The notes beneath the pieces were generated by a model. The model was not told the DNA's origin. It did not search any database and saw only the letters and a list, made by a program, of their open reading frames with translations. The position numbers were made by a program, and so were the translations under genes. From NCBI RefSeq assembly GCF_003129605.1, contig NZ_QBDX01000001.1, positions 62,001 through 126,000 of the forward strand: a stretch of DNA of 64,000 nucleotides, written 5' to 3'. Positions 1 to 64,000 of the stretch are shown here, piece after piece. Within the stretch, counting starts at the first letter, position 1. Each line of letters begins with the position of its first letter. This DNA is from Hyphobacterium indicum. GTDB lineage: Bacteria; Pseudomonadota; Alphaproteobacteria; Caulobacterales; Maricaulaceae.

Positions 1-636
1 CTGTGCCCGATCTGCGGCTATGAAGGCCGCTTTCTGGCGCTGGGGACACCGCCGCGCTGGGATGGCCGCTGCCCCAATTGCTCCTCCCGGGAACGCCACC
101 GTCTTTTGCATATCTGCCTCGAACGCGAAGGCATTGATCTGACCGATGGCCGCTCCATTCTGCATTTCGCACCCGAGGGCTATTTCAAGAAGATGATGGG
201 CGACAGCCCGGCCTACCACACCGCCGATTTGGTGCCCGGCAAGGCGCGTCACGCCATGGATATGGCCGACATGACGTTTGACGATAACAGCGTCGATGTC
301 GTCATCGCCAATCACGTGCTCGAACATGTTCCCGATGACCGCAAGGCGATGCGCGAAAGCCTGCGTGTGCTCAGATCCGGCGGCCTGGCCATTTTCACCG
401 TGCCACAGAACTGGGCGCGGGCCGAAACCTATGAGAATCCTGCAGTGACCTCCGCGGCGGACAAATACGCCCATTATGACGATGCCAGCCATGTCCGCTA
501 TTACGGGCGCGATTTTGCCGACCGTGTGCGCGAAGCCGGTTTCGACGTGACCGAATGGCGCCTGACTCCGGAAGAAGAACCGAAATACGGCCTCTTCAAG
601 CAGGACATCATCTATCTCTGCTACAAACCGGCCTAG
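1..636 (+). CDS. zinc-ribbon class I SAM-dependent methyltransferase, 5' end cut by window
   Basis: The reading frame is open from base 1, so the start lies outside the window. The first visible residues form a zinc ribbon, CPIC followed about 21 residues later by CPNC and SSRERHR, which precedes a Methyltransf_11-type fold. The SAM-binding part is short: the acidic strand end and DVVIANHVLEHVPD are the clearest motifs, followed by ALRVLRSGGLAIFTVP-like secondary structure. Such zinc-ribbon methyltransferases are often found in surface polysaccharide or small-molecule loci, but the substrate cannot be told here. The stop is 20 bases from the stop of the convergent lipoprotein gene. A distant relative with the same layout lies at 50091-50777. 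Confidence 0.8.
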   Translation: MCPICGYEGRFLALGTPPRWDGRCPNCSSRERHRLLHICLEREGIDLTDGRSILHFAPEGYFKKMMGDSPAYHTADLVPGKARHAMDMADMTFDDNSVDVVIANHVLEHVPDDRKAMRESLRVLRSGGLAIFTVPQNWARAETYENPAVTSAADKYAHYDDASHVRYYGRDFADRVREAGFDVTEWRLTPEEEPKYGLFKQDIIYLCYKPA

Positions 637-656
637 GACCTTTACGAGTACCGGCC

Positions 657-1253
657 CTAGCCGCGCTCAAACACCAGATAGACATGCACCGGAAAGACCG
701 GTGTGATCGATTCCAGCCCGGCAATGCCGGCCAGCGCCGCGACGGCCGCTTCCAGACCGAATTCGCGGGCATCGATCAGGGCCGCTTCCGAGGAAATCAC
801 GAGCACGCTGTCTTCGCCATTCCGGATCACGCGCACCGGTGCATAGACTGTCCGCACCGTTCCGCGCAGGCTGACCGCCAGTTGCAGCTCGGTTTCCAGG
901 GCATCGCCGACAGCCAGGGCCTCGAAGCTGGACGGATCCAGATTGGCGGCGAGCTGGATCTCGGAAAATTCGCTGACTTCAAAGAAGATATCGCGCAGGC
1001 GCTCATTGCGGATGTCGACATAGCTTTCAAGGCTGGCGGCATCGATGTTCAATCGCGCTTCGCCCGAGGCCGACACGGAACCGGACAGGCCTTCAAACCG
1101 GCTGATCTCGGCCACATCGCCGTTTTTTACACTGATCACGGTAATATCCGAGGCATTGCCATTTAATTGCCATGAGGTGCCGGTAACCGGCGCTCCGGCG
1201 GAACAGGCCGCCACAAGCCCTGCTAAAAGAATTGCGGCCAAACCCTTGAACAT
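657..1253 (-). CDS. YceI-like lipoprotein
   Basis: 198 residues. I chose the ATG at 1253 because AGGAAGG lies 7 bases upstream and it gives a clean lipoprotein signal: hydrophobic core then lipobox VAAC. A longer frame back to 1280 has no better support. The mature part (strand-rich, with a segment resembling the YceI lipid-binding lipocalin-like fold around the conserved D-I-R-N-x-x-L-R-D stretch) suggests a periplasmic, membrane-anchored YceI-like protein. YceI proteins bind isoprenoid-type lipids in some bacteria; function here is inferred only from that resemblance. It is divergent from the MFS gene, with about 60 bases between starts. Confidence 0.7.
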   Translation of the reverse strand: MFKGLAAILLAGLVAACSAGAPVTGTSWQLNGNASDITVISVKNGDVAEISRFEGLSGSVSASGEARLNIDAASLESYVDIRNERLRDIFFEVSEFSEIQLAANLDPSSFEALAVGDALETELQLAVSLRGTVRTVYAPVRVIRNGEDSVLVISSEAALIDAREFGLEAAVAALAGIAGLESITPVFPVHVYLVFERG

Positions 1254-1312
1254 GTCACTGCCTTCCTGTTGCTTGGGCAACTGATGCCCGAAACGAATCT
1301 AGGACATATATC

Positions 1313-2560
1313 GTGATTTTCTACCGTAATGTTGCCGTCGTCATGTTGGCCATCGGTGTCTGGCAGATCGCCAACGGTCTGCTGAACGTCGCCTTGCCGC
1401 TGACCATGGCAGAGGCCGGATGGTCTGGTGTCGCCATCGGCGCCATCGCCTCGGCCTATGCGACCGGCTTCATGGCGGGGGCGTTCTATGCGCCCAAACT
1501 GATTTCACGCATCGGCCATATCCGCGCCTTTGCCGCGGCAGGCGGGCTGGCAGCCGCCGCCACGCTGATTCTCGGCATTGATACCAATGTCTGGCTCTGG
1601 TTTGCCCTGCGCCTGGTCTTCGGGGCCAGCGCCGCTTGTCTTTTCGCGGTGGCAGAGAGCTGGATCGCGGATGCCACGCCGGCCAAGAGCCGTGGCGGTG
1701 TGATCTCTGCCTATCAGATTGCCGGGCGCGCCGGCATTGTCATCGGTCCCTTCCTGATTGCCGGTGGCGCGGAAGGCATCGGCGCGGCGCTGCTGCTAGC
1801 CGGCGCTTTCCTGGCATTGGCCATTTCACCGATTGCGGCCACCGGGCGGGCGCAACCGGCCTTGCCCGAGCATCCGCCGGGCTCGCCCCTGGAAGTGCTG
1901 AAGATTGCGCCCGCCGCGGCGGTCGCCGTGTTCGCGGCCGGGCTGGTCAATACCGGTGTGCTGGCGTTCATACCGATCTGGGCCGGCGGTCTCGGGGGTG
2001 AAAATGCCAATGAAAGCGCCACCGCTGCCGCAGCATTGGTGATGGGCGTCATCTTTGCCGCCTCCATGGCCAGCCAGTGGCCGGCCGGCAAGATATCCGA
2101 TCATTTTGACCGCCGTCTGGTCATTGCAGCGCTGGGCGCTGGCTGGGCCGTCGTCTCCGTGGTGCTGACAGTGTTTGTCAATCCGGGACTGGTGTCCGGA
2201 ATCATTCTGATCGGCCTGTGGGGCGCCACCTCGCTGGCCCATTACGGCATTGCCATTGCCCATGCGGCCGACCGCGCTGATCACGGTCAATTGCCGGCCA
2301 TGGCGTCGGGGCTTCTGCTCGTCTGGGCAACCGGCTCGGTCATCGGCCCGCTGATCGCCGGCGCGCTCTATGCCAGCCCGCTGGGCATGCGGGGCGTCTT
2401 CCTGTTCTCGGCCATTTCCGGCGGCCTGCTGGCGCTCTCCATGGTCTGGCGCAAACGCCAGAAAGCCGCACCGTCAGAGGCCGATCGCGAGGATTTCGTG
2501 AATCTTCATGCGACCTCTGCCCAGCTCGCGGAAATCGACCCGGACGAAGCGGGGGCCTGA
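1313..2560 (+). CDS. MFS transporter, YcaD-like
   Basis: 415 residues, GTG start. Twelve hydrophobic segments are visible in two bundles of six separated by a hydrophilic loop near residue 185. The segment AESWIADATPAKSRG in the fourth/fifth helix region and the RIGHIR loop after helix 2 are typical of the small YcaD-type branch of the major facilitator superfamily. It would sit in the inner membrane as a proton-linked exporter or importer; the substrate is unknown. The C-terminal 30 residues are charged and cytoplasmic. It stands alone, 108 bases upstream of sucC, and is not obviously part of the TCA operon. Confidence 0.85.
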   Translation: MIFYRNVAVVMLAIGVWQIANGLLNVALPLTMAEAGWSGVAIGAIASAYATGFMAGAFYAPKLISRIGHIRAFAAAGGLAAAATLILGIDTNVWLWFALRLVFGASAACLFAVAESWIADATPAKSRGGVISAYQIAGRAGIVIGPFLIAGGAEGIGAALLLAGAFLALAISPIAATGRAQPALPEHPPGSPLEVLKIAPAAAVAVFAAGLVNTGVLAFIPIWAGGLGGENANESATAAAALVMGVIFAASMASQWPAGKISDHFDRRLVIAALGAGWAVVSVVLTVFVNPGLVSGIILIGLWGATSLAHYGIAIAHAADRADHGQLPAMASGLLLVWATGSVIGPLIAGALYASPLGMRGVFLFSAISGGLLALSMVWRKRQKAAPSEADREDFVNLHATSAQLAEIDPDEAGA

Positions 2561-2668
2561 GCTCTGTGATTGAAGGGGCAAAGGCGCATTGCGCCCCATC
2601 ATGCCGGTGTTATAAGCCCGGTATATCTTTCCGCCTGAACGCCGATTCCCCACGCGAGGCTTCCATCC

Positions 2669-3862
2669 ATGAATATCCACGAATACCAGGCCAAAACCCT
2701 TCTGAAATCCTTTGGCGCGCCGGTCGCTGATGGCGGTGTCGCCATGACCCCGGCCGAAGCCGAAGCGGCGGCGAAAAACCTGCCCGGCCCGCTATGGGTC
2801 GTGAAAGCCCAGATTCATGCGGGCGGCCGCGGCAAGGGCAAGTTCAAGGAATCCGAAGCGGGTGAAAAAGGCGGCGTCCGCCTCGCCAAGTCGGCCGCGG
2901 AAGTCCGCGAATTTGCCGCCCAGATGCTGGGCAATACGCTGGTCACCAAACAGACCGGTCCGGCCGGCAAACAGGTCAACCGCATCTATGTGGAAGACGG
3001 TGCGGACATTGCGCGCGAGTTGTATCTTTCAATTCTCGTCGATCGCGCCACCAGCCGTGTCGCCTTTGTCTGCTCGACCGAGGGCGGCATGGATATCGAG
3101 GCCGTGGCCGAGGAAACCCCGGAAAAGATCCATACCGTCCTTGTCGATCCGGCAGCAGGCTACAGCCCCTATGTCGGCCGCAAGATTGCGGCGGCGCTGG
3201 AACTGGACGGCGATCTGGTCAAACAGTGCGTCAAGCTTATGGGCCAGCTCTACAAGGCCTTTGTCGAAAAGGACATGGCGCTCCTGGAAATCAACCCGCT
3301 CATCGTCACCGAAGGCGGCAATCTCCACGTCCTCGATGCCAAGGTCGGCTTTGACAACAACGCCATGTACCGTCATCCGGACATCGCCGAATTGCGGGAT
3401 CTGACCGAGGAAGACGAGAAGGAAATCGAGGCCTCCAAATACGATCTCGCCTATATCGCGCTCGAGGGCGATATCGGCTGCATGGTCAACGGGGCGGGTC
3501 TGGCCATGTCGACCATGGACATCATCAAGCTTTATGGCGCGGAACCGGCCAACTTCCTCGATGTCGGCGGTGGCGCATCGAAGGAAAAGGTGACGGCGGC
3601 CTTCAAGATCATCACCGCCGACCCGAACGTCAAAGGCATTCTGGTCAATATTTTCGGCGGCATCATGAAGTGCGATGTCATTGCCGAGGGTGTGATCGCC
3701 GCGGTTAGAGAGGTCGGACTGAAAGTGCCGCTGGTTGTCCGCCTGGAAGGCACGAATGTCGAGAAGGGCAAGAAGATCATTTCCGAATCCGGGCTCGACG
3801 TGATCCCGGCCGATGATCTCGACGACGCCGCCCAGAAGATTGTGAAAGCGGTAAAGGGTTAG
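2669..3862 (+). CDS. sucC: succinyl-CoA ligase (ADP-forming) beta subunit
   Basis: 397 residues, the usual family length, beginning MNIHEYQAK. It has an N-terminal ATP-grasp domain ([14 protein letters not shown] for nucleotide binding, LEINPLIV for metal binding) and a C-terminal CoA-ligase domain ([15 protein letters not shown]). Together with SucD it converts succinyl-CoA, ADP and phosphate to succinate, ATP and CoA in the TCA cycle. It opens the sucC-sucD-sucA-sucB block, but is separated from sucD by an inverted repeat, a small membrane protein and a thioesterase gene rather than being directly next to it as is usual. Confidence 0.98.
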
Positions 3863-3874
3863 GTGGTCGACGTG

Positions 3875-3957
3875 CTTCGAGGCTCGCTTCGCTCGCTCCT
3901 CAGCATGAGGTGCAAGAAAGACCTCACCCTGGGGAGCTGCCGCAGGCAGCCTCGAAG
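3875..3957. repeat. REP-like imperfect inverted repeat downstream of sucC
   Basis: Arms at 3875-3911 and 3921-3957 (37 bases each) are reverse complements at roughly three quarters of positions, with a 9-base loop. The left arm carries CTTCGAGGCTCGCTTCGCTC and the right ends GCAGCCTCGAAG. This resembles the mobile intergenic palindromes common in Caulobacterales and Rhizobiales genomes. It could form a long RNA hairpin between sucC and the next gene and so affect mRNA stability or partial termination; no T-run follows. Confidence 0.7.
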
Positions 3958-3987
3958 GGCGTGGTCTGAAAGCCGGGGAAGTAACCT

Positions 3988-4281
3988 GTGACGGGCCTCC
4001 TCCAGATCCTCGTCATGGTCGCGCTGCCGGTCGCTGCCGGGGGCTATGCCGCCTGGTTCATTCGCGCGCGCCTCGCGGTCATGCGCTGGAATATCTACGC
4101 CTTCTCGCTGATGATCGGATTGCTGACCCCGGTTCTGATCGGCCTGCTGGTGGCGCAGGCCATGATCGGCATGGTCGAGACCGGCATGACCCTCGCCATT
4201 CCCATGATCATGGGCGTTTCGGCCGGCACCGGCTGGCTCGCGGGCGCGCTCATGTTCCGCTTCAACGGAGATGGCGCATGA
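3988..4281 (+). CDS. small integral membrane protein of unknown function
   Basis: 97 residues with three hydrophobic segments (about residues 5-23, 35-57 and 66-88) and almost no polar loops, so very likely an inner-membrane protein. The GTG start at 3988 follows a GGGAAG Shine-Dalgarno. Its stop overlaps the ATG of the following thioesterase gene by four bases (ATGA), so the two are translationally coupled. I do not recognise a named family. Its location between sucC and sucD, coupled to a thioesterase, is the only functional hint. Confidence 0.65.
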   Translation: MTGLLQILVMVALPVAAGGYAAWFIRARLAVMRWNIYAFSLMIGLLTPVLIGLLVAQAMIGMVETGMTLAIPMIMGVSAGTGWLAGALMFRFNGDGA

Positions 4282-4724
4282 CCAGCCGTTCTGATTTCAC
4301 CTTTTTCCACGAACATCGCGTGCGCTGGGCCGAGGTCGATCCGCAGGCGATTGTGTTCAACGCCAATTATTTTGTCTTCGTCGATCACGCCGTGACCGAG
4401 TATTTCCGTGCCAATGATCTGATGTGGGACCAGACGCTGGAAGCGGGCTTCGATTTCTTCACGGTCAATGCCAATTGCAATTTCCGCAGCCCGGCCCGTC
4501 TCGACGAACTCATCCAGATCGGCTTCCGCTGCAAGCGCTTCGGCACATCCTCGGTGGATTATGCCTTCGGCATTTTCCGCGGCGATGAACTGCTGGCCGA
4601 CGGCACCATGACCTATGTCTGCGCGGACGCGAAAACCCGCCGCCCGATTCCGCTGCCGGACCATTACACATCCCGCATTCTGGCGTTTGAACGCCATCCG
4701 ATTGAAACAAAACAAGCTGCCTGA
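4278..4724 (+). CDS. hotdog-fold acyl-CoA thioesterase (4-hydroxybenzoyl-CoA thioesterase family)
   Basis: 148 residues, the normal size of a single hotdog domain. The N-terminal stretch RVRWAEVDPQAIVFNANYF is the hallmark of the 4HBT/YbgC group, with the catalytic Asp in EVDPQ and the conserved Asn in FNANY. It would hydrolyse an acyl-CoA thioester in the cytoplasm; substrate unknown. It is coupled by ATGA overlap to the small membrane protein upstream and ends 12 bases before sucD, so it is expressed with the succinyl-CoA ligase subunits. This placement makes control of a CoA-ester pool plausible, as inference only. Confidence 0.88.
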   Translation: MTSRSDFTFFHEHRVRWAEVDPQAIVFNANYFVFVDHAVTEYFRANDLMWDQTLEAGFDFFTVNANCNFRSPARLDELIQIGFRCKRFGTSSVDYAFGIFRGDELLADGTMTYVCADAKTRRPIPLPDHYTSRILAFERHPIETKQAA

Positions 4725-4736
4725 GGTTCGAATACT

Positions 4737-5642
4737 ATGGCCGTACTCGTCGACAAGAATACCAAAGTGATCTGCCAGGGCCTCACCGGCCGCAACGGCA
4801 CTTTCCACACCGAACAGGCCATGGCCTATGGCACGCAGATGGTTGGCGGTGTGACGCCGGGCAAGGGCGGCCAGACCTGGCACGGGGATGAAAATTCCAG
4901 CCTGTCCCTGCCGATCTACGACACGGTCGGCGAGGCGCGCGAGGCCACCAGCGCGAATGCTTCCGTCATCTATGTGCCGCCGCCTTTTGCCGGTGATGCC
5001 ATACTGGAAGCCATTGACGCCGGGATCGAGCTGATCGTCACCATCACCGAAGGCGTACCGGTTTCCGACATGATCAAGGTGAAACGCGCCCTGACCGGCA
5101 CAAGATCGCGCCTGGTCGGCCCGAACTGTCCGGGCGTCATCACGCCGGGCGAATGCAAGATCGGCATCATGCCGGGTCATATCCACAAGCGCGGCACGGT
5201 CGGGGTGGTCTCACGCTCCGGCACGTTGACCTATGAAGCGGTCAAGCAGACCTCGGATGTCGGTCTCGGCCAGTCCACCTGCATCGGCATTGGCGGCGAT
5301 CCGGTGAACGGCACCAATTTCATTGATTGCCTCGAACTTTTCCTTGGCGATGACGAGACAAAATCCATCGTCATGATCGGCGAGATTGGCGGCTCGGCGG
5401 AAGAAGAAGCTGCGGAATTCCTCAAATCCGAAGCCAAAAAGGGCCGATCCAAGCCGGTCGTTGGCTTTATTGCCGGCCGCACGGCGCCTCCGGGCCGGAC
5501 CATGGGCCATGCCGGTGCGGTGGTCTCCGGCGGCAAGGGCGGCGCGGAAGACAAGATCGAGGCCATGAAATCGGCCGGAATCACGGTTTCCGACAGCCCG
5601 GCCCGGCTTGGCACTACCATGGTCGAGGTCTTGAAAGGCTGA
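4737..5642 (+). CDS. sucD: succinyl-CoA ligase (ADP-forming) alpha subunit
   Basis: 301 residues. The N-terminal CoA-binding Rossmann domain ([17 protein letters not shown]) is followed by the ligase domain with VGPNCPGVI and the phospho-histidine segment [13 protein letters not shown], where the His is transiently phosphorylated. It pairs with SucC to form the TCA-cycle enzyme. It lies 12 bases after the thioesterase gene and 138 bases before sucA, so one long transcript through sucA is possible. Confidence 0.98.
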
Positions 5643-5780
5643 CCGCACAGACAATTTTCAATGGGTGGTGGCACACAATCAGCCCTCACCCGGTCCGGTT
5701 ACGGGTTTACAAGGGGGTAGGCTCACCGGAAACATGGACAACAGGCGAACCAGCGGGGGTTCGGCCAAGCAGGAATAGAA

Positions 5781-8759
5781 ATGTCAGACGCAAAGCGCAC
5801 TGATCGTAATCAGGACTTCCTCGATACCTCCTTCCTCTATGGCGGCAATGCCCTCTATGTCGAGCAGATGGCCGCCAGCTGGTCGGCCGATCCGTCCTCC
5901 GTGCCGGCGGAATGGCGCAAATATTTCGAGGACAATGACACCGACCGCGCCGCTTCCGGCCGCGCCGCCCGCGGGGCCAGCTGGAAACGTGCGAACTGGC
6001 CGGCAGATCCCGATGGCGATCTGACCTCGGCGCTGGGGGCCATAGATGGTGCTGCCGAACCGGCCCTGATCGAGAAGGTCGCCGAGCGACTGCCCGACGC
6101 CGATCCGGCCGAGGTCCGCAAGGCCACGCAGGATTCCATCCGCGCCATCATGATGATCCGCGCCTATCGCATGCGCGGCCATCTCGCGGCCAATCTGGAT
6201 CCCCTGTCCATGTCGGATTTCGGCCCGCAGCCGGAATTGCAGCCTCAATCCTATGGCTTTGAGACTGCGGACATGGACCGCGAGATTTTCATCGATGGGT
6301 ATCTCGGTCTCGAAACCGCCACGCCGCGCGAAATGCTGGACATTCTGCGCCGCACCTATTGTTCCACGCTGGGCGTGGAATTCATGCATATCTCCAACCC
6401 GCAGGAGAAAGCCTGGCTTCAGGAACGTTTTGAGGGGCCGGACAAGGGCGTGAATTTCACACCGGACGGAAAAAAGGCCATCTTCTCACGCCTCGTCGAG
6501 GCTGAAGCCTTCGAGCGCTTTTTGCACAAACGCTATCCCGGCACCAAGCGCTTCGGCATTGATGGCGGCGAATCCATGGTCCCGGCGCTGGAACAGATCA
6601 TCAAGCGTGGCAGCCAGATGGGCGTCAGCGACATGATCCTCGGCATGCCCCACCGCGGCCGGCTGAATGTTCTGGCTGCCGTGATGGGCAAGCCCTACCA
6701 CCAGATTTTCCATGAATTCCAGGGCGGCTCGACGCAAGGCGGCGAATTTGGCTCCGGCGATGTCAAATACCATCTCGGTGCCTCCTCTGACCGTGAGTTT
6801 GACGGCAATACCGTCCATCTTTCCCTCACCGCCAACCCGTCTCACCTCGAGGCAGTTGATCCCGTCGTCCTCGGCAAGGCCCGCGCCAAACAGACCAAAT
6901 ACCGCCGCGAGCAGGGCGATGATGCCAGCACCTCACGCCAGGTCATGCCGCTGCTTCTGCATGGCGATGCCGCCTTTGCGGGGCAGGGCATCGTCGCGGA
7001 GTGCTTCGGCCTGTCCGGGCTGAAGGGACACCGCACCGGCGGCGCCATCCACTTCATCGTCAACAACCAGATCGGCTTTACCACCGACCCGAAGGATTCG
7101 CGCTCCTCGCCCTATCCGTCGGATGTCGCCCTGATGGTGCAGGCGCCGATCTTCCACGTGAATGGCGATGACCCGGAAGCCGTGGTCTATGCCGCGAAAA
7201 TGGCAACGGAATACCGCCAGCTTTTCGGCAAGGACGCCATTGTCGACATGTTCTGCTACCGACGCTACGGCCATAATGAAGGCGATGACCCGTCCTTCAC
7301 CCAGCCGCAAATGTACCAGATCATCAAATCCCATCCGACCACGCGGGAGCTCTATCAGCAGCGCCTCGTCGCCGAAGGTGTTCTGACCGAGGCCGATGCC
7401 GATTCGATGGCGCGTGAATTTGATGATTTTCTCGATGCCGAATTCGAGAAGGGCAAGGATTTCAAGCCGAAGGATGCGGATTGGCTGGATGGTGTCTGGT
7501 CGGGTCTCGGTCTTCCCGAAGAGGATGACCGCCGCGGGGAAACTTCGGTTCCCGAACAGAAGCTCCGGGATCTGGGTCACAAGCTGACCGAAATTCCTGA
7601 AGATGTTGATGTCCACAAGACGCTGCGCCGCGTGCTGGAAGGCCGCCGCAGCGCCATCGAGGCCGGCGAAGGTCTCGACTGGGCCACGGCTGAAAGCCTC
7701 GCCTTTGCCACGCTGCTCGATGAAGGCTTCCCGGTACGCCTGTCCGGACAGGACAGTGGCCGCGGCACCTTTTCGCAGCGCCATTCCCACATCATCGACC
7801 AGACGACAGGCGAGAAATACACCCCGCTCAACCAGCTGGGCACCGAACCCATCCGCTATGAAGTCATCGACACCATGTTGTCGGAAGAAGCGGTCCTGGG
7901 ATTTGAATACGGTTACTCGCTGTCGGCGCCCAACACGCTGGTCATGTGGGAGGCGCAATTCGGCGATTTCGTGAATGGTGCCCAGGTCATCATCGACCAG
8001 TTCCTCGCCGCGGGAGAGCGTAAATGGTTGCGCATGTCCGGCCTCGTCATGCTCTTGCCGCATGGATATGAGGGACAGGGCCCGGAACATTCGTCGGCCC
8101 GCCTCGAACGCTTCCTGCAGCTCTGCGCGCAGGACAATATGCAGGTCGCCAATTGTTCAACACCGGCGAACTATTTCCACATTCTGCGCCGCCAGATCCA
8201 TCGCGGCTTCCGCAAGCCGCTGATCCTGATGACGCCGAAATCGCTGCTGCGGCACAAGAAATGTATTTCCACACTTGCTGCCATGGGGGAGGGCTCCTCC
8301 TTCCATCGCGTCTTGTGGGATGATGCCGATCCGTCCAACCGGCCGGAAGGCGCATCCGAAGTGGCCAGCCTGAAGCTCGTCGCGGACGAAAAGATCCGCC
8401 GCGTCGTGATGTGCTCGGGCAAGGTCTATTACGACCTGCTTGAGGCGCGCGAGGAAAAGGGCATTGATGATGTCTATCTCCTGCGGATCGAGCAATTCTA
8501 TCCCATCCCGGCCCGTTCCATGCTGCTGGAATTCCAGCGCTTTCCGAATGCCGAACTGGTCTGGTGTCAGGAAGAACCGCAGAATATGGGGGCCTGGACC
8601 TTTATCCAGCCGACGCTGGACTGGGTATTGATGCAGACCGGCAGCCAGCAGGCCCGGCCGAAATATGCCGGCCGCTCGGCCGCCGCCTCGACCGCTGCGG
8701 GCACCGCTGCGGCACACAAATCCGAACAATCCGCCCTGATCGACGAAGCGCTCGCCTGA
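5781..8759 (+). CDS. sucA: 2-oxoglutarate dehydrogenase E1 component
   Basis: 992 residues, the full length of E1o. The order is a short N-terminal E2-binding region (DTSFLYGGNALYVEQM), a thiamine diphosphate-binding domain (GMPHRGRLNVLA; GDAAFAGQG; RRYGHNEGDDPSFTQP), then the transketolase-like pyrimidine-binding domain and C-terminal domain. It decarboxylates 2-oxoglutarate and transfers the succinyl group to lipoyl-SucB. An AGGA Shine-Dalgarno precedes the ATG. A low-complexity Ala/Ser stretch lies near the C terminus. sucB follows after 24 bases, so the two are co-transcribed. Confidence 0.98.
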   Translation: MSDAKRTDRNQDFLDTSFLYGGNALYVEQMAASWSADPSSVPAEWRKYFEDNDTDRAASGRAARGASWKRANWPADPDGDLTSALGAIDGAAEPALIEKVAERLPDADPAEVRKATQDSIRAIMMIRAYRMRGHLAANLDPLSMSDFGPQPELQPQSYGFETADMDREIFIDGYLGLETATPREMLDILRRTYCSTLGVEFMHISNPQEKAWLQERFEGPDKGVNFTPDGKKAIFSRLVEAEAFERFLHKRYPGTKRFGIDGGESMVPALEQIIKRGSQMGVSDMILGMPHRGRLNVLAAVMGKPYHQIFHEFQGGSTQGGEFGSGDVKYHLGASSDREFDGNTVHLSLTANPSHLEAVDPVVLGKARAKQTKYRREQGDDASTSRQVMPLLLHGDAAFAGQGIVAECFGLSGLKGHRTGGAIHFIVNNQIGFTTDPKDSRSSPYPSDVALMVQAPIFHVNGDDPEAVVYAAKMATEYRQLFGKDAIVDMFCYRRYGHNEGDDPSFTQPQMYQIIKSHPTTRELYQQRLVAEGVLTEADADSMAREFDDFLDAEFEKGKDFKPKDADWLDGVWSGLGLPEEDDRRGETSVPEQKLRDLGHKLTEIPEDVDVHKTLRRVLEGRRSAIEAGEGLDWATAESLAFATLLDEGFPVRLSGQDSGRGTFSQRHSHIIDQTTGEKYTPLNQLGTEPIRYEVIDTMLSEEAVLGFEYGYSLSAPNTLVMWEAQFGDFVNGAQVIIDQFLAAGERKWLRMSGLVMLLPHGYEGQGPEHSSARLERFLQLCAQDNMQVANCSTPANYFHILRRQIHRGFRKPLILMTPKSLLRHKKCISTLAAMGEGSSFHRVLWDDADPSNRPEGASEVASLKLVADEKIRRVVMCSGKVYYDLLEAREEKGIDDVYLLRIEQFYPIPARSMLLEFQRFPNAELVWCQEEPQNMGAWTFIQPTLDWVLMQTGSQQARPKYAGRSAAASTAAGTAAAHKSEQSALIDEALA

Positions 8760-8783
8760 TCCCGATACGAAGGACACGAAACC

Positions 8784-10484
8784 ATGACCGATATCAACGT
8801 CCCCGAACTGGGTGAATCCGTCTCAGAAGCCACGGTTGGCAGCTGGAATTTTTCCGAAGGCGACACCGTCCGGAAAGACGACATTCTGGTCGAGCTGGAG
8901 ACCGACAAGGTCTCCATCGAGGTGCGGGCCGAGGAAGATGGTATCCTGACCCAGATCGTCGCGGCTGAAGGCGAGACGGTTGAAATCGGCGCCCGGCTGG
9001 CGGTTGTGGGCGAAGACAGCGGCGAAGGCAAAAAAGCGGCAGACTCCGGTGACTCGTCCGGGGAGGACGAGGCGTCAGACGACGACAGCAAGGACAGCGA
9101 CGACAGCAAGTCTGTCGAGTCCGGTAAGGAAACCGGAAAGGACGAATCTGCTGATGAGGCCTCCGGGGATGAAGATTCCAGGGATGAGACCTCCGCGGAT
9201 GGCGATTCCAACGAAAAAGATGACGATACGGGCGGCGGCGAAGCGGACAGCGATGGCAGCCTCGTCGATGCCAAAATCCCGGAGATGGGGGAAAGCGTCT
9301 CCGAAGGCACGGTCGGTGCCTGGCTGGTCGATGTCGGCGCGGCGGTGAAGAAGGACCAGGCGCTGGTCGAGATCGAAACCGACAAGGTCGCCGTTGAAGT
9401 GCCGTGCCCGGTGGATGGCGTTCTGGAAGAGCGCAGGGCCGAAGAGGGCGATATGGTCGCGCCCGGCGATGTCATCGCCCGCATCCGCGAAGGCGGCGCG
9501 GCGAAAGCCGATGCCCCGGAAAAGGATCAACCGGAAAAAGACGCCAAGGCCGAAGACAAGGCGGACGATAAGCCTGCCTCTTCGTCCGAAGTGAAGGCCA
9601 TGCCGTCGGCAGCGCGCATCGCCGAGGAAAACGATCTCGATCTGTCAAAGGTCGAAGGCACGGGCCGCGAAGGCCGGGTCACCAAGGGCGATGCCCTGAA
9701 AGCCGTCGAGGCCGGCGCGCGTTCCCCCGAACCGGCGGCCAAGCCTGAGGACAAGGACAAGCCATCATCTCCTGAGTCCGGCGATCGCAGTGAAGAGCGC
9801 GTGAAAATGACCCGCCTGCGCCAGACCATCGCCCGCCGCCTGAAAGAGGCGCAGGACACCGCCGCCATGCTCACCACCTTCAACGAGGCCGACATGTCGG
9901 CGATCATGAAGGCGCGCAAGACCCATCAGGATGCCTTTGTCGCCAAGCACGGTGTGAAGCTCGGCTTCATGAGCTTCTTCGTGAAAGCCTGTGTCAATGC
10001 GCTGAAGGAAATCCCGAACGTCAATGCCGAGATTGATGGCGACGAGATTGTCTACAAGAATTATTACGACATGGGCGTGGCGGTCTCGACCGAGCGCGGC
10101 CTCGTCGTGCCGGTGGTCCGCGATGCTGACCAGATGTCTCTCGCCGATATCGAGAAGAAGATCATCGAACTCGGCACCAAGGCGCGCGATGGCAAGCTCT
10201 CCATCAACGAGATGCAGGGCGCGACCTTCACCCTCTCCAATGGCGGCATTTTCGGTTCGCTCCTGTCCACGCCCATCCTCAACGCCCCGCAATCGGGCAT
10301 TCTGGGCATGCACAAGATCCAGGAGCGTCCGGTGGCCGAGAATGGTCAGGTGGTGATCCGTCCGATGATGTATCTGGCCCTGTCCTATGATCACCGCATC
10401 GTGGACGGCAAGGAGGCGGTTACCTTCCTCGTCCGCGTCAAGGAAGCCCTCGAGGATCCGCAGCGGCTCTTGTTCGATATCTAG
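8784..10484 (+). CDS. sucB: dihydrolipoyl succinyltransferase E2 with two lipoyl domains
   Basis: 566 residues, longer than the roughly 400 of a standard E2o. Lipoyl domain 1 spans about residues 1-78 (lysine in ETDKVSIEV), then an acidic, Ser/Asp/Glu-rich linker of about 75 residues, lipoyl domain 2 at about 155-232 (lysine in ETDKVAVEV), a second charged linker, the peripheral subunit-binding domain at about 270-312 ([13 protein letters not shown]), and the catalytic domain to the end with [11 protein letters not shown] (active-site His and Asp). It carries succinyl groups from SucA to CoA; Lpd re-oxidises the lipoyl arms. Two lipoyl domains are more usual for pyruvate dehydrogenase E2; the location after sucA and DHRIVDG context support the succinyl enzyme. 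Confidence 0.95.
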
Positions 10485-10509
10485 GGCATCCGCCGCGTTG
10501 ATTTGATTT

Positions 10510-10561
10510 CCCCTCCCCCTTCGCCTGATTTCGCGCTAACGTAGCGCCCTCAAGGGGAGGG
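10510..10561 (+). promoter_or_regulatory. hairpin that can sequester the Shine-Dalgarno of the next gene
   Basis: CCCCTCCCCCTT at 10510-10521 is complementary (one bulged C) to AAGGGGAGGG at 10552-10561, which is the ribosome binding site of the gene starting at 10568. A perfect inner stem GCGCTA/TAGCGC (10533-10538 with 10542-10547, loop ACG) lies between. The structure could mask the ribosome binding site. This is read directly from the sequence; regulation is inferred. Confidence 0.4.
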
Positions 10562-10567
10562 ATAATC

Positions 10568-11005
10568 ATGCCTGACGCACACGAAAAAGCACCAATCTGG
10601 TTCTGGATTCTGGCCGTTATCGGCTTGCTCTGGTTTGCCATGGGCGCGTTTGATTACAGCGCCACGCAATTGCGGCTCGACTTCTACATGTCGGCCTTCA
10701 CCGAGGAACAGCTCGCCTATTTCTATGGTTTTCCGGCCTGGTATGTCGCGACCTGGGCGATATCGGTCTGGGGCGCTGTCGCCGGTGCCGTGCTTCTGCT
10801 GATGCGGAAAAAGGCGGCGTCGCTGATGTTCCTCATCAGCCTGATCAGCTTCGTCATCGGCGCCATTTACAGCTATGGCTTCACCAATGCGATGGAAATC
10901 ATGGGCGGTATCGGACCGGTAATCTTCTCCGCCGTGATCTTCCTGTCCATTCTTGGCTATTTCTGGTTGGCGCGGACAGCAAGCGCAAACGGCATTCTGC
11001 GCTAG
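10568..11005 (+). CDS. four-helix membrane protein of unknown function
   Basis: 145 residues with four hydrophobic segments (about residues 10-30, 58-80, 83-105 and 113-133) and a short acidic amphipathic stretch FYMSAFTEEQLAYF between the first and second. It has a strong GGGGAGGG Shine-Dalgarno 6 bases from the ATG. The layout resembles small uncharacterised inner-membrane proteins common in alphaproteobacteria. It ends 4 bases into the convergent small gene at 11002, so no shared terminator fits between them. Confidence 0.75.
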   Translation: MPDAHEKAPIWFWILAVIGLLWFAMGAFDYSATQLRLDFYMSAFTEEQLAYFYGFPAWYVATWAISVWGAVAGAVLLLMRKKAASLMFLISLISFVIGAIYSYGFTNAMEIMGGIGPVIFSAVIFLSILGYFWLARTASANGILR

Positions 11006-11259
11006 CGCGTATTTCGCAACCGGCTGAGCCCGGCAAGCAGGCCACCGATGATCGCACCCGCCAGACCGGCCTCGAGGCCGAGATAGAGCAGGGCTTCCAT
11101 CGCCAGCGGTTCGGCCGGGCGCACGGCGCCGATCCCGAGAACAAGGATCGCCGCGCCGGCCAGACCCGCTGCCGCGCCGATCAGCGCGCCCTTGATGATG
11201 CCGCGCGCAAGTGTCCGCCTCGGACGTTTTGCGTCGGGTCTGTTTGGGGTGATGGACAT
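11002..11259 (-). CDS. small membrane protein with Gly/Ala-rich helices
   Basis: 85 residues. The ATG at 11259 has an AAGGAGG Shine-Dalgarno 4-5 bases upstream, which decides this start over the much longer open frame running back through lpd. The N terminus is basic (KRPRRTLARG), followed by two hydrophobic segments rich in Gly and Ala with repeated GAxxGLAGA-type packing motifs. Likely a small inner-membrane protein; function unknown. It is divergent from lpd, whose start is 141 bases away, so the two may share a regulatory region. Confidence 0.65.
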   Translation of the reverse strand: MSITPNRPDAKRPRRTLARGIIKGALIGAAAGLAGAAILVLGIGAVRPAEPLAMEALLYLGLEAGLAGAIIGGLLAGLSRLRNTR

Positions 11260-11400
11260 ATCAACCTCCTTCATCGCTTGTCTGGATAACGGCCACATGC
11301 CGCAACCTGTTTCGTTGACAGGCGGTACATTGACGCCCGGCGCGACCAGAGTAGGGTGCGCGCAATCGCCTCTAACCGCTTGCAGCAAGGAAAACTCCCC

Positions 11401-12801
11401 ATGTCCGAAGTCTATGATGTCGTCATAATCGGTGGCGGACCGGGTGGTTATAATTGCGCCATTCGCGCCGGGCAGCTGGGCCTGAAAACCGCCTGCATCG
11501 AGAAGCGCGAGACGCTGGGCGGTACCTGTCTCAATGTCGGCTGCATCCCGTCCAAGGCGCTGTTGCACGCGTCGGAACTGTACGAGGCAGCTGCGAAAGA
11601 TTTTAACGCATTTGGCATCAATGTTGAAGGTCTGAGCTATGATCTTCCCAAAATGATGGAAGGCAAGGCCGAGGCCGTGAAGGGCCTGACCGAAGGCGTC
11701 GCCTTCCTTCTGAAGAAGAACAAGGTCGACCATATCCGCGGCACCGGGCGTATTGCCGGGAAAGGCAAGGTCGAGGTTGACGGTCCTGACGGCAAGCAGA
11801 CGCTCGAGACGAAAAACATCGTGATCGCGACAGGTTCGGAAGTGACCCCGCTGCCCGGCGTCGAGATTGACGAGGAGCGCATTGTCTCCTCCACAGGCGC
11901 ACTGGAACTGAAAGAGGTTCCCGAAAAACTCGTCCTCATCGGCGCAGGGGTTATCGGCCTGGAACTGGGATCGGTCTGGCGGCGTCTGGGGTCCGAAGTG
12001 ACCGTGATCGAATATCTCGACCGTATTCTCCCCGGAATGGATGCCGAGATCGCCAAACAGGCCCAGCGCATTTTCAAGAAGCAGGGCTTTACCTTCGAAC
12101 TCTCGCGCAAGGTCACCGGCATCGACAAAACCGCTGACGGCCTCACCATTGCCACCGAAGCGGCAGAGGGCGGTAAGGAGAAGTCCTTCGAGGCGGATGC
12201 CGCCATCGTCTGCATCGGCCGCCGCCCTTATACGAAAGGGCTCGGGCTGGAGAGTGTCGGAATCGAGCCGGACAAGCGCGGCTTCATTGCCAATGATCAG
12301 TTCCAGACCAGCGCGGACGGGGTCTGGGTGGTGGGTGATTGCACTCATGGCCCGATGCTGGCCCACAAGGCCGAGGATGAAGGCACGGCTTGCGCCGAAC
12401 GCATTGCCGGCAAGGCCGGGCATGTCAATTACGGCGCCATTCCTGGCGTCGTCTATACCAATCCGGAGATTGCCTCGGTCGGTGCGACGGAAGAGCAGCT
12501 CAAGGAAGAGGGCCGCAAATACAAGACCGGCAAATTCTCCTTCATGGCCAATTCCCGCGCCCGCGCCAATCACGAGACGGACGGCATGGTGAAGCTGCTG
12601 GCGGATGCGGAGACCGACGAATTGCTGGGCGCACACATGATCGGGAAGGGCGTTGGCGAGATGATCGCCGAGCTCTGCCTGGCGCTGGAATTCCGGGCGT
12701 CGTCGGAAGATATCGCCCGCACCTCTCACCCTCACCCGACCATGACGGAAGCCATCCGGCAGGCGGCCATGGGGGTCGAGGGCTGGACAATGCAGGCATA
12801 A
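11401..12801 (+). CDS. lpd: dihydrolipoyl dehydrogenase E3
   Basis: 466 residues from the ATG at 11401, which has AAGGAA about 9 bases upstream; an in-frame upstream extension to 11356 lacks support. FAD-binding GGGPGGYNCAIRAGQ at the N terminus, redox-active disulphide in GGTCLNVGCIPSK, NAD-binding GAGVIGLELGSVW, and the C-terminal His-Glu pair in SHPHPTMTE. It re-oxidises the dihydrolipoyl arms of the oxoglutarate (and probably pyruvate) dehydrogenase complexes. It follows sucB after two small membrane-protein genes rather than directly. Confidence 0.97.
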   Translation: MSEVYDVVIIGGGPGGYNCAIRAGQLGLKTACIEKRETLGGTCLNVGCIPSKALLHASELYEAAAKDFNAFGINVEGLSYDLPKMMEGKAEAVKGLTEGVAFLLKKNKVDHIRGTGRIAGKGKVEVDGPDGKQTLETKNIVIATGSEVTPLPGVEIDEERIVSSTGALELKEVPEKLVLIGAGVIGLELGSVWRRLGSEVTVIEYLDRILPGMDAEIAKQAQRIFKKQGFTFELSRKVTGIDKTADGLTIATEAAEGGKEKSFEADAAIVCIGRRPYTKGLGLESVGIEPDKRGFIANDQFQTSADGVWVVGDCTHGPMLAHKAEDEGTACAERIAGKAGHVNYGAIPGVVYTNPEIASVGATEEQLKEEGRKYKTGKFSFMANSRARANHETDGMVKLLADAETDELLGAHMIGKGVGEMIAELCLALEFRASSEDIARTSHPHPTMTEAIRQAAMGVEGWTMQA

Positions 12802-12961
12802 AAAACGCCATTCTGACGAAAAGTTCAGAACGCGAATCAGCAAATCGTGCTATAAAGACACCTGTCAGACCGCCGTGTGCGAGGCGTTTTGGTCTGTGTT
12901 CGGACATTATGATTTTACGGCGGCCATATTTCAGGCCGCCTTGCTGTGCAGGATATCGCCC

Positions 12962-13507
12962 ATGTTGGCTATCAATGCAGAACGACTGAAACTGGTAGCG
13001 CTTGATGCGCGCCTGGCCGGTCTGCAATCGCGGGCACCGGCGGCCTTTTTCGAGGCCCTGAATGTCATGTCCGAAGCCAGCTGGCCGCCGGATCTGATGG
13101 ATCAGCCGGCCATGAATGCGTGTGAGTTGAAACTTGCAGAACATCCCGATCAGGCGGGCTGGTATTTCTGGGCCTTTATCTGGCCGGACTTTATCGGTGG
13201 CATGGATCGCCTTGTCGGTGGTGGTGGATTCAAGGGGCCGCCCGACAAGAATGGCGCGGTTGAAATCGCCTATTCCATGCTGACCTCGTTTCGCGAACAG
13301 GGTTTGGCGACCGAAGCCGTCAATGCGCTTATTAACTGGGCCTTCTCGACAGGTCAGGTCCGCGAAGTGATTGCCGAGACCCTGCCCCATCTGATTGCCT
13401 CGCAACGGGTTCTGGAAAAAACGGGCTTCGTCGAGGCCGGTACGCGCGAGGAAGATGGCGTAACGATTGTCCGTTTCGCCCTGCAACGCGAACGCGCTGC
13501 CGCCTAG
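12962..13507 (+). CDS. GNAT family N-acetyltransferase (RimJ-like)
   Basis: 181 residues from the ATG at 12962 (GCAGGA upstream); the frame is open further upstream but without homologous-looking sequence. The C-terminal half has the acetyl-CoA binding pattern YSMLTSFREQGLATEAV followed by ASQRVLEKTGFVEAG, typical of the RimJ/RimL-like GNAT branch. It transfers an acetyl group to an amine of an unknown acceptor. It runs into the convergent winged-helix gene with a 4-base overlap of stop codons. Confidence 0.8.
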   Translation: MLAINAERLKLVALDARLAGLQSRAPAAFFEALNVMSEASWPPDLMDQPAMNACELKLAEHPDQAGWYFWAFIWPDFIGGMDRLVGGGGFKGPPDKNGAVEIAYSMLTSFREQGLATEAVNALINWAFSTGQVREVIAETLPHLIASQRVLEKTGFVEAGTREEDGVTIVRFALQRERAAA

Positions 13508-13806
13508 CCCCCGGTCAGCCGCCGCAATTCATCCAGATAGGTAATCCAGGCCTTGCGCCCCTCCGGGGTCAGCGACAGCGTCGTGCGCGGGCGTCTCCCG
13601 ACAAAGCTCTTATCGACCGCGATATAGCCCGCCTCTTCCAGCTTGCGCATATGCACTGACAGATTGCCGTCGGACGCCTCGGTTTTCTCTTTCAGCTCGG
13701 TAAAACTCGCCGTGCTTACCGAGGAGAGATAGGCCATGATTCCCAGACGCAACTTGCCGTGAATGATTTCGTCCAGTGCAGCGGCGTTAAAGTCGGACTC
13801 ATTCAT
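13504..13806 (-). CDS. winged-helix transcriptional regulator (HTH_34 type)
   Basis: 100 residues, the usual size for this family of small ArsR/MarR-like winged helix proteins. A helix-turn-helix is visible in FTELKEKTEASDGNLSVHMRKLEEAGYI, followed by a wing (VGRRPRTTLSLTPEGRKA). It overlaps the end of the upstream membrane-protein gene by 8 bases and is therefore translationally coupled to it. It probably represses that operon through the palindrome at 14435-14451; this is inferred from position. Confidence 0.85.
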   Translation of the reverse strand: MNESDFNAAALDEIIHGKLRLGIMAYLSSVSTASFTELKEKTEASDGNLSVHMRKLEEAGYIAVDKSFVGRRPRTTLSLTPEGRKAWITYLDELRRLTGG

Positions 13807-14419
13807 TGCTGGACGCGGGCTCCCTGCCCATCATCCGCATTCCCGGCACGACTGCCGCAAAAAGAATGACCGCAGCGATCAGAAGATAGAGCTCCGGCCG
13901 GCCGTAAAACGCCGGCGATAAAGCGGCCCCGGCGATCGACATCCAGGCCGGGCCGAAAAGCCACTTCTCCGACGACAGGGCAGCGGTCACCGCAAAAGCG
14001 ATGGAATAGCCAAACAGCGCAATCGTCAGAATGGAATCAAACAGGACGGGTGAGGCATCGAGCGCGGTCACGGAAAACACAACGCCCGCGAAATACAGGC
14101 CGATACCAATCCCGACATATTGCCAGGCCACACGGTTCACGCGGTTCCCGATCGAGCCGATGCCGGGTTTGCCCGATAATCCACGGGCCGCAACGAAATT
14201 GGCCAACAATCCAATGACGCCATAGCTTAGCCAGACGGCGCCGACATATTGGGACTCTATCGGAACCATGCCCGCCTGAATCGCCCAGTGCGCCACACAC
14301 GCGATGACGGCAAGTCCGCCCCAAATCACCAGAAATCGCCCGCCGATCAGCGGAGCCTGTTCGCCGGATTCGGCCACGCTGCGCAGATAGTTCAGATCCG
14401 GCTTGTTTGTGTCTGTCAT
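13799..14419 (-). CDS. polytopic membrane protein paired with winged-helix regulator
   Basis: 206 residues from the ATG at 14419. The frame extends to 14614, but the added residues are Pro/Ser-rich and lie across an apparent operator, so the short start is preferred. About six hydrophobic segments follow a 35-residue hydrophilic N terminus (TDTNKPDLNYLRSVAESGEQ). I do not recognise a named family beyond uncharacterised membrane proteins that are regularly paired with HTH_34 regulators. The two genes overlap and form one unit. Confidence 0.7.
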   Translation of the reverse strand: MTDTNKPDLNYLRSVAESGEQAPLIGGRFLVIWGGLAVIACVAHWAIQAGMVPIESQYVGAVWLSYGVIGLLANFVAARGLSGKPGIGSIGNRVNRVAWQYVGIGIGLYFAGVVFSVTALDASPVLFDSILTIALFGYSIAFAVTAALSSEKWLFGPAWMSIAGAALSPAFYGRPELYLLIAAVILFAAVVPGMRMMGREPASSNE

Positions 14420-14434
14420 TATTGCATCCAAAGC

Positions 14435-14451
14435 ACTTTGAAAAACAAAGT
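14435..14451 (-). promoter_or_regulatory. candidate operator, ACTTTG-N5-CAAAGT palindrome
   Basis: A perfect 6-base inverted repeat with a 5-base spacer of A (14435-14440 and 14446-14451), 16 bases upstream of the membrane-protein start. An overlapping CAAAG-CA-CTTTG element begins at 14430. Position suggests autoregulation by the winged-helix protein of the same operon. Inferred. Confidence 0.5.
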
Positions 14452-14476
14452 AACAGATATGGAGCGGGATGCAAGA

Positions 14477-14516
14477 GGGGTGAGAAGCGGGGGCGGAAGG
14501 CGGGGAAAAGGCGGGG
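14477..14516 (+). other. G-run cluster with borderline quadruplex potential
   Basis: Four runs of G (14477-14480, 14489-14493, 14502-14505, 14513-14516) separated by 8, 8 and 7 bases in the purine-rich strand between xerC and the membrane-protein gene. Two loops exceed the usual limit of 7, so folding is uncertain. Confidence 0.3.
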
Positions 14517-14631
14517 CCGGGCGAGTCTGAAAACGCGGCGGGCACGGCTGGAAGCCCTGCTTTTCCGGTTGGAGCCTGATAGAGAGAGGGGCAGCAGGCC
14601 CGGGGCAAGGGCAAATCAGGGCATCTCGGTC

Positions 14632-15567
14632 TCAGCGCCGTCTCGCACGCGGATGCGCAGCGGCATGAACCGCCGTCAGATGCGCGCCTTCAACCGCGGC
14701 ATAGACCTGTGTGGTCGACAGGCTGGCATGGCCCAGCAATTCCTGAATCGTGCGCAAATCGCCGCCACCGGCTAACAAGTGGGTGGCAAAGCTGTGGCGC
14801 AAGGCATGCGGCGTGGCGCTGGCCGGCAGGCCCAATCGGGACCGCAGATTGACCACCATTTCCTGTATCGCGCGTGCGCCGAGTGCCCCACCTCGCACGG
14901 CACGAAAGGCCGGCTCGCCGGGATCCGGGCTGAACGGGCTGAGCACGACATAGGCCGCCATCGCCTCGCGGACGGCCGGCAGGACGGGCACCAGCCGCGT
15001 CTTTCGGCCCTTGCCGGTCACGCGCAAGACATCGCCAAGCGGCAAATCCGCTACCGTGATCGCCAGCGCTTCGCTGATCCGCAGCCCACAGCCATAGAGC
15101 AGGAGCAGAACCGCCGCGTCGCGGGCGGCGATCCAGTCCGGCATGTCACGCGCACCGGTTTCAACAATCATCTGCCGGGCCGCATCCGTGCTCACCGGCT
15201 TGGGCAGGCTGCGCGGGACTTTGGGCGTTTCGACGAGCCCCAGCGCGCTGCAGGAGACACCGCAGCGTTGTTCCAGATAGCGATAGAAACTGCGCACCGA
15301 CGAGAGGAACCGCGCCAGCGAACGGGCGGAGACGCCATCACGCCGCCGATCGGCCAGCCAGGCACGAAAATCGGTAGCCTTGAGATCGCCGAGGTGCCGA
15401 AGAGTCAGGCGTTCGCCGCGATGGGCGAATTGAAAGTCGAGAAAGGCCGAGACATCCCGGCCATAGCTTTCCAGCGTTTTCGGGCTGTAGCGTTTTTCCC
15501 CCGCCAGATAGCCCAGCCAGTCCTTCAGCGCGTCATCGGCGGAAGGGGTCAGGTCGCGCTCAGCCAT
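14632..15567 (-). CDS. xerC: tyrosine recombinase XerC
   Basis: 311 residues. An N-terminal SAM-like core-binding domain (residues about 10-100) is followed by the catalytic domain with the Arg of LYGCGLRISEAL, the Lys of TGKGRKTRLVPV, HALRHSFATHLL, LGHASLSTTQVY and the nucleophilic Tyr. With XerD it resolves chromosome dimers at dif. Its start overlaps the end of the DUF484 gene by 19 bases, the standard alphaproteobacterial arrangement. Confidence 0.93.
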   Translation of the reverse strand: MAERDLTPSADDALKDWLGYLAGEKRYSPKTLESYGRDVSAFLDFQFAHRGERLTLRHLGDLKATDFRAWLADRRRDGVSARSLARFLSSVRSFYRYLEQRCGVSCSALGLVETPKVPRSLPKPVSTDAARQMIVETGARDMPDWIAARDAAVLLLLYGCGLRISEALAITVADLPLGDVLRVTGKGRKTRLVPVLPAVREAMAAYVVLSPFSPDPGEPAFRAVRGGALGARAIQEMVVNLRSRLGLPASATPHALRHSFATHLLAGGGDLRTIQELLGHASLSTTQVYAAVEGAHLTAVHAAAHPRARRR

Positions 15568-16232
15568 CGATCCAGCAGGCGTTCAACGGCGCGGGCCGTA
15601 AAATTGAGGATTTCCGTGCCCTGTCCGGAATGAAACTGATCGGCCTCGCTCGCCGCCAAAGCAAGCAGGCCGGTGCGGCCCGACACATCGATCCGGCACA
15701 GCGCATGGCTGCCCATGTCTGTACCATAAAGCGTGCGCGAGGTCCGCGGCGCGCAGGCACCGGTGAAATCATTTTCATCGCCCAGCAATTCGTCCGCCAG
15801 CCCGTATCCGCAGGCGTGAATCGATTCCGAGACAATCATCGGCGTTCCGCCCTCCAGAAACAGGCGGACCTTCTCGACGCCCAGCGCTGCCGGAGCTTCC
15901 CAGGCCAGCGTGTAATCCAGCGCATCCAGATCGTTACATTCCATCAGCGACAGCACAAAGGCCTGCGTCCGTGCCAGCAATGCCAGATTGCTACGGGCAT
16001 GGTCGGCGATGGCGCGCTGCCGCTGCTTCAGCGTCCGTACCTCGTGCAGAAGTTTTTCGCGCACCACGAAGCCGAGATCGGCCACACCCTCAGCCGCGGA
16101 TGCCCCGGCGATATGCGAGAGCAATTCGGTATCCTCACGGACCCAGTCCGGGTTTTCGATCAGCATCTGGCGCAGCATGGCGCGATCCATCGCATCGGGC
16201 GCAGCGCCCGGCTGTGTCGTAAAATCTGTCAA
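15549..16232 (-). CDS. DUF484 family protein
   Basis: 227 residues. The N terminus (MLRQMLIENPDWVREDTELL) and the following coiled-coil region (VVREKLLHEVRTLKQRQRAIADHAR) lead into a GAF-like domain, the arrangement of the DUF484 family that is almost always next to xerC in Proteobacteria. Function is unknown; a GAF-like ligand-binding role is suggested by the fold only. It is the first gene of a two-gene unit with xerC and is divergent from priA, with 118 bases between the starts. Confidence 0.9.
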   Translation of the reverse strand: MTDFTTQPGAAPDAMDRAMLRQMLIENPDWVREDTELLSHIAGASAAEGVADLGFVVREKLLHEVRTLKQRQRAIADHARSNLALLARTQAFVLSLMECNDLDALDYTLAWEAPAALGVEKVRLFLEGGTPMIVSESIHACGYGLADELLGDENDFTGACAPRTSRTLYGTDMGSHALCRIDVSGRTGLLALAASEADQFHSGQGTEILNFTARAVERLLDRWLSAT

Positions 16233-16350
16233 TGTCCCACCATCCGTTTTCGGATTTGTATTGAGGCCTATCTAGCAGACAGGCCTTGGCGTTCCGTAAA
16301 CGCGGGCAAAAGCATTTGCAGAAGCAGGTCGAGCGCTCACTATAGGCTCC

Positions 16351-18534
16351 ATGAGTCGCGCGCCCACCCTCAAAGCCAAGGCGTCCATCCTGTTTCCGAT
16401 GCCCCTGCCGGAACCGTTCGACTATGCGGTGCCCGACGGAATGGAGTTGCGTGTCGGCGATCATGTCCGGGCGCCTTTGGGTCAGCGTTCGTCGCGCGGC
16501 GTTGTCTGGGCGCTGTCCTCCGATGATGGCAGCCGCAATCTGAAAAGCGTCGAGAGCGTTTATGATGCGCCGCCGCTTTCCGAAGCGATGATCGAGTTCG
16601 TGAACTGGTCGGCGCGCTATCTGGTGCAATGGCCGGGCATCATTCTGCGCATGGTGTTGCGCAGTGAGGATTCCCTGCTGCCCTCGCCCACCGAGCTGCG
16701 GTTTGAGGCGGCCGCTGAACGCCCCACACGTATGACAGAGGCGCGGGAGAGGGTTCTGCGCGCCGTGCTCGAACAGGGTCCCGGGAGCGCTGCAGAACTG
16801 GCGCGGCTGGCCGGCGTGACGCCCGGTGTCGTTACCGGCCTGGCCAAGGCCGGCGGACTCACTCGGATCGAGCGCCCGGCGGACCCGCCCTTTGATCCGC
16901 CGGATCCGGACGGGCCGGGCGTGGCGCTGGTCCCGCAGCAACAGGACGCTGCGGATCAGATCAGGCGCATGATCAATGCGGGCGGGTTTCAGGCTGCCTT
17001 GCTTGATGGCGTGACCGGTTCGGGCAAGACGGAGGTCTATTTTGACGCGATTGCCCATGCCTTGAGGCAGGACAGCGACGCCCAGATCCTCGTCCTGCTG
17101 CCCGAGATCGCCCTGACCCGTGCGGTCACCGCCCGCTTCATGGAGCGTTTCCGCGCCGAGCCAGCCCTCTGGCATTCCGATCAGGGGCCGAAGGAGCGCC
17201 GCCGCATCTGGCGCGAGGTTAATGAAAATCGCGCCCGCATTGTCATCGGCGCGCGCTCGGCGCTCTTCCTGCCTTTCCAGAATCTGCGCCTCATCATTGT
17301 CGATGAGGAACATGATGCGACCTACAAACAGGGTGACGGGCTGCACTATCAGGCCCGCGATCTGGCAGTCGTGCGCGCCCGCGCCTCAAGAGCGCCGGTC
17401 ATTCTGGCTTCCGCGACGCCCTCGATTGAAAGCCTCGCGAATGCGCGTGCCGGGCGCTATGCCTATATCCAGCTGCCGGACCGCATCGGAAAGGCGGTCC
17501 TGCCTGATGTCGCCACGATTGATCTGCGCGAGCACCGGCCTCAACGGGGGCTGTGGCTCTCCGACCCGCTGGTCGAGGCCATGGCCGAAACGCTCGGCCG
17601 CGGCGAGCAGGTCCTGCTCTATCTCAATCGCCGCGGCTATGCGCCGCTCGTTCTGTGCCGCGATTGCGGTCACCGGATGAAATCGCCCGAGGTCGACGCC
17701 TATCTCACCGAGCACCGTTATACCCGGCGGCTGATCTGCCATCTCACAGGCTTTTCCATGCCGCGTCCGGACAAATGCCCGGAATGCGGAGCCATCGATT
17801 CCCTGACCAGTGTCGGGCCGGGCGTCGAGCGCGTGGCCGAAGAGGCCAAGGCCCGTTTCCCGGAGGCCAAGGTCGAAATCCTCTCCTCCGACACCGCCCA
17901 TTCCGCCGAAAAACTGTTGGCGCTGATCGATCGCATGGAACGCGGCGAGATTGACATTCTGGTCGGCACCCAGATCGCGGCCAAGGGTCACAACTTCCTG
18001 AATCTCACCCTGATCGGTGTGGTCGATGCCGATCTCGGCCTTGCGGGCGGCGATCCGCGCGCTGGCGAGCGCACCTACCAGACCCTGGTGCAGGTGGCCG
18101 GCCGGGCCGGCCGCGCTGATCGGCCCGGGCGGGCGCTGCTGCAGACCCATGATCCGGAGCATGACGCCATCGCCGCTCTGGTCGCCGGGGACCGTGACCG
18201 CTTCATGGAGGCCGAAACCATGGCCCGCGAAGCCCTGGGCCTGCCGCCCTATGGACGTCTGGCGGCGATCATCATTTCCGCGAAGGACCCGTCACAGGCC
18301 GATGCGGTCGCAAAGGATTGGGCCCGGAACGCACCCGATGCGGACGGCATAAAGATATGGGGCCCGGCCGAGCCGCGCTATGGCATGGTGCGCGGCTGGC
18401 ACCGCCGCCGCCTGCTGGTACGCGCAGACCGCGATGTCGATCTTTCAGCCTGGCTGTGGGCGTGGAAGAAAAACATGAAACCGGTTTCATCGGTCCGCGT
18501 TACAATAGATATTGAACCCTACAGTTTTGTTTGA
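16351..18534 (+). CDS. priA: primosomal protein N' (replication restart helicase)
   Basis: 727 residues. An N-terminal 3'-DNA-end-binding domain precedes the superfamily 2 helicase core: Walker A GVTGSGKTEVY, Walker B VDEEHDATYKQ, motif III SATPS, motif VI QVAGRAGRA. Between the lobes is the zinc region CRDCGH...CHLTGF...CPECG; one Cys-pair member is replaced (CHLTG instead of CHYCG), which I believe is common in alphaproteobacterial PriA. It reloads the replisome at collapsed forks. Confidence 0.96.
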   Translation: MSRAPTLKAKASILFPMPLPEPFDYAVPDGMELRVGDHVRAPLGQRSSRGVVWALSSDDGSRNLKSVESVYDAPPLSEAMIEFVNWSARYLVQWPGIILRMVLRSEDSLLPSPTELRFEAAAERPTRMTEARERVLRAVLEQGPGSAAELARLAGVTPGVVTGLAKAGGLTRIERPADPPFDPPDPDGPGVALVPQQQDAADQIRRMINAGGFQAALLDGVTGSGKTEVYFDAIAHALRQDSDAQILVLLPEIALTRAVTARFMERFRAEPALWHSDQGPKERRRIWREVNENRARIVIGARSALFLPFQNLRLIIVDEEHDATYKQGDGLHYQARDLAVVRARASRAPVILASATPSIESLANARAGRYAYIQLPDRIGKAVLPDVATIDLREHRPQRGLWLSDPLVEAMAETLGRGEQVLLYLNRRGYAPLVLCRDCGHRMKSPEVDAYLTEHRYTRRLICHLTGFSMPRPDKCPECGAIDSLTSVGPGVERVAEEAKARFPEAKVEILSSDTAHSAEKLLALIDRMERGEIDILVGTQIAAKGHNFLNLTLIGVVDADLGLAGGDPRAGERTYQTLVQVAGRAGRADRPGRALLQTHDPEHDAIAALVAGDRDRFMEAETMAREALGLPPYGRLAAIIISAKDPSQADAVAKDWARNAPDADGIKIWGPAEPRYGMVRGWHRRRLLVRADRDVDLSAWLWAWKKNMKPVSSVRVTIDIEPYSFV

Positions 18535-18552
18535 CCGGCACAGCGATGCGCG

Positions 18553-19272
18553 ATGATTGAAATGCTGACATCTCCGGAAGTCTGGATGGCCTTTGCCACA
18601 CTGACTTTCCTCGAAATCGTTCTGGGCATTGACAATATTGTCTTCATCGCCGTCATCGCATCGCGGCTCGAGGAGAGCCGCCGTGCCCTGGCCCGCCAGA
18701 TCGGCCTGGGCCTCGCCCTCATTTTCCGCATCATCATGCTGTTCACGCTGGTCTGGCTGGCGCGGCTGGAAACCGACATATTCAGCCTGTTCGGCAACGG
18801 TTATTCCTGGCGAGACATCATCCTTGTCGGCGGCGGCCTTTTCCTGCTGGTCAAGGCGACACTGGAAATCCACCATTCCATGGAGCCGGCACACGCGCCC
18901 GGCACGTCCATCGCCGTGGCGAGCTTCACCGGAGCCGTCGCCCAGATTGCCCTGATTGACGTCGTTTTCTCGCTCGATTCAATCATCACCGCCGTGGGCA
19001 TGACGGACCGTATCACGATCATGATCGCAGCGGTCGTCGTGGCCATTGGCGTCATGATCATGGCCGCCGGAACAGTGGGCCGCTTTATCGAGCGTCATCC
19101 GACGACGAAAATGCTGGCTTTGTCCTTCCTCTTGCTGATCGGCGTGGCGCTGGTCGCGGACGGGCTCGGCTTCCACATTCCGCGCGGTTATATCTACTTC
19201 GCCATTGCCTTCTCGCTGATGGTCGAGGTGTTGAACATTCTCGCCCGCCGCGCCCGGCAGACCAGAGCCTAA
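18553..19272 (+). CDS. TerC family integral membrane protein
   Basis: 239 residues with about seven transmembrane segments. The family signatures are visible: EIVLGIDNIVFI in the first helix and DVVFSLDSIITAVGMTD in the second repeat, each with the Asp residues proposed to bind metal. TerC/YkoY proteins are linked to tellurite resistance and to manganese export during metallation of exported proteins. The gene begins 18 bases after priA and its end overlaps the convergent oxidase gene by four bases. Confidence 0.9.
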   Translation: MIEMLTSPEVWMAFATLTFLEIVLGIDNIVFIAVIASRLEESRRALARQIGLGLALIFRIIMLFTLVWLARLETDIFSLFGNGYSWRDIILVGGGLFLLVKATLEIHHSMEPAHAPGTSIAVASFTGAVAQIALIDVVFSLDSIITAVGMTDRITIMIAAVVVAIGVMIMAAGTVGRFIERHPTTKMLALSFLLLIGVALVADGLGFHIPRGYIYFAIAFSLMVEVLNILARRARQTRA

Positions 19273-20378
19273 TGCGGCAATTGCCGCGCTAGCGTGAAGG
19301 CCGTCAGGTCCACCGGCAGCGGCGCATCCAGCGCCAATGCCACGGCAGCTTCGCCCGTTGCGGGCGCGAATTTGTAGCCATGCCCGGAACAGGCCGCGAG
19401 AATCACCATGCCCGCCTGTTCCGGATCCCGGTCAATGATGAAGCGCGTATCGGCGGTATTGGTAAAGCGGCAGACCTCGAACCGGTCAGGCGGCGGACAT
19501 CCGGGTAATACGGTCTTCAGACAGGCTGTCAGCAACCGGCGGTCCTCGGCATCAACCTCGCTGGCACCGCGAAACTCCGGCCCGGCCTGCTGGCGGTGAT
19601 GATAGAGTCCGAATTTCCATCGTCCCGGCGTTCCGGCTGGTAAAAGATAGAGGCGGCGCCCATCATCCAGAACACGCTGGAAGGGCGGCACATCACCGGG
19701 CGGACCGTCAAAATAACCGATCACCTGCCGCTCTGCACGGATAACCTCGCCCAGGGCAGGGCTGAATTCATCAGCCCACGGTCCGGCGGCATTGATCACC
19801 CGTCGCACCCGGGATTCGCCTTCCGGCGTGATGATCATGAATCCGTCCCCGTCCGGTTGCACGGATGAGACCGGTGTATTCCAGTTGAGCCGCGCACCGC
19901 TTGCACGCGCCAGCCGGGCCAGGGCGGCGTTGGCGGCATCGCTCATCAGCACGCCGCTCTCGCGAGATTTTATGACGCCGCAATTTTCCGGAAGATGAAG
20001 CGCCGGCCAGCAGTCATTGGCGGTCCTGGAATCCATGAAGATATGGGGGCGGCTGTAGGTGTCGGCGCAGGCGCGGGATTCATTGAGCAATGCATGACCG
20101 TCCGGCGCGATATCCAGGCCGCCTGTCTGGTGGAACAGCCGCTCTCCGGCCTCGGCTTCGAGTCTGGTCCATAACGCGTAGCTTTGCTCCAGCAGGGGCA
20201 TATAGACGCGCCCTTCGCTGTAGATTCGCCGGATCATCCGGGTTTCGCCATGGCTGGAGCCATGACTGTGGCCCGGTCCGAAAGCATCGAACGCAATGAC
20301 AGAGGCCCCCGCGCGGACGCCCGCCCACGCACTGGCAAGCCCCATGGCTCCCAGGCCGATCACCCCGATATCGTGCAT
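19269..20378 (-). CDS. solA: N-methyl-L-tryptophan oxidase / monomeric sarcosine oxidase family
   Basis: 369 residues from the ATG at 20378, chosen for the GGGGAGAG Shine-Dalgarno 7-8 bases upstream and because the dinucleotide-binding fold starts at once (GVIGLGAMGLASAWAGVRAG). The frame continues to 20441. The segment CRFTNTADTRFIID carries the Cys that covalently holds FAD in this family, and SGHGYKFAPATGE is the C-terminal flavin-binding stretch. It oxidises a secondary N-methyl amine to the free amine, formaldehyde and peroxide. Whether the substrate is sarcosine or N-methyltryptophan cannot be decided. Confidence 0.85.
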   Translation of the reverse strand: MHDIGVIGLGAMGLASAWAGVRAGASVIAFDAFGPGHSHGSSHGETRMIRRIYSEGRVYMPLLEQSYALWTRLEAEAGERLFHQTGGLDIAPDGHALLNESRACADTYSRPHIFMDSRTANDCWPALHLPENCGVIKSRESGVLMSDAANAALARLARASGARLNWNTPVSSVQPDGDGFMIITPEGESRVRRVINAAGPWADEFSPALGEVIRAERQVIGYFDGPPGDVPPFQRVLDDGRRLYLLPAGTPGRWKFGLYHHRQQAGPEFRGASEVDAEDRRLLTACLKTVLPGCPPPDRFEVCRFTNTADTRFIIDRDPEQAGMVILAACSGHGYKFAPATGEAAVALALDAPLPVDLTAFTLARQLPH

Positions 20379-20633
20379 GCCACTCTCCCCGTCGTGCATG
20401 CCAGACGCCCCGGTCGCACTTTCCGCCTTTTTGCCTTTCAATCAAGCCATGCCGATAATGACGCAAGCGGGTTGCCGCTGATAAGCCCCTATGCTAAGCG
20501 GGCGCGCAACTGGAGAAGCGCGCGTCTTGACGGCGAAAGCGTGCTCCAAATTTCGCAATTATCTCAAGTGTTTGGTGGTTGACCCAATCGACTCGCCAGC
20601 ACAATCGGCAAAGGCAGGCAACAGAACGATCCG

Positions 20634-22728
<2,095 letters not shown>

Positions 22729-22750
22729 GGGCAGGGTTTAGGAGAGCCGC

Positions 22751-25101
<2,351 letters not shown>

Positions 25102-25125
25102 GCTCGGCTTTCATCGAATATGGAC

Positions 25126-25159
25126 AAGGCCGGTCATCGCGACCGGCCTTTTCTTTTTT
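25126..25159 (+). terminator. intrinsic terminator between atpD and atpC
   Basis: Perfect 10-base stem AAGGCCGGTC/GACCGGCCTT (25126-25135 and 25141-25150) with a 5-base loop, followed by TTCTTTTTT. It ends the atpHAGD transcript, leaving atpC to read-through or to its own promoter. Confidence 0.85.
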
Positions 25160-25201
25160 GCGCTGACCCGCCAAACTCCTCGCCAAACCGGGGGGGCCTT
25201 T

Positions 25202-25969
25202 ATGAAATTCATCGTCGCTGCCATAAGCCTGCTATACGTCGCGGCGTCACCGCCGCCACCTCCGCCACCTGCGCCCGATGTGGCCCAGGGCGCGTTTGAC
25301 GGGTTTGACGGCCCCACGCTCTGGCGGGCATGGCAGCGCGCGACCTATGATGCCGCAGCCAATGGCGCGCTGGAGCGCTTTGAAGCCCACAATATCGATC
25401 AGCCAGGCGCGGCAATCGAAACCGAAGGTCCGCGCGGCCAACGCGGATCGCCATTCTACTGGACGGAAGTTTTCCGCTTTGCTTTCAACGAAGTCTGCGA
25501 GAATGCTGATTGCCAATGGCGCTATCATCAGGTCAGCATTGAAGGCGAAACAACAGATTTTGATGCCATAGCTGAACGTCTTTTTGATGGAGCCGCAGCT
25601 GCCGACTATCTCCGCTCGAACGGGCTGGAGCCCGGTCAGGCCATAACCGGGGAAAACCGCGCCTTCGGCCGGCAAGCCGAACTGAATGACGCGGTGGCCG
25701 ATCGCATTGGTTTCGTGACCTATCTGGAAAGCGATTGCGCCGCTGTCGGGCAATGGCAGCAACGTTATGAAGGTCAGATTCCTTCACGTGTTGTGACACC
25801 GGAGGGCGAAATACCGCCGCAGCCTCTTCCACCCTTGCCGTTCAATATTGCCATGCAGCTCGATATGCCCGGTTGGGCTGTGGGATCCGATGAGCCCTGG
25901 GTCCGACTCGAGGACAGCCGCGACCGCGCCCTTCTGGATTTGCTGGGAGCATTGCCACCAAGCTGCTGA
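25202..25969 (+). CDS. secreted protein of unknown function inserted between atpD and atpC
   Basis: 255 residues. A signal peptide (MKFIVAAISLLYVAA) is followed by a run of seven prolines, then a hydrophilic domain with several Cys pairs (NEVCENADCQWRYHQV; a Cys near the C terminus). The first part of the mature domain is Trp-rich (PTLWRAWQRATYDAA). No known family recognised. Location downstream of the atpD terminator and upstream of atpC is unusual; it has GGGGGGCC just before the start as a weak ribosome site. It is likely periplasmic and has its own or read-through transcription. Confidence 0.7.
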   Translation: MKFIVAAISLLYVAASPPPPPPPAPDVAQGAFDGFDGPTLWRAWQRATYDAAANGALERFEAHNIDQPGAAIETEGPRGQRGSPFYWTEVFRFAFNEVCENADCQWRYHQVSIEGETTDFDAIAERLFDGAAAADYLRSNGLEPGQAITGENRAFGRQAELNDAVADRIGFVTYLESDCAAVGQWQQRYEGQIPSRVVTPEGEIPPQPLPPLPFNIAMQLDMPGWAVGSDEPWVRLEDSRDRALLDLLGALPPSC

Positions 25970-26057
25970 GGACGGCGTCGCCACCGAGTGACATCGCCTC
26001 TCCACAAGCGCGAAAAGGCCTGCTAGAAGCCACCGCGAAAGACGAGGATTCTCTGCC

Positions 26058-26459
26058 ATGGCTGACAAACTTCATTTCGATCTTGTTTCGCCCGAACGCC
26101 GCCTGTTCCAGGGCGATGTCGATATGGTCGTTGTGCCGGGTGAAGACGGCGATTTCGGTGTCCTGCCGGGACATGCGCCCGTGATGAGTGCCATCCGCTC
26201 CGGGGCCATTTCCGTGCATGACGGCGATGATGTCCGCCGCACGTTCATCCATGGCGGTTTTGCCGAAGTCACACCGGACGGTCTGACCGTGCTCGCCGAG
26301 GAGGCCATTGATCTGTCCTCTGTTGACCGCGAACAACTGGCAAAAGACCTGACCGAAGCGAAGGAAGATATCGGCCTCGCGCGCGATGATCACGAACGCC
26401 ATATCGCCGAAGCCAAACTTGCCAAGTTCGAGGCGCTGACCGAAGCGCTGAACGGCTGA
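26058..26459 (+). CDS. atpC: F1Fo ATP synthase subunit epsilon
   Basis: 133 residues, complete. The N-terminal beta-sandwich (FDLVSPERRLFQGDVDMVVVPGEDGDFGVLPGHAPVMSAI) is diagnostic; the C-terminal helical pair (DREQLAKDLTEAKEDIGLARDD) is present, so ATPase inhibition is possible. It caps the gamma shaft. It lies almost 1 kb downstream of atpD with a terminator and a secreted ORF in between, unlike the compact order of most bacteria. Confidence 0.97.
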   Translation: MADKLHFDLVSPERRLFQGDVDMVVVPGEDGDFGVLPGHAPVMSAIRSGAISVHDGDDVRRTFIHGGFAEVTPDGLTVLAEEAIDLSSVDREQLAKDLTEAKEDIGLARDDHERHIAEAKLAKFEALTEALNG

Positions 26460-26509
26460 CCGGTTTTCTCGACAGTCTCGGCCTCACCGACTTCATCGGC
26501 ATTTCCGGT

Positions 26510-26755
26510 GTGGCGCTCATCCTCTTTGCCTATTTCTGGCAGCAGACGCGCGGCGTACGCGACGATGACTGGCGCCATCCTGTCATCAACGGCATCGGCG
26601 CGGTGCTCTTGCTGGTTTCGCTGGTCTACAAGCCCAATCCGGCGTCCATATTGATCGAATTCTGCTGGTTCGCGATCAGCATCATCGGGCTGGTCCGCGC
26701 CCTCCGGAACCGTCAGCGCGCAAAGCGCGCAAAAGCCGCGGCCACGTCTTCATAG
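26510..26755 (+). CDS. CBU_0592-type small membrane protein
   Basis: 81 residues from GTG 26510, with three hydrophobic segments and the family-like pattern NGIGAVLLLVSLVYKPNPASILIEFCWFAISIIGL. The first helix (FIGISGVALILFAYFWQQ) begins upstream of this GTG, so the true start is probably further 5', for example CTG at 26456, which would overlap the atpC stop as CTGA. Function unknown. Its 3' end overlaps the convergent rppH gene by 43 bases. Confidence 0.7.
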   Translation: MALILFAYFWQQTRGVRDDDWRHPVINGIGAVLLLVSLVYKPNPASILIEFCWFAISIIGLVRALRNRQRAKRAKAAATSS

Positions 26756-27201
26756 ACGCTGCGCTTCCAGCCAATGATCAGCGGCGGGACGTTTTCCAGC
26801 TTTTCCCAGCGCCATTCCGCGAATTCCTGCGGCGGGACAGCCGTCAGATCGAAATCCGCATCACGCCCGGTATAGCGGAAGGCAAACCAGCGCTGTTTCT
26901 GGCCTTTCCACTTGTAGCGTTTCTGGTCCGGCCGCGGCGGCAGGCCGGGCGGAAAATCATAGGCCAGCCAGTGATCGATGGATCCCAGCAATACGAGCTG
27001 GTCCGAGCGGGCACCGGTTTCCTCGAAAGCCTCGCGGCGGGCCGCGGCCTCGGCATCCTCACCCGCATCCATTCCGCCTTGTGGAAATTGCCAGATATGC
27101 GGGCCGTCGACATCCGCGCGGCGGCCGATCCAGACGAGTCCGTCCGCATTGAACATGACGACGCCGGCATTGGCCCGGTGTTGCGGATAGGGATCGCCCA
27201 T
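26713..27201 (-). CDS. rppH: RNA pyrophosphohydrolase (Nudix)
   Basis: 162 residues from the ATG at 27201, which overlaps the yibQ stop as ATGA and begins just before the Nudix fold (YPQHRANAGVVMFNADGLVWIGRR). The Nudix box GGMDAGEDAEAAARREAFEE is intact with the metal-binding REAFEETG glutamates, and WQFPQGG precedes it as in RppH. It removes pyrophosphate from 5'-triphosphate RNA ends and so starts mRNA decay. It is the last gene of the long minus-strand operon. Confidence 0.93.
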   Translation of the reverse strand: MGDPYPQHRANAGVVMFNADGLVWIGRRADVDGPHIWQFPQGGMDAGEDAEAAARREAFEETGARSDQLVLLGSIDHWLAYDFPPGLPPRPDQKRYKWKGQKQRWFAFRYTGRDADFDLTAVPPQEFAEWRWEKLENVPPLIIGWKRSVYEDVAAAFARFAR

Positions 27202-28391
27202 CAGTGAGCGGAAGTGGCGGAGGCTGCCGATCCGCTGCGTTCCGCCTGCTGCCGCGCCATCACGGCAGACGGCGGGGCCAGCGCATAACCGCGCGCCTCG
27301 AGGCCTTCCGCCCAACGAGCAACCTGGTCCACAGTCGAGCGATAGGCAAACCCGGCCCCGACGGACGAACCGTTCTGCAGGGCGAGGGCTTCCAGCGTCA
27401 GCAAACGGTCGTCAATGGCAGTCGGTGACGGATCCTCATCCAGCACCCGGTCGGCAATTCCCCACCTTGCCCCGGCATTGCCGCCCGCGGCTTCAATCGT
27501 CGACCGGCGGCCCGTCCCGTCATGCAGGAAGGAGACGCCGCGTTCCTCAAGTGTCGCCATCAGATGGCCCAGCGCGGGTTCCGACGTCGAGAATCGGGCG
27601 CCGAGATAGTTGGTCATGGCGAAATAGCCGGTCGCCTGGCTCATCAGCCAGTAGAGACGGCGTGAATTTTCCGAATTGGGCGCATCCGCCAGCAGGGTGT
27701 GCGGACCCGGATCATTATTGGGATAATCAAACGGCTCCATCGGCACCTCGACCAGAACTTCATGTCCGGCAGCACGGGCACGGTCGATCCAGCTTTGCAG
27801 ATCACGGGCATAGGGCGCAAAACTCAGCGCCACTTCCGGCGGCAGTTCGTCAATGGCCGATTCGGTTACCGCGCGGTTCAGCCCCATACCGCCAATCACC
27901 ACCGCGATCATCGGTGTGTTGGGGTCACCGTCCCATGGACGGGCATAGGCCTGATCCGGGCGTGTTCCATCCGGACCGATAGCGGGCAGGGGGCCGGACG
28001 GTCCCGGCGTGGTCAGACCTGCCAGCGGTGCCGCGACAAGCGCATCCGGATCGGTTTGGCGGGCATGCTCGGCTTCGGCCTGCGCCGGGTCGGATCCCTG
28101 TCCAGCCGGAGCCTGGAAAGTTTCCGGCACACCGGACAGTGTCGGTTCAATATCGGTGTCGGGTTCGGTGAATTCGACCGGGCGGCGTGTTTCCACGGTC
28201 TGGACGGCTTCCGGCGGCGGCGCGGGCAGAGGCGCAAGTGCCTGGCGTGCGACCGGCGGGCGTCCGGCCGGATCGCCCAGAAAGGCAATCATCAGCGCAC
28301 CGATGCCGAACAACAGTGCCGCGCCGAGCCCGGCGAGCGCCGGTGCCCTGAATGCCTGTGTCGCGCGTAGTGGTGTACTGCTCATCTTCAC
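27201..28391 (-). CDS. divergent polysaccharide deacetylase family protein (YibQ-like)
   Basis: 396 residues. An N-terminal membrane anchor (ALAGLGAALLFGIGALMIAFLG) is followed by a Pro-rich linker to about residue 150, then the divergent polysaccharide deacetylase domain with MIAVVIGGMGLNRAVTESAI and the segment LVEVPMEPFDYPNNDPGPHTLL. The family sits next to envC/ctpA in many Gram-negatives and is thought to act on the cell envelope; activity is not established. It ends in ATGA overlap with rppH. Confidence 0.88.
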   Translation of the reverse strand: MKMSSTPLRATQAFRAPALAGLGAALLFGIGALMIAFLGDPAGRPPVARQALAPLPAPPPEAVQTVETRRPVEFTEPDTDIEPTLSGVPETFQAPAGQGSDPAQAEAEHARQTDPDALVAAPLAGLTTPGPSGPLPAIGPDGTRPDQAYARPWDGDPNTPMIAVVIGGMGLNRAVTESAIDELPPEVALSFAPYARDLQSWIDRARAAGHEVLVEVPMEPFDYPNNDPGPHTLLADAPNSENSRRLYWLMSQATGYFAMTNYLGARFSTSEPALGHLMATLEERGVSFLHDGTGRRSTIEAAGGNAGARWGIADRVLDEDPSPTAIDDRLLTLEALALQNGSSVGAGFAYRSTVDQVARWAEGLEARGYALAPPSAVMARQQAERSGSAASATSAH

Positions 28392-28499
28392 CCGGCAAAT
28401 CAGCCTGCCAGCCCGACCGAATCACACGGCCGGGCCTTTGTCTGATTGCTGCCCGCTTGCGGGTAAGAAAGGGTTAAGACGGAGGCCGGAAATCCGTGA

Positions 28500-29792
28500 C
28501 TACTGCAGCGCGGCCTGTTCGCGGGTCGAGAGGCTGGCCAGGATTTCCAGCGCGCGTTCGAGCTGGAAATCATCGCCTTCATAATCTTCCGGCGGCATCT
28601 CGATGGCCGCAATATTCTCGGCTTCGCGCTGGGCCCCGTCTTCATTCTGCAAGGCACCGTCCAGTGCCGACTCGCTGTAGCCTTCCGCGCCTTCCTCGAT
28701 CCGCCGGAAAGCCACCAGCCAGTCCGGAATGATACCGGTCGCCTGGATGGAGCGGCCCGAAGGCGTGTAATAGCGCCCGGTGGTCAGACGCAGCCCGCCA
28801 TCCCGGCCGCCCCGCAGCGGAATCAGCGTCTGGACCGATCCCTTGCCGAAGCTGGTCCGGCCGACCAGCGTGGCCCGTTGCCGGTCCTGCAGGGCACCGG
28901 CAACGATTTCCGATGCACTGGCAGAGCCTTCATTGATCAGAACGACGATGGGCGCGCCATTGATCATGTCGCCCGGCCGGGCATTGAAGCGCTGGTTTTC
29001 GGCCGGATTGCGATAGCGCGTGGTCACGATCTCGCCGCCATCAAGGAAAGTATCGGTCACGCCAACGGCCTGATCCAGAAGCCCGCCCGGATTGAACCGC
29101 AAATCCACCACGACGCCCGGGATGGTGCCGTCAAAAGCGTCCCGCATCTCGGCAATCGCTTCGTGCAGGGTTTCCGTGGTGTGCTCGTTGAAACCGGCAA
29201 TCCGCAGATATCCATAACCGTCTTCCTCACGCCAGGCGACGGTCCGCAGCGGAATGATTTCGCGAACCAGATTCAGATCGAAATTGTCCTCGCCTTCACG
29301 GGCAATGGTGATGGTCACCGGCTCACCGACCGGGCCGCGCATCAGATCAACCGCTTCATCGGTCGAAAACCCGACAATGGAGGAACCGTCAACGGCTATG
29401 ATCTGGTCGCCCGGCAGCAGCCCGGCACGTCCGGCGGGTGTATCCTCATAGGGCGAGACAATGGTGATAAGGTCATCGCGCAAGGTGATCTCCATTCCGA
29501 GACCGCCATATTCACCCCGGGTCGAGACCTGCATGTCCTGAAAACTGTCCGGCGACAGATAGGAAGAGTGCGGATCAAGGCTTTCCAGCATGCCCTCAAT
29601 GGCGGCTTCGATCAGCGCCGCATCGTCCACATCGGTGACATAATCTGACTCAATCCGGGACAGGACATCGCCAAACAATTCCAGCTGGCGATAGGTGTCC
29701 TCGCGCGAATTGTCGAAACCTTCGGCGGATACGGCGAGCGCCCCGGCGCCCAGCGCAAAAGCGATAGCTGCAGCAATGAAATTCAAACGCAT
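28500..29792 (-). CDS. ctpA: carboxyl-terminal processing protease (S41)
   Basis: 430 residues. Signal peptide, a short N-terminal helical part, a PDZ domain (GLGMEITLRDDLITIVSPYEDTPAGRAGL) and the S41 protease domain with the catalytic Ser in NEGSASASEIVAGAL and Lys in GRTSFGKGSVQT. It cleaves C-terminal tails of periplasmic substrates, often cell-wall hydrolases. It sits directly after the EnvC-like gene, a common pairing that suggests control of septal or cell-wall splitting. Confidence 0.94.
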   Translation of the reverse strand: MRLNFIAAAIAFALGAGALAVSAEGFDNSREDTYRQLELFGDVLSRIESDYVTDVDDAALIEAAIEGMLESLDPHSSYLSPDSFQDMQVSTRGEYGGLGMEITLRDDLITIVSPYEDTPAGRAGLLPGDQIIAVDGSSIVGFSTDEAVDLMRGPVGEPVTITIAREGEDNFDLNLVREIIPLRTVAWREEDGYGYLRIAGFNEHTTETLHEAIAEMRDAFDGTIPGVVVDLRFNPGGLLDQAVGVTDTFLDGGEIVTTRYRNPAENQRFNARPGDMINGAPIVVLINEGSASASEIVAGALQDRQRATLVGRTSFGKGSVQTLIPLRGGRDGGLRLTTGRYYTPSGRSIQATGIIPDWLVAFRRIEEGAEGYSESALDGALQNEDGAQREAENIAAIEMPPEDYEGDDFQLERALEILASLSTREQAALQ

Positions 29793-29822
29793 GATCTAAC
29801 GAGTCCTTTTTTCTCGCCCGCA

Positions 29823-31043
29823 CTATCCAGACCGCGATCTGACCCTTAACCAGGGCTCGGGGTCAACCGCTGTTTCTCCGCGCCGTATCTCCAGATACAA
29901 ATCCGGTGCCATTTCGCCGCCGGCCGGCATCTCGCCCACTGGCTCGCCGGCCAGAACCGACTGGCCCGCCTGGGCATACACGGAAGCCAGCCCGGCCAGA
30001 ACAATATAGTAGTCATCGCCCGTACTCAGGATCAATAGTCCGTTATATGTATTAAATGAACCGGCATATTCAACGCGCGCGTCGAACGGGGCGACCACCT
30101 GCCCGCCGGCGCGGGCACGGATCCGGATGCCTTCCAGCGGTTCGCCATTCTCGTCAGCCTGCCGGAAACGCAGGACAACAGGCCCTTCCACAGGCGGCCG
30201 CAGCTCGCCCCGGCTGTCGGCAAACCGCAAGGTTTCGATCGGGGCCATTGCCGCCCGCGCAGCCACCAGCCCGTCCTCGGGCCGAAGCGCCGGAGCAGGT
30301 ATATCGTCGCTCCGGATCAGACGTCTTGGATTAAAGCGGGGTGAAATTTCTGTCATGCCCCGGACCGTTTCCAGCAATTGCCTTAGACTGCGGGCCTGCG
30401 CGCCAGCTGTTGCGGCAACATCCGCCAGGCGCTCGGCCTCACCCCGGCGGCGGGCTTCCAGCTCCCGGCGTTCGGCCAGCAACCGGTTGATCTCGGCCTG
30501 ACGGGCATCCAGCTCGGCTTCCGTGGACGCAAGATCCAGACGCTCGGCTTCGGCCGCCTCGCGGACACTGCGCAGGTTTTCCAGCTCTGCGGCCAGAGCC
30601 TCCGCGCGCGCCTGTAATTCCGGTGTGATGGCCGCCAGAAGGCTCGCGGCGCGCGCGGCTTCCTCGGCATCGCCCGGAGCGGCCGCCAGTGCGGGCGGTG
30701 TGCCGCGTTCAATTCTTTGCAGGGCCGCAAGAACATCGATCAGGGCTTCACGGTCCGAGAGGAGCCGGTCCAGGATGACGGCTTCCTCGGCGGCCAGGCC
30801 GGCAATCCGGCGCTCGATTTCCAGCGCGGTCTGCTCGCTCGCTGACACGCGCCCGGCGGCGCTGACCAATCGCGTCTGCAGATCGACAATCTCGGCGGCG
30901 AGGGCTTCGGCTTCCCGGCGTGCCGCAGCGGCGCGCTCTGCCGCCTCGTTTTCTTCCTGTTCCAGGCGTTCGATTTCAGCCGGATCCGGCACGGACGGAT
31001 CGCTCACCGTCTGCAAGACCAGAATGAGCGCGGAAAGCCACAT
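29823..31043 (-). CDS. EnvC-like murein hydrolase activator
   Basis: 406 residues. A short signal, then a long coiled coil of about 240 residues rich in Ala, Glu and Arg (ERLEQEENEAAERAAAARRE...), then a degenerate LytM (M23) domain near the C terminus (GGQVVAPFDARVEYAGSFNTYNGLLILS). The zinc-binding HxxxD and HxH residues of active M23 peptidases are not visible, as expected for EnvC, which activates amidases rather than cutting peptidoglycan itself. It lies 4 bases after rlmH. Confidence 0.9.
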   Translation of the reverse strand: MWLSALILVLQTVSDPSVPDPAEIERLEQEENEAAERAAAARREAEALAAEIVDLQTRLVSAAGRVSASEQTALEIERRIAGLAAEEAVILDRLLSDREALIDVLAALQRIERGTPPALAAAPGDAEEAARAASLLAAITPELQARAEALAAELENLRSVREAAEAERLDLASTEAELDARQAEINRLLAERRELEARRRGEAERLADVAATAGAQARSLRQLLETVRGMTEISPRFNPRRLIRSDDIPAPALRPEDGLVAARAAMAPIETLRFADSRGELRPPVEGPVVLRFRQADENGEPLEGIRIRARAGGQVVAPFDARVEYAGSFNTYNGLLILSTGDDYYIVLAGLASVYAQAGQSVLAGEPVGEMPAGGEMAPDLYLEIRRGETAVDPEPWLRVRSRSG

Positions 31044-31047
31044 GACA

Positions 31048-31518
31048 TCAATCCCGGTGATAGGGCGATCCGGACAGGATGGAGACCGCCCGGTAGAGCT
31101 GCTCGGCGAGCATGGCGCGCACCAGCATGTGCGGCCACACCGCTTTGCCGAAGGATAACATCATGTCCGGCTTGCCAAAGGCATTAACGTCCAGCCCGTC
31201 GGCGCCGCCGATGATGAAGCAGGCCTCCCGCATCCCGTCATCGCGCCAGCGGGCGAGCGCATCGGCCAGATCACGTGAGCCCAGCGCTTTTCCGCGTTCA
31301 TCCAGCAGGCACAGGGCGGCCCCCTCGGGGATTTGTGCCGCCAGGACAGCGGATTCGGCCGATGATGACCGGAACGGTTTGGGGTCGATCTCCGATTCCA
31401 CAAGCGGTCCGAGCGCGATCTGGGGCCCGCTGGCACGGATCCGCTCGGCATAACGCTGGATCAGCTCGCGTTCCGGTCCGGACTTCAGCCGCCCGGATGC
31501 GATGATCCGCAATTGCAT
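31048..31518 (-). CDS. rlmH: 23S rRNA pseudouridine-1915 N3-methyltransferase
   Basis: 156 residues, the exact family size. The SPOUT knot is recognisable: LCLLDERGKALGSRDLADAL, then CFIIGGADGLDVNAFGKPDMMLSFGKAVWPHMLVRAMLAEQLYRA and a C-terminal SPYHRD. It methylates pseudouridine 1915 of 23S rRNA in 70S ribosomes. rsfS lies 6 bases upstream, the usual pairing. Confidence 0.97.
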   Translation of the reverse strand: MQLRIIASGRLKSGPERELIQRYAERIRASGPQIALGPLVESEIDPKPFRSSSAESAVLAAQIPEGAALCLLDERGKALGSRDLADALARWRDDGMREACFIIGGADGLDVNAFGKPDMMLSFGKAVWPHMLVRAMLAEQLYRAVSILSGSPYHRD

Positions 31519-31524
31519 GCCGGA

Positions 31525-31938
31525 TCAGCCTTCCGGTTTATCCGGTGAATCCACCGACCACATGCGCTCCAGATTGTAGAATGTGCGCACTTCCGGCCGG
31601 AAAACATGCACGACCACATCGCCGGCATCGATCAGCACCCAGTCGGCCGTGGCCAGACCCTCGGCCCGGGCACGTCCATGGCCGGCTTCCTTCAGCGCCC
31701 GCAGGATATGATCGGCGATGGCGCCGACATGCCGGTGCGAACGGCCGGAGGCAATGATCATGAAGTCGGTGACCGATGATTTTCCACGCAGGTCGATGGA
31801 AATGATATCTTCCGCCTTGTCGTCCTCCAGAAGCCCGATGATCAGGCTTTCCAGATCTTCTCCGGCGGCGTCCTCATCCTTGAGGATTACCGGGGCGGTC
31901 TCGGCGGACTTGGCCGTCCGGTCGGTTTGCGTGGTCAG
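31525..31938 (-). CDS. rsfS: ribosome silencing factor, apparently starting at CTG
   Basis: 137 residues when read from CTG at 31938. The conserved RsfS sequence begins well before the first ATG (31761): LLEDDKAEDIISIDLRGKSSVTDFMIIASGRS. The frame is open to 31959 and contains no in-frame ATG, GTG or TTG upstream of 31761. The CTG at 31938 has AGGAG 7 bases upstream, which decides this start. RsfS binds L14 and blocks subunit joining in starvation. It lies 48 bases after egtD and 6 before rlmH. Confidence 0.88.
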   Translation of the reverse strand: MTTQTDRTAKSAETAPVILKDEDAAGEDLESLIIGLLEDDKAEDIISIDLRGKSSVTDFMIIASGRSHRHVGAIADHILRALKEAGHGRARAEGLATADWVLIDAGDVVVHVFRPEVRTFYNLERMWSVDSPDKPEG

Positions 31939-31986
31939 TGGTCTGCTCCTGCTTAAAGGTCAACGGCTTTCAGCCTAGCACAGACT

Positions 31987-32967
31987 TCACGCGCGTTCGA
32001 GCCAGTAGAGTGTGAAATAGCCGCGCGCATCACTCCAGTCCTGTTTCACGGCCAGACCGGCGCTGGCAGCGAGGGCCGTGAAGCGCGGAATGGTGAATTT
32101 GTGCGAGTTTTCCGTATGTATGGTCTCGCCTTCCTTCATCCGGAAAACCTGTCCCGAAACGGTGAACTCAATGTCGCGCCGCGCGGCCAGATGCATTTCC
32201 ACCCGCGACAGATCGGCATTCCACACAGCCTGGTGCTCGAAAGCCCCGACATCGATTGTGCCGTCCAGCTCGCGATTGATGCGGGTCAGAAGATTGAGAT
32301 TGAAAGCCGCTGTGACGCCATGCGTGTCATCATAGGCATTTTCCAGAATCTCCGCGGATTTCACCCGGTCCGCACCGATCAGCAGCGCATCGCCCGGGCG
32401 CAGCCAGCCGCGCAGCGTTTCCAGCAGGGCTTTTGCGCCGCCGGGCTCGAAATTGCCGATCGTGGAGCCGGGGAAGAAGATCAGGCGTTTCCCGTCCGGG
32501 ATCGGCAGATCATCCAGGGCCACCGGCTGGGTGAAGTCAGCGCACACAGCGCCCACTTCAAGCCCGTCAAACCGCCCGGCAAGGTCTTCACAGGCGGTAA
32601 TCAGATGGTCTTTTGATATATCGAGGCCGATATAGGCGGCGGGATGATCCAGCGCCGACAACAGCTTGTCGATCTTCACGCTGGAGCCCGATCCCGGCTC
32701 GATCACGACGGCACCGCTGCCCGCCTTTTCCGCGATTTCATCCGCGATGGCGTCCAGAATGCCCAACTCGGTCCGCGTGACATAGTAGTCTTCGGTATCG
32801 GTAATGTCATCGAACAGCGCCGACCCCCTCGCATCGTAGAAATGCTTGGGCGGGATGGATTTCTGTGGCTTTGACAGCCCGTCCAGCACATCTTCGCGGA
32901 ATCGGGAGCGGGGCGGATGCAGGTCCTTGAAAAAGGACAGCGTGCCAGCTGGGCTTGGCGTCGTCAT
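31987..32967 (-). CDS. egtD: L-histidine N(alpha)-methyltransferase
   Basis: 326 residues, matching EgtD. The typical N terminus FREDVLDGLSKPQKSIPPKHFYDARGSALFDDI is followed by the SAM site (VIEPGSGSSVKIDKLL), FFPGSTIGNFEP and the C-terminal IHTENSHKFT. It trimethylates histidine to hercynine, the first step of ergothioneine synthesis. No egtB lies nearby in the window. It sits in the nadD-rsfS interval of an otherwise conserved operon, with 33 bases after nadD. Confidence 0.95.
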   Translation of the reverse strand: MTTPSPAGTLSFFKDLHPPRSRFREDVLDGLSKPQKSIPPKHFYDARGSALFDDITDTEDYYVTRTELGILDAIADEIAEKAGSGAVVIEPGSGSSVKIDKLLSALDHPAAYIGLDISKDHLITACEDLAGRFDGLEVGAVCADFTQPVALDDLPIPDGKRLIFFPGSTIGNFEPGGAKALLETLRGWLRPGDALLIGADRVKSAEILENAYDDTHGVTAAFNLNLLTRINRELDGTIDVGAFEHQAVWNADLSRVEMHLAARRDIEFTVSGQVFRMKEGETIHTENSHKFTIPRFTALAASAGLAVKQDWSDARGYFTLYWLERA

Positions 32968-33000
32968 GAATGGGCTCGATTGGTGACCGGCAGACAGGGG

Positions 33001-34727
<1,727 letters not shown>

Positions 34728-34780
34728 CTATACGCGCTATTGCCCCAAATAGCAGCCACCGCACTGAAAATCCGTGCCCG

Positions 34781-34898
34781 GACACGATTTTTCTTGCCTC
34801 CGGCCTGTCCGGGCCAAAAACTTGGTGTGTCGCGGCGCAATTCCAATGGATCGGGCCGGATACTTTCTGTCTCCTGACGCCACGGAGAAACGGACACA
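34781..34898 (+). promoter_or_regulatory. conserved leader of the first RHH-membrane gene
   Basis: This leader aligns without gaps to that of the second paralogue. Bases 34814-34853 match 35839-35878 at 30 of 40 positions and both lie exactly 85 bases before the start codon. A GACAC at 34781 and a GTGTC at 34827 form an inverted pair 46 bases apart, again identical in both. Candidate binding sites for the ribbon-helix-helix domain; inferred. Confidence 0.55.
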
Positions 34899-35795
34899 AT
34901 GGCACGAAAACCCCGCAGCAAGAAAAGTGAAGCCTTGGAAATCCGCGTCTCCCATGAAGAAAAGCAAGCCTTCATGGACGCGGTTTCAACGCGGGGAACC
35001 ACCGCCAGCACCGTTCTCAGAGAGGCCATGGACCTGTTTGTCAGGAATGGCCGGATCAGAAGGAGAAACATCATGATCACCTCAACCCTGATTGCCGTAT
35101 CGGCCGGCGCTCTGGTCCTGCAGGGCAGTCCGGACGGCGAAACGCAGACCCTCACCGGCATCCCCGAATTCACCGAAATGGATACGGATGGAAACCGTCT
35201 TGTTTCGATTGATGAGTTCAGGGCGCATCGCGGCACCGCCCGCGACGCCTTGTCCGGGGCCAATGGGGCCGGTGCGTTCGGTTCGGCTGCCGGTGTTTTG
35301 CTGGCCCGGTACAGTGGTTCCGTTCCGCCCGAGTTCGGGCGGATGGCACGTGAAACGCCAGAACAAATCGAGGCCGATTGCTGGGCCGCCATGAATGAAA
35401 CCTGGCAGCAGAAAACCACGGCGGATCATTCGGCCATGGACGCGGATGGCGATGGCTTTGTCTCCGTCGCAGAATTCAGCGACCGGGCGACAGCGCAGCT
35501 TCGCCGGGTATTCAACCGGCTCGACAGGGATGCAAGTGGCTCGCTCGATGCCAACGAAGTCATTCCTGTCAATGAACCGGACGCCGGCGAAACCGATCCG
35601 GCGCCTGCGCGAAACCTGCCCGATCACGTCACCATCTGCTTCGGTGAGGCACCTGTCTACGAGACGCCCACGATTTCGGCTGAGCAGATCCAGCGGGGAA
35701 GCGCGGCGATGATGACCTTCCTGGATCTGGACGGCGATGGCGCTGTCAGCTGGCAGGAATACCGCACATCAATGGATGTGAACCTGTCCAGATAG
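34899..35795 (+). CDS. membrane-tethered ribbon-helix-helix protein with four periplasmic EF-hands
   Basis: 298 residues. Residues 1-50 form a ribbon-helix-helix DNA-binding domain (strand LEIRVS, helices EEKQAFMDAVS and ASTVLREAMDLFV). A basic RIRRRN and one hydrophobic segment (about 58-76) follow, placing the N terminus in the cytoplasm. The outer part has four canonical EF-hand loops at residues 95-106, 181-192, 209-220 and 276-287, each D-x-D-x-[DNS]...E. This reads as a one-component calcium-responsive regulator, by inference. An internal AAGGAG (35060-35065) 7 bases before an in-frame ATG at 35073 would give a second product consisting of signal/anchor plus EF-hands without the DNA-binding part. 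It shares 32 of the first 50 residues with its neighbour. Confidence 0.85.
   Translation: MARKPRSKKSEALEIRVSHEEKQAFMDAVSTRGTTASTVLREAMDLFVRNGRIRRRNIMITSTLIAVSAGALVLQGSPDGETQTLTGIPEFTEMDTDGNRLVSIDEFRAHRGTARDALSGANGAGAFGSAAGVLLARYSGSVPPEFGRMARETPEQIEADCWAAMNETWQQKTTADHSAMDADGDGFVSVAEFSDRATAQLRRVFNRLDRDASGSLDANEVIPVNEPDAGETDPAPARNLPDHVTICFGEAPVYETPTISAEQIQRGSAAMMTFLDLDGDGAVSWQEYRTSMDVNLSR
35060..35075 (+). promoter_or_regulatory. internal ribosome binding site and start at the DNA-binding/membrane junction
   Basis: AAGGAG at 35060-35065 is 7 bases before the in-frame ATG at 35073 (residue 59), which begins MITSTLIAVSAGALVLQ, a signal-like helix. The same arrangement occurs in the paralogue. Visible in the sequence; use in vivo is inferred. 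Confidence 0.5.
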
Positions 35796-35805
35796 ACCGT
35801 GTACC

Positions 35806-35923
35806 GACACGAAAACGCTTGCAGAATTTTCGTGCAGACCAAAAAGTCGGGGTGTCACGACGCGATTTGCCTGGATCGCCGACGCGGCACCCCGTTCTTC
35901 TGTCTGGCGGATGATATCTGGCG
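35806..35923 (+). promoter_or_regulatory. conserved leader of the second RHH-membrane gene
   Basis: Counterpart of 34781-34898 at a constant offset of 1025 bases: GACAC at 35806, GTGTC at 35852, and the 40-base block 35839-35878 (starting CCAAAAAG) 85 bases before the start. Suggests a duplicated promoter/operator controlling both genes. Confidence 0.55.
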
Positions 35924-36601
35924 ATGGCACGAAAACCCCGAATCAAACGATCCGAAACCATGGATATCCGTGTCTCTCACGAAGAGAAGCGGGCTTTCAT
36001 GGAAGCGGTCAAACGTCGGGGTGTTTCTGCCAGCACAATGATCCGCGAAGCTATGGCGCATTTTGCGCAAGCCGAACTGGACTGGAGAGAGCGAATGAAG
36101 CGACGACTAATTGCCGGCGGAACTGTATTGGCCATTGCCGCTGGATCTGTGGGCGCATGGGAGATAATGCGCCGCGGCGATTTTGGCACCGCCCATGCCG
36201 AAGGTGTGACCTCCAGCTTCCAGATGCGGATAGGCGTCGATGACGCTGGCGTTGAACGGGTGTTTCGCTCGAACACGCAAATCGTAATTCTGCCTGGCGA
36301 ATCCAGCGTCTTTGAGTTCGACCTTCGATCCCCTCAAATGCTGGCAGCATTGCTCGCAGACGGGACGGTGATTACCGGCGGTCTTCTTTCGGTGGGTGTA
36401 TCGCTGGATGAGGTGCCTGAGTCTGACGACTTCATGTATTCGATCAATGTTTCTGTCATCGATCAGGATGGAAACGTCCATGCAACGCCCATCAACCCCC
36501 GAATTGCGACCCGGATTGATGCCGCCGCATCAGTTGAATCGAGATTTGGTACGGATGCAGAAATCATCATCAATCTCATTCCATTGTCGGTTGAGCACTA
36601 G
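35924..36601 (+). CDS. membrane-tethered ribbon-helix-helix protein with unknown periplasmic domain
   Basis: 225 residues. The N-terminal ribbon-helix-helix domain (strand MDIRVS, helices EEKRAFMEAVK and ASTMIREAMAHFA) is followed by basic ERMKRR, one transmembrane segment (about 61-80) and a periplasmic domain of about 140 residues that is strand-rich and resembles no family I recognise (QIVILPGESSVFEFDLRSPQ). The first 50 residues are close to those of the upstream gene, the outer domain is unrelated, so this is a sensor-domain swap on a conserved DNA-binding module. GGAGAG at 36084-36089 lies 5 bases before an in-frame ATG at 36095 (residue 58), mirroring the first gene. Its stop overlaps the convergent GNAT stop. 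Confidence 0.82.
   Translation: MARKPRIKRSETMDIRVSHEEKRAFMEAVKRRGVSASTMIREAMAHFAQAELDWRERMKRRLIAGGTVLAIAAGSVGAWEIMRRGDFGTAHAEGVTSSFQMRIGVDDAGVERVFRSNTQIVILPGESSVFEFDLRSPQMLAALLADGTVITGGLLSVGVSLDEVPESDDFMYSINVSVIDQDGNVHATPINPRIATRIDAAASVESRFGTDAEIIINLIPLSVEH
36084..36097 (+). promoter_or_regulatory. internal ribosome binding site and start in the second RHH-membrane gene
   Basis: GGAGAG at 36084-36089 followed after 5 bases by in-frame ATG 36095 (residue 58), starting MKRRLIAGGTVLAIAAGS, which reads as an N-terminal signal/anchor. Equivalent in place to the site at 35060-35075. Confidence 0.45.
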
Positions 36602-37128
36602 ACCTCCAGCGCCATGTCCAGACTTGTCGCATAGGCGAGCCGGCCCATGCAGAACAGGCGGGTTGTGCAGCCGGTATAGGTAAAGCCCAGCTTTTCCAGA
36701 ACCCGGCCCGATGCCGGATTGTCCTCGAAATGCCCGGCCGTGATCCGTTGCGGCGCAAGATCGGATGATGCGGCCCGGATCAGCCCGCCCGCGGCCTCGG
36801 TGGCAAACCCCCGGCCCTGCATTTCCGGTCCGACCCAATAGCCGATTTCCCAGTCGGTCGCGGCCGGGTTTCGCTTGAACACGCCGCTCGCTCCGACCAA
36901 TGCGTCCGATGACCGGTCCGTGATGGCATAGACGTAACTGGCCTTGCCGCCAGAACTGGCCCGGACAGTCAATATATAGAGCTCTGCCGCCAGCAGCGGG
37001 TAGGGGTCGGGAATACGCGCCGTATTGCGGGCAATACTGCCATCGCGGCAATGATGGGTGATCGCCGGGGCATCTGTTATCTCCAGCGGCCGCAAGATCA
37101 GCCTGCCGGTTTCGATCCTGTCCCTCAT
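36598..37128 (-). CDS. GNAT family N-acetyltransferase (RimJ/RimL-like)
   Basis: 176 residues from the ATG at 37128, which has GGAG 9 bases upstream; the frame is open to 37188. The pattern RLILRPLEITDAPAI at the start and IGYWVGPEMQGRGFATEAAGGLI followed by ASGRVLEKLGFTYTG is the RimJ/RimL acetyl-CoA fold. Acceptor unknown. A competing frame of 222 residues on the same strand lacks this pattern and is a shadow. It ends one base into the stop of the second RHH gene. Confidence 0.85.
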   Translation of the reverse strand: MRDRIETGRLILRPLEITDAPAITHHCRDGSIARNTARIPDPYPLLAAELYILTVRASSGGKASYVYAITDRSSDALVGASGVFKRNPAATDWEIGYWVGPEMQGRGFATEAAGGLIRAASSDLAPQRITAGHFEDNPASGRVLEKLGFTYTGCTTRLFCMGRLAYATSLDMALEV

Positions 37129-37151
37129 GGGTCGGTCTCCGGTGGGGAATG

Positions 37152-37180
37152 AAAAAGGGGAGGCGGAACCCGCCTCCCCT
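37152..37180 (-). terminator. intrinsic terminator of the rplU-rpmA operon
   Basis: Perfect 10-base stem GGGGAGGCGG/CCGCCTCCCC (37157-37166 with 37170-37179), loop of 3, then five T on the minus strand (37152-37156). It lies about 65 bases after the rpmA stop, just before the GNAT start. Confidence 0.8.
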
Positions 37181-37242
37181 GAATTCATGTCCAGCCACCG
37201 GTTCCGCCTGTTGGTGAGGCGGTCCGGGTCTGTCCGTCCGCC

Positions 37243-37509
37243 CTATTTGATCTCTTCAGCCGCGACGACCGAGCAGAACATCTTGCCGCCGGCTTTCTTG
37301 GCAAAAGCGACGCGGCCTTCGGTCAGCGCGAACAGGGTGTGATCCTTGCCCATGCCGACATTGTCGCCCGGATAGAATTTGGTGCCGCGCTGGCGCACGA
37401 TGATGTTGCCCGGAATGACCGCCTGGCCACCGGATTTCTTGACGCCCAGGCGCCGGCCTTCAGAGTCGCGCCCGTTACGGGATGAACCGCCTGCTTTTTT
37501 ATGTGCCAT
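37243..37509 (-). CDS. rpmA: 50S ribosomal protein L27
   Basis: 88 residues, family length. [29 protein letters not shown] is the standard N terminus that reaches the peptidyl transferase centre, followed by [29 protein letters not shown]. There is no Firmicutes-type cleavable extension. It is co-transcribed with rplU (3-base gap) and closed by the terminator at 37152. Confidence 0.98.
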
Positions 37510-37512
37510 GGA

Positions 37513-38037
37513 TTAGTCCTCCGACTTCTTCGCGGTTTTCTTTGCCGCGGTGGATTTCTTCGGGGCAGCCTTCTTGGCAGCCGGCTTCTTGTCAGCAGCC
37601 GGCTTGGCGGCCGCTTTCTTCGGTGCGGCCTTTTTCGCGGCTGGCTTGGCATCGGCCGCAGGTGCGGCGTCGGCAGCAGCAGCTTTCTTCGGCGCGGCGG
37701 CTTTCTTCGCGGCCGGCTTGTCGCCCGGTGCGAGGATTTCCGAGATGCGCAGCTTCGAGAACCACTGGCGATGTCCGGCCTTACGGCGGTAATTCTGACG
37801 GCGGCGCTTCTTGAAGACGATGATCTTCTTGCCCCGGCCATTCTCGACCAGCTCGGCCACGACGGAAGCGCCGGTCACCAGCGGTGCGCCGACGGTCACG
37901 CCCTTGTCACCGCCCAGCATCAGCACGTTCTCGAGAACGATGCTGTCACCGGCTTCACCTTCAATTTTTTCGACAGAGATCTCGTCGCCGGGAGCGACGG
38001 TATACTGCTTGCCGCCAGTCTGGATGACTGCGAACAT
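37513..38037 (-). CDS. rplU: 50S ribosomal protein L21 with Ala/Lys-rich tail
   Basis: 174 residues from the ATG at 38037 (AAAGGA upstream). The first 105 residues are a standard L21 ([34 protein letters not shown]). The last 70 are a low-complexity tail of alternating KPAAKKAA and PKKAAA units resembling histone H1 tails. It binds 23S rRNA next to L20. Such tails occur in some alphaproteobacterial L21 proteins; the role is unknown, with nucleic-acid contact the obvious possibility. Confidence 0.96.
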
Positions 38038-38249
38038 GGTTTTTCCTTTCTGCAACAGGACTTTGCGCCTGCTCTTTTTCTTCCCCGCCTGTCCCGGCGG
38101 GCGTTGTTAACCGGCCTGAGGCCGCAATGAGCGCGGGACATACCCTTTCCGGACGGCCAATGTCAACGCGGAACGCGCATGGTTGCGCGCTATTTCCAGT
38201 TCGGTCTCTTGATTTTCGCAAACCGGTCGGCCAAAAGGCCTGTCCCCGC

Positions 38250-38339
38250 GGAGAGGTGCCAGAGTGGTCGAATGGGGCGGTCTCGAAAACCGTTGAGCGC
38301 GCAAGCGTTCCGAGGGTTCGAATCCCTCTCTCTCCGCCA
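38250..38339 (+). tRNA. tRNA-Ser (CGA)
   Basis: 90 bases including encoded CCA. The acceptor stem pairs GGAGAGG with TCTCTCC (one G-U), the anticodon loop is CTCGAAA with anticodon CGA, reading UCG, a long variable arm (GAGCGCGCAAGCGTTC) marks it as a class II serine tRNA, and GGTTCGAATCC forms the T loop. A convergent ORF across it is an artefact. Confidence 0.95.
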
Positions 38340-38568
38340 CCCATTTTCCCATCACTGAAATTGCCCTGCCGCCAATTCGCGGAAGACCGGCCAATCGCAT
38401 TGGCCCAGTGGCGGCAGGTTGCCGCCTGAGCGGACAAAATCCGGCCGAGCCGGAACTGTTTCGCTTTCGCCTGAAACGACGTCCGGTAAAGCGCCTTCGA
38501 ATGAGATGGGCAGAGCAAGCCAGCGGCTTGGTGGCAAGTTTATTCCTCGCTGCCGTTACGGGGCGGAC
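38340..38568. other. intergenic region between tRNA-Ser and proB
   Basis: No gene is supported. A perfect hairpin GGCGGCA/TGCCGCC lies at 38410-38426 without a T-run on either strand. No direct copy of the tRNA 3' end was noticed here, so there is no sign of an attachment site. Confidence 0.5.
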
Positions 38569-39729
38569 TTACACGGGAATGACCATTTTCTGATCCTGAT
38601 CCGGGGCGTCGATTTGAAGATGATTGTCTGCCAGGACGAGGACATTTTCTGACCCGATAATGTCGCTTCGCGTCTTGTAGCCGATCACTTCCTCTACGGC
38701 CATGTCGATATGGCGTGCCATCAGCATCACCTCCTCGGATGAAAAATTCGTCAGACCGCGCGCGACTTCTCTGCCGTCCTCGTCATAGACGTGAAGCACA
38801 TCGCCCTTTGTGAAACTGCCCTGGATCGAAAGCACGTCCTGCCGGCCAATGCCGCATTCACCCGCCGCCACTGAAGTTGCCACGGCATTCGGAATGACCA
38901 GGGTTCCCGCGACTTGCAGGCGGTTGCCCAGCCAGATCTGAAGCGGGGAGGCCGTTTTGCCCGTGACCAGGCAGCGCGTATGGCGCCGCTCATTGTTCAG
39001 GAGAGATGAGACTGGCCGCTCAATGATCCCATTCGCGATGAGGGTCTCGACACCCGCATGCTGAGCCATGTTGGCGGCCTGCATCTTGGTCAGCATTCCA
39101 CCGCTGCCGAGTTCACTGATGCCGGTCGTCGACTCCAGATGTGAACTGACATCCTCGACTTCGTGAATGAATTCGGCATCGGCCTCCGAGGGGTCGCGGT
39201 CATAGAGACCGTCGACACTCGTCAGAATGATCAGCAGATCAGCCTCGACCATCTGGGCGACCTTTGCCGACAGACGGTCATTGTCACCGACGCGCAGATC
39301 GTGTGTCGCAATAGAGTCATTCTCATTGATGACTGGAAGGATGCCGCTCTCGAACAAGCGCGTCATCGTGTTCTTGATGTTCAGGAAGCGGCGGCGCACC
39401 TCCATATCCTCGGCGGTCACCAGAATCTGGGCGACATCCATATTGTGTTCGGACGCAATCTGCCGGTAGGCATTCATTAATAGCGGCTGGCCGCAGGCGG
39501 CCGCGGCCTGTTTGTCGAGAATACCTGCCTCATCGGGCCGTTTCCCGACCATGTTCAATCCCAGGGCGACCGAACCGGATGAGGTCAGAATGATATCGTA
39601 ACCGTCCTTCTGAAGCTGGGCGAAGTCGCTCATCAACCCGTTCATGAAGGCGTAGCGCAGGGTGAGGTTCTCACTGTGTGCCAGCAGGCTCGATCCGATC
39701 TTCACGACGATTTTTTTTCTCTTATGCAT
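38569..39729 (-). CDS. proB: glutamate 5-kinase
   Basis: 386 residues from the ATG at 39729, with GAGG about 9 bases upstream; the frame runs on to 39894 but the extra residues look unlike ProB. The amino-acid kinase domain (KIVVKIGSSLL; ILTSSGSVALGLNMVG; INENDSIATHDLRVGDNDRLSAKVA) is followed by a PUA domain from about residue 285. It phosphorylates glutamate in proline synthesis. It is divergent from proA and not next to obgE, so it may have been relocated or acquired separately. Confidence 0.92.
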   Translation of the reverse strand: MHKRKKIVVKIGSSLLAHSENLTLRYAFMNGLMSDFAQLQKDGYDIILTSSGSVALGLNMVGKRPDEAGILDKQAAAACGQPLLMNAYRQIASEHNMDVAQILVTAEDMEVRRRFLNIKNTMTRLFESGILPVINENDSIATHDLRVGDNDRLSAKVAQMVEADLLIILTSVDGLYDRDPSEADAEFIHEVEDVSSHLESTTGISELGSGGMLTKMQAANMAQHAGVETLIANGIIERPVSSLLNNERRHTRCLVTGKTASPLQIWLGNRLQVAGTLVIPNAVATSVAAGECGIGRQDVLSIQGSFTKGDVLHVYDEDGREVARGLTNFSSEEVMLMARHIDMAVEEVIGYKTRSDIIGSENVLVLADNHLQIDAPDQDQKMVIPV

Positions 39730-40257
39730 TGTGATTACCTCGGTCTGCCGGCCAATTTCGGAAAGAATGGCGATCAATTGCGCCCTGCAGCGCAGCCGGT
39801 GAACTATGATCTTACATAGACGGATCGCCCGTATATCACGTGTCGGGCCCGGGAATTCAACATGGTGTCGGCATGCGCCGTGCCCGGCAGGCACGGTTAT
39901 TCAGCGGGATTGACCCTGGTCCGGGTGCCAGTCCGGGGATCAAAGTGCTCGCCGCGCACACATGCGCGTCAAGGTTTAGCCGGCCTGCTCGGGCGGTGTG
40001 ACCGGGTGAAACGATGTTGCTGCAGCATTGAATTGCGCAGAACGCCTACCCATTTACCGAAGCGTATATAGCCGCCGCCGGACGACCGTCCTGCGAACTG
40101 CAAAATCGAAATTGGGCGTTGGTGCTGCCCGTCACCGCCAGCCAGAGCCCATTCCAGGCCCCCGTTTTGGCGATCAGCGAATTCCGGCCGGTCCATAGCC
40201 GTGATGTGGCCAGACCGCGGGACGTTGCCGCTTCCATCGAAATGCAAGGACGAAGAC
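39730..40257. other. proB-proA divergent intergenic region
   Basis: 528 bases without a supported gene. It should hold the two divergent promoters; I cannot assign -35/-10 elements with confidence. Base composition is mixed and short open frames lack homology or ribosome sites. Confidence 0.4.
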
Positions 40258-41538
40258 ATGAATGATATGAGCCCACACACATCCCAGTCCGAGATCGACG
40301 CGTTGGTGTCCGCCCTTGGCCGGCGGGCTCAGGCGGCCGCCGAGGAATTGGCCGTGGCCTCTATCGAGCAGCGCAATGGGGCGCTGACGCAAACCGCAGC
40401 CGCTTTACGGGCGCGTACCGCCGAGATTCTCGCCGCCAATGCGCAGGATGTCGAAAGTGTCAGGAATAGCGGTAAGGATGCGGCCTTTGTCGACCGTTTG
40501 ACGCTGACCGCAGAACGCGTCGCGGGCATGGCCGATGCGCTTGATGCCATCGCAGGCCAGGACGACCCGCTTGGCCGGACGCTGGCGCATTTCGACCGCC
40601 CCAATGGCCTCAGCATTGACCGCGTCAGTGTTCCGATTGGCGTCATCGCCATGATCTATGAGTCCCGGCCCAATGTCGGTTCGGATGCCGGTGGCTTATG
40701 CATCAAGTCCGGCAATGCCGTGATCCTGCGGGGCGGATCGGAAAGCCTGAATTCGTCGCGTGTCATCGTTGATTGCCTGAAAGCCGGACTGAAAGCTGCG
40801 GGCCTGCCTGAAGATGCCGTACAGATGGTCGACACCCGTGATCGCGAAGCCGTCAGATGCCTTCTGCACAGCACCGACTATGTCAATCTCGCCATCCCGC
40901 GGGGTGGACGCGGCCTGGTGTCCCTCGTCCAGCGCGAAGCCCGTGTGCCGACGCTTCTGCACCTGGACGGAAACAATCACACCTATGTCCATGAATCGGC
41001 CGATCCCGCGATGGCCGCCGGGCTTGTACAGAATGCCAAAATGCGCCGGACGGGTATTTGCGGGGCGACAGAATGTGTGGTGATTGACGCTGCCATCGCC
41101 GAACGGGTCCTGCCGATGATTGCCGCCTCACTGGGCGATTGCGAGTTGCGCGGAGATGAGGCGGCGCGCCGCATCCTTCCCGATATCGCACCGGCCTCGA
41201 CAGAAGATTGGGATACCGAATATCTGAGCAATATCCTGTCGATCAGGGTGGTCGAGGGGTTACAGGACGGGATTGCATTCGTGCAGTCCCACTCCTCGGG
41301 ACATACCGATGCCATCGTGGCCGCCGACCCGGATGCAGCACAGAAATTCATGACCCGGATCGATTCGGCTGTCGTCATGCACAATGCTTCGACCCAATTC
41401 TCGGACGGGGGCGAATTCGGCATGGGCGCTGAAATCGGTATTGCGACAGGCAAGATGCACGCCCGCGGTCCGGTGGGGGCCGAGCAGTTGACGAGTTTCA
41501 AATACCTCGTGCATGGCAATGGACAGCAAAGACCCTGA
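40258..41538 (+). CDS. proA: gamma-glutamyl phosphate reductase
   Basis: 426 residues from the ATG at 40258 with AAGGA about 7 bases upstream; an earlier in-frame ATG at 40201 is less likely. Aldehyde-dehydrogenase fold with [30 protein letters not shown], and the active-site Cys in [14 protein letters not shown]. It reduces glutamyl phosphate to glutamate semialdehyde, completing the ProB step. Divergent from proB. Confidence 0.96.
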
Positions 41539-41692
41539 GCCACGAGATGGTACGCTTCAGGTGGAGCCGGCTCTTTGCCCTTGTCGGCCACCCCCGGCCG
41601 GGCTTCATGGCCGGACAAAAATCGGGGTGAACAGAGGCTGCTTGGCGCTCGTCAGACGTCACGCCACTTACCCTCGCGAAAGTGTTCTCCCG

Positions 41693-41721
41693 ATCCGGCT
41701 GCGGCCGGATTTTTGTTGTTT
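41693..41721 (+). terminator. intrinsic terminator downstream of proA
   Basis: Perfect 7-base stem ATCCGGC/GCCGGAT (41693-41699 with 41704-41710), loop TGCG, then TTTTGTTGTTTT. It lies about 155 bases after the proA stop. Confidence 0.65.
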
Positions 41722-41992
41722 TCGGCGGATATGCGGATGGGGCTGAGCACAGGCCCGACCGCCATGAGGGCAGGAAATAGCCGCTCAGGCGCGATATTCT
41801 CCGAAATCATGTCTGCGTCAGCTTGGTGAATCTCCTGTCAGGCTCTGAACTTACGTTATTTCTAGACCGCTTAACCTGAACACTCCGACGCCAGTTGCGC
41901 TCGGATAGGCGGGAGCCGCCAGGAGGCATGACGGGCAGAGGCGCCAGGAAAGTGCCGGAACTGCCACCGTGCGAACGGTGGATCGACCGGCG
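41722..41992. other. intergenic region at the left edge of the accessory segment
   Basis: No gene seen. This is where composition shifts from the host style (many GAT, AAT, ATT codons in neighbouring genes) to the GC-richer third positions of the regulator-methyltransferase segment. No direct repeats or transposon ends were noticed. Confidence 0.35.
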
Positions 41993-43009
41993 CTACCGTT
42001 TCAGGATCGCAGCGAAGCGCTGGCGGTAGCGGGCTGGGGTGATGCCCACGCGCCGCTTGAAGAGGCGGCGGAAGAAGTTCGGATCCTCGTATCCCGCCTC
42101 GACGGCGACCAACTCGATCGGGGTTCGCGTCGTCTCGAGCAGATGCTTGGCCTCCTCGATTCGCAGTGTCTGCACGTATTCCATCGGCGAATAGCCCGTC
42201 GCGGCGCGAAACCTGCGGATGAAGGTCCGCTCCGAGAGCCCCGAGCGCTCCACCATGTGGGCGACCGGGTTCGTCAGATGGTAATTGTCGGCGATCCAAG
42301 TCTGGATCTCCGCCACTACGCCGTCGTCGTGTCTTCGCGGCTTCCTTGCACCGGCGAAAGGCAGCTGACCCTCCGAGTGGTCTCCAAGAAGAAAGATCTT
42401 CGCGATGCGGATCGCCTCGGCCGGCGTTGTGAGCCGTGCCACGAGGTAAAGCGCCAGTTCTTCCCAGGCCGTCGCCCCGCCGGCCGTAACAATCTGGTCG
42501 CCGGGCCCATCGGCGACGAGGATTTTCTGCGGCGCGAGCCGAACGCCCGGATAGCGGGTTCGCATGAAGTCCACCGTGGACCAGTGCGTCGTGGCCTCGA
42601 GTCCGTCGAGCAGCCCCGCTTCTGCAAGAACGGTCGTACCGGTGCAGACCGAACACAGGATAGCCCCGGCGGCGTGCCGCTCGCGCAGCCAGGCGATTTC
42701 CTTTTCCCAGATATCCGGCAGCGCTTCGGTGTCGGGAATGGCGATGTCGGTGACGATGACGACGTCGGCATCGTCGAGAAGGCTGTTCGGCGTGATCGCG
42801 AACCCGAGCGCACTCTGGATCGGCTTGAGGCTCCGCGCGACGAGGTGTGGCTCGAGATGCCGCGCGTCGGACGGTTCGCCGGTCAGCTCCTCCCATGTCC
42901 GCCCGACGGAGGCGAAGACCTCGTAGAGCCCGTAGAGCGCGGCGGGTGTGCTCTGCGGCAGGACGAGGATCGACACCCTCGGAGGCTTATCCTGAAACGG
43001 ATCGGTCAT
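41993..43009 (-). CDS. GlxA family regulator (DJ-1/PfpI domain plus AraC helix-turn-helix)
   Basis: 338 residues. The N-terminal DJ-1/PfpI-like domain (about 10-180, with ILCSVCTGTTVLAEAGLLDG around the usual nucleophile-elbow Cys) is followed by an AraC-type domain with two helix-turn-helix motifs (MVERSGLSERTFIRRFRAATG and VAVEAGYEDPNFFRRLFKRRVG). It should be a cytoplasmic activator sensing an unknown ligand. It is divergent from the methyltransferase gene with 101 bases between starts, so control of that gene and mddA is plausible. GAC, AAC and ATC codons dominate, unlike most of the window. Confidence 0.92.
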   Translation of the reverse strand: MTDPFQDKPPRVSILVLPQSTPAALYGLYEVFASVGRTWEELTGEPSDARHLEPHLVARSLKPIQSALGFAITPNSLLDDADVVIVTDIAIPDTEALPDIWEKEIAWLRERHAAGAILCSVCTGTTVLAEAGLLDGLEATTHWSTVDFMRTRYPGVRLAPQKILVADGPGDQIVTAGGATAWEELALYLVARLTTPAEAIRIAKIFLLGDHSEGQLPFAGARKPRRHDDGVVAEIQTWIADNYHLTNPVAHMVERSGLSERTFIRRFRAATGYSPMEYVQTLRIEEAKHLLETTRTPIELVAVEAGYEDPNFFRRLFKRRVGITPARYRQRFAAILKR

Positions 43010-43110
43010 GATTCATTTTGGCAGAATCGGTCCCTTTTTGTCGAGTCTCGCACTTATGCGATCCGCCTCCACAGCGTAGGGCAGCGTCATCGGGACAAGG
43101 AGAGAATCCG

Positions 43111-44187
43111 ATGAACGACGTGACTACACTAAAGGATACAGCCGCTGCCGAGACCTTCGCCGAAGAGGTGTCCACCATCGTCAACCACGGCGCCATCGCC
43201 GTGATGATGTCGATCGGCCACCGGCTTGGACTTTTCGAGACCCTTGCGGGCCGGGCTCCTTCGACGAGCCAGGAGATCGCCGCCGAGGCCGGCCTCGCGG
43301 AACGCTATGTCCGCGAATGGCTCGCCGCCATGGTGACGGGCGGCATGGTCCGCTACGACGCCGTAACAGCCCGCTACCACCTGCCGGCAGAACACGCAGC
43401 CTGCCTCGTCCGGGGCGCGCCCTATGGCAACCTCGCGGTTTTCGCTCAGCACGTTGCGCTCCTCGGCCAGATGCAGGAAAGGGCGCTGACCCTTTTCGAG
43501 ACCGGTGAGGGAACGCGTTACGACGACTATCCCTGTTTCCACCAGATCATGGCCGAAGACAGCGAGCAGTCGGTAGCCGCGGCGCTGATTGACAGCATCC
43601 TGCCGCTGGCTCCGGATCTGGAGGGTCGGCTGCGCGAAGGGATCGACGTCCTCGACGCCGGATGCGGTCGCGGGCTCGCCCTGATCGAACTCGCGCTCGC
43701 TTTCCCGGAAAGCCGCTTCGTTGGTATGGACCTCTGCGAGGACGCGATCGCGTTTGCGCGGCTCACAGCGCGGAATTCGGGCCTGGCCAATGTGACCTTC
43801 GAGGTGCGTGATCTGACCGGCTATTGCGAGCCCGACCGCTTCGATCTGATTGCCTCCTTCGACGCCGTCCACGACCAGAAGGATCCGGCGGCGTTGGTTC
43901 GCGGCTTGCGCAAGTCGCTCAAGCCCGGGGGCGTCTACCTGATGCAGGACATCGGTGGATCGGCGCGGCTGGAGAACAATCTCGATTTCCCGATGGCCTC
44001 GCTTCTCTATGCGGTCTCCTGCCTGCACTGCACGCCGGTTTCGCTTGGCCAGGGAGGGCTTGGCCTCGGGACGATGTGGGGCTGGGAGACGGCAGAAGCG
44101 ACGTTGCGCGACGCCGGATTCGGTTCCGTCGAACGACATGTCCTGCCGCACGATCCGCTGAACGTCTGGTTCGTGTCGCGAGTCTGA
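43111..44187 (+). CDS. class I SAM-dependent methyltransferase with Rv2258c-like winged-helix domain
   Basis: 358 residues from the ATG at 43111 (AAGGAG upstream). An N-terminal winged-helix dimerisation domain (GRAPSTSQEIAAEAGLAERYVREWLAAMVTGGMV) is followed by the methyltransferase fold with VLDAGCGRGLALIELA (motif I) and FDLIASFDAVHDQKDP. This layout is that of the Rv2258c-like group, whose natural substrates are unknown. It belongs to the compositionally distinct segment with the GlxA regulator and mddA. Confidence 0.85.
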   Translation: MNDVTTLKDTAAAETFAEEVSTIVNHGAIAVMMSIGHRLGLFETLAGRAPSTSQEIAAEAGLAERYVREWLAAMVTGGMVRYDAVTARYHLPAEHAACLVRGAPYGNLAVFAQHVALLGQMQERALTLFETGEGTRYDDYPCFHQIMAEDSEQSVAAALIDSILPLAPDLEGRLREGIDVLDAGCGRGLALIELALAFPESRFVGMDLCEDAIAFARLTARNSGLANVTFEVRDLTGYCEPDRFDLIASFDAVHDQKDPAALVRGLRKSLKPGGVYLMQDIGGSARLENNLDFPMASLLYAVSCLHCTPVSLGQGGLGLGTMWGWETAEATLRDAGFGSVERHVLPHDPLNVWFVSRV

Positions 44188-44456
44188 CAGGCCCGGCGAC
44201 ACTTCATGGACCATGACGGGGCTCACAGGGAAACACCGATGCCGATTTCACGCCTTCTCCGGTTCCGGCCCGGAACCGCATACCCTTTTGCGCGGCTTGT
44301 CCGCCTCCGCGCGGTCGGCTGGACGGTCGCGGTCTGGACCCCGTCGGGGTGGCTGGGGGCGCTGGGAGTCGAGCCTGCATTGTTCGACCGCCGCGATGGC
44401 TATGCCCGCGCGATGGCATTGACGCTTCTGCCCATGCTGGGGCCGGCGTCCTGTGA

Positions 44457-44612
44457 ACCCGCCTCGTCGCGGCTCCGGTCGGTGTCGGGCTCGCAACGGC
44501 CGGCGGGCTTGGCGCAACAGGCTTGTGGATCGGTCTCGCCGCTGGCTCCGCGACAGTCTCGATCCTTACCATCTTTCATCTCCGGCGGGTTCTCCGTTAT
44601 CAAAACCTCTGA
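44457..44612 (+). pseudogene. possible C-terminal remnant of a MATE-type exporter
   Basis: In this frame a stop at 44454 is followed by 51 codons reading VGVGLATAGGLGATGLWIGL and ending FHLRRVLRYQNL, which resembles the last transmembrane segment and basic tail of MATE family multidrug exporters. Nothing upstream in the same frame continues it, so if the resemblance is real the gene has lost most of its length. The rest of 44188-44624 shows no supported gene. Confidence 0.35.
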
Positions 44613-44624
44613 AAGGAAACGATC

Positions 44625-45401
44625 ATGTTCTCCAAGGCATTCACGCTGGCATATGCAGGGATCGCCTACGTCCTTGCGCTCGCAAACATCGTCTACATCG
44701 TAGGCTTTCTGGCCGATTTCGGTGTGCCGAAAGGCATAAACGACGGTGCACCGGGTGCGCTCTGGCCGTCGGTTGCGATGAACCTCGGGCTGATCTGGCT
44801 CTTCGGATTGCACCACTCGGCCACTGCACGACGCTGGTTCAAGGCGCGCTGGACACGCATCGTGCCGCCCTCGCTCGAGCGTGCAACCTATCTCTACATG
44901 ACGTCCGTCGCCACAGGCGTACTCGTGATCTTCTGGCAGCCGATCCCGGTTACCGTTTGGCAGATCGAGAGCACCGCCGCCTATTGGGCGATCTGGGCGG
45001 CATACCTTAGCGTCTGGGGCATGATGTTTGCGGCCACGTTCCATTTCGGCCACTTCGGATTCTTCGGCCTAGCGCAGGCATGGACGAAGGTGATCGGCCG
45101 GGCCCCCACCGAGAGCTCTTTCTGCGCGCGCTGGCTCTACGGCATCGTACGTCACCCGATCAGCCTCGGCTGGATGCTCACACCCTGGCTCACACCCCAT
45201 ATGACCGTCGGACAGAGCGTCTTCGCCATCGGCACCACGTGCTACGTGCTCGTCGCAACTGTCTTCGAGGAGGCGGACCTCGTCGCCGAACTGGGTGACG
45301 TATATCTGAAGTACCGGACCCAGGTGCCCGCCTTCTTGCCCTGGCTGCGGCGCCAGCGAAAGACGGTTCACATCCCGGCCGCCCTCACGGACGACGAGTG
45401 A
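44625..45401 (+). CDS. mddA: methanethiol S-methyltransferase (MddA-like)
   Basis: 258 residues with about five to six transmembrane segments. The family pattern WLFGLHHSATARRWFKARWTRIVPPSLERATYLYM and the C-terminal YGIVRHPISLGWMLTPW, FEEADLVAELGDVYLKYRTQVPAFLPW are visible; the last is the isoprenylcysteine-methyltransferase-like SAM site. MddA converts methanethiol to dimethyl sulphide in the inner membrane. The more distant NnrU-type proteins share the fold, but length and motifs fit MddA. Good AAAGGAAA ribosome site. Confidence 0.85.
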   Translation: MFSKAFTLAYAGIAYVLALANIVYIVGFLADFGVPKGINDGAPGALWPSVAMNLGLIWLFGLHHSATARRWFKARWTRIVPPSLERATYLYMTSVATGVLVIFWQPIPVTVWQIESTAAYWAIWAAYLSVWGMMFAATFHFGHFGFFGLAQAWTKVIGRAPTESSFCARWLYGIVRHPISLGWMLTPWLTPHMTVGQSVFAIGTTCYVLVATVFEEADLVAELGDVYLKYRTQVPAFLPWLRRQRKTVHIPAALTDDE

Positions 45402-45594
45402 CATGGCGGGCGGTGGCGCGACGTTGCCATGTGGCTTGCGCTGCCGCCCTTCAGACTCGAGGAGGCCATGTCATGAGAGATGTCAACCGGATGTGTGCGG
45501 ACACGCCAGCCTGCCCCGCGACCGCGCCGCCTGACGAGACGATGCGCAACCGGCAGACATTCCCTTGAAATGATCCCAAGCCAATTCCGTGAAT
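45402..45594. other. short intergenic region with one weak small ORF
   Basis: A 31-codon frame at 45473-45568 (MRDVNRMCADTPACPATAPP...) is preceded by GAGGAGG about 10 bases upstream. It has no recognisable homologue and may be a remnant. Not called as a gene. Confidence 0.3.
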
Positions 45595-46330
45595 TCACAA
45601 AGCGGTCCGCCGCAGCCGCAGCGCATTGGTGATCACCGAGACCGATGACAGGCTCATCGCCGCTGCCGCGATCATCGGAGACAAGAGAAGTCCGGTGACG
45701 GGGTAGAGCAGTCCGGCTGCGATGGGGACGCCAAGCGCGTTGTAGGCGAAGGCGAAAAACAGGTTCTGCTTGATATTACGCAACGTCGCGCGGGCCAGCT
45801 TGCGCGCCCGGACGATGCCCATCAGGTCGCCGCCCAGCAGCGTTATTCCCGCGCTTTCCATGGCCACATCGGCCCCCGTTCCCATGGCGATGCCGACATC
45901 GGCGGCGGCCAGCGCCGGCGCATCATTGACCCCGTCACCCGCCATCGCGATCTTGTGGCCGTCGCGGCGCAGCTGGTCGATCAGATCCTTCTTGGCTTCG
46001 GGCAGGACACCCGCGCGCACCTCGTCAATGCCGAGCTGGGCGGCCACCGCCTTTGCCGTGCGTTCATTGTCCCCGGTTGCCATGATCACGCGCAGGCCCT
46101 GGGCATGCAATTCGCGGATGGCCTGCGCCGTCGAGTCCTTGATCGGGTCGGCGACCGCCACGATACCGGCGAGCTTGCCATCGACCGCGAGGAACATCGC
46201 TGTTTTACCCTCGGCGCGCAGGCGGTCGGCCTTTGCCTCGGCCGCGCCTGTATCCAGCCCCATCTCCTTCATCATCGCCGCATTGCCGAGCGCTGCCGCG
46301 CGCCCGCCGTGGAAGGTGAAATGGCCGCAA
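45595..46330 (-). pseudogene. 5'-truncated copper-type P1B ATPase
   Basis: The reading frame encodes only the last part of a heavy-metal P-type ATPase: the end of the nucleotide-binding domain ([36 protein letters not shown]), the hinge [20 protein letters not shown], and the last two helices ([44 protein letters not shown]). The metal-binding domain, the first six helices with the CPC motif and the phosphorylation site DKTGT are missing, so it cannot transport. Upstream at about 46330 the sequence becomes unrelated. The gene is a remnant left by recombination. Confidence 0.75.
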
Positions 46331-46617
46331 GGGTGGACGGTGGAGGGTTAGTTGCGACCTGCCGCCATGGATCCGCCATTGTTTTGCCGTTTTGCCTCGC
46401 TCGATGGACGATACTGGGGCGAATAATTTCCCTTATTCGAACCGGCACACGCTAACCGATGGGAAGTTTTGAATCCCGATCGGGCCGTGACGCGTGAGCT
46501 CGAATCTCGCTCTCACCGTGGGAGTAACTGCTTGCGCCCAGTTTTGCGTTTTGCAGGCTGTGAACCTATAATCCAAATTCAGTTACTTTGAGGTCGACAC
46601 ACTAAGGGTTGTGGTGA
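46331..46617. other. intergenic region after the truncated ATPase
   Basis: About 290 bases of mixed composition, becoming AT-richer to the right. No gene, hairpin terminator or transposon end recognised. It should contain the promoter of the secreted protein at 46618. Confidence 0.35.
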
Positions 46618-48201
46618 ATGCCTAGGATTATGAGTGTTCTGGTTGTTGTCGGCTTGATGCTGGCTGCTCAAGCTGAGGTATATGCCGACAGCGCGCATGA
46701 TGTCCCGCTAAACCGGGCTACTCCCCAGCAAATCCATGCCGATCTCGGCGTAGAAGCCTACCAGAATATGATCGCAGGCCTTGCCGATCAGGGATTGCAG
46801 CTTGCCTCGGCGAGCGCTTCGCGTGGTCCGAATGGAGTCCGCTTTTCGGCAATTGTCGAACCTGCCGAACCTGGACGCACATGGCTCGCGCGTCATGGTC
46901 AGACCCGCATACAAGCCTGGGCCTTCATTGACGAGTATGTCGGTCGCCAAGGCTGGAGCCTGAGAGCGCTGGACATTTATCGAACGGTAGACGGCTTCCG
47001 GTATATCGTAATTGTCGAAGACCGGCCTAGAAGAGGTCCATACCAATCCCCCCAACTCGCAGTAAGCGGCACGGACTGGCAGTCATTTTTTAATGAACGT
47101 GTGGCAAACGGTCAGTACCCGAAATTGGTTTCCATGGCGTCTGATGAGCAAGGTCGGCTAGTTGTTTCCTCCTATTTTGCGGCGGCGCCCAGCCTTGAGT
47201 TTCTCGCTTGGCAAGGGCGAACCCAACGGCAGATTATTCGGGATCACCAGCGGGCTGCGCGCCGTGGCTACAACCCGATATCCTTTAATAGCTACCCGGC
47301 TGCCAACGGACGCGCTGCATTCTCTGCAGTGTGGACGACTGCTGCTCCGGCTGCCGACATCTTGTTAAACATTCGTGCAGACAGATTGGAATTGATCTTG
47401 GCAGAATTGCAGAGCCAAGGCCGTCGCATTTTGAACATTAGCGCGGCCTCAGACAGCCGGGGACAAACACTCTTCAGCCTGCATGTCGCCCGTGGCGCGA
47501 ACAACTCCCCTCTAAATCCCGATGGGGCTGAGTTTCCGATCTCGACCCATACGAGTGGGTCTAGCGCTGGCCCGAGTGCGACCACGCGCGCAATCCCGGG
47601 TTCGGGCGGGCGCGCGCGCGATTTCAGTGGCGGGTTTAGCGGAGGCAACCGCGTTGTCCCGAGTGGTGGTAGCGATGGGTCCGCCGGCGGCGGAGGAGGT
47701 GGTAATGCTGGCAGCGTAGGCTCGGGAGGCGGTGACGAGAATGGCGGAGGCGATGATGGAGCAATTCCGGGCCGAGCGGTGCAGCCTGGCGAACCGGTTT
47801 GGTGTAATTATTACACGTTTGGTGGATCCCACGTGGATGTAACAATTCGGTCGCCGGGAGACAGTCCGCTATTATCACGAAATTGGGGCGTTTCGTATTG
47901 CGACGATGAGCTACATCGAAGCGAAGTTGACCGGGGCCGCCGCGCAGAAGACCATGCACTCGGCATTCGTGTCCCGTGGGCACAAGCTACCAATGTGTCC
48001 GAGGCGGCCACGTGTTTGCGAAATCACAGACGGAACTGGATCTGGGAAGCGTCAGATGATCCGGATACGCGACGCGTTTGGGAACAAGTCGCCGGTTCTA
48101 TCTGGGATGGTGTTGACGCTGATGCCTGCGAAGCCTGTGGTAATATGATCGCTATCGCTGGCATGAATTACTGCCGTCATTATGGATTTGATACCCGCTA
48201 A
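46618..48201 (+). CDS. secreted protein with BTRD1-type repeats, Gly-rich linker and Cys-rich C-terminal domain
   Basis: 527 residues. Signal peptide (MPRIMSVLVVVGLMLAAQAEVYA), then about four repeats of some 60 residues with the pattern of bacterial tandem repeat domain 1, for example ARHGQTRIQAWAFIDEYVGRQG and QRAARRGYNPISFNSY ending in RFxAVW-like strands. A Gly/Ser-rich linker at about residues 330-395 joins a C-terminal domain with seven Cys residues (WCNYYTF, SYCDDEL, ACEACGNM, NYCRHYG). BTRD1 repeats occur in polyglycine hydrolases and other secreted enzymes, but the beta-lactamase-like catalytic part is absent. Composition is less GC-rich than in the neighbouring host genes. Confidence 0.72.
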   Translation: MPRIMSVLVVVGLMLAAQAEVYADSAHDVPLNRATPQQIHADLGVEAYQNMIAGLADQGLQLASASASRGPNGVRFSAIVEPAEPGRTWLARHGQTRIQAWAFIDEYVGRQGWSLRALDIYRTVDGFRYIVIVEDRPRRGPYQSPQLAVSGTDWQSFFNERVANGQYPKLVSMASDEQGRLVVSSYFAAAPSLEFLAWQGRTQRQIIRDHQRAARRGYNPISFNSYPAANGRAAFSAVWTTAAPAADILLNIRADRLELILAELQSQGRRILNISAASDSRGQTLFSLHVARGANNSPLNPDGAEFPISTHTSGSSAGPSATTRAIPGSGGRARDFSGGFSGGNRVVPSGGSDGSAGGGGGGNAGSVGSGGGDENGGGDDGAIPGRAVQPGEPVWCNYYTFGGSHVDVTIRSPGDSPLLSRNWGVSYCDDELHRSEVDRGRRAEDHALGIRVPWAQATNVSEAATCLRNHRRNWIWEASDDPDTRRVWEQVAGSIWDGVDADACEACGNMIAIAGMNYCRHYGFDTR

Positions 48202-48471
48202 AGCTTGGGAGCGGCAGGCGCTGACTTGTATGGACGATGTCCGTTAGGCGAGTATTGACTTAAGTGCCGATTGATCGGTGCGGGTTGCGATCATGTGCCC
48301 TGTCGCTTTGTGCAGTTTGTATTACCGATGGCCCAAGGAACATTTGGGCAAGTTTGACAGGGATAACAGATATCCACGGGCAACCGCGGCGGGAAGGATT
48401 TAGGTCGGGATAGTAACGCGCAGCCTATATCGCTATTGTTCCATTTCATTCAGCTAAGAAGGGGCACAATT

Positions 48472-48922
48472 GATGATAACATTAATCATATCGCTGTTTG
48501 CTATGAGTAGCATTGCTAATGATGGTAGCGTGGCTTCCTGCGTTTCCTATGATGAACCACACCATCTCTATCACCGTTCGAATGAGGTGACCGATTATAT
48601 TGCAGCGATTGATTCTGGTGACCTCGTGAGTTCTGATGGCGCATCGCTCTCGGGATTTCGTAACATTCTCCGACAAGATCGAGTCAATGTGCATAACGGC
48701 CACAGCACAGACTCGATCGAGACGCCTGACAGTTTTTTTACAACGCCGGAACGCCGCGCACTGTTTGAGAGCATGAATGTGGTGACGTGGTGCTATGAGC
48801 CCCTGGAAGGCCTTGCTGGTCGGATCGAGTCTGGAACGGTCGCAGGTTACCTCGAGGTGACTGTCTTCGAATCTACAGTTCATCCCGGGAACTATTTTAT
48901 CCATATAGCGACGGTCGGGTGA
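48472..48922 (+). CDS. small secreted protein of unknown function
   Basis: 150 residues. A short signal peptide (MITLIISLFAMSSIA) is followed by a hydrophilic protein with two Cys (SCVSYDEP and VTWCYEP) that could form one disulphide. AAGGGG lies about 9 bases before the start. AT-rich for this window. No family recognised. The 270 bases before it hold no gene. Confidence 0.6.
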
Positions 48923-49060
48923 GACTTCTGGAGCTCGCAGTGTGTGCCGAGAGCCATATTTGGTTGGTCTTGAACCAGCCCCCTCCTCCGTCCTTAATCA
49001 CTGAATAGCCCCTAGATTCGTCGACGCCTTCTCCCCTAATTTTGAGGCAAAGAGGCCGAG

Positions 49061-49400
49061 ATGGGCAGGAACAGATTTAGCGACGATTTTAAGAGGGACC
49101 CGGTGGCGCAGATCACGCAGCGCGGCTACCGGGTTGCGGAAATGTTGGAGCGGCCCGGTGTGAGCCAGCATTCGCTCTACGCGTGGAAGCGGCAGTTCTC
49201 GAAGGCCACGTCCGGCGAGACGGGTTCAAGGAGAGCCGAAAAATCGCGCTGGAAGAATGGCCGAAAGTTGCCGCCTAAACCGACTAATGGCTGGTACACA
49301 GAGACCGCTTCGCGTTCGTCAGAGATCACCGCCACCCTCACAAATGCGTGCCCGCCCATTATTCGGTCGCGGCCTCCGAAGGTCCGTGCTTTAATCCGGC
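49061..49400 (+). pseudogene. IS3-type transposase remnant (orfA start plus degenerate orfB traces)
   Basis: MGRNRFSDDFKRDPVAQITQ followed by RGYRVAEMLERPGVSQHSLY matches the N-terminal helix-turn-helix of IS3-family OrfA. After about 50 residues the frame loses homology; in another frame DRFAFVRDHRHPH resembles the start of OrfB. No inverted repeats were identified. The open frame happens to continue in-frame into the secreted protein at 49478, but that is a chance fusion. Confidence 0.6.
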
Positions 49401-49477
49401 CGCCATATCAGGACGGGAAATTTCCAGACCATGGTGACGCTGTCCGCATTCCTTGCGGACGCATAGGGAAAATGATC

Positions 49478-50077
49478 ATGAAATTTGTACATATGACCGC
49501 CGCCTTGATCCTTCTGATCAGCGGGCTGGGCGGGGCTGCATACGCTGACCCGAACGGACACACGACCAATTTCGTCCGCTTTGCGGAAGGCACGTTCGAA
49601 CGCACGCATGGGGGCGTTTGGCTGGAATTCGGCAATGGCAACAACGAGCCGCGATACACATGGCGGGAAACCCATCGCGATGAGTGGTCCGTCTATCTGC
49701 GTGATGACAGCCGCGAGATGAACATGCAGATCGACATGCACCGCAACTGGATCGGCCTCGAATGGGACGGCCACCCCATGCAGGACCAGTATCCCATCGT
49801 TGAAGCCGATGCGCGCATCAATGGCCGCCTTGTCACCCGGGTCGATTTTGATGGGGGCGCCTTCCGGATGACCCGCCCCGGACGCTGGCAGGAATTCAAC
49901 GCAGCCGGTCAGGCCACGAATGTATTCCGCGAGACCGGTCGCGACGCCTGGTCGGTCTATCTGCGCGACCAAAGCCGCAGCATGGACATGCAGATCGACA
50001 TGCACCGCAACTGGATCCGTCTGGCCTGGCCGGGTCACGACATGGCAGATCAGTACCGCATCACTGCCTCGCAGTAG
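49478..50077 (+). CDS. secreted protein with two tandem copies of an unknown domain
   Basis: 199 residues from the ATG at 49478 (AGGGA upstream; ATG 49472 is an alternative), with a signal peptide MKFVHMTAALILLISGLGGA ending AYA. The mature part is two copies of a domain of about 85 residues: each contains a basic-aromatic strand set (WLEFG/WQEFN), RETxRDxWSVYLRDxSR, then the near-identical block MQIDMHRNWI and ends in a WPGHxMxDQY-type motif. No family recognised. The copies align without gaps over most of their length, so this is a recent internal duplication. Confidence 0.75.
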   Translation: MKFVHMTAALILLISGLGGAAYADPNGHTTNFVRFAEGTFERTHGGVWLEFGNGNNEPRYTWRETHRDEWSVYLRDDSREMNMQIDMHRNWIGLEWDGHPMQDQYPIVEADARINGRLVTRVDFDGGAFRMTRPGRWQEFNAAGQATNVFRETGRDAWSVYLRDQSRSMDMQIDMHRNWIRLAWPGHDMADQYRITASQ

Positions 50078-50090
50078 GAACGGCTGAACG

Positions 50091-50777
50091 GTGGCCAGAC
50101 GCAACGGGTCCGGCCAGGCGGCGTCCGGCATGCCGGGCCCGCTGGCCTGCCCGGTCTGTGCGGCGGAGAGTGAGTTTTTTCTGTCTGAAGACAGCCGGGA
50201 CTACTTCCGCTGTGCAAGGTGCGAGGCCCGTTTCCTGTCCCCGGACCAGAGGCCCGCGCCCGGCGCCGAGAAAGCCCAATATCTTCTACACGAAAATGCC
50301 ATAGCTGATCCGGCCTATCGCCGGTTTCTGTCGAGACTGGCGGACCCGCTGCTGGCGCGGCTCTCTCCCGCGTCCAGCGGTCTGGATTATGGCTGTGGTC
50401 CCGGTCCGGCGCTGGCGGCAATCCTGGGTGAGGCCGGGCATGAAGTGGCGGTTTATGACCCGTTTTTCAGGCCGGATTCATCGGTTCTGGATACGCAGTA
50501 TGACTTCATCACCTGCACCGAGGCGGCCGAGCATTTCCATGATCCAGCCGCCGAATTTGAATGCCTCCGGCAACGCGTCCGGTGTGGCGGGTTTCTGGCC
50601 ATAATGACCTGTTTCCAGACCGATGATGACCGCTTTGCCGGCTGGCACTACCGCAAGGACCCGACACATGTCGTCTTCTATCGCGAGGCCACTTTCCGGT
50701 ATCTCTCCGGTATCTGGGGATGGGCATGCGAGAGTCCGGCGAAAGACGTCGTATTGATGCAACGCCCCAAGGCCTGA
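50091..50777 (+). CDS. zinc-ribbon SAM-dependent methyltransferase
   Basis: 228 residues, GTG start at 50091. The N-terminal zinc ribbon has CPVC and CARC about 22 residues apart, followed by a Methyltransf_23-type fold with LDYGCGPGPALAAIL and DFITCTEAAEHFHDP, then HYRKDPTHVVFYREATF, a common end signature of this group. It is a distant relative of the truncated gene at the window start. Substrate unknown. The start is 13 bases after the secreted tandem-domain gene. Confidence 0.85.
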   Translation: MARRNGSGQAASGMPGPLACPVCAAESEFFLSEDSRDYFRCARCEARFLSPDQRPAPGAEKAQYLLHENAIADPAYRRFLSRLADPLLARLSPASSGLDYGCGPGPALAAILGEAGHEVAVYDPFFRPDSSVLDTQYDFITCTEAAEHFHDPAAEFECLRQRVRCGGFLAIMTCFQTDDDRFAGWHYRKDPTHVVFYREATFRYLSGIWGWACESPAKDVVLMQRPKA

Positions 50778-50932
50778 CCGGCTCAGAGCACCGTTAAAAT
50801 CCGGCCAATGACGTTAAGCTTCCGGAAAGCAACAATTTAATTAACCCTTTGGAAACCAATAAAATTAGCTCGAATTTGAATTAAATGCGCGAAAACCGTC
50901 CCCACATTCAGGCAATCCTTATGGGGGATGAC
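50778..50932 (+). promoter_or_regulatory. AT-rich upstream region of the autotransporter gene
   Basis: About 150 bases, clearly richer in A and T than the surroundings (TTTAATTAACCC and ATAAAATTAGC runs), consistent with a promoter region. I cannot assign exact promoter elements. Confidence 0.35.
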
Positions 50933-53878
50933 ATGAAAAAGTTTCTGCGCAACACCGCCGCCGCGTCCGTTCTGGCTTTCGCAATCACGCCGCTGACAGC
51001 CATTCCGGCGTGGGCCGGCGACGACTCGGAAACCACGGAGACGCCGACCTTCCTGTTCTCCTATCGCGGCGATATCGATCCTTTCCGCGGTGACATCAGC
51101 CCCTTCCATGGCGACATCAATCCCTTCCATGGGGACATCAATCCATTCCGCGGCGATATCTCACCCTTCTATGGAGACATCTCTCCCTTCTGGGGCGACA
51201 TTTCTCCCTTCTGGGGCGACATCAACCCTTTCCATGGCGACATCAATCCCTTCCACGGCGATATCAGCCCCTTCTGGGGTGATATCTCGCCCTTCCGCGG
51301 TGACATCGATCCCTTCTATGGCGACATCAACCCGTTCTACGGTGATATCAGCCCGTTCTGGGGCGACATCGGTCCGTTCTGGGGCGATATCAACGCTTTC
51401 TGGGGCGACATTGATCCCTTCGAGGAAACATCCACATCAGAATATGCCTCGGTGGCCGAGCAACTCCAGGCCATCTTCGACCGCGCCGAAGAGGTCTTCG
51501 GAGCCGCCGTCGAACATGAAACCGGCCAGTCTGTTCATGAAGCGGTGCTCGCCGAGCTCCTCACCCGCTATGGTCTGGACCTGTCCGACCCGGACAGCCT
51601 CTCCAGCATGGATGCGGCAGACCGTTCAGCCTTCTTCCTGGACTTCTATGATGGTCTGATGGGCTTTACCGGTCTGGATCGCGTTGATCACTGGATGCCG
51701 GCCATCAACTGGACGCCGGCTCTCTCCCAGGCCGCCGGTGCCGGAAACAATGTGATCGTCGGCCTGCTCGACTTCTCCTTCACCAGTGAAGAAGCGCTGA
51801 ATGTCCGCAATTCCAAGGGTGAACGCGCCTATTTGAATTTTGCTCATGGGGCGGCCGTTGCCAGCCTGATCAATGCGCCGCTGGATGGCGAGGGCCTGAT
51901 GGGCCTGGCACCGGATGCCACCCTGGTCACCTATAACCCGTTTGATGACACGCTCTCGACCAATTTCGACGATGTCCGTGATGGTATCGATGCGCTTTTG
52001 ACCGGCGGAGCCCATGTGATCAACATGTCGCTGGGTGTGCCGGGCACGACCTTCTCCCAGGAATGGGCGGATGTGTTCAGCGACAGACAGGTCGCCAGAC
52101 GTGCTGACGACGCCCTCTTTGTGGTCGCTGCAGGCAATGATGGCTATACGCAGGACTTCGATGTCGACTGGTCATCCGTGGGCTCTGTCGACAATCTGAT
52201 CATTGTCGGTTCTGTTGATCCCGCCAGCAATATTTCGACCTTCTCCAACCGTCCGGGTGAGGCCTGCTTCACCGTCAATGGCGTCTGTGAAGAGGGTAAT
52301 CGCCTGATGGACCGCTTCCTGGTCGCACCGGGCGAGCTGATCCTGGTGTCCGATGGCGAAGGCGGCGTAATCCGTCAGTCCGGCACCTCCTTTGCGGCCC
52401 CGATGGTGGCCGGAGCGGCTGCCCTGGTTCAGGGCCGCTGGGGATGGCTGGAATCCGGTGATGTGGCCGATGTGCTGCTGCGCTCGGCCCGTGATCTGGG
52501 CGATCCGGGCACAGACGCCGTCTATGGCCGCGGCATGCTGGATGTCGGGGCTGCCATGTCGCCGCTTGACCCGGACAATCTCTATATTGTCACAGGGGAT
52601 CTGAAACGCCGGGACGTCGCGGGCGCTGTCCGTACACGTGGCCGTCTCACCTTCTACTCGGCAGATGAAAACAGCGTCGTCCTGTTCGAGGACCTTAATG
52701 ATACCTTCCGCGACTTCGTTGTCTCGCTTGACGATTTGACGCTGGACATGAGCGATGACGAGCTGGAATCTGCGGTCAATGCGGAAACCTATCTCATCGA
52801 ACGCAATCGCGATGCTGACAGCGATGATGATGGCGCTGCCGATTTCCGCGACACAACGGATTATACGGCACCACTTGCGGCACGGGGTGACTTCCGCATC
52901 ACGGCGGTCATGTCCAGCCACGATCCGCGCGAAAACATCACCGATGGCGAGTTGCCGGTTCAGCTGGGCATCCGCATGACGGACCGCGTATCCGGCCGTG
53001 AAATGCGCTTCGGGCTTGGCAATGGCGCATTGGCCTTCTCGGGTCAGAACAGCTTCGGGCTCTTCTCGGACCACCGTCCGGAAACCGGCGGCGTCAATCC
53101 GGTCCTCGGTTTTGCCTCCGGCGGCCTTTACGGCATGGGCACCTACACGCTGGATAACCGGACACGCTTCAATTTCGGTGTCTCCACCGAACGGGATGAG
53201 GACATGTATGTCCTGCCTTATTCCGGCGAGGAACGGTCCCGCATTTCAGGCCTGGATGCCTATCAGGCCACCGCCTTTGCCGGCGGGATCGAACACACGG
53301 TCCGCGAGGGTCTGGATGTCAATCTCTCCTACACGCTTCTGCGGGAGGACGCCGGTTTCCTAGGGGCGCAAGGCACCGGCCCGCTGGATTTCAGCGGTGG
53401 CACAATGACCGACGCGGTGACGTTCGGAACGTCGGTCGCCTTGCCCATGGCGCTCAATCTTGACGCCTCGGCAACCCTGGCCCGGACCCGTGCAGGAGAC
53501 TTCGACAGCGAGGTCCTGGAATTGTCACAAGATGCGATGTCCACGGCCTTCCAGGTCACAATGACCCGAAATGGTCTGGTCTCGGACAGAGATGCGCTGC
53601 GTGTCAGCCTGATCCAGCCCCTGCATATTGAAAGCGGTGAAATGCGTTATACCGCTGCCGGCATTACAGATCGCGAAAGTGGTGCGCTGGAGGTTTCGAC
53701 GCAAACTTGGCGTCTGGGCGGGGAACGTCCGCTTTTCGCCGAGGCGATGTATGGCACCTACCTCTTCGACGGATCGACGGAATTCAGCTTCTATTCGAGG
53801 GTTGAGTTGTCGGGCGATGGCCAATCCGACGATATCAGCGGCTTTACGGCCGGGGGCCGCCTCCGCTTCGAATTCTAG
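50933..53878 (+). CDS. subtilisin-like (S8) autotransporter with 17 GDIxPFx heptads
   Basis: 981 residues from the ATG at 50933. Signal peptide to about residue 31 (ending PAWAG). Residues 46-164 are 17 perfectly phased heptads G-D-I-[DSNG]-[PA]-F-[RHYWE]. The S8 domain has a candidate triad Asp280 (GLLDFS), His305 (FAHGAAVAS) and Ser486 (SGTSFAAPMVAGAAAL). A linker with an acidic D-rich stretch (DADSDDDGAADFRDT) leads to a C-terminal region of about 280 residues with alternating hydrophobic strands ending RLRFEF with a terminal Phe, as in outer-membrane barrels. It should be exported, with the barrel in the outer membrane and the protease and heptads outside. The heptad region resembles no named repeat I know. 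Confidence 0.88.
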   Translation: MKKFLRNTAAASVLAFAITPLTAIPAWAGDDSETTETPTFLFSYRGDIDPFRGDISPFHGDINPFHGDINPFRGDISPFYGDISPFWGDISPFWGDINPFHGDINPFHGDISPFWGDISPFRGDIDPFYGDINPFYGDISPFWGDIGPFWGDINAFWGDIDPFEETSTSEYASVAEQLQAIFDRAEEVFGAAVEHETGQSVHEAVLAELLTRYGLDLSDPDSLSSMDAADRSAFFLDFYDGLMGFTGLDRVDHWMPAINWTPALSQAAGAGNNVIVGLLDFSFTSEEALNVRNSKGERAYLNFAHGAAVASLINAPLDGEGLMGLAPDATLVTYNPFDDTLSTNFDDVRDGIDALLTGGAHVINMSLGVPGTTFSQEWADVFSDRQVARRADDALFVVAAGNDGYTQDFDVDWSSVGSVDNLIIVGSVDPASNISTFSNRPGEACFTVNGVCEEGNRLMDRFLVAPGELILVSDGEGGVIRQSGTSFAAPMVAGAAALVQGRWGWLESGDVADVLLRSARDLGDPGTDAVYGRGMLDVGAAMSPLDPDNLYIVTGDLKRRDVAGAVRTRGRLTFYSADENSVVLFEDLNDTFRDFVVSLDDLTLDMSDDELESAVNAETYLIERNRDADSDDDGAADFRDTTDYTAPLAARGDFRITAVMSSHDPRENITDGELPVQLGIRMTDRVSGREMRFGLGNGALAFSGQNSFGLFSDHRPETGGVNPVLGFASGGLYGMGTYTLDNRTRFNFGVSTERDEDMYVLPYSGEERSRISGLDAYQATAFAGGIEHTVREGLDVNLSYTLLREDAGFLGAQGTGPLDFSGGTMTDAVTFGTSVALPMALNLDASATLARTRAGDFDSEVLELSQDAMSTAFQVTMTRNGLVSDRDALRVSLIQPLHIESGEMRYTAAGITDRESGALEVSTQTWRLGGERPLFAEAMYGTYLFDGSTEFSFYSRVELSGDGQSDDISGFTAGGRLRFEF
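51068..51424 (+). repeat. 21-bp tandem repeat encoding the GDIxPFx heptads
   Basis: 17 in-frame units of 21 bases, variants of GGCGACATCAATCCCTTC plus a variable last codon (CAT, CGC, TGG, TAT). Unit order mixes variants rather than forming identical blocks, so the array is old but still uniform in length. Confidence 0.9.
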
Positions 53879-53907
53879 ACTGCGTGATCTATTGCTGGTC
53901 CGCCTTG

Positions 53908-53942
53908 CCCCCTTCCGGTCACCGGGAGGGGGTTTTCTTTTC
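53908..53942 (+). terminator. intrinsic terminator after the autotransporter gene
   Basis: 11-base stem CCCCCTTCCGG/CCGGGAGGGGG with one G-U pair (53908-53918 with 53922-53932), loop TCA, followed by TTTTCTTTT. It lies 30 bases after the stop and about 100 bases before the next gene. Confidence 0.85.
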
Positions 53943-54042
53943 AATCCATGGGAATCCGGCCCGGCTGATTTGATAAATCTTAAGGCCTTTGTGATTGGTT
54001 GCTGGTTGACCGGCGTGGCCGGAACCGGTGCTGGAGACAGCA

Positions 54043-56628
54043 ATGTCATGGTGGAAATGGATTACGGGGCTTGCTCTTGCCTTTGTGCTTCTGGCGGCAC
54101 CTGAGGCCTATTCGCAGGCCAGTGAGCTCGCTCCATCACCCTATGCCAATGCCATTGAGGCTGCCCGCACCAACATGATGAGCGATCCTGTGGCCGCGCT
54201 GGAGAACGCACAACGCGCTGAACAGCTTGTGCCGGTGGATTTTGACGGCGACACCCGAAACCTTGCTCTGGCGTCTGCTGCCTGGCTGCAATCGGAAGCG
54301 ATGACACGGCTGGGACGGCCCGGCGAAGCGCTCCCTGTCGCTGAACGTGCCCTGGCGCTATTGGGAGAAGACCCGGCTCCGACAAAGCTTTTTGCCGACA
54401 CGCTGCTGTCGATCGGCCGCATTCTGAAACTGACGGGCGAACACGGGCAGGCGCTGGAAATCTTGCAGCAGGCCTTTGATGTCTATTCCGCGATCGGCGA
54501 GACCCGCAGTCAGGCGATTGTCCTGCAATCCATTGGTTCGATCTACAATGACGCGCGCCAGTATGAACGCGCCATCGAATATTTCGCGGATGCCGTCGAG
54601 CGGCACCGGGACACCAATCTCGATCTCGCTGCCTTCAACAATCTGGGCAATGCCTACACGGCTCTGGAGCAATATTCCGAGGCGCTGGAATATTATGATC
54701 AGGCGCTGGCCGCAGCCGAAACAATGGGCAGTGGCATGCTGCAGGCGCGCATTCTCAACAATGTGGCGTCCCTGCACATCGCCAATGAAGACTGGGCGGC
54801 GGCGGAAGCCTCCGTTGATCAGGCCTTCGCAGCCGCCGGTGATGCCTCGGGGGGCGAGTGGGCGCGTTTTCTGTGGGGCGTCCGGGCGCAGGCTGCTCTG
54901 GGCCGGGAGGAATATCAGGCTGCGCGGACAGGAATGGAACGCGTGTTCGAGGGCGTGACGCTCGGCGAAACCAACCACCATTTTACTGATTTTCATGATT
55001 CTGCAGCCCGAATCTATGAAGCCTTGGGCGAATACGAGCTGGCGATTGCCCATCTGCGGGCCTTCAAACGCCTGGAAGATGATGGCCGTGAATTTGCCGC
55101 CAACGCCAACTCCGCGCTGATCGGGGCCCAGTTCGATTTTGCGGCTCAGGATCTGCAGATCCAGCAATTGCGTGCCGAAGGCCTGGCCCGTGATCTCGCA
55201 CTGGCGCAGAGCGAAGCCCGCCAGCGGATGATCATTGGTCTGTCGGCGGGTGCCTTGATGCTATTGGCACTGATCGGCATGGTGATGGCGATGCTGGGCT
55301 TCCGCGCCCGTGCCCGCCTGATGCGGGAACAGTTGAACACGGATGCAGAAACCGGCTTGCCAACCCGTCATGCCCTGGTCGCGGAACGGGATCAGGCTGT
55401 CCGTGAGGGCGTACCCCCGGAATATATCGCGGTGATCCATCTTGAACGGGCCTCCCACATCGAAAGCCTTCTGGGCTTCGCCAGTTTCATTGAAATGCAG
55501 CGCTTGCTGGGCGAGCGCTTGCGGGCCATTGACGGTGTGACGAGTGTGGCCCTGATGGGGGCGGGTGAGTTTGGTGTCCTGCTCGATACAACTGACGAAT
55601 TGGTTGTCGACGATGAAATGAACACCCTGAGCGACATTTTCAGCCAGCCGATCAATATTGACGGCGTGAATGTCGATGTCAGCGCGACGATCGGACTGGA
55701 TAATGACGCCCGGAGCGAAATTGCGGTCCGCAACGCCATCATCGCGGTGAGCCAGGCCCATGATCAGGGCGCAGCGTTCGCTATCTATAACGAGCACCGC
55801 TTCGGCGACCCGGCCGATAATCTCAATCTGATGACCCGCATGCTGGCTGCTACAGAAAGCGGCGAGATGCAGATGCATTACCAGCCAAAGCTCGACCTGC
55901 GAAAAGGCGTCTATACGTCAGCAGAAGCGCTCTGCCGCTGGAATGATCCGGAGCGCGGCTATATTTCTCCGGACACCTTCATTCCGCAGGCCGAGGAAAC
56001 CGGCAAGATTCGGGAGCTGACCGAATGGACGGTACGCAAGGTCCTTCAGGACAAGCGCAGGCTCATCGCCGCCGGGCACGAAATTTCCGTTGCCATCAAT
56101 ATTTCCGGCCGTCTTCTGGCGGATCCGAAATTCGGTCAACGCATTCTGGAAATCGTCGGCTTCGGCGCGACCGGCCTGATCTTTGAGATCACCGAAACCG
56201 CCATGATGTCCAACCCGGACCGGGCCATGCACAATCTCGACCGCTGGGTCGATGCGGGTATCCGCCTGGCCATTGATGATTACGGGACAGGATTTTCCTC
56301 GCTGGCCTATCTCAAGCGGTTGCCGTGCCATGAACTGAAAATCGACCGGGTTTTTGTCAAGGGCGCGCACACTTCGGCGAAGGATCGCACGCTTCTGAAA
56401 TCCACCATCGATCTGGCTCACAATCTTGGCATGTCTGTGACGGCAGAAGGCGTGGAGGGGGACGACATCCTGTCCGCACTCAGCGTTATGGGATGCGACA
56501 TGGCGCAAGGGTATGGTTTGTCAAAAGCCCTGCCTTCAGATCAGCTCCTGACCTTCCTCGAACAGCACACATCCACACCGATCCCTGCCCGTCCGGCGGC
56601 CAGCCCGTTCCGCAATGTGAACAAGTGA
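54043..56628 (+). CDS. TPR / degenerate GGDEF / EAL cyclic di-GMP phosphodiesterase, membrane-anchored
   Basis: 861 residues from the ATG at 54043 (GGAG 6 bases upstream). Signal peptide, then a periplasmic TPR array (about residues 85-330, e.g. FNNLGNAYTALEQYSEALEYYDQAL), a transmembrane helix near 396-418, a GGDEF-like domain with GAGEF in place of GGDEF, and an EAL domain from about 605 with SAEALCRW, NISGRL, EITETA, DDYGTGFSSLAYLKRLP, KIDRVFVKG and AEGVEG. The EAL residues for metal and substrate binding look intact, so it should hydrolyse cyclic di-GMP, while the GGDEF-like part is probably regulatory. Extracytoplasmic TPRs would let it sense an envelope signal or protein. Confidence 0.9.
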   Translation: MSWWKWITGLALAFVLLAAPEAYSQASELAPSPYANAIEAARTNMMSDPVAALENAQRAEQLVPVDFDGDTRNLALASAAWLQSEAMTRLGRPGEALPVAERALALLGEDPAPTKLFADTLLSIGRILKLTGEHGQALEILQQAFDVYSAIGETRSQAIVLQSIGSIYNDARQYERAIEYFADAVERHRDTNLDLAAFNNLGNAYTALEQYSEALEYYDQALAAAETMGSGMLQARILNNVASLHIANEDWAAAEASVDQAFAAAGDASGGEWARFLWGVRAQAALGREEYQAARTGMERVFEGVTLGETNHHFTDFHDSAARIYEALGEYELAIAHLRAFKRLEDDGREFAANANSALIGAQFDFAAQDLQIQQLRAEGLARDLALAQSEARQRMIIGLSAGALMLLALIGMVMAMLGFRARARLMREQLNTDAETGLPTRHALVAERDQAVREGVPPEYIAVIHLERASHIESLLGFASFIEMQRLLGERLRAIDGVTSVALMGAGEFGVLLDTTDELVVDDEMNTLSDIFSQPINIDGVNVDVSATIGLDNDARSEIAVRNAIIAVSQAHDQGAAFAIYNEHRFGDPADNLNLMTRMLAATESGEMQMHYQPKLDLRKGVYTSAEALCRWNDPERGYISPDTFIPQAEETGKIRELTEWTVRKVLQDKRRLIAAGHEISVAINISGRLLADPKFGQRILEIVGFGATGLIFEITETAMMSNPDRAMHNLDRWVDAGIRLAIDDYGTGFSSLAYLKRLPCHELKIDRVFVKGAHTSAKDRTLLKSTIDLAHNLGMSVTAEGVEGDDILSALSVMGCDMAQGYGLSKALPSDQLLTFLEQHTSTPIPARPAASPFRNVNK

Positions 56629-56851
56629 ACGGGTTGCCGGCCTGGTAGACCACGGGCGCAATTGTCACCGTATATCTTCAAACACTGCTGCGTCCGCCGG
56701 GCGACGTCGGCGCAAACGCCTAAGATGATCTGTTGCCGGAAGCGGCGTATCCGGCAGCTTCAGGATTGAACCCACGGGTATTTGCCGCGTTGTGATGTGA
56801 CGCTGTCAACGTTCGAAGAAACAGTCTATTCCGGCAACCGGAGACAAATGG

Positions 56852-58102
56852 TTGAATAAATTGTGGATCATTTGCCTGTGTCTCACGCTTCCGGCTTGCG
56901 TGAGCACCTATACAGGTGCCATCGCCCCGAATGCCTGGGACGAAACCGCTTTGCCATCCATTGATACCGGGATGGCTCAGCCTGAAGACCGGTCGACGCT
57001 TCTTTACATCACCGACCGCAACACCGCCGGCAGCGGGGAATACGGAACATCACGCTCGAGTTCGATGGCATTCGGCCGGGTCGGCATCGAAGTGACGAAT
57101 ATGACCATGCCGGCCTATTCCGCCTACATGTCGGGACGGTCACAGGGCCTCGCCCGGCCCCGCTACAGAACGGCTTATGTTGAGGAACAGATCCGTTTTC
57201 CGGGCACACCCTTGCCGTTCTCGATCGAAAACAGCGCGTTTACACCCGACCAGTCGGCCATCGGCGCTTATCTGGAGGCTGGCGCCGGGTTCAGCGCCGC
57301 CCTTTCCAGCGAAATCCGCAGAAGAGGCTCGGGCCAGATCGTTCTTTTTGTGCACGGATTCAACAATGATTTCGCGGCCGGTGCCTTCAATCTGTATGAA
57401 TTGTGGGCGGCCTCCGGCTGGAGCGGCGTGCCGGTCCTGTTCAGCTGGCCAACGGGCGAACCCAACCTGTTCAGCTATGTCGGTGACACGCAGGATAGCG
57501 AATTCTCGGTGTTCCATTTCAAGGAAACCCTGCGCCTGATGGCCTCAACCGAGGGCGTGGAGGAGATCGTGGTGATCGCCCACAGCCGCGGCGCGTTGAT
57601 CGCAACGACCGCCTTGCGCGAATTGCTGATTGAATCGCGCGGGTCCGGCCTTTCCATGCGCAATGCCTACCGCATCAACACGCTGATCCTTGCCGCACCG
57701 GACATCGATCTGGGGGTGATGGAACAGCGGCTGGTCGCCGAAATGTTCAGCATCGGTTTCGGACAGATCAATGTTTACATCAATCCGTATGACAGGGCGC
57801 TCGGCCTGTCCGGTTTTCTGTTCGGCAGCACCCGTTTCGGCGCGGCGCGCCCCGACCAGCTATCGCCCGAATCGCGGGCTGTCTTCCGGGGTGCGGAAGC
57901 TGTGCATTTCATCCTCGTCGAGGATGCCAGCGCGGCGGCACGGCATAATTATTTCAGGCTGCATCCCGGTGTGCTGTCGGATATCGGTATCACGATCCGC
58001 ACCGGTGCGTCTCCGGCAGACCCCGAACGCCCGCTGGAGCGCCTTGAATTCAATTTCTGGCAGATAGACCGGAATTACACACCGGTGATGTCCGGCGGCT
58101 AG
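56852..58102 (+). CDS. DUF900 alpha/beta-hydrolase lipoprotein
   Basis: 416 residues, TTG start with GGAG about 9 bases upstream. A lipobox LPAC at Cys16 marks a lipoprotein. The alpha/beta-hydrolase domain has the elbow VVIAHSRGALIATTALREL with the nucleophile Ser in HSRG, VLFVHGFNND before it, and ILAAPDIDLG, the arrangement of DUF900 (esterase/lipase-like). The substrate is unknown; it would act at the outer or inner membrane. The 220 bases before it hold no gene. Confidence 0.85.
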   Translation: MNKLWIICLCLTLPACVSTYTGAIAPNAWDETALPSIDTGMAQPEDRSTLLYITDRNTAGSGEYGTSRSSSMAFGRVGIEVTNMTMPAYSAYMSGRSQGLARPRYRTAYVEEQIRFPGTPLPFSIENSAFTPDQSAIGAYLEAGAGFSAALSSEIRRRGSGQIVLFVHGFNNDFAAGAFNLYELWAASGWSGVPVLFSWPTGEPNLFSYVGDTQDSEFSVFHFKETLRLMASTEGVEEIVVIAHSRGALIATTALRELLIESRGSGLSMRNAYRINTLILAAPDIDLGVMEQRLVAEMFSIGFGQINVYINPYDRALGLSGFLFGSTRFGAARPDQLSPESRAVFRGAEAVHFILVEDASAAARHNYFRLHPGVLSDIGITIRTGASPADPERPLERLEFNFWQIDRNYTPVMSGG

Positions 58103-58186
58103 AGTGTCTGCGCCGCCGTCCCGGCACCCACAGGACTTGCCAATTGACGCTATGGGCCTAGCGTCTGCTCCAGCGGATCGGGAAGC

Positions 58187-59275
58187 ATGATGATGGAAAA
58201 CTGGGCACTGGAGATCGCGCGCGCTGATATTCGCCTTGCTGAATGCGCAGCGGTGAAGCCACGAAATCTGACCCACGGTGAAGCGCGCCTGAAAATCGAC
58301 AGCTTTGCGCTGACAGCAAATAATATCACCTATGCCGCCTTTGGCGACATCATGCGCTATTGGGATTTCTTTCCCGCATCGGAAGCGAGCAAGGGACGGT
58401 TGCCGGTCTGGGGCTTTGCCGAAGTGTCGGAAAGCCGCCATCCGGACCTGCCGGTGGGAGACCGCATCTATGGTTATTTCCAGGCCGCCTCGGAATTGAT
58501 CGTCAGCCCGGCAAAAGTCACAGCGGCAGGCTTTACCGACGCCAGTGAGCACCGGAGCGCATTGCCGCCCGCCTATAACCGCTATATCCGGTGTGCCGGA
58601 GATGCGGGCTATGATCCGGCGCTCGAAGCGGAGCAGATGGTGTTGCAGCCGCTTTTTCTGACCGGCTGGCTGCTGGCGCGCTATCTGCGCGAGGAGGGCG
58701 CTTTCGGAGCCAGCCGCGTCTATCTGACCAGCGCTTCCAGCAAGACCGCCATCGGCATGGCTCAATGCCTGCGGGATGAACCCCTCGACGGCGTGAAGAT
58801 TTGCGCGCTGACCTCGTCCGGATCGAGCGAATTCGTCGCTGGTCTGGGCCTCTATGACGAGGTGCATCTTTATTCCGATATCGACCGTCTGCCCGCGGGC
58901 AGGCCCTCCATGATGGTGGATTTTGCCGGTGATGCTACGGTCAATCGCGACGTCCATTCCCGTCTGGGCGATCAGATGAAGGCTAATATCCGCGTTGGCG
59001 GCGCCCATTGGGAACACAGCGCTCCGGCGCAGAACCTGCCGGGTCCGAAACCGGTTTTCTTCTTTGCGCCGGATCACATGGAGAAGGCCCGCGAGGCGCT
59101 GGGTCCGGGGGGATTCCAGGCCGCTTACAGCAAGGACTGGTCCGCCTTCGCCGCAAGCGCGCGAAACTGGCTCACCTTTCACGAATTCAGGGGCGCGCGG
59201 GCTTGCTTCGATATCTACAACAAGCTCATCGCCGGTGACGCGCTGGCGCGCGATGGTCTGACGATCCGGCCATGA
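58187..59275 (+). CDS. DUF2855 family protein
   Basis: 362 residues, start MMMENW at 58187 (GGAAG upstream). The whole length matches the DUF2855 layout: an N-terminal quinone-reductase-like part (LKIDSFALTANNITYAAFGDIMRYWDFFP, WGFAEVSESRHPDLPVGDRIYGYF) and a Rossmann-like half with VYLTSASSKTAIGMA. The fold looks like a medium-chain dehydrogenase/reductase without the zinc ligands; activity has not been established for the family. Confidence 0.88.
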   Translation: MMMENWALEIARADIRLAECAAVKPRNLTHGEARLKIDSFALTANNITYAAFGDIMRYWDFFPASEASKGRLPVWGFAEVSESRHPDLPVGDRIYGYFQAASELIVSPAKVTAAGFTDASEHRSALPPAYNRYIRCAGDAGYDPALEAEQMVLQPLFLTGWLLARYLREEGAFGASRVYLTSASSKTAIGMAQCLRDEPLDGVKICALTSSGSSEFVAGLGLYDEVHLYSDIDRLPAGRPSMMVDFAGDATVNRDVHSRLGDQMKANIRVGGAHWEHSAPAQNLPGPKPVFFFAPDHMEKAREALGPGGFQAAYSKDWSAFAASARNWLTFHEFRGARACFDIYNKLIAGDALARDGLTIRP

Positions 59276-59302
59276 AAAAAGCCGCCGGGATCACCGGCGG
59301 CT
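59275..59302 (-). terminator. intrinsic terminator of the small lipoprotein gene
   Basis: Perfect 9-base stem AGCCGCCGG/CCGGCGGCT (59280-59288 with 59294-59302), loop of 5, then six T on the minus strand (59275-59280). It overlaps the stop of the convergent DUF2855 gene. Confidence 0.8.
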
Positions 59303-59326
59303 CTCAAACACTCATGGATGACTGCC

Positions 59327-59623
59327 TTAGCCGCCAAAACCCTGATCAGGGCTTGCGCCGCGCGCATTGCCGCCGTCAAGACGATCATGGGCTTCCTGGG
59401 CATCACGCTCCATCTGCTCCCATTCTTCATCGGTGCGGCAAACACGGCTGCCGAGACGGGATCCGGTCTGACGAATGGTGCGGCACCGCAGTCCGCCCTC
59501 TTCGGCGGTCCGGGTTTCCTGTGCCCGTTGATCACGGGCCGCAGCCTGTTCCTCGTCTGTCATGGTGGCGCAGGCGGCAAGTGAAAGCGGCAAGACCGCC
59601 AGAAGCAAAGAAGTACGAAACAT
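59327..59623 (-). CDS. small lipoprotein
   Basis: 98 residues from the ATG at 59623. A signal peptide with lipobox SLAAC (MFRTSLLLAVLPLSLAAC) is followed by a highly charged, Glu/Arg-rich region and RTIRQTGSRLGSRVCRTDEEWEQ, a Cys-containing motif seen in many small uncharacterised alphaproteobacterial lipoproteins. Envelope location; function unknown. It ends in the terminator at 59275. Confidence 0.75.
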   Translation of the reverse strand: MFRTSLLLAVLPLSLAACATMTDEEQAAARDQRAQETRTAEEGGLRCRTIRQTGSRLGSRVCRTDEEWEQMERDAQEAHDRLDGGNARGASPDQGFGG

Positions 59624-59724
59624 GATGATCCCCGGATAACTTGTACAACCGAAGCTAGCTGACTGGCCCGTTGAGTCCATTCCCTCATACATGAAAATTC
59701 CGTAATCAATTGCGAGCGCCAGTC

Positions 59725-59760
59725 AAAAGCAATTGCGCCCGCCGGTGAGGGCGGGCGCAA
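59725..59760 (-). terminator. hairpin terminator of the curlin-like gene
   Basis: Perfect 11-base stem TTGCGCCCGCC/GGCGGGCGCAA (59733-59743 with 59750-59760), loop of 6, followed on the minus strand by TTGCTTTTG. The T-run is short, so termination may be partial. Confidence 0.55.
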
Positions 59761-59780
59761 TGTTGGGGAATGTGGCGGAT

Positions 59781-60296
59781 CTAGTGATCGCCCTGGATCA
59801 CCAGGGTGACATTTCCACTACCGCGTTGACGCAGTGAGCCACGATTGCCATTTCCGACCTGGATGATCGCCCCGGCATTGTTATTACCGGCTTGGTCGGT
59901 CACGGCCGAATTGTTCGACCCCATCTGGTAGATGCCCGACAGATTGTTATTGCCGGTCTGGACCGCCGTGGCGCCATTATTATAGCCCTGCTGGCCAATG
60001 ACAGCGTCATTGCGGCGGCCATACTGATCGACATAGGCGTCGTTATAGCTGCCTTGCTGGGCCACTGTAGTGCCATTATAGCTGCCATCCTGCATGATCA
60101 AGATGTGCTGGCGATAGCCGTCCTGGCGCAACGAGGCGCTGTTGCGCGAGCCATACTGGCGTCCTGCAACTTCGTTCTGCACGCCATACTGGTTCACGCG
60201 AACCTCATTGCGGCGGGACTGGGCGTCAGCGGCACCGGCCATGCTGACAACGGAAGCGGCGACAAATGCGCCGGCGATCAGGGTGCGAAGTTTCAT
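59781..60296 (-). CDS. curlin-like fibre subunit
   Basis: 171 residues with a signal peptide (ending AGAADAQ). The mature protein is a chain of degenerate repeats of about 20 residues with the curlin spacing, for example VNQYGVQNEVAGRQYGSRNS, MQDGSYNGTTVAQQGSYNDA and IYQMGSNNSAVTDQAGNNNA, rich in Q-x-G and N. This is the pattern of CsgA/CsgB-type amyloid subunits. The genes for CsgG, CsgE and CsgF are not in the window. The gene lies 180 bases downstream of the CsgH-like gene on the same strand. Confidence 0.88.
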   Translation of the reverse strand: MKLRTLIAGAFVAASVVSMAGAADAQSRRNEVRVNQYGVQNEVAGRQYGSRNSASLRQDGYRQHILIMQDGSYNGTTVAQQGSYNDAYVDQYGRRNDAVIGQQGYNNGATAVQTGNNNLSGIYQMGSNNSAVTDQAGNNNAGAIIQVGNGNRGSLRQRGSGNVTLVIQGDH

Positions 60297-60422
60297 TTGT
60301 ATCTCCTGTCAAACGGGCCGGTGCGGAATTGCTTGACCGGCTATGTCTCCTGTCTAGACGAACCGGTATGAGGCGATCCTGAGCGCTGTATTCATGATCA
60401 ATTCAGCTACATAAATGAGCGC

Positions 60423-60451
60423 AAAAAAACGCCCGGCTCGGGGCCGGGCGT
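60423..60451 (-). terminator. intrinsic terminator of the CsgH-like gene
   Basis: Perfect 9-base stem ACGCCCGGC/GCCGGGCGT (60429-60437 with 60443-60451), loop of 5, then seven T on the minus strand (60423-60429). It separates the CsgH-like gene from the curlin-like gene. Confidence 0.85.
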
Positions 60452-60476
60452 GAGGGGTTCAGGAGGGAAAGAGAAT

Positions 60477-61001
60477 CTAGTAGTTGAAGCGCGAAAAGCT
60501 CAGCCGCTGTGTATTGAGCGGCAGATAGGCACGGCCGCGCGGGGGTGTCGCCGGCATGGCCTGTTGATTGATGCCGTCCTGGCAGACCAGTCGCCCGGCG
60601 CTGTCATAAACCCGCAATTCTGCGGCGACCGACACATCCACACCATAGGCACCTTCATTCAGGCGCTCATTCTGCGGACGGACGCCAAACGGAGATTCCG
60701 GACCATTGCGGGCCGGGCCGCGATACATCGTCGTCAGATAATTGCGCGACAGGGTCGACATATAGCGGCTCGGGCGGACTTGGCCGGATTGCGACATGTC
60801 CAGATAGCCGGTCGGCGTGATCTGATACGCAGTCATTTCCCAATGGCCGGGGCGGTCCGCAGCAGCGCTGGCGGTCAGAAAACCGCTGCCATCGCCGGAA
60901 TGGCGCACATCAAGCGCGCAATCAGCAGCACTGGCCGATCCGGCCGTGATCGCGGCCAGAGCAGCGGCGGAGACCAGAAGTTTCGTTGTTATGCGTGACA
61001 T
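60477..61001 (-). CDS. CsgH-like curli assembly protein
   Basis: 174 residues from the ATG at 61001; the frame continues to 61046. Signal peptide MSRITTKLLVSAAALAAITA ends before ADCALDV. The following 80 residues, starting with CALDVRHSGDGSGFLTASAA and including WEMTAYQITPTGYLDMSQSG, have the strand pattern of the alphaproteobacterial CsgH domain (Cys near the start, polar strands ending in a QxG-type motif). CsgH delays CsgA amyloid formation in the periplasm. The C-terminal 90 residues are an extension with no recognised family. It lies upstream of the curlin-like gene on the same strand but is separated from it by a terminator. Confidence 0.65.
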   Translation of the reverse strand: MSRITTKLLVSAAALAAITAGSASAADCALDVRHSGDGSGFLTASAAADRPGHWEMTAYQITPTGYLDMSQSGQVRPSRYMSTLSRNYLTTMYRGPARNGPESPFGVRPQNERLNEGAYGVDVSVAAELRVYDSAGRLVCQDGINQQAMPATPPRGRAYLPLNTQRLSFSRFNY

Positions 61002-61196
61002 GACAGGCTCCTTTCGTGTTGGCGTGATCAAGTCAGTGGCCAACATGCCTGTTTGTGTCTGACCGGGATGTGAGGCTTGCGTTCACTTTCAGTTCAGGCA
61101 GCGGACAGGCACCGCCAGTGACAGTCACCCGGCTGGAAATGAACAGCGTTTACTTTACTGTTTCCGATGTCGGAAAGACCGCCAGGGGAGTGAAAA

Positions 61197-62453
61197 TTGG
61201 GCAAGATTGATCCGCTGTATCAGGCAAAGTCATGGGGAGACCGGGCCGCCAATCTGCAGATCCTGGCGGAATTGCGGGCCAATGAGCCGATCTGTTTCAA
61301 CCGCAAGGACGGCTATGTCGATCTCTGGCATATCACGCGTCATGCCGACATTTTCGAGGTGGAGAAGAACACAGACAGCTTCATCGTCGCGCCACGCATG
61401 GTGCTGATGCCCACCGAGCGGGAGGAAAGGCTTCGGGAATTCACCGGCGGCACGGTGCATATCATCAAGAGCCTGGTCTCCATCGACAAGCCGGAACACC
61501 CGCCCTTGCGCATGCTGACGCAAGGCTGGTTCATGCCGAAGAATCTCGCTCGTCTGCAGGGCGCAATGGACGCCTCGGCGGACACCGCGCTGGAAAGACT
61601 GGCGGCTGCGGGAGGCGTATGTGATTTTGCCCAGGATATTGCGCTCGAATACCCTTTGCGCGTCATCATGGCGGCGATGGGCATCCCGTCGGACGATTAT
61701 CCGAAAATGCTGAAGCTCACACAGGAGCTGTTCTCGCCGGAAGACCCGGATGTCTCGGCGGACGAAAAAACGCAGGAAGAAGTCACCGCCGGTATCATCA
61801 ATACCTTTATGGAATTCTACGCCTATTTCACGGCGCTGACGGCGGACCGGAAAGCCAGGCCCCGCGATGACCTTGCCAGCGTCATCGCCAATGCCGAGAT
61901 CGATGGCGAACCCATCGGCGAGGCCGAACAGCTGGGCTACTATATCATCACGGCCACAGCCGGGCATGACACGACCAGCTTTTCCCTGTCCGAAGCGATC
62001 TGGCACCTTGCGCAGAACCCGGACGTGCTGGCCGAGCTCAAGGCCGACCCGGACGCAATGGCCCCAAAGATTGTCGAGGAATCGATCCGCCTGGCCTCAC
62101 CCGTGCGGCATTTCCTGCGCACGGCGACCGAAGACATCAGGATTGGCGGCCATCAATTCCATGCAGGCGATACGCTGATGCTGTGGTTCCCGTCCGGCAG
62201 CCGCGACGAGGCTGTCTTCGAGGACCCTGATGTCTTCAACCCGCATCGCGACATGTCGACCCGCCACGCCTCTTTCGGGCATGGTGCGCATATCTGCCTC
62301 GGCATGCATCTCGCCCGGCAGGAAAATGCCGCCTTCCTCAAACAGCTGGCCACCCGTGTAAAATCTATTGAGCTGACCGGTGAGCCGGAATTCAATCATT
62401 CCCATTTTGTCGGGGGCATCAAACATCTGCCGGTGAAGATGGAGCTGGAATAA
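61197..62453 (+). CDS. cytochrome P450
   Basis: 418 residues, TTG start with GGGAG about 7 bases upstream. The I-helix AGHDTTSF, the ExxR pair in EESIRLASPVRH and the haem loop FGHGAHICLGMHLARQE with Cys367 are all intact, so it should be a functional soluble monooxygenase of the bacterial class I type. Substrate unknown; redox partners are not adjacent. The gene is flanked by the CsgH-like gene (divergent) and the solute-binding protein (convergent). Confidence 0.92.
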   Translation: MGKIDPLYQAKSWGDRAANLQILAELRANEPICFNRKDGYVDLWHITRHADIFEVEKNTDSFIVAPRMVLMPTEREERLREFTGGTVHIIKSLVSIDKPEHPPLRMLTQGWFMPKNLARLQGAMDASADTALERLAAAGGVCDFAQDIALEYPLRVIMAAMGIPSDDYPKMLKLTQELFSPEDPDVSADEKTQEEVTAGIINTFMEFYAYFTALTADRKARPRDDLASVIANAEIDGEPIGEAEQLGYYIITATAGHDTTSFSLSEAIWHLAQNPDVLAELKADPDAMAPKIVEESIRLASPVRHFLRTATEDIRIGGHQFHAGDTLMLWFPSGSRDEAVFEDPDVFNPHRDMSTRHASFGHGAHICLGMHLARQENAAFLKQLATRVKSIELTGEPEFNHSHFVGGIKHLPVKMELE

Positions 62454-62469
62454 CGCCGGAGCGGCGGCG

Positions 62470-63999
62470 CTACTCGGCCGCCTGGCTGATTGGCTCCAGT
62501 CCCTCGCGGCACAGCCAGCGGGACCGGTTCTGAAGTGCCGGATTGGCATTCCAGCCGGTAATGTCCGGGCGCACCAGGTCAAAATTGACGGGCACAAGCA
62601 AAGGCGCATGAGGCACTTCCGCCAGCAGGATTTCCTCTGCTGCCCCAAACAGGCGTTGCCTTTCGGCGACGTCGCTTGTGGACAGGCCAGCTTCGATCAG
62701 GGCGTCATAATCGGCATGGGTCCAGCGGCTGTAATTGATCTCGCCCGCCCGGCTCTCCCACATCAGAAGCGAGGCATAGGGATCGCCATACTCCGGCGTC
62801 CAGCCATTATTGCCGAAAGAGAAATCACCGGCCCGCATGGCCGCAAAGTGAAATTGCACATCGCCTACGCTGATATCGACAGACACCCATGGGGCGATCA
62901 AGGCCCAGTCCTGCTGGAGCACTGGCGCGATCCGCTGTTGGTACGGCGTGTGCTGATAGACCACGTCCAGCGGGTTTTCGGGCCCGTACCCGGCATCGAT
63001 CAGCAGCGCTCTGGCCTGTTCCCGCCGTGTTTCCATGTCATCGTCGGCATAGGACAATCGCAAGCCCGGCGCCGCATTCGGCACCGCTTCCGAAATCATC
63101 CGGAAGCTCGGGCCGGAGGCACCGTTCAGGATTTCATTGGCGATGAAACGCCGGTCAATCGCCATCGAAAAGGCCTGCCGCACGCGTACATCCGTAAACG
63201 GGCCAGCCGCCGTGTTGAAAAGAATATCTTCGGCGGTATAGCTTGCGGATTCCCGGAGCAGCCCGCCATGCTGATCGCGCAGCATGTTGATATTCGATCC
63301 CTCAATAACGGTGTGCAGGTCGAGCGCGCCGGTCCGGACCATCCGTTCGCCAGTGACGCGGTCGGACACAGGATAATAATAAACCGTATCAAAACAGATC
63401 TGACCGGCTTCAAAGAATTCCGGATTGGCGGTCAGCTCGATAAAGTTGGAGGTACGCCATTGTGACAGAACATAGGGACCATTCGTGACGATATTCTCCG
63501 GCTGGATCCAGGCATCGCCATGGATGTCGTGAACATGCCGGGGCAGCGGGTAGCTGTTATTGACGAGAAAACCTTCCAGATACGGCATCGGATAGGCCAG
63601 CCGTATCTCCAGCGTCAGATCGTCCAGTGCCTCGACGCCCAGCGCCTCCGGCGGCAAATTTCCGGCAATCACATCGGCACCATTTTCGAAGATAAAAAAT
63701 TTGGAGCTGTTTTCGTTTAGCGTCGCCGGATTGGCGGCGCGTTGTATACCGGCTGCCACATCATGGGCCGTCACCGGAATGCCGTCGGACCAGCGGCTTT
63801 CGCGTAAGGTAAATCGCCAGACCAGTCCATCGTCCGAAGTCTCGGCACCCGCCACCAGCCCTGGAATTGTGTCGCCGTTTTCATTCGCGACATAGAGCCC
63901 GGTAAACATGTCCATGATGATCGCAAATTCGATATTCAGAACCGTCTTTTGTGGATCCAGCGTGAGGGGTTCGCCGTCACTGCCCCGATGGAGCGTGCG
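62470..63999 (-). CDS. extracellular solute-binding protein, OppA-like (SBP_bac_5), 5' end cut by window
   Basis: About 509 residues are visible; the start lies beyond the window. The frame is open from its first base (reading LHRGSDGEPLTLDP) through the typical IIMDMFTGLYV, DGLVWRFTLRESRWSDGIPVTAHDVAAG and NTAAGPFTDVRVRQAFSMAIDR segments to the end. These are the marks of peptide/nickel-type (family 5) binding proteins, the periplasmic receptor of an Opp/Dpp-like ABC importer. Ligand not predictable. Its permease and ATPase genes are not in view. Confidence 0.92.
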   Translation of the reverse strand, partial: RTLHRGSDGEPLTLDPQKTVLNIEFAIIMDMFTGLYVANENGDTIPGLVAGAETSDDGLVWRFTLRESRWSDGIPVTAHDVAAGIQRAANPATLNENSSKFFIFENGADVIAGNLPPEALGVEALDDLTLEIRLAYPMPYLEGFLVNNSYPLPRHVHDIHGDAWIQPENIVTNGPYVLSQWRTSNFIELTANPEFFEAGQICFDTVYYYPVSDRVTGERMVRTGALDLHTVIEGSNINMLRDQHGGLLRESASYTAEDILFNTAAGPFTDVRVRQAFSMAIDRRFIANEILNGASGPSFRMISEAVPNAAPGLRLSYADDDMETRREQARALLIDAGYGPENPLDVVYQHTPYQQRIAPVLQQDWALIAPWVSVDISVGDVQFHFAAMRAGDFSFGNNGWTPEYGDPYASLLMWESRAGEINYSRWTHADYDALIEAGLSTSDVAERQRLFGAAEEILLAEVPHAPLLVPVNFDLVRPDITGWNANPALQNRSRWLCREGLEPISQAAE

Positions 64000-64000
64000 A

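Follow-up and report, generated by a model that had tools for sequence, protein, structure and literature searches.

In LapD/LapG and FecA/FecR, an inner-membrane receptor with a periplasmic domain and a c-di-GMP or regulatory output is coupled to a protease or an outer-membrane barrel. Peptide signals that are genetically encoded and read by TPR proteins are known from Bacillota, the TPR receptors of which bind peptides of 5-10 aa derived from propeptides with repeated pheromones (PMC11343458). In these RRNPPA systems (Rap/Phr, PlcR/PapR, PrgX, and AimR), a multi-TPR receptor is encoded beside a secreted precursor containing repeated short peptides. Subtilisin-like autotransporters (Ssp, SphB1, NalP, and EprS), which constitute group 15, combine a signal peptide, an S8 protease, and a C-terminal barrel in one chain (PMC9289746), with the protease located near the N-terminus and followed by a beta-helix of ~200 aa (PMC9289746, PMC9977779). 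The locus described herein lies in a 64,000-nt stretch of the Hyphobacterium indicum genome (contig NZ_QBDX01000001.1, positions 62,001 to 126,000; hereafter, the window) and comprises two adjacent genes. The resemblance of a repeat array in the first gene product to the cut site of its own protease, together with an adjacent TPR sensor, suggests an undescribed Gram-negative peptide signaling system; any novelty would lie in the assembled module, as each component family is already known.

The first gene (50933-53878, + strand) was identified as an open reading frame with homologues and encodes a protein of 981 aa. Its putative signal peptide (MKKFLRNTAAASVLAFAITPLTAIPAWA; 50933-51016, +) was recognized by inspection, and complete homologues also have a hydrophobic start. 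Because this signal peptide supports the start at 50933, it was favored over an alternative upstream ATG at 50885. Translation of 50933-53878 confirmed that residues 46-164 (51068-51424, +) consist of 17 in-phase heptads of GDIxPFx, the feature on which the original prediction centered. As stated there, only positions 4, 5, and 7 vary: positions 1, 2, 3, and 6 are G, D, I, and F in 17/17 units, position 4 is S, N, D, or G, position 5 is P in 16/17 and A in 1/17, and position 7 is mostly R, H, Y, or W (W6, H4, R3, Y3, and E1). The view that this repeat does not match RTX, TPR, or collagen-like repeats also held in the window protein, in which residues 46-164 matched no TPR, RTX, collagen, pentapeptide, or other Pfam repeat family; among 49 homologues, Peptidase_S8 was the only Pfam family to match more than one. 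A DNA pattern for two heptads had 14 matches in the 2.79-Mb genome, every one within the array, and its reversed control had 0.

A slippage artefact was rejected because no two of the 17 21-mers are identical, Ser is encoded by TCN as well as AGC codons, and arrays are conserved in two orders, which also disposes of the concern that the repeat might be present in this strain only. The absence of identical 21-base units and the diversity of synonymous positions (third-base identity of 0.62 at identical residues of the heptads) indicate an old array that has been maintained by selection at the protein level. In a comparison of the host protein with its homologue at locus L013, pN was 0.025 in the heptads, 0.047 in the S8 domain, and 0.054 in the C-terminus, whereas pS was around 0.5-0.6; the alignment of repeats can inflate identity, and heptad copy number and order are 1:1 in the closest pair. 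By this measure, no other part of the protein is as strongly constrained between relatives as the heptads. An apparent antisense homology of the array was discarded, as palindromic GATATC/GACATC codons produce weak reverse-frame matches with stops.

Full-length homologues with 45-95% identity, all carrying arrays, were found across the host's own family. The named genomes that match the pattern belong nearly all to Caulobacterales (Maricaulis, Parvularcula, Phenylobacterium, and Caulobacter) or Sphingomonadales (Erythrobacter, Sphingomonas, and relatives), and nothing was found in the viral/phage collection. An array of 4 to 50 units was present in 75/75 pairs of S8 protease and sensor in which the N-terminus was present; the sole array-less pair (L184) is truncated by a contig end. 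Orthologues without the strict pattern have other homogenized repeats (LHIDPL, MHLDPLE with 50 units, GNVSPL, GSIDPI, GNLDSF, GRINPF, GKIAPF, GNINAW, and the SAWRDIEAF array of L188, which has a period of 9); further array sequences are GNLRPF and the GNLKPFY heptads of L122. Many arrays are interrupted. Since orthologues carry different homogenized repeats, arrays evolve in concert within a protein and diverge between lineages. The pattern [ILV]-x-[PAS]-[FLWI] is retained across lineages, even without G and D (LHIDPL and MHLDPLE) or with a period of 9; the same residue classes served to collect the units, a selection that biases the entropy values of positions 3, 5, and 6. Position 2 is D in only 54% of units and elsewhere N, H, T, K, or R, which makes the previously suggested metal array, or any array based on Asp, unlikely.

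Regarding matches that were set aside, stand-alone repeat proteins in one genome (G091) were both located at contig ends and are thus cut copies of the long gene, and small pattern matches at L071, L072, L097, L126, L134, and L139 look like chance or unrelated ORFs. At L187 (G388:C1:2918500-2933000), three tandem heptad proteases of the GNVSPL type lie beside a single sensor. The protease frame is split next to an intact sensor at L173 (G148:C1) and L105 (Phenylobacterium J367), reflecting either a sequencing error or a decaying protease.

The array is followed by a helical domain (residues 165-247; 51425-51673, +) that is conserved among aligned homologues, was modeled by AlphaFold with a pLDDT of mostly 80-92, and is a possible pro-domain. 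The subtilisin domain expected after the array was recovered as Peptidase S8 (residues 248-543; 51674-52561, +; Pfam PF00082, 8.5e-33). Along with this profile match, an Asp-His-Ser triad (D280, H305, and S486) and the oxyanion Asn (N402), all invariant across 49 homologues, point to an intact S8 protease, and the predicted domain (pLDDT about 90) superimposes on subtilisins with a VIA Z of 35, an rmsd of 1.9, and 257 aligned residues. The S1 and S4 positions are subtilisin-like (SLG 366-368 and AAGN 399-402), the S4 pocket being lined by F337, F/W345, V348, L367, and mostly W378. In the LHIDPL/MHLDPLE clade (L174, L177, and L179), the S4-pocket residue that corresponds to residue 104 of subtilisin is Glu instead of Trp. 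Covariation of the S1/S4 pockets with the P1 type was not retained as evidence because only one clade changes (LHIDPL-type, W104 to E), which is too few events.

The C-terminal barrel-like region of the original prediction was borne out by modeling. The C-terminal 426 residues were predicted as a barrel (AlphaFold pLDDT 86), and the outer-membrane beta-barrel itself would span residues 644-981 (52862-53875, +; model m1d4190b197d3) and end in a C-terminal F. The model has 12 strands in the last 250 aa and 4 earlier ones, its best listed matches are 16-strand porins, and it aligns with the Vibrio cholerae OmpT porin with a VIA Z of 16.8, an rmsd of 4.1, and 268 aligned residues. A C-terminal outer-membrane barrel is thus a predicted feature shared with type Va autotransporters, whereas the autotransporter profile PF03797 was not matched in the host protein or by Pfam in any of the 49 members. 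A comparison by hhalign with a PF03797 set from related genomes returned a probability of 3.6%, and the assignment to PF03797 was set aside for want of a profile relation. The 50 matches listed per structure search include no autotransporter barrel, although such a fold may still apply. Unlike group 15 autotransporters, the host protein carries the array and helical domain ahead of the protease, and in place of a beta-helix of ~200 aa, protease and barrel are separated by a spacer of about 100 aa, in which four short strands and a single helix were modeled. Because the modeled barrel is closer to 16-strand porins than to autotransporters, a periplasmic orientation of the protease is conceivable, and the label of a surface protease, which had been attached to this protein, is weakened accordingly.

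These features also bear on the idea of a surface structural or adhesive element, such as the rod or stalk of the original prediction, an aromatic sticker array, or a metal array, next to which the TPR neighbor would sense envelope stress. An aromatic-rich, regular repeat in a barrel-anchored protein is what such an element might look like; however, AlphaFold modeling with 49 homologues gave the array a pLDDT of only 26-49, the period and residues differ between arrays, many of which are interrupted, and a rigid rod or stalk is not supported by these properties. This explanation also offers no reason why the protease should be so strictly paired with a TPR sensor. We consider this explanation to be highly improbable.

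The important feature of this locus, which was absent from the original prediction, is the paired TPR sensor. The partner gene (54028-56628, +; GTG start, with an ATG at 54043 also possible) encodes a signal sequence, seven TPRs, a transmembrane segment, a degenerate GGDEF domain, and an EAL domain. The seven TPR units (residues 82-352; 54271-55083, +) are predicted to be periplasmic, the transmembrane segment (about residues 402-424; 55231-55299, +) is followed by FRARARLM, and the EAL output (55846-56526, +; Pfam PF00563, 7.7e-68) is that of a c-di-GMP phosphodiesterase. A terminator-like hairpin of 12 pairs lies between the two genes (53907-53933, +), and sites of this kind are no more frequent in the region than expected by chance; despite the conserved adjacency, this hairpin may imply separate or attenuated transcripts.

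In both orders, a sensor homologue adjoins almost all heptad proteases for which the flanking sequence is long enough, and a few arrays are without a nearby sensor. Among 398 genomes of the host's order, the sensor was present in 56/56 genomes with the protease and in 4/342 of the others, in which this protease was not detected (Fisher p 5e-64, without correction for relatedness). Of the 66 sensor copies, 59 are located on the same strand as the protease and no more than 1.5 kb downstream of it. Eleven further genomes with only more distant S8 homologues had no sensor, and the distant homologue that was inspected (L039) has a poly-Pro linker in place of the array. The output domains of the sensor swap while the TPR part is conserved (EAL in 19, GGDEF in 16, and HisKA in 15 of 36), and histidine kinase outputs are sometimes accompanied by REC. 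Within the TPR domain, conservation is higher in the groove than at the remaining positions outside the core (permutation p 0.04); the inner-groove residues W86, R94, and N204 are invariant in 42 thinned homologues, and E90 and D124 are near-invariant. An Asn in the groove is important in Rap (PMC11343458). As in RRNPPA receptors, the sensor has multiple TPRs, to which peptide binding may putatively be assigned, and the adjacency of precursor and receptor is matched by the 59/66 copies given above. RRNPPA receptors are cytoplasmic and act on DNA or a response regulator, whereas the present sensor is membrane-anchored with an EAL, GGDEF, or histidine kinase output; its partner, unlike RRNPPA precursors, has its own subtilase and barrel, up to 50 copies of the repeat, and an alphaproteobacterial host.

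The heptad protease is immediately preceded by an EAL gene at L152 (G429), L183 (G269), L186 (G350), L188 (G439), L187 (G388), L144, L123, and L087. Since those of these loci in which the sensor was covered have a histidine-kinase sensor, c-di-GMP recurs in the neighborhood.

The same pairing and conservation data would also be expected if the array remained uncut and served as a repetitive periplasmic ligand for the TPR sensor, which would then report whether the outer-membrane protease has been exported or assembled. An analogue of such a tether is the N-terminal extension that FecR reads on FecA. The array is flexible and directly follows the signal peptide, and domains N-terminal to a porin-like barrel would be periplasmic; nevertheless, this explanation does not account for why the conserved positions match P4, P2, and P1 of a subtilisin site, or why the protease is always in the same chain with its triad kept in 49/49 aligned members. 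We regard it as a serious but unlikely alternative. The analogy of our locus to LapD/LapG and FecA/FecR is one of layout, and in the present case, the layout consists of a TPR sensor and a protease with tandem sites.

The reading that we favor, albeit at slightly below an even chance, is that the array is a multicopy self-substrate, the heptapeptides of which are read by the TPR sensor, and that the two genes form an envelope signaling module. In each unit, I-x-P-F corresponds to the P4-P3-P2-P1 residues of a subtilisin-type site. Among the small peptides tested on a subtilisin, AAPF and AAPL performed best, with P3 being solvent-exposed, and that enzyme, a marine subtilase, cleaves its own pro-sequence at LKPF (PMC5821440), a string that recurs in the GNLKPFY heptads of L122; in Savinase, P4 and P1 preferences were placed in the corresponding loops (PMC3168465). 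We propose self-substrate reading because the positions that are kept are those read by subtilisins, the S1 and S4 pockets are canonical, TPR proteins have precedents as peptide receptors, and the groove contains invariant residues. The low array pLDDT, variable copy number, and strongest purifying selection in the heptads are in favor of this reading, as are the presence of an array in every intact pair, the retained [ILV]-x-[PAS]-[FLWI] pattern, the protease/sensor pairing, and the swapping of outputs next to a conserved TPR part.

We infer array cleavage, peptide release, TPR binding, and the direction of the signal as follows. The first gene would supply a subtilase anchored in the outer membrane with tandem copies of its own cleavage site right behind the signal peptide, each unit offering I/L/V at P4, any residue at P3, Pro/Ala/Ser at P2, and Phe/Leu/Trp/Ile at P1, which agrees with the S4-S1 pockets found further along this polypeptide. 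Cleavage after position 6 would convert the array into 4 to 50 short peptides, and the host strain would thereby yield 7-mers of about 770-850 Da, including WGDISPF, HGDINPF, and RGDISPF. The second gene would supply a membrane-anchored receptor in which the invariant concave lining of the periplasmic 7-TPR domain binds these peptides and controls an exchangeable cytoplasmic output, namely, a c-di-GMP phosphodiesterase in the host strain and a diguanylate cyclase or hybrid histidine kinase elsewhere. The module may provide a peptide signal, either autocrine or between cells, or it may report and amplify the activity of the protease.

The LKPF precedent may also be read differently. A substrate-like propeptide or decoy could keep the protease inactive or aid its folding or export, with the sensor detecting, for example, fragments of other substrates. 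The N-terminal position of the array conforms to this role, the pro-segments of subtilisins terminate in a P4-P1 peptide that resembles a product, LKPF is itself a pro-sequence self-cleavage site (PMC5821440), and the most consistent correlate of the heptad profile is the adjacent helical domain (three sets; partial r 0.35, 0.34, and 0.28). However, one site suffices for a pro-segment, not up to 50, and the tight link between the array and the TPR sensor is left unexplained, such that this explanation is, in our estimation, quite unlikely.

Several points count against the self-substrate reading. The four genomes with a sensor but no detected protease are among them, as are the few arrays that have no sensor nearby. 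P1' is often Trp or Tyr, which is not the classic subtilisin preference, and the intergenic hairpin, of a kind no commoner than chance in the region, separates the two genes. The fit to the protease motif is partly circular because the units were collected with the same motif, and when the heptad positions were reordered, an equally good fit was obtained in 168 of 5040 cases (3.3%), a test that shares this collection bias. Since positions 4 and 7 vary, with up to 11 different 7-mers in the host array, the receptor would need tolerance. Coevolution between the heptad profile and the TPR domain (partial Mantel; partial r 0.27 for all 67 loci and 0.31 when thinned) fell to 0.02 once seven loci with divergent arrays were removed, and because it was lost without these loci, it was not used as support.

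A wider form of the self-substrate reading, in which one outer-membrane protein unites a multicopy precursor, its processing protease, and a barrel anchor, a membrane TPR receptor carries swappable c-di-GMP or kinase outputs, and the arrays of different lineages represent different signal types, is conceivable but doubtful. The gene pair is real, conserved, widespread, and apparently undescribed: in the open-access literature, we found no description of the heptad motif or the protease/sensor pairing, no heptad strings in a protein context, and no combination of an autotransporter, TPR, EAL domain, serine protease, and periplasmic location. If the proposal is true, Gram-negative bacteria would have a previously unknown means of sensing peptides or the activity of a protease. 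Irrespective of the mechanism, an inner-membrane TPR-EAL/GGDEF/histidine kinase sensor gains a concrete and synthesizable candidate ligand.

Two other ORFs in the window were noted. A 171-aa ORF (59781-60296, - strand), located 3 kb beyond the c-di-GMP sensor gene, has curlin-like repeats (QxGxxNxAxxxQxG) and may encode a curli-type fiber subunit. At 49061-50077 (+), an IS3-type transposase-like start is joined to a secreted repeat protein, possibly as an insertion-sequence remnant or fusion.
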